From assembly GCA_031255115.1 (NCBI GenBank), contig JAIRTD010000116.1, forward strand, positions 1 through 14,264: 14,264 nucleotides of DNA. The letters run 5' to 3'. Below the pieces are notes generated by a model that saw nothing but the letters and a program-made list of their open reading frames with translations, ran no database searches and had not been told where the DNA came from. This stretch comes from Spirochaetaceae bacterium. GTDB lineage: Bacteria; Spirochaetota; Spirochaetia; Treponematales; Breznakiellaceae. Below, piece by piece: positions 1 to 14,264 of this stretch (position 1 is its first letter; every line of letters begins with the position of its first letter). The translations under genes and the position numbers were made by a program.

Positions 1-1018
1 GCGCCACAAGAAAGAGCAGGGCCGTGGTCAGGGCGCTGAGACCGGTACGGCCACCTGCCGCGACACCGGCGGTGCTTTCAACATAACTGGTAACTGTACT
101 GGTCCCCAAGGCCGCGCCCGCAACTGTTCCAAGCGCGTCGGCAAGCAGGGCCTGTTTGACTTTGGGTATATTTCCGTCCCTGTCGGTAAGTCCCGCCTGG
201 GTAGTAACGCCTACCAGGGTTCCTACCGTATCAAAGATATCAACAAAGAGGAAGGTAAAAAACACGGTAAAGAACTTAAAGCTCAGTACGGAACTAAAGT
301 CAAACTTAAAGAGCAGGGGAGACGCCGGAAGGGCAATGGGGCTCCAGTTTTCGGGTATGGGCGTAAGGCCAAAGGGTATGCCTATGACGCTGGTAATCAG
401 TATGCCAAGCAGTATGGAACCGGGGATTTTATTGGCGTACAGGCCCGTGGTGATTATCAATCCGGCAAGGGCAACCAGGGCGCTTCCTGAACCAAGGTCT
501 CCGAGTTCCACCAGGGTAGACTCGTTGGGAATAATCACCCCGGCGTTTTTAAGGCCGATGAGGGCTATAAAAAGCCCTATGCCCACCGCCACTGCCCGCT
601 TGAGGTTTGTCGGAATGGACTGGATGATCAGTTCCCGCACGTTTATCAGCGAAAGCAGGATGAAGAGTATGCCTTCGAGGAATACCGCGGTAAGGGCTAT
701 CTGCCAGGAATATCCCAGGCGGTCAACTACGGTAAAGGTAAAAAAGGCGTTAAGGCCCATGCCCGGAGCCAGGGCCACGGGAAGATTAGCGGCAAAGGCC
801 ATTACCAGGGTGGCAAAGGCCGACGCCAGCACCGTGGCGGTAAACACCGAGGCGGCGGGCATGACATTGCCCGGCGTTCCTACGACCGTGCCGATAAGGC
901 CCAGCATATTTGGGTTTACCGCCAGAATATACGCCATTGTAAGAAAGGTCGTTAAACCGGCAACCAGTTCTCTGGAAAATGTAGTACCATGTTCCTGAAG
1001 CCTGAAAAACTTTTCCAT
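1..1018 (-). CDS. NCS2/AzgA-type purine (hypoxanthine/guanine/adenine) permease, C-terminus cut by window edge
   Basis: Reading the minus strand from the ATG at 1018 gives 339 residues with no stop before the window edge; family members are about 430-460 residues, so roughly the last quarter is missing. The protein is strongly hydrophobic, with many membrane segments. It begins MEKFFRLQEHGTTFSRELVA and continues with a TTFLTMAYILAVNPNML stretch (about residues 23-39), typical of the PbuG/GhxP/AzgA branch of NCS2 transporters. Other family signatures are APGMGLNAFF (84-93), FVDIFDTVGTLVG (258-270) and GTSTVTSYVESTAGVAAGGR (305-324). The expected role is proton-coupled uptake of a purine base across the inner membrane; the exact base cannot be read from sequence. 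The start is supported by AAGGAG ahead of the ATG. The gene lies 27 bp after hydA on the same strand with no terminator between them, so it may be read from the hydrogenase promoter. Family assignment is secure, substrate is not. Confidence 0.9.
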   Translation of the reverse strand, partial: MEKFFRLQEHGTTFSRELVAGLTTFLTMAYILAVNPNMLGLIGTVVGTPGNVMPAASVFTATVLASAFATLVMAFAANLPVALAPGMGLNAFFTFTVVDRLGYSWQIALTAVFLEGILFILLSLINVRELIIQSIPTNLKRAVAVGIGLFIALIGLKNAGVIIPNESTLVELGDLGSGSALVALAGLIITTGLYANKIPGSILLGILITSVIGIPFGLTPIPENWSPIALPASPLLFKFDFSSVLSFKFFTVFFTFLFVDIFDTVGTLVGVTTQAGLTDRDGNIPKVKQALLADALGTVAGAALGTSTVTSYVESTAGVAAGGRTGLSALTTALLFLVA

Positions 1019-1047
1019 AAAACGCACTCCTTTAAAATGTACTCCTT
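1018..1047 (-). repeat. Tandem 15-bp duplication of the ribosome binding site in the hydA-permease gap
   Basis: On the minus strand two adjacent 15-bp units read AAGGAGTACATTTTA (1047-1033) and AAGGAGTGCGTTTTA (1032-1018), identical at 13 of 15 positions. The second unit supplies the Shine-Dalgarno sequence of the permease and its last A is the first base of the ATG. The first unit overlaps the hydA stop codon and has an equally good AAGGAG but no start codon after it. This looks like a small local duplication giving two ribosome-docking sites. Confidence 0.7.
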
Positions 1048-2827
1048 ATTTGATATACACCGGTCTTTCAACATAGCTGGTGTGCAAGAGTTTGTGGGCC
1101 TTGTGGCCGTTAGGCTCGCCGAGGAATTCATCATATACCTGTTTGATGAAGGGGTTCTGATGGGAACAGCGGAGCGTTGAATTTTCGTCGTCGGCGTAGA
1201 GGCCCTTGGTACGTTGTTTGCGCAGTTCGTCGACGCCGCCGTAGGGCTGGCCGCCGCCTGAAATACAGCCGCCCCGGCAGGCCATGACTTCAACAAAGTG
1301 ATAAGGGACTTCTTTTCCCGCGTCCCTGGCCGCCCGTATATGGTCAAGTACGGCGGCTATATTGCCCATCTGATGGGCTACGGCTATGCGTATTTTTGTG
1401 CCATTGCCAAAGTCAACTTCGGCTTCTTTGACTCCGTCAAGACCCCGGACCGGAAGGAAATTAACGTCGCCCAGTTCCTTCTTGGTAACGAGGAAGTAGG
1501 CGCTCCGCACCGCGGCCTCCATGACGCCGCCTGTTACACCAAAGATGGTCCCCGCGCCGGTATAGGGCCCCATGGGGCTGTCGGCTTCTTCGTCGGGGAG
1601 ATTGCGTACATCTATGCCGGCCTGTTTGATCATGCGGGCGAGTTCCCTGGTGGTTATTACTATGTCGACATCATTGCCGGCATTGACGCCGAGGAACGCG
1701 GCGGCGCTCTTCATATCGTCATTACGGTTTATTTCCCATTTTTTGGCCGTACAGGGCATGACCGAGACCGAATAGATCTTTTGCGGGTCTATGCCGGCCT
1801 TGCCGGACCAGTAGGCCTTAATCATGGCGCCCATCATCTGCTGGGGAGATTTGGCTGTGGAGAAATTCGGTATCATGTCATTGTAATACTTCTCCATATA
1901 GTCAACCCAGGCGGGACAACAGCTTGTAATAAGGGGTATGTCGGCCTTGCCGCCTCCGGCTATTTTGGTAAGCCGGGCAACCAGTTCCGTCCCTTCTTCC
2001 ATAATGGTAAGATCCGCGGAGAAGTTGGTGTCAAAGACGGTCTTAAAGCCCAGCCGCCTCAAGGCCGCGTATATTTTTTTGGTGAATACGGTTCCGGGGG
2101 GCAGGCCGAATTCCTCCGCCAGGGCCACCCGGACTGCCGGCGCTATCTGCACCACAGGATGTTTATCGGCGTCCTGGAGGGCCCTCCATACCTTGACCGT
2201 ATCATCGCGTTCATAAATCGCCCCTACGGGACAGTGGGCCGCGCACTGGCCGCACTTGATACAGGGGCTTTCTCCCAGGGGCGTATCCGCCGCGCTGGCT
2301 ATACGGCCCTTGATTCCCCTGCCCAGGAATTCCAGGGCCCATACATTCTGCATCTCCTGGCATACCTTGACACAGCGGCCGCAGCGTATACATTTTTCGG
2401 GATTGAGAACTATGGCCGGATTGGAATCGTCTATAGGAAGGCCATTAAGTACCTTGCGGTAGGGGGTTTCCCGTATGCCGAATTCGGCGGCCAGGGTCTG
2501 GAGTTCGCAGTTGCCGTTGCGGGGACACTGGAGACAGTCGCTGGGGTGGTTGGACAGTATCAGTTCCAGCACGGTGCGTCTTACCGATATGATTTCCGCG
2601 TCGTGGGTAACGATGTCCATGTTTTCTTCGACCTGGGTGGTACAGGCCCGGACCATGCGGGGGCTCCCCGCCATGCGCACGATGCAGAGCCCGCAGGCCG
2701 CCCAGGGGGGGAGGTCGGGGTTGTAACACAGAGTGGGTATTTCTATGTTGATTTTTCTGGCGGCTTCCAGGATGGAAACGCCGTCCTCAACCTGAACCGC
2801 TATGCCATTTATTTTAAGGTTTACCAT
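1046..2827 (-). CDS. hydA: [FeFe] hydrogenase catalytic subunit HydA (HndD type), M3 architecture
   Basis: This 593-residue protein is the H2-forming or H2-oxidising subunit of a cytosolic NAD-linked [FeFe] hydrogenase. Its cofactor ligands are visible in order. An N-terminal 2Fe-2S domain has C34, C45, C48 and C62. A His/Cys 4Fe-4S site has H94, C98, C101 and C107. A two-cluster ferredoxin domain has C146, C149, C152, C156 and C189, C192, C195, C199. The H-cluster domain follows, with motif L1 TSCCPAW (301-307), L2 MPCTAKKWE (357-365) and L3 MACRGGCISGGGQP (515-528); the proton-relay cysteine of L1 is present. The protein ends about 65 residues after L3, so it has no extra C-terminal NuoE- or PAS-like domain. 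Length matches HndD-type subunits of about 585 residues. GGAG lies 7 bases before the ATG at 2827. It is the last hydrogenase gene of the operon, 34 bp after hydB. All catalytic residues are present, so the subunit itself looks functional. Confidence 0.97.
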   Translation of the reverse strand: MVNLKINGIAVQVEDGVSILEAARKINIEIPTLCYNPDLPPWAACGLCIVRMAGSPRMVRACTTQVEENMDIVTHDAEIISVRRTVLELILSNHPSDCLQCPRNGNCELQTLAAEFGIRETPYRKVLNGLPIDDSNPAIVLNPEKCIRCGRCVKVCQEMQNVWALEFLGRGIKGRIASAADTPLGESPCIKCGQCAAHCPVGAIYERDDTVKVWRALQDADKHPVVQIAPAVRVALAEEFGLPPGTVFTKKIYAALRRLGFKTVFDTNFSADLTIMEEGTELVARLTKIAGGGKADIPLITSCCPAWVDYMEKYYNDMIPNFSTAKSPQQMMGAMIKAYWSGKAGIDPQKIYSVSVMPCTAKKWEINRNDDMKSAAAFLGVNAGNDVDIVITTRELARMIKQAGIDVRNLPDEEADSPMGPYTGAGTIFGVTGGVMEAAVRSAYFLVTKKELGDVNFLPVRGLDGVKEAEVDFGNGTKIRIAVAHQMGNIAAVLDHIRAARDAGKEVPYHFVEVMACRGGCISGGGQPYGGVDELRKQRTKGLYADDENSTLRCSHQNPFIKQVYDEFLGEPNGHKAHKLLHTSYVERPVYIK

Positions 2828-2842
2828 AAATAACTCCTATAT

Positions 2843-2858
2843 AGGCGGTAAGCCGCCT
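2843..2858 (-). promoter_or_regulatory. GC-rich stem-loop between hydB and hydA, just before the hydA RBS
   Basis: The transcript would contain AGGCGG-CTTA-CCGCCT, a perfect 6-bp stem with a 4-base loop. It sits almost alone in the 34-bp hydB-hydA gap, and its 3' side ends four bases before the GGAG of hydA. No U-run follows, so it is not a classical terminator. It could protect the 3' end of a processed hydA message or modulate hydA translation. The structure is seen in sequence; its function is inferred. Confidence 0.5.
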
Positions 2859-2861
2859 GAT

Positions 2862-4304
2862 TTACTTCTTAACTATAGCGCCGAACTTACAGTTCTTAAA
2901 ACACTCGCCGCATTTGATACACTCATTCTGGTCTATCTTGTGGGCAGCTTTTTTCTCTCCGCTAATACATTTGGCAGGACAGTTTCGCGCGCAGAGGCCG
3001 CAGCCTATGCACTTTTCTGCCAGTATCTCATAACGGATAAGATGCTTACACTTACCGGAACGGCACTTCTTGTCCCTGATATGTTCAAGGTATTCGTCCT
3101 GGAAATTTCGCAGGGTAGACAAAGTCGGGTTAGGCGCAGTCTGTCCCAGGGCGCAGAGGCTTGCCTTGGACATGGCCTTGCCTATGCTTTCGAGTTTATC
3201 CAGATCGCTTTCTTCGCCGTTGCCCCGGGCGATTTTTTCGAGGATATTAAGGAGCTGGGTTGTACCGATGCGGCAGGGCGAACATTTACCGCAGGATTCG
3301 TCGACGCAGAAATCCATATAGAACCTGGCAACGTCGACGACGCAGTCGTCCTCGTCCATGACTATCATGCCCCCTGAACCCATCATGGAGCCGTTAGCCG
3401 CAAGGCTTTCGTAATCTATGGGAGTATCCAGCACCTTTTCGGTAAGTATGCCTCCTGAGGGGCCGCCGGTCTGAACGCCCTTGAATTTTTTGCCGTCCTT
3501 GATACCGCCGCCTATCTCAAAAATAATTTCCCGCAGGGTTGTGCCCATGGGAACTTCTACAAGGCCGGAATTTTTTACCTTGCCGGTAAGGGCAAAGACC
3601 TTGGTTCCCTTGGATTTTTCGGTTCCTATTTTTGAAAGCCAGGCGCCGCCCTTGGCGGTAATGACCGGTATGTTGGCCAGGGTTTCGACATTGTTGATGA
3701 TGGTAGGCTTCTGCCACAGCCCCTTGTTCGCCGGGAAGGGCGGTTTGGGAACCGGCATGCCCCGGCTGCCTTCTACCGATTTAATCAGCGCCGTTTCCTC
3801 GCCGCAGACGAAGGCGCCTGCGCCCAGGCGAATTTCGATTTCAAAGTCAAAGCCTGAACCGAGTATATTCTTGCCCAAAAGGCCGTATTCCTGGGCCTGG
3901 GCAAGGGCCTTTTTAAGCCGCTCAATGGCCAGGGGATACTCCGCCCTGATATACACAAAGCCCTGATGGGATCCTATGGCCTTGCCGGCTGTTATCATGC
4001 CTTCGATGACCGAATGGGGGTCGCCTTCGATGGTGGACCGGTCCATATAAGCGCCGGGGTCGCCTTCGTCGGCATTGCAGATAACGTACTTGACGTCGCC
4101 CTGGGACTTGCGGGCAAGATCCCACTTGAGCCAGGTTGGAAAGCCCGCGCCGCCCCGGCCCCTGAGGCCTGAGGCTTTCATCTCATCAATGAGCTGTTCG
4201 GACGTCCATTCAAAAAGGACCTTCTCAAGGCCCGCATAGCCTTCGCGGGCTATGTATTCGTCGATGCTCTCGGGGTTGATGACGCCGCAGTTCCTCAGCA
4301 CCAC
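2862..4304 (-). CDS. hydB: HydB/HndC (NuoF-like) NADH/FMN-binding hydrogenase subunit, main body downstream of an in-frame stop
   Basis: This is the body of the flavin subunit that exchanges electrons between NAD(H), ferredoxin and HydA. Counted from the GTG at 4304 (480 residues), it shows the NADH/FMN site GRGGAGFPTW (49-58), CNADEGDPGAY (76-86) and GAGAFVCGEETAL (161-173). The 4Fe-4S site is ESCGKCSPC (C338, C341, C344) with C384. Two ferredoxin-type clusters follow at C432, C435, C438, C442 and C462, C465, C468, C472. The GTG at 4304 has no Shine-Dalgarno and lies inside conserved sequence, so it is only a formal start. The same frame runs back through 54 more family-like codons (SFYVGLKPEDA, then IVKGREVPRLLY) to a TAG at 4467-4469, and beyond it through the N-terminal 2Fe-2S domain to an ATG at 4652. 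Without the TAG the protein would be 596 residues, normal for HydB. The gene is therefore a nonsense-interrupted hydB, a sequencing error, or a read-through gene. Family identity is certain; the start is uncertain. Confidence 0.9.
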   Translation of the reverse strand: MVLRNCGVINPESIDEYIAREGYAGLEKVLFEWTSEQLIDEMKASGLRGRGGAGFPTWLKWDLARKSQGDVKYVICNADEGDPGAYMDRSTIEGDPHSVIEGMITAGKAIGSHQGFVYIRAEYPLAIERLKKALAQAQEYGLLGKNILGSGFDFEIEIRLGAGAFVCGEETALIKSVEGSRGMPVPKPPFPANKGLWQKPTIINNVETLANIPVITAKGGAWLSKIGTEKSKGTKVFALTGKVKNSGLVEVPMGTTLREIIFEIGGGIKDGKKFKGVQTGGPSGGILTEKVLDTPIDYESLAANGSMMGSGGMIVMDEDDCVVDVARFYMDFCVDESCGKCSPCRIGTTQLLNILEKIARGNGEESDLDKLESIGKAMSKASLCALGQTAPNPTLSTLRNFQDEYLEHIRDKKCRSGKCKHLIRYEILAEKCIGCGLCARNCPAKCISGEKKAAHKIDQNECIKCGECFKNCKFGAIVKK

Positions 4305-4466
4305 ACGGAACTGCTTCTGGTAAAACTCAAGGTCCTCGACAGCGAGCTTCTTCTGCCTTTCGTCGTCGTGATTGTAAAGGAGCCGGGGAACTTCCCGGCC
4401 CTTGACAATCTGTTCGGCGATGATTTCGACGGCGTCTTCCGGTTTTAAGCCAACATAAAACGAATC

Positions 4467-4469
4467 CTA
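4467..4469 (-). other. In-frame TAG codon interrupting hydB
   Basis: The minus-strand codons here read GTG CTT CCT TAG GAT TCG TTT TAT, that is VLP-stop-DSFY. HydB-like sequence continues in the same frame on both sides, with no shift and no missing segment. This codon falls in the short linker between the thioredoxin-like 2Fe-2S domain and the NuoF core. No ATG, or GTG with a Shine-Dalgarno, lies shortly after it to restart translation. TAG ends hndB, hydC, the DUF58 gene and the receiver gene in this window, so it is an ordinary stop in this genome. Confidence 0.9.
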
Positions 4470-4652
4470 AGGAAGCACATTGACTATGTGACCCTTTTCG
4501 CAAAATCCGAAGCAACCGGTCTTGACGATCTGAACTTCGCCTACGACGCCCTGCTTCCGGGCCTCGGCAATGAGTCTTTCGTAAATTTCAGCGCCCTTGT
4601 TGGATTCGCAGCCAGTACCGCCGCAGGTCAGTATGTAATGGTTATACGCCAT
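4467..4652 (-). CDS. hydB: HydB N-terminal 2Fe-2S thioredoxin-like domain, separated from the HydB body by TAG
   Basis: This 61-residue frame is the N-terminal domain of HydB, not an independent gene. Ligands for one 2Fe-2S cluster are C10 and C15 (ILTCGGTGCESNKG) and C47 and C51 (KTGCFGFCEKG). The domain ends with HIVNVLP, at the point where full HydB proteins continue into a linker. The start is strong: AGGAGG five bases before the ATG at 4652. The in-frame TAG follows, and after it family-like sequence resumes in the same frame. If translation stops here, the cell makes a small soluble 2Fe-2S fragment plus, at best, a truncated HydB body. In the intact complex this peripheral cluster lies on the electron path of the flavin subunit. 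Confidence 0.8.
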   Translation of the reverse strand: MAYNHYILTCGGTGCESNKGAEIYERLIAEARKQGVVGEVQIVKTGCFGFCEKGHIVNVLP

Positions 4653-4661
4653 GCCGCCCTC

Positions 4662-5054
4662 CTAACCCATAATATCGGCGGAAGGCCGGTCAAGGATATG
4701 GTTATCCAGGAGCTCTTTCCCGATAAGATGTTTTTTGACTATCTCGCCAGCGACGGCGCTGTCAACCTTGCCATAGATGACTCTGGGCATTCCCGGAGCT
4801 ATCACTTCGACGGTAGGCTCAGAGTGGCACAGTCCCATGCAGCCCGTCTGGCGCACCATGACCGAGTCAACAAGATTATTGTCATCCAGGGCCTTTATAA
4901 AGGCATCAAGGGTATTTTTTGCCCCTGCGGCAATACCGCAGGTTCCCATACCGACTATAACCTGTATTTCTTTACCTTCAGCATCCCGTTTGCGCAGATC
5001 ATTTTTTTTGGAATCCCTGAGTTTGCGCAGGTCCTCCAAGCTCATCTTACCCAT
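4662..5054 (-). CDS. hndB: HndB-like 2Fe-2S thioredoxin-fold hydrogenase subunit
   Basis: This 130-residue protein matches the HndB family of small subunits found with NAD(P)-linked [FeFe] hydrogenases. It has a charged N-terminal helix (MSLEDLRKLRDSKKNDLRKR) and then a thioredoxin-like core with GMGTCGIAAGAK (C39) and RQTGCMGLCHSEPTVEV (C72, C76). It ends with YGKVDSAVAGEIVKKHL, normal for the family. Only three conserved cysteines are seen, as I recall for HndB proteins, so cluster binding may use another ligand. GGAG lies before the ATG at 5054. It starts 12 bp after the ATPase gene. It ends in TAG, and three codons later, in the same frame, hydB begins, so read-through would fuse HndB to HydB. 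It probably mediates electron transfer within the complex. Confidence 0.88.
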   Translation of the reverse strand: MGKMSLEDLRKLRDSKKNDLRKRDAEGKEIQVIVGMGTCGIAAGAKNTLDAFIKALDDNNLVDSVMVRQTGCMGLCHSEPTVEVIAPGMPRVIYGKVDSAVAGEIVKKHLIGKELLDNHILDRPSADIMG

Positions 5055-5066
5055 TTTGAAGCTCCT

Positions 5067-5615
5067 TCATTCTTCTGTTTCTATGGACCGCAGATACCGG
5101 TCCAGCAGTGCCAGGGAAGACCCGTCCTCAAGGTCTCCCAGGGCGTCCATCAGTTCTGACTTTCTGACTTCATAATTATTCTTTTTGTTGTCCCGGTCAA
5201 GAAAACGGCGCACAACCACTTCTTTGGGACCGGGAAAGAGAAAAACCGTTCTAAAAAGCCCGGGCAGGTCTCCTATCGGCGGAGTATCCACATTGGCAAT
5301 GTCGAACCAGGCGCTGACCGTAGTCCCTTTGTCTTTTTCTGATTTTACATCCCAGCCGCCTCCTGACTGTGAAGCGGTCTGCATCAAAAAAGGAATGCCC
5401 AGCCCAACCTTGCGCCCGGGGTGCTTTTCGCCGTCTGTCCCAAAAGGGTCCATGGCCCTGTCCAGTTCTTCCCGGCTCATGCCTTTTCCGTTATCCCGAA
5501 CCTCAAAGCGGAATTCCCGGTCGGTCTCCCGGACTTCAAGCTCCACGAGAGCCGCTCCGGATTCAAAAGAATTCTGCGTAATGTCGGTAACCAGGTCGCT
5601 TAGAGTAAAGTGCAT
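5067..5615 (-). CDS. Small GHKL (histidine-kinase-like) ATP-binding protein in the hydrogenase operon
   Basis: The 182-residue protein holds a HATPase_c domain in residues 1-105 and no kinase, sensor or membrane part. The N-box is LVTDITQNSFESG (8-20, with N15). The G1 box is RDNGKGM (40-46), followed by a lid and DPFGT (56-60). The G2 box is GRKVGLGIPFL (67-77) and the last strand is DKGTTVSAWF (95-104). No phosphoacceptor histidine domain precedes the ATPase, so it resembles anti-sigma factor/SpoIIAB-like ATPases more than a full kinase. The remaining 77 residues match nothing I recognise. Similar ATPases sit between hydC and hndB in clostridial bifurcating-hydrogenase clusters, from general knowledge. 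That conserved position suggests a role tied to the hydrogenase, regulatory or in assembly; the role itself is not known to me. Start: GGGGAG five bases before the ATG at 5615. Confidence 0.85.
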   Translation of the reverse strand: MHFTLSDLVTDITQNSFESGAALVELEVRETDREFRFEVRDNGKGMSREELDRAMDPFGTDGEKHPGRKVGLGIPFLMQTASQSGGGWDVKSEKDKGTTVSAWFDIANVDTPPIGDLPGLFRTVFLFPGPKEVVVRRFLDRDNKKNNYEVRKSELMDALGDLEDGSSLALLDRYLRSIETEE

Positions 5616-5657
5616 GAAAACTCCCCGGGAATGCTCTGTCCCCGTTTATCATTAAAA

Positions 5658-6155
5658 CTACTTGTTCCGGTATTTGGCAATGATTTCGGGTAATTGTTCC
5701 TTGGTAAGTTTTCCATCGGTTTCGGTCCCTACCGTTAGAACCGGCGCGAGGCCGCAGCAGCCCACGCAGCGGACCGGATCGATGGAAAAAAGGCCGTCAT
5801 CGCTTACGCCGCCTTCTTCAAGACCCAGTATGCTTCTTACTTCATCAATCATGTCCTGCCCGCCTTTGAGATAGCAGGCGGTTCCCAGGCATACGGAAAT
5901 TTTGTGCTTGCCTGGTTTGGTCGTTTTAAAGAAATGATAAAAGGTGATGACTCCGTAAATTCTCGCCAGAGGAATACCGCTGAGAATTGCGAGTGTTTCC
6001 GCAGACTCCCGGGAAATAAACCCAAAGGTTTCCTGAATTTTGTGCAGAATCATGATAAGGCTGCCAGGCTTTGCTCTCCATTCTTCAATAAAAGTGGAAA
6101 GTTCCTGGGGAAATTCCCCGGTCCCGGCAGGGATAGTTCTTTTGGTATGGTCCAT
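5658..6155 (-). CDS. hydC: HydC/HndA (NuoE-like) 2Fe-2S hydrogenase subunit
   Basis: This 165-residue protein is the small NuoE-like subunit that pairs with HydB in NAD-linked [FeFe] hydrogenases. The N-terminal helical part (20-70) contains the family stretch LIMILHKIQETFGFIS and IPLARIYGVITFYHFF. The thioredoxin-like part binds one 2Fe-2S cluster through C89 and C94 (SVCLGTACYLKGG) and C130 and C134 (RCVGCCGLAPVLTV); C133 is an extra cysteine inside the motif. The length is normal. It is the first gene of the operon. AGGGGGA precedes the ATG at 6155, and a sigma-70-like promoter lies just upstream. The gene ends in TAG, 42 bp before the ATPase gene. Confidence 0.95.
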   Translation of the reverse strand: MDHTKRTIPAGTGEFPQELSTFIEEWRAKPGSLIMILHKIQETFGFISRESAETLAILSGIPLARIYGVITFYHFFKTTKPGKHKISVCLGTACYLKGGQDMIDEVRSILGLEEGGVSDDGLFSIDPVRCVGCCGLAPVLTVGTETDGKLTKEQLPEIIAKYRNK

Positions 6156-6173
6156 TCGATCCCCCTGCTTTCT

Positions 6174-6202
6174 AGTGTACCCTTTCTATTCGAAATTGGC
6201 AA
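6174..6202 (-). promoter_or_regulatory. Sigma-70-type promoter of the hydrogenase operon
   Basis: On the minus strand, -35 TTGCCA (6202-6197) and -10 TACACT (6179-6174) are separated by exactly 17 bp. Each box differs from consensus at two positions. Transcription would begin near 6167, leaving a leader of only about 12 bases that holds the AGGGGGA ribosome binding site of hydC. No competing promoter of this quality was seen in the 269-bp gap. Confidence 0.6.
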
Positions 6203-6232
6203 GAAATAAATGAAGGGAATACCCCACAAAAG

Positions 6233-6338
6233 TATGGAGAATTTATTATTCATAGAGAGAATATTTTGTAAGAATATGGAGAATTTATTATTCAATTAAA
6301 AAGAACATTTTGTAAGGGTATAGAGAATTTATTATTCA
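6233..6338. repeat. Three-copy direct-repeat array upstream of the hydrogenase promoter (candidate operator)
   Basis: The plus-strand 20-mer TATGGAGAATTTATTATTCA occurs at 6233-6252 and 6275-6294, exact in both. A third copy at 6319-6338 has one change (TATAGAG...). Start-to-start spacing is 42 and 44 bp, close to four helical turns. Between them a second element repeats: AGAATATTTTGTAAG (6258-6272) and AGAACATTTTGTAAG (6302-6316), 44 bp apart. The array is very AT-rich and ends 31 bp upstream of the -35 box. Copy number, phasing and position suggest cooperative binding of a regulator, or an UP-like activating region. I do not recognise the motif as a known operator such as Rex. Confidence 0.75.
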
Positions 6339-6411
6339 TACAAAGGCAGTCAGGAATTTCAGCAGCGTTGTTGGTAAACCATAGTTCCTGAACATGATTT
6401 TAAATATGTTA

Positions 6412-6436
6412 GGCGAACCTTACACTACAATTCGCC
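6412..6436 (-). terminator. Weak stem-loop at the DUF58 stop codon, possible terminator of the membrane-module operon
   Basis: In the transcript GGCGAA (6436-6431) pairs with TTCGCC (6417-6412) across a 13-base loop that contains the TAG of the DUF58 gene. An AU-rich tail follows (TAACATATTTAAAAT), but not a real U-run. A second longer-range inverted repeat, TCAGGAA (6350-6356) with TTCCTGA (6385-6391), lies further downstream. Together they could separate this operon from the hydrogenase operon, but neither is a textbook terminator. Confidence 0.35.
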
Positions 6437-7750
6437 GGATCTTTTGATACGAAGGTAACTGTTTATCAGCGCGGGGGAAAGGCCCGCGGCGGAAGTTTCC
6501 AGAGTATGGATGCCGAGGTGTTCCCAGGTTTTATAAAGCTGCTTCCGCGTGTACAGATAGGAATGGGCGGCCGCCTTGACATAGGCGTCTTCGGTCTTGC
6601 CGGGTTTTTGCCTGGCAAGTTCTTCGGCTTCTTTTTCTCTGAGGCTTACGGTAAGGAGGAGGTGCCGCCGTTTTATCCGGGGAAGTATCCACGAGAGGGA
6701 CTCGCCGTCTTCTTCGCGGAAATTGCTGATGAGGATGATAAAGCTGCGGCGGTGAAGCCTGGTAAGGGCCTGTTCCAGGGCTGAAAAAGGAGAAGAAGGC
6801 AGGGGCGCGCTGCGCAGATCGTAGAGTTCGTTTATCAGGGCGCTGAGGGCGCTTATGCCCTTATGGGGCGGGAGCCAGTGATCGCCGTTGCCGAAAACCC
6901 CCAGCGCCACCGAGTCTTCGTGTTTCAGGGCTACATACGAAAGAAGCACCGCGGCGCTGATAGCGCTGTCGAACTGGGTGTAGTCTCCTTCCTGACGGTG
7001 GAGCCGGTATCCTGAATCAATGAGAAGAAGAATCTGCTGGTCCCGTTCTTCCTGGTATTCCCTGATTATGGGTTTAAGGCGGCGGCTTGTGGCCCGCCAG
7101 TCTATGGCCTTGACCGGATCCCCGATCTGGTATTCCCTGAGCCCCTGGAATTCGAGGCCCTGGCCCCGCATGCGTATGCTTTTAAGGCCGGTGCGTTCCA
7201 GAAGGCCCCGCAGGTCCTGGCCGCCGAGAATTTTTTTAAAGTCAGGATAGGTCCTGCCCCGGCTTATGGTTTTGTGGACTGTCTTGCGGCGCCAGAAATG
7301 AAGCGGCGAACTCAAAAGAAAGTGTATGCCGGAAAATTCCCATTTGCCCCGCTCGGCCGGTATCAGGGCATATTCAAAAACCATTGCCCCGCTTTTTTTT
7401 AGGCTGCCTGAACCAAGCCGCACCGGCATCAACTCAGGCTGTGCGGTATTCATTGAGCGGGGGTAGAGGTCAAAAATTTGTATTGAAGAAGAAATAAAGC
7501 CCCTGCCCTCAGGCCGTATGGTGATACGCACCGGGGAACTTTTTCCAAGCGCCAGGGTGCCGGGTATGTCCCGTTCCGAACTGAGTTTGTCGGTGAGGAG
7601 CATGAGGACCAGAGCGTCAAGAAACAGCAGCACGGGAAGTATGAGGCTTGCGAAAAGCCAGATCAGGGAAAGCGTTGACGAAAAGTAGGCCCCTATACCA
7701 AGGAAGAACCACAGCAGGGCGGTGATAAAAAGGGCCGGGGCGCTTTTCAT
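6425..7750 (-). CDS. DUF58 family protein (MoxR-associated, vWA-like domain)
   Basis: A 441-residue protein. Two membrane helices (about 6-24 and 28-53) anchor a large cytosolic part. A beta-rich segment follows (65-160), then the DUF58 signature FQGLREYQIGDPVKAIDWRA (201-220) followed by TSR. Next comes a vWA-like fold starting LLLIDSGYRL (241-250, D245 at the metal-site position). DUF58 proteins are the standard partner of MoxR ATPases, and the ATG here overlaps the moxR stop by 4 bp (ATGA), implying translational coupling. The pair is thought to act as a chaperone that remodels or inserts metal into client proteins; no client is evident here. It is the last gene of the operon and ends with TAG at 6425. 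Confidence 0.92.
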   Translation of the reverse strand: MKSAPALFITALLWFFLGIGAYFSSTLSLIWLFASLILPVLLFLDALVLMLLTDKLSSERDIPGTLALGKSSPVRITIRPEGRGFISSSIQIFDLYPRSMNTAQPELMPVRLGSGSLKKSGAMVFEYALIPAERGKWEFSGIHFLLSSPLHFWRRKTVHKTISRGRTYPDFKKILGGQDLRGLLERTGLKSIRMRGQGLEFQGLREYQIGDPVKAIDWRATSRRLKPIIREYQEERDQQILLLIDSGYRLHRQEGDYTQFDSAISAAVLLSYVALKHEDSVALGVFGNGDHWLPPHKGISALSALINELYDLRSAPLPSSPFSALEQALTRLHRRSFIILISNFREEDGESLSWILPRIKRRHLLLTVSLREKEAEELARQKPGKTEDAYVKAAAHSYLYTRKQLYKTWEHLGIHTLETSAAGLSPALINSYLRIKRSGEL

Positions 7751-8721
7751 GTTCTGGGGGCCTCGGTCTTTGCGGCAAGGGCCTCTATGATACGGACTTC
7801 TGTGTTTCCTTCAAGCTCGCTTTCGGCCGAAAGGGTAAGGCGGTGGGCGAGGACCTGCACCGCCACTTCCCTGATGTCGTCGGGAATGACAAAGTCCCTT
7901 CCGGCAAGCAGGGCGCGGCTTCTGCCGCAGCGTACCAGAGCAAGGCTGCCCCGGGGTCCGGCGCCTGACTGCAGCGCGGGCGAAGCCCTGGTGGCGGCGG
8001 TAAGTCGTACCGCGTAATCAATGACCGCGGGGTCGACCCGTACGGAGGAACACAATTTTTGGATGGCCATAAAATCACGGGGCCCCATGACGGCGTTTAT
8101 GCCGGACACCGAAAGTTCGGCGCCGGTTCCGCCTGAAAGTACCCTGCCGACCATTTCCTTTTCTTCAGCTTCCTGGGGATACTGTACCAGGGCCTTCATG
8201 AGGAAGCGGTCCTTCTGGGCGTCGGGCAGGGGATAGGTGCCTTCGTGCTCAAAGGGATTTTCCGTGGCCAGCACCATGAAGGGGCTGGGAAGCGGATGGC
8301 TTACTCCGTCAAGAGTAACCTGAAATTCCTGCATGGCCTCAAAGAGGGCGGCCTGGGTTTTTGCCGGGGCCCGGTTGATTTCGTCGGCGATAAAGAGATG
8401 GGTAAACACAGGCCCCTTCTTGGTAACAAAGTCGCCGCTTGCCGTATTGAGCATGATATTGCCGGTAATGTCGCTGGGCATGAGGTCGGGGGTAAACTGG
8501 ACCCGTTTGGACTCGCCGCCTATGGCGCAGGCTATGGAACGGACAAGGAGGGTCTTGCCCAGGCCGGGGACGCCTTCTACAAGCACATGGCCGCCGGCAA
8601 GGAGGCTGGTGAGCAGGCAGTCGACAAGCTCTTTCTGGCCGATAAAGGCCTTGGCTATTTCCGTTCTGACCGAGTCAATCGCGGCGGCGGCGCTTTCGAT
8701 GGTATAACTGTTTTCGTTCAT
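7747..8721 (-). CDS. MoxR family AAA+ ATPase
   Basis: A cytosolic ATPase of 324 residues, the usual MoxR length. Walker A is GVPGLGKT (50-57). Walker B is LFIADE (109-114), followed by INRAPAKTQAALFEAMQE. Sensor 1 is in ATENPFEHEGTYPLPDAQKDR (N155), and the C-terminal helical lid includes ALVRCGRSRALLAGRDFVIPDDI. Members form hexameric rings that act as chaperones together with vWA or DUF58 partners. The start overlaps the stop of the DUF4350-like gene by 4 bp (ATGA), and its own stop overlaps the DUF58 start in the same way, so the three are translationally coupled. GGAGCGATT lies ahead of the ATG, giving a usable ribosome site inside the upstream gene. Confidence 0.95.
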   Translation of the reverse strand: MNENSYTIESAAAAIDSVRTEIAKAFIGQKELVDCLLTSLLAGGHVLVEGVPGLGKTLLVRSIACAIGGESKRVQFTPDLMPSDITGNIMLNTASGDFVTKKGPVFTHLFIADEINRAPAKTQAALFEAMQEFQVTLDGVSHPLPSPFMVLATENPFEHEGTYPLPDAQKDRFLMKALVQYPQEAEEKEMVGRVLSGGTGAELSVSGINAVMGPRDFMAIQKLCSSVRVDPAVIDYAVRLTAATRASPALQSGAGPRGSLALVRCGRSRALLAGRDFVIPDDIREVAVQVLAHRLTLSAESELEGNTEVRIIEALAAKTEAPRT

Positions 8722-9947
8722 AATCGCTCCAATATGGTATGAATGGTTTCCATGTCCCTGACAAATTCCCCGGACCGTAAAGAGCCGGGACGCCGGGGAT
8801 TAAAAAGCCTGTATACGTCATTATGATCTACCCCGCACAGTTCGGCCAGGGCGCGGCAGGAGGCCTCGTCAATCTCTTCGACATCGCTTCCCCGGTGTTT
8901 TGCCAGGCCCTGCCTGATGGTTTCCCGGTAGGGTTCAATATAGGAATCAAGGGCGCCGTAATGTTTGAGAAAACGGGCCTCGGCAAGGAAACGCTCGCCG
9001 ATGGGTTTTCCCGGCTTTTCAGGCGCGTCAAAAAGCTGCCCGAACACCGGGACAATCATCCAGAATCCTATGACCAGAACCACCGCCAGGGAAAGCAGGA
9101 AGGGAAGCAGGTTCCCGCCGCCGGCCAGGGTTCTCCAAAAACCCGGAGACGGTTTTCTTCCCCGGATAAAGAGTACGCCCTTTCCGCCCCGGTCCTCTGC
9201 TCCGGTAAGACTCCAGGCAAGACGGGCGTTAGGCGCATTCCTGAGCCTGAAATTCCGCATGAATACAGGGGCGCCGAAAAGGGTAACGGAACCCTCTCCC
9301 ATCTTTACCGTAACGAGCCTTATTATGTCCCGGCTGTCTCTTGCGGCAAAATGTTCCGAAGGAAGTTCGCCTGGGTCGAATTTAATCCGGTAGTCAAAAG
9401 AAGGCCCTGGCGGCACTTTTTCTTCGCCGCCGTCTTTTGCGGCTTCGTTATTCGCCACGCTGTCTGCGTCTGCCGCGCTTGTTTCGTCCGGGGCGTCGTC
9501 TTCCGCGCCGTTGTCTGTTGCTTCCTGGTCAGCGCCAAAGAACCGGGCGCTCTCTATGCCCAGGTCAAGAAACAGTTGTTCCATGCCTTCGGAGTATTCA
9601 TTGTTCCATTCCCGGTCCAGGGAGACAAGGAGGCGGCCGCCTTTTTCTACCCAGGGCTTTAAGCGTTCGTAATTTTGCTCTGACCAGCGAAAAAGCGAGG
9701 CCTGTACATACACGGTTCCTTCTCCGGCCCGGGGTATTGTCGCGGCGTTGGGGCTGGTTTCGGTACGCACCGGATGGCCGGTCCTGGTAAGCCAGCGTTC
9801 CAGGGCGAGGAATTCATTTTCCAGGGCCTGGGGAGAAGGCGGCAGGGGTTCATCCCAGGGCGTTACTTCAAAAAAACTAAAGGCGAGTATGGCTATGACG
9901 ACGAGGATGCTGGCCGTAACGATGAGGGCGGGAGCGTGTTTATCCAT
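8718..9947 (-). CDS. DUF4350-like membrane protein of the MoxR module
   Basis: The 409-residue reading from the ATG at 9947 is preferred over a start 25 codons upstream, because GGGAGG precedes it and the overlap with the previous gene becomes only 8 bp (ATGGATAA). Membrane segments lie at about 6-26 and 279-303. Between them is an extracytoplasmic domain with a Rossmann-like beginning (GTVYVQASLFRWSEQNYERL, then WVEKGGRLLVSLDREW), as in DUF4350/GldG-like domains. Residues 139-177 form a strongly acidic low-complexity insert that breaks this domain. The C-terminal 100 residues are a cytosolic helical tail, with ERFLAEARFLKHYGALDSYI. Genes of this kind usually sit directly before moxR, as here. 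The domain name is assigned from pattern and context, not from a profile search. Confidence 0.78.
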   Translation of the reverse strand: MDKHAPALIVTASILVVIAILAFSFFEVTPWDEPLPPSPQALENEFLALERWLTRTGHPVRTETSPNAATIPRAGEGTVYVQASLFRWSEQNYERLKPWVEKGGRLLVSLDREWNNEYSEGMEQLFLDLGIESARFFGADQEATDNGAEDDAPDETSAADADSVANNEAAKDGGEEKVPPGPSFDYRIKFDPGELPSEHFAARDSRDIIRLVTVKMGEGSVTLFGAPVFMRNFRLRNAPNARLAWSLTGAEDRGGKGVLFIRGRKPSPGFWRTLAGGGNLLPFLLSLAVVLVIGFWMIVPVFGQLFDAPEKPGKPIGERFLAEARFLKHYGALDSYIEPYRETIRQGLAKHRGSDVEEIDEASCRALAELCGVDHNDVYRLFNPRRPGSLRSGEFVRDMETIHTILERL

Positions 9948-11508
9948 TGGCCCCTCCCTGTATGGAAGCGCAGAAAGCCAGGGCTGCTTCAAAATAGTTT
10001 GAATCAGGGATCCTGCCGCCATAGGCCATGGCTATCCATGAACGGAGGAAGACGCTAAAGCTTTCCGCCTCGGGAGTGTTCCGCGCCTTGAGCAGCTTCA
10101 GGCAGCCGTATTCGGTGGCGTCCCGGGGAAAGGTAAAATTATCCCGCTCGCTGAACGCGGCGAGTATGGCGGCAAAGCACTGCGCCCAGGCTTCCCGGAC
10201 AAGGCCGCGGCGCCATAATTCCTTTGCCCCCTCAAGAAGCAGGGAAGAATTTTTTTCCTTTTCCGCTTTGGCAAGGGCGGAGCTTTTCCAGCCCCTGTTT
10301 TTTTTGATGAAGCCGCCTGTTTTTAGGTAGCGGTAAAGGCCAAAGCCCATGAGCGCCGCTATGCCGGCAAAGAGCAGGGCCCTGAGGAACAGGCCGAATA
10401 TCTGCTTGACATTGCCGAACGAGGGGAAAGCGTCAAAGAGGGGTTTCTGCTCTTCTGTTTTTTCTCCTGATTCCCTGGGCTGTATGCGCCAGCTTTTTTT
10501 CTCTCCGCCAAAATCAGGGGAAGCAAGCACTTCGTCAAGCTGTTTGAGGGCTTCTTCTTCTCCGGTGAGCGGCGCGTCGGCGCTGTTTTGGAAGGAAGCC
10601 TCCGCGGAAGTCCCGGCAATATCCTGAACGTCTGACGCTGTTTCGCTGTAAAGGGGCTGTATGCCCGGCCCCAAAAGCAGCGCGCCAAGGACCACTATTC
10701 CGGCGATTCCCGAAAGCGCGGGGTTAGGCGTTTTTCCGGGCCCGCCGGATCTTGCGGCGTCCGGGGCGGGGTTCGCGTCGTTTTTTCCGGCAAAGCGCTT
10801 AAAATCAAGCTGCAGGTCCCAGCCTTCGGTCTCAAGCCTGCTGTTGATGTAAATGCCGAAATTCATGCAGATATAAAGACTTTCGACGACAAGAAAATTT
10901 ATTCCGTTTACAACGACGGAAAGTACGGTAAAAAATGTGGCGTAGTCCTTAAAGACTTCGTCAAAACTGCCCAGGTCCAGCATGCTGAGTACAATAACGG
11001 TAAATAAAAATTCCCCGGCAAGAAGCGTATAGTTAAGCGCTATGCCAAGTATGGTTACCATGAGGCAGAAACCGAGGCCGCCTGATTCCAGCATGGCTAT
11101 GCGTTTTCGCGCGGTCCTGCCTGTAAGTTTTTCGAGTACCCGTACCGGCATGCGGCCTCCCCGCCAGGGGCTAAAACGCCGCCACAAGAGATCCCCTGCG
11201 AGGCCGCTGCGCAGCGATTTTCCCAGTCCGCGGAAAAGACGGGGCAGGGGAGCTTCCGGATCAAAAAAGCGTACTGCAATGACATGAAGTATAACGCGGT
11301 CAAAAAGAGGCTTGAACCACCAGAGGCCGAAGAGAGCCTTAAAAAGAACGGTCCGGGGAAGAAAGCAGAGGCCAAAAACAACAAGGAGGCAGGGCAGGGC
11401 AAAAAAAAGCAGCAGCGCGCCGGCATTGCGTCGCCAGAGCAGAATACCCGCGTCCGAGGCCTCCCAGCCGCTTCTTCTACGCAGGCGCAAAAAATCCCTG
11501 TCAGCCAC
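9940..11508 (-). CDS. Large multi-pass membrane protein with DUF4129-like C-terminal domain
   Basis: A GTG start at 11508 (522 residues) is chosen: purine-rich AGGAAGGAAAG precedes it and it overlaps the upstream stop by 8 bp (GTGGCTGA). An earlier start at 11577 would overlap the neighbour by 77 bp. About six hydrophobic segments are visible: 30-52, 57-80, 146-176, 186-215, 266-282 and 369-392. After the fourth comes INSRLETEGWDLQLDF (221-236), a motif common at the membrane exit of DUF4129-type proteins. The region 283-365 is polar and probably extracytoplasmic. The tail 422-517 is a cytosolic helical domain (LLEGAKELWRRGLVREAW, FPRDATEYGCLKLL) resembling DUF4129. In related loci DUF4129 is often fused to transglutaminase domains; none is present here. 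Function unknown; probably a structural membrane partner of the MoxR system. Confidence 0.72.
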   Translation of the reverse strand: MADRDFLRLRRRSGWEASDAGILLWRRNAGALLLFFALPCLLVVFGLCFLPRTVLFKALFGLWWFKPLFDRVILHVIAVRFFDPEAPLPRLFRGLGKSLRSGLAGDLLWRRFSPWRGGRMPVRVLEKLTGRTARKRIAMLESGGLGFCLMVTILGIALNYTLLAGEFLFTVIVLSMLDLGSFDEVFKDYATFFTVLSVVVNGINFLVVESLYICMNFGIYINSRLETEGWDLQLDFKRFAGKNDANPAPDAARSGGPGKTPNPALSGIAGIVVLGALLLGPGIQPLYSETASDVQDIAGTSAEASFQNSADAPLTGEEEALKQLDEVLASPDFGGEKKSWRIQPRESGEKTEEQKPLFDAFPSFGNVKQIFGLFLRALLFAGIAALMGFGLYRYLKTGGFIKKNRGWKSSALAKAEKEKNSSLLLEGAKELWRRGLVREAWAQCFAAILAAFSERDNFTFPRDATEYGCLKLLKARNTPEAESFSVFLRSWIAMAYGGRIPDSNYFEAALAFCASIQGGANG

Positions 11509-12466
11509 GGTTCTCTTTCCTTCCTGAAAAAACAAAATAGGCAAAAAGCAGAATCCAGTTTGCCGTCCCGGCGGCATATTTTACCATTACCGGAATATTG
11601 TGGCGGGAGGACCAGAAAGCCTCAATTGCCGCGGCAATAACAAGGAGGAGGGCGCTTCCTCCAATAATCGGGACGGCGGTTTTTCCCGCCCGTTTAAGAC
11701 TCGCCGCCCTGGTAAAACCCTGGGTAACAAAGAGACGGTAGCCAAGGTAGAGACCGGCAAAGGCGCTTAATACTATGGCGCTCAGTTCAAAGCTGCTGTG
11801 TCCGATGATAAACGACAAAAAAGATTCGCCGAAATTTTTGTTTACGATATGGCCCGCAGCCGCGCCAAGAAACACGGCGTTAAAAATCAGGAAGAACAGG
11901 CTCCCTACTCCGGCAATTATGCCGCCCGCGAAGGTTCTGAAGGCGATAGAAATATTATTGTAAATATAGTAGCCAAACATGTCGGCGTCAGAACTTACGT
12001 CCCTGGGGTTAAGAAAATGGCTGCTATCCGGGTTGTACATGCTTTCAAACTGCCAGGCCTGATCTTCTCCCAGTATGATATAGGCAAACTCGCCCTTCCT
12101 GACGCAGAGCAGAAAGACAGCGAAGCCGAACACATAAAAAAGAAGGTGAGCCGCCGCGATGCCCTTCCAGTGGGAACGCACCGCCCGGGGAAAACGGTAT
12201 ACAAGAAAATCAATGAAAGCCTTGGGCGAAAAGGACCTCTGGCCGTAGAGGATCTGGTTGCCTTCAAGGACCAGACGGTTCAGGCGCTCTATTATCGCAG
12301 GATCAAAGCCGTGGGCCCTTGCGGTATTGAGATCCTGGGTCAACTCGCGGAAGGCCTGGGGAAACCAGCTGGAACAGGAACGTATCGCCTTGTTTCCGCC
12401 GCGGATACATTCTTCAACCTTGTTCCAGAAGGGCTGCCTGGCTCCGACAAAGTGCTGTTGAGTCAC
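11501..12466 (-). CDS. SpoIIM/DUF95 family membrane protein (stage II sporulation protein M-like)
   Basis: 321 residues from a GTG at 12466, with GGGGG eight bases before it. A soluble helical N-terminus of about 100 residues (FVGARQPFWNKVEECI) is followed by membrane segments at about 101-121, 172-207, 215-243, 265-285 and 300-315. Family hallmarks are YNNISIAFRTFAGGIIAGVG (169-188), IIGHSSFELSAIVLSAFAGL (220-239) and IEAFWS (281-286). In Bacillus, SpoIIM works in engulfment-related peptidoglycan remodelling, but most members occur in non-sporulating bacteria next to RDD, DUF4129 and MoxR genes, as here. A sporulation role is not implied; a part in membrane or envelope remodelling is a reasonable inference. 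It begins 2 bp after the RDD gene and overlaps the next gene by 8 bp. Confidence 0.9.
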   Translation of the reverse strand: MTQQHFVGARQPFWNKVEECIRGGNKAIRSCSSWFPQAFRELTQDLNTARAHGFDPAIIERLNRLVLEGNQILYGQRSFSPKAFIDFLVYRFPRAVRSHWKGIAAAHLLFYVFGFAVFLLCVRKGEFAYIILGEDQAWQFESMYNPDSSHFLNPRDVSSDADMFGYYIYNNISIAFRTFAGGIIAGVGSLFFLIFNAVFLGAAAGHIVNKNFGESFLSFIIGHSSFELSAIVLSAFAGLYLGYRLFVTQGFTRAASLKRAGKTAVPIIGGSALLLVIAAAIEAFWSSRHNIPVMVKYAAGTANWILLFAYFVFSGRKENRG

Positions 12467-12468
12467 TT

Positions 12469-13182
12469 TCAGCCCCCGCTCAGGGTATGGGCAATGCCGA
12501 GAAGGTATTCGGCGGCGTTTTCTTCGACTCTGCCCGAGAGTGAAGGGACATAGATACGGGCAAGTTCTTCGGCCCGGTCGGGCCCAAGAAGGGGATAGCG
12601 TCCGGCAAAACTCAGTATGGCCTGTTTTTCTTCATACGAAAGATTCCGGCCGGGACTGATTTTTTTAAAATGGCCTATCCAGGCAAGACCTGCCCGCCGG
12701 GCCGGCGCCTGGGCGTTGGCGGTGTACACCACCAGGGTATCGGCTACCCAATCGCCCAGCCGCCTGAAACCAGGACTCAGGCTTACCGAAAAAAGCATGA
12801 TGTAGTACAGGAACATAAAAGTGTCCGCAAAGCGGAGCAGATTCCGCAGCAGGGAAGAGCCGGGGCCCACCGGCGAACCGTCGCTCTGCACTACCCTAAG
12901 GCCAAGAATGCGTTTTCCAACGCTTTGGCCCCTAAACATGAGTTCGCAAAATACATGGTAGAACCAGCTTGTCAGAAACAAGATCAGCAGCATGAGCCAC
13001 ACTCCGGTGATCCGGGCAAGTATGCTGACGCCCAACTCCACTGCCAGAAAGAGAAAAAACTGAATCACACTGTCGAGTCCGTAGGCGGTAAGGCGTATCA
13101 AAAGCCCCGCCGGATACAATACGAATTCAATGCCCTCAGGGGTCAATACGCTGAAAGACGTGTCCTGGTTCCGCCGGACCAT
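12469..13182 (-). CDS. RDD family membrane protein
   Basis: 237 residues with the RDD signatures: R30 and D37 in the first helix (RLTAYGLDSVIQ), the loop FRGQSVGKRILGLRVVQSDG (83-102), LLRNLLRFAD (111-120), and RRLGDWVADTLVVY (140-153). Three hydrophobic segments lie at about 25-56, 60-83 and 120-136. The last 80 residues form a cytosolic tail (LSYEEKQAILSFAGRYPLLG) found in the RDD subgroup associated with SpoIIM and MoxR genes. Its start is coupled to the upstream gene by a 1-bp overlap (TAATG), with no strong Shine-Dalgarno of its own. RDD proteins are small membrane proteins, a few linked to ion transport; the specific role here is unknown. Confidence 0.9.
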   Translation of the reverse strand: MVRRNQDTSFSVLTPEGIEFVLYPAGLLIRLTAYGLDSVIQFFLFLAVELGVSILARITGVWLMLLILFLTSWFYHVFCELMFRGQSVGKRILGLRVVQSDGSPVGPGSSLLRNLLRFADTFMFLYYIMLFSVSLSPGFRRLGDWVADTLVVYTANAQAPARRAGLAWIGHFKKISPGRNLSYEEKQAILSFAGRYPLLGPDRAEELARIYVPSLSGRVEENAAEYLLGIAHTLSGG

Positions 13183-13679
13183 TAAATAAACCTGGAACTA
13201 ATGCCGACTATCAACAAAACTATCGTCAGTACCGGCGTGGAGATAATACAGGCAAGGATCATGATGCCGCAGAATTTCCAGTAGGAACGGTTGCTTTTAA
13301 GCGCCCCCTCAAGTTCGCTTTCCATGCCGGTCTGAACATAGTTACGCGCCTTGGAACCGAAGCGGTAGAGAAAACGCGCCGGAATCAGACAGAGTAGTCC
13401 CGCTATCAGGTAGAGCAGGGCCATGGCAAGTACGGGGATTTTGCCGAAAGTGCTGCCAAAGGCATTTGCCGCCACAAAACCGGGGATTAAAAGCACCGCC
13501 CCTCCCAGAAAGCAAAGACCGCTGATGATGAATCCTATAATGCCGACGAAGCGAACCCAGGGCGAGGTTTCTTTAAGATATTTGACCATATTTTCGGTGA
13601 TTCCGGCGCCGCCTGTCAGCGGCGAGCGGGCATTCAAATCCGATTGGGGACTTTCGTAGGGATTGACGTTATCAGACAT
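13182..13679 (-). CDS. Small membrane protein, DUF5362-like
   Basis: 165 residues, first gene of the membrane-module operon. The N-terminal 30 residues are polar and rich in Asn, Ser and Pro (MSDNVNPYESPQSDLNARSP). Hydrophobic segments lie at about 41-67, 82-106 and 134-160. An amphipathic stretch with YLKETSPWVRFVGIIGFIIS (34-53) and FLYRFGSKARNYV (103-115) resembles DUF5362 proteins. The start at 13679 is supported by AAGGAG six bases upstream. It overlaps the RDD gene by 1 bp. No function can be assigned; position suggests a membrane accessory of the module. Confidence 0.72.
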   Translation of the reverse strand: MSDNVNPYESPQSDLNARSPLTGGAGITENMVKYLKETSPWVRFVGIIGFIISGLCFLGGAVLLIPGFVAANAFGSTFGKIPVLAMALLYLIAGLLCLIPARFLYRFGSKARNYVQTGMESELEGALKSNRSYWKFCGIMILACIISTPVLTIVLLIVGISSRFI

Positions 13680-13693
13680 AGTTTCTCCTTAAT

Positions 13694-13722
13694 TTTATAC
13701 TCCATAGATTTGAGTTTGTCAG
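13694..13722 (-). promoter_or_regulatory. Candidate promoter of the membrane-module operon, overlapped by a palindrome arm
   Basis: On the minus strand CTGACA (13722-13717) and TATAAA (13699-13694) are each one base off the sigma-70 consensus and 17 bp apart. The -35 box lies inside the arm of the 40-bp palindrome, so a protein bound there would block the promoter. A caution: the predicted start near 13687 falls within the AAGGAG ribosome site, giving an unusually short leader. Confidence 0.4.
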
Positions 13723-13754
13723 GTGTGGAATTAGTTAATTCCCTACCTGACAAA
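13715..13754. repeat. 40-bp imperfect palindrome (candidate operator)
   Basis: Outer arms TTTGTCAGGT (13715-13724) and ACCTGACAAA (13745-13754) are perfectly complementary over 10 bp. Inner arms GGAATTA (13727-13733) and TAATTCC (13736-13742) add 7 bp, with a 2-bp imperfect step between them and a 2-base centre. It holds the half-site TTGTCAG once in each orientation. No U-run follows on either strand, which argues against a simple terminator. Confidence 0.75.
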
Positions 13755-13768
13755 CACTTAAAATCGGA

Positions 13769-13799
13769 ATTCTCTGACAATTTCAAATTGTCAGAGAAT
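13769..13799. repeat. 31-bp perfect palindrome next to the first (candidate operator or hairpin)
   Basis: Arms ATTCTCTGACAATTT (13769-13783) and AAATTGTCAGAGAAT (13785-13799) are perfect 15-bp inverted repeats around a single C at 13784. The half-site TTGTCAG again occurs once per arm, giving four copies in alternating orientation within 80 bp. It lies 58 bp after the receiver-domain gene and could also act as a 3' hairpin of that message, though no U-run follows. Confidence 0.8.
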
Positions 13800-13856
13800 A
13801 GAACCTGATATATTTTTACCCGAAAAACTCCCATCGGTCAACATTGGAGCTGATTG

Positions 13857-14264
13857 CTATTTATGGATAAGGTAGGTCCGCAGTATGGCGCGGAGATCGT
13901 CAATATCAACAGGCTTGCCCAAATGGTCGTTCATGCCCGCGTCAAAGCATTTATCTATGTCTTCCCTGAACACATTGGCCGTCATGGCGATGATGGGTAG
14001 CTGCCTCTGGGCCTTGCCCGTATCGGAAGCCTCCGCTGCTTGTTCAAGCTCGCGGATACGCCTGGTTGCCTCAAAGCCGTCCATCTCGGGCATTTGCAGG
14101 TCCATAAGAATCAGGCTGTACTCCTCGCCGTGTTCCCTAAAAAGCCGCACCGCCTCGACGCCGTTTTCCGCCCAGTCAATGATAAGGCCCGTCTCTTCAA
14201 GCAGGGAACAGACGATTTCCTTGTTGATTTCGACATCTTCGACCAGCAGTATGCGGCGTCCGGC
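13857..14264 (-). CDS. Receiver (REC) domain, C-terminal end of a hybrid histidine kinase or response regulator, 5' end outside the window
   Basis: The frame is open to the right edge and gives 135 residues covering nearly a whole receiver domain. The acidic pocket is VEDVEIN (8-14). The phosphoacceptor is D55 in LILMDLQMPEMDG. The conserved Thr lies in PIIAMTAN and the Lys in LGKPVD. The protein stops about 15 residues after the Lys, so no output domain follows; ILLVEDVEINKEI and PIIAMTANVFREDI are typical of receivers at the end of hybrid sensor kinases. A linker with EQAAEASDTGKAQRQ between the fourth helix and strand is a short charged insertion. The gene ends in TAG. The upstream sensor and kinase part is not visible, so its signal is unknown. 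Confidence 0.9.
   Translation of the reverse strand, partial: AGRRILLVEDVEINKEIVCSLLEETGLIIDWAENGVEAVRLFREHGEEYSLILMDLQMPEMDGFEATRRIRELEQAAEASDTGKAQRQLPIIAMTANVFREDIDKCFDAGMNDHLGKPVDIDDLRAILRTYLIHK

Follow-up and report, generated by a model that had tools for sequence, protein, structure and literature searches.

The window analysed here is one whole contig (14,264 nucleotides) of a draft genome, G000, that comprises 1,915,264 bases in 323 contigs and is 74% complete. Its source is an uncultured spirochaete, probably of the termite gut, a habitat that we presume from its close relatives. Among named relatives, the nearest are metagenome assemblies of Treponema and Spirochaetaceae, and Leadbettera azotonutricia (protein P0090) is placed in the Breznakiellaceae in the NCBI taxonomy. 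A hydB frame is surrounded by hydC-like, ATPase-domain and hndB-like genes and by an intact hydA (Table 1), and the locus thus has the make-up of an ordinary HydABC-type operon; the name hndB is one that we take to apply. From sequence matches we assign the operon to the electron-bifurcating HydABC-type [FeFe] hydrogenases, with the hydB frame, which shares it with genes for HydA and HydC, as the putative HydB/HndC beta subunit. No second hydB copy was found in the assembled part of the genome, where the two other matches are weak and short, at 38% and 24% identity. Seven successive ORFs occupy positions 6425-13679 on the minus strand; we take them to be a MoxR/DUF58-type cluster with putative membrane proteins, presumably with its ATPase at 7747-8721.

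Table 1. Features of the hydrogenase operon and of its interrupted hydB frame, in window positions.
Feature	Position	Strand	Evidence
hydA, [FeFe] hydrogenase catalytic subunit, intact	1046..2827	-	Pfam
hydB/hndC frame of 597 codons, interrupted by a single stop	2862..4652	-	Translation, Pfam, alignment to solved chains
First possible restart ORF, GTG start, 480 aa with FMN, SLBB and 4Fe-4S domains and a C-terminal ferredoxin domain; lacks a ribosome site	2862..4304	-	
Four odd bases, 4489, 4479, 4469 and 4448 (codons 55, 58, 62 and 69), all G:C to T:A relative to congeners	4448..4489	-	
In-frame TAG, codon 62, predicted within the N-terminal 2Fe-2S thioredoxin-like domain	4467..4469	-	
61-aa product predicted for a real TAG, with the 2Fe-2S ligands retained and the fold cut short	4467..4652	-	
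Small hndB-like protein, no Pfam match, TAG terminator as in two congeners	4662..5054	-	
HATPase_c protein of the hyd operon	5067..5615	-	Pfam
hydC/NuoE-like 2Fe-2S thioredoxin-like subunit, TAG terminator	5658..6155	-	Pfam

The window also carries, at 13692-13810 on the plus strand, a copy of a dispersed repeat of about 107 nt with two strong adjacent hairpins (z -9.3). Other copies lie on other contigs of the same genome, L176:81-187 and L176:1890-1998 among them. A first look gave 69 candidates, and with 40 of 147 candidates scored the repeat is present at no fewer than 39 places outside contig C31, that of the window included, and 33 of these are at least 92% identical. It is found patchily in the family (35 of 195 genomes at E≤0.001), with no copy in G001 or G003 and a 30-nt match in G002, and the two stretches searched matched no Rfam family. 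The element looks like a REP/BIME-type mobile repeat; a fragment of a Y1 (IS200/REP-type) transposase is present at a contig end (L230, G000:C1:1-108), and this transposase is a possible mover of the repeat.

Translation of the hydB frame from the ATG at 4652 to the TAA at 2862 (597 codons including the final TAA) agrees with the first-pass annotation that the TAG at codon 62 is its sole interruption; in the present assembly the gene is therefore not the one continuous reading frame that it is in the relatives counted. The annotation was also right that there is no frameshift near the TAG, since the frame aligns to 29 relatives and to the solved HydB chains. Its claim that the cofactor ligands survive on both sides holds as well: the four cysteines of the 2Fe-2S domain (C10, C15, C47 and C51) are present and invariant in a 10-sequence alignment, and Pfam recognizes FMN/NADH-binding (Complex1_51K), SLBB, NADH_4Fe-4S and C-terminal 4Fe-4S ferredoxin domains after the stop. 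The position assigned to the TAG, at the junction of 2Fe-2S domain and flavin body, needs correction. Modelling of the N-terminal domain of an intact relative (P0133; mean pLDDT 75.6, pTM 0.69, moderate confidence) gives strands at residues 57-60 and 64-66 followed by a helix at 73-83, and because codon 62 lies between the two strands the model places the TAG inside the thioredoxin-like 2Fe-2S domain and not between domains. The 61-residue product would retain all four cysteines and lose the last strand and the helix, and this fragment alone has no Pfam match. In the related A. mobile HydB (PMC8880783), the middle domains span residues 113-536 with the 2Fe-2S domain ahead of them, and the latter is reported to be flexible in part and not to be resolved when FMN/NADH is bound.

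The stop is peculiar to the window. A search of 195 genomes of the family, with up to six candidates scored per genome, gave some match in 193. None of the 130 other matches listed with scores of at least 864 bits (from 129 genomes; 127 cover residue 62) has an internal stop, and neither does any of the 116 distinct HydB genes that cover residue 62, one further locus being without that site. Residue 62 is Glu in 91 of these 116 genes, Asp in 11, Ser in 10 and another residue in 4. The alignment to relatives that had been proposed as a check returned Glu in 128 of 128 close proteins (each of at least 560 residues) and a stop in the window alone, and residues 55 and 58 are P and K in all 128; these sets of 130 matches, 116 genes and 128 proteins overlap. 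Three loci (L063, L120 and L123) had long spans suggestive of inserts, but on re-alignment each is a full-length match of the usual kind and free of stops.

When codon composition was scanned over 21 contigs of the genome (134,947 bases including the window), the best 25 of 320 candidates included six in-frame stops with a coding score of 0.137 or more on both sides. Five of the six have a start codon 3 to 13 codons past the stop, and the hydB TAG has none for 54 codons. Among those best 25 of 320, no other in-frame stop stands out so plainly, and the scan also has weaker candidates with distant starts. The hydB TAG exceeds chance expectation.

We compared the operon with two congeners and 11 further relatives (n = 13) for changes private to the window. 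Six private changes in hydB fall at otherwise invariant residues (codons 55, 58, 62, 69, 108 and 518), and four of the six lie in codons 55-69; these four odd bases are found within 42 bases, hit residues fixed in the 13 relatives compared, and all belong to the C>A or G>T class. In hydB, each of the two sisters has three comparable sites, and the window's genome has three in hydA, two in hydC and none in hndB or the ATPase gene. No similar cluster was seen elsewhere in the five operon genes. Random placement in a simulation brings four of six changes within 15 codons with P 0.0006. The fall of all four into the C>A/G>T class has P 0.0003, given that 58 of the 443 other private nucleotide changes counted across the operon's five genes are of this class. 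Both values are post hoc. When conservation in 98% of the 128-protein set is used instead, the window differs at residues 55, 58, 62, 108 and 570, and the first three cluster (P 0.0035, post hoc); residue 69 falls just under the cut, being conserved in 125 of 128. With the odd bases 4489 and 4479 a short inverted repeat becomes complete, and as read from the sequence the distances between the four sites are 10, 10 and 21 bases; we regard both as coincidence. When 15 ORFs on contig C31 were set against the congeners, one cluster of three C>A-type replacements turned up amid several other differences, and we do not count it as a second example; the comparison is silent on nonsense changes, because its ORFs were chosen open.

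Because the anomalies are clustered in one base-change class, a single local event is suggested, which probably arose during sequencing or assembly and not in the living cell. The simplest event of this kind would be a few miscalled bases where coverage is thin, and a real mutational burst is a possible one. The reading that we favour, as the probable one, is thus that the TAG is a local consensus error in the draft contig. A stretch of about 42 bases would carry a small burst of wrong base calls, arising from thin coverage or from one damaged or poor read, and one of these calls would have turned a conserved glutamate codon into TAG; the stop would then be absent from the living organism, where the gene would be an ordinary intact hydB. 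Several observations speak against a consensus error. Of the 128 homologues, 3 likewise have at least three private changes clustered within 15 codons, and at 98% conservation only three of five changes cluster. Odd changes are also not abundant overall in the parts that were compared. A raised replacement ratio in codons 117-596 (see below) could hint at real relaxation. Finally, an intact allele of the same species was not found among the matches listed from 5.8 billion sequences clustered at 90%; the nearest protein to the full frame, among the best 120 matches listed of 8000 candidates scored, is 90% identical. This absence is weak evidence, because the database is clustered at that level, because near records may be missing from search results and because the window's own 480-aa ORF is likewise absent from the matches listed.

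A search with the 61-aa peptide, which admitted proteins of about 34-107 aa, recovered the window's own peptide and 17 others. Six of them (P0140, P0141, P0142, P0145, P0146 and P0147) are N-terminal HydB pieces of 55-68 aa, and two of the six sit on contigs of 69,658 and 114,125 bases. Such pieces may arise through contig ends, stops or frameshifts, and breaks in this domain, real or erroneous, may occur elsewhere in public data. They give no rate, because the search admits only proteins of this size.

The principal rival, which we regard as clearly less probable though a serious contender, is a real and very recent nonsense mutation, segregating or just fixed, which would abolish HydB or leave only 61 aa of it; the distal hydA may then also be hit by polarity. 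The frame is otherwise clean, and the lack of a second hydB in the assembled part is compatible with such a loss. Some relaxation of the gene might also be expected to register in the ratio of replacement to silent private changes, which we compared between the window lineage and its two sisters with uncorrected p values. Over the whole of hydB the window lineage has 39/87 and the sisters have 27/104 (p 0.064); p is 0.146 once the four codons are left out and 0.128 for codons 63-596. For codons 117-596 the ratio is 28/67 against 19/91 (p 0.046). However, hydA leans in the same direction (28/94 against 20/106, p 0.20). Outside the cluster, constraint thus looks close to normal, codons 117-596 being the one weak exception. 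These sequence comparisons suggest a weak hint of relaxation at most, and since hydA leans alike, hydB has presumably been under selection for nearly all of the history of the lineage. Decay would moreover be expected to scatter its changes with the usual spectrum, whereas the anomalies occupy 42 bases and belong to one class, and the stop has no counterpart among the 130 other family matches listed. The first-pass annotation had argued that intact ligands on both sides imply a very recent event or continued expression, which is fair, but a consensus error would look the same.

A third possibility is that the TAG is read through by means of a suppressor tRNA, pyrrolysine or programmed readthrough, with full-length HydB being made. 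The retention of the ligands on both sides of the TAG and of the body domains would suit this, as would the finding that the best match to RF1 (prfA) in the draft genome falls under the cut-off. However, prfA is above the cut-off in 33 of 39 genomes searched, congeners G002 and G003 included, and below it in G000, G001 and four others, and the apparent absence of RF1 is therefore best explained by genome incompleteness. TAG terminates 30 of 94 mechanically chosen ORFs on the 21 contigs, and it also ends hndB both in the window's genome and in two congeners. The proposed search for an amber suppressor or pyl genes found no CTA anticodon among 19 tRNA loci of this 74%-complete genome and no PylS in four draft genomes of the genus, the window's included, in a search whose controls gave some match in 13 and passed the cut-off in 1 of 14. 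The RNA around and after the stop is folded no more stably than shuffled sequences (z -0.17, with 78 of 200 shuffles folding as well) and so gives no sign of a stimulatory structure, and the stop is conserved in 0 of the 116 distinct HydB genes. A recoded TAG was rejected on terminator use, the lack of PylS in the four draft genomes and the lack of a second stop as clear among the best 25 of 320 scan candidates, and we regard readthrough as very unlikely. The first-pass annotation had left nonsense mutation, sequencing error and readthrough side by side; the first two stand, and the third is poorly supported.

It is very unlikely that translation instead restarts at GTG 4304 (codon 117), the first in-frame start past the TAG, to give a 480-aa NuoF-like body with a ferredoxin tail, the N-terminal domain being dispensable or supplied in trans. 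In favour of a restart, this ORF starts ahead of the flavin domain and retains every domain that follows. However, relatives as a rule have full-length genes, and the anti-SD duplex energies are only -0.7 (GTG 4304) and -1.9 (GTG 4301), against -6.8 to -10.7 at five hyd-operon starts, with later in-frame ATGs reaching only -1.5 to -3.2. The earlier statement that no rescue start with a ribosome site follows the TAG is thus upheld, and yet a weak site is not decisive alone, because three other window genes with accepted starts also have weak ones (-3.1 to -3.7). A database protein of 484 aa with 10 members, P0121, begins one codon past the position of GTG 4304 and would favour restart, but its first residue is V and it could be an incomplete gene, or else another HydB that has lost its N-terminal domain. 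Readthrough and restart are jointly very improbable, because TAG is an everyday terminator here, PylS was not found in the four draft genomes and the restart codon lacks a ribosome site. We think it similarly improbable that the TAG is real and tolerated, whether through a separate 2Fe-2S stub and NuoF-like body or through readthrough.

If the TAG is a consensus error, as we think probable, then a lone stop in a draft genome is best judged together with its neighbouring bases, and a cluster of same-class changes at conserved residues offers a cheap warning. If it is real, the sole HydABC-type hydrogenase found in the assembly of this gut spirochaete would have its NADH-linked subunit either lost or split, and were it real and tolerated, the mobile N-terminal domain of HydB would be uncoupled from the bifurcating core.

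Compared with the solved HydB chains 7q4v_B, 7t2r_B and 7p5h_B, which we take to derive from A. woodii, A. mobile and T. maritima, respectively, residues 2-595 of the window protein align to residues 2-598 of the 599-residue 7q4v_B, and the window differs by its single in-frame TAG and by three odd residues, all of them in the N-terminal domain. Young nonsense pseudogenes are a known class that the locus resembles in its single stop within an otherwise conserved frame, but unlike the scattered changes of such genes its anomalies are clustered and of one class. False stop codons and local base-call errors are likewise well known in draft metagenome-assembled genomes, and the locus resembles these in its isolated stop, its intact flanks, the absence of the stop from every relative counted, and its one-class neighbours.
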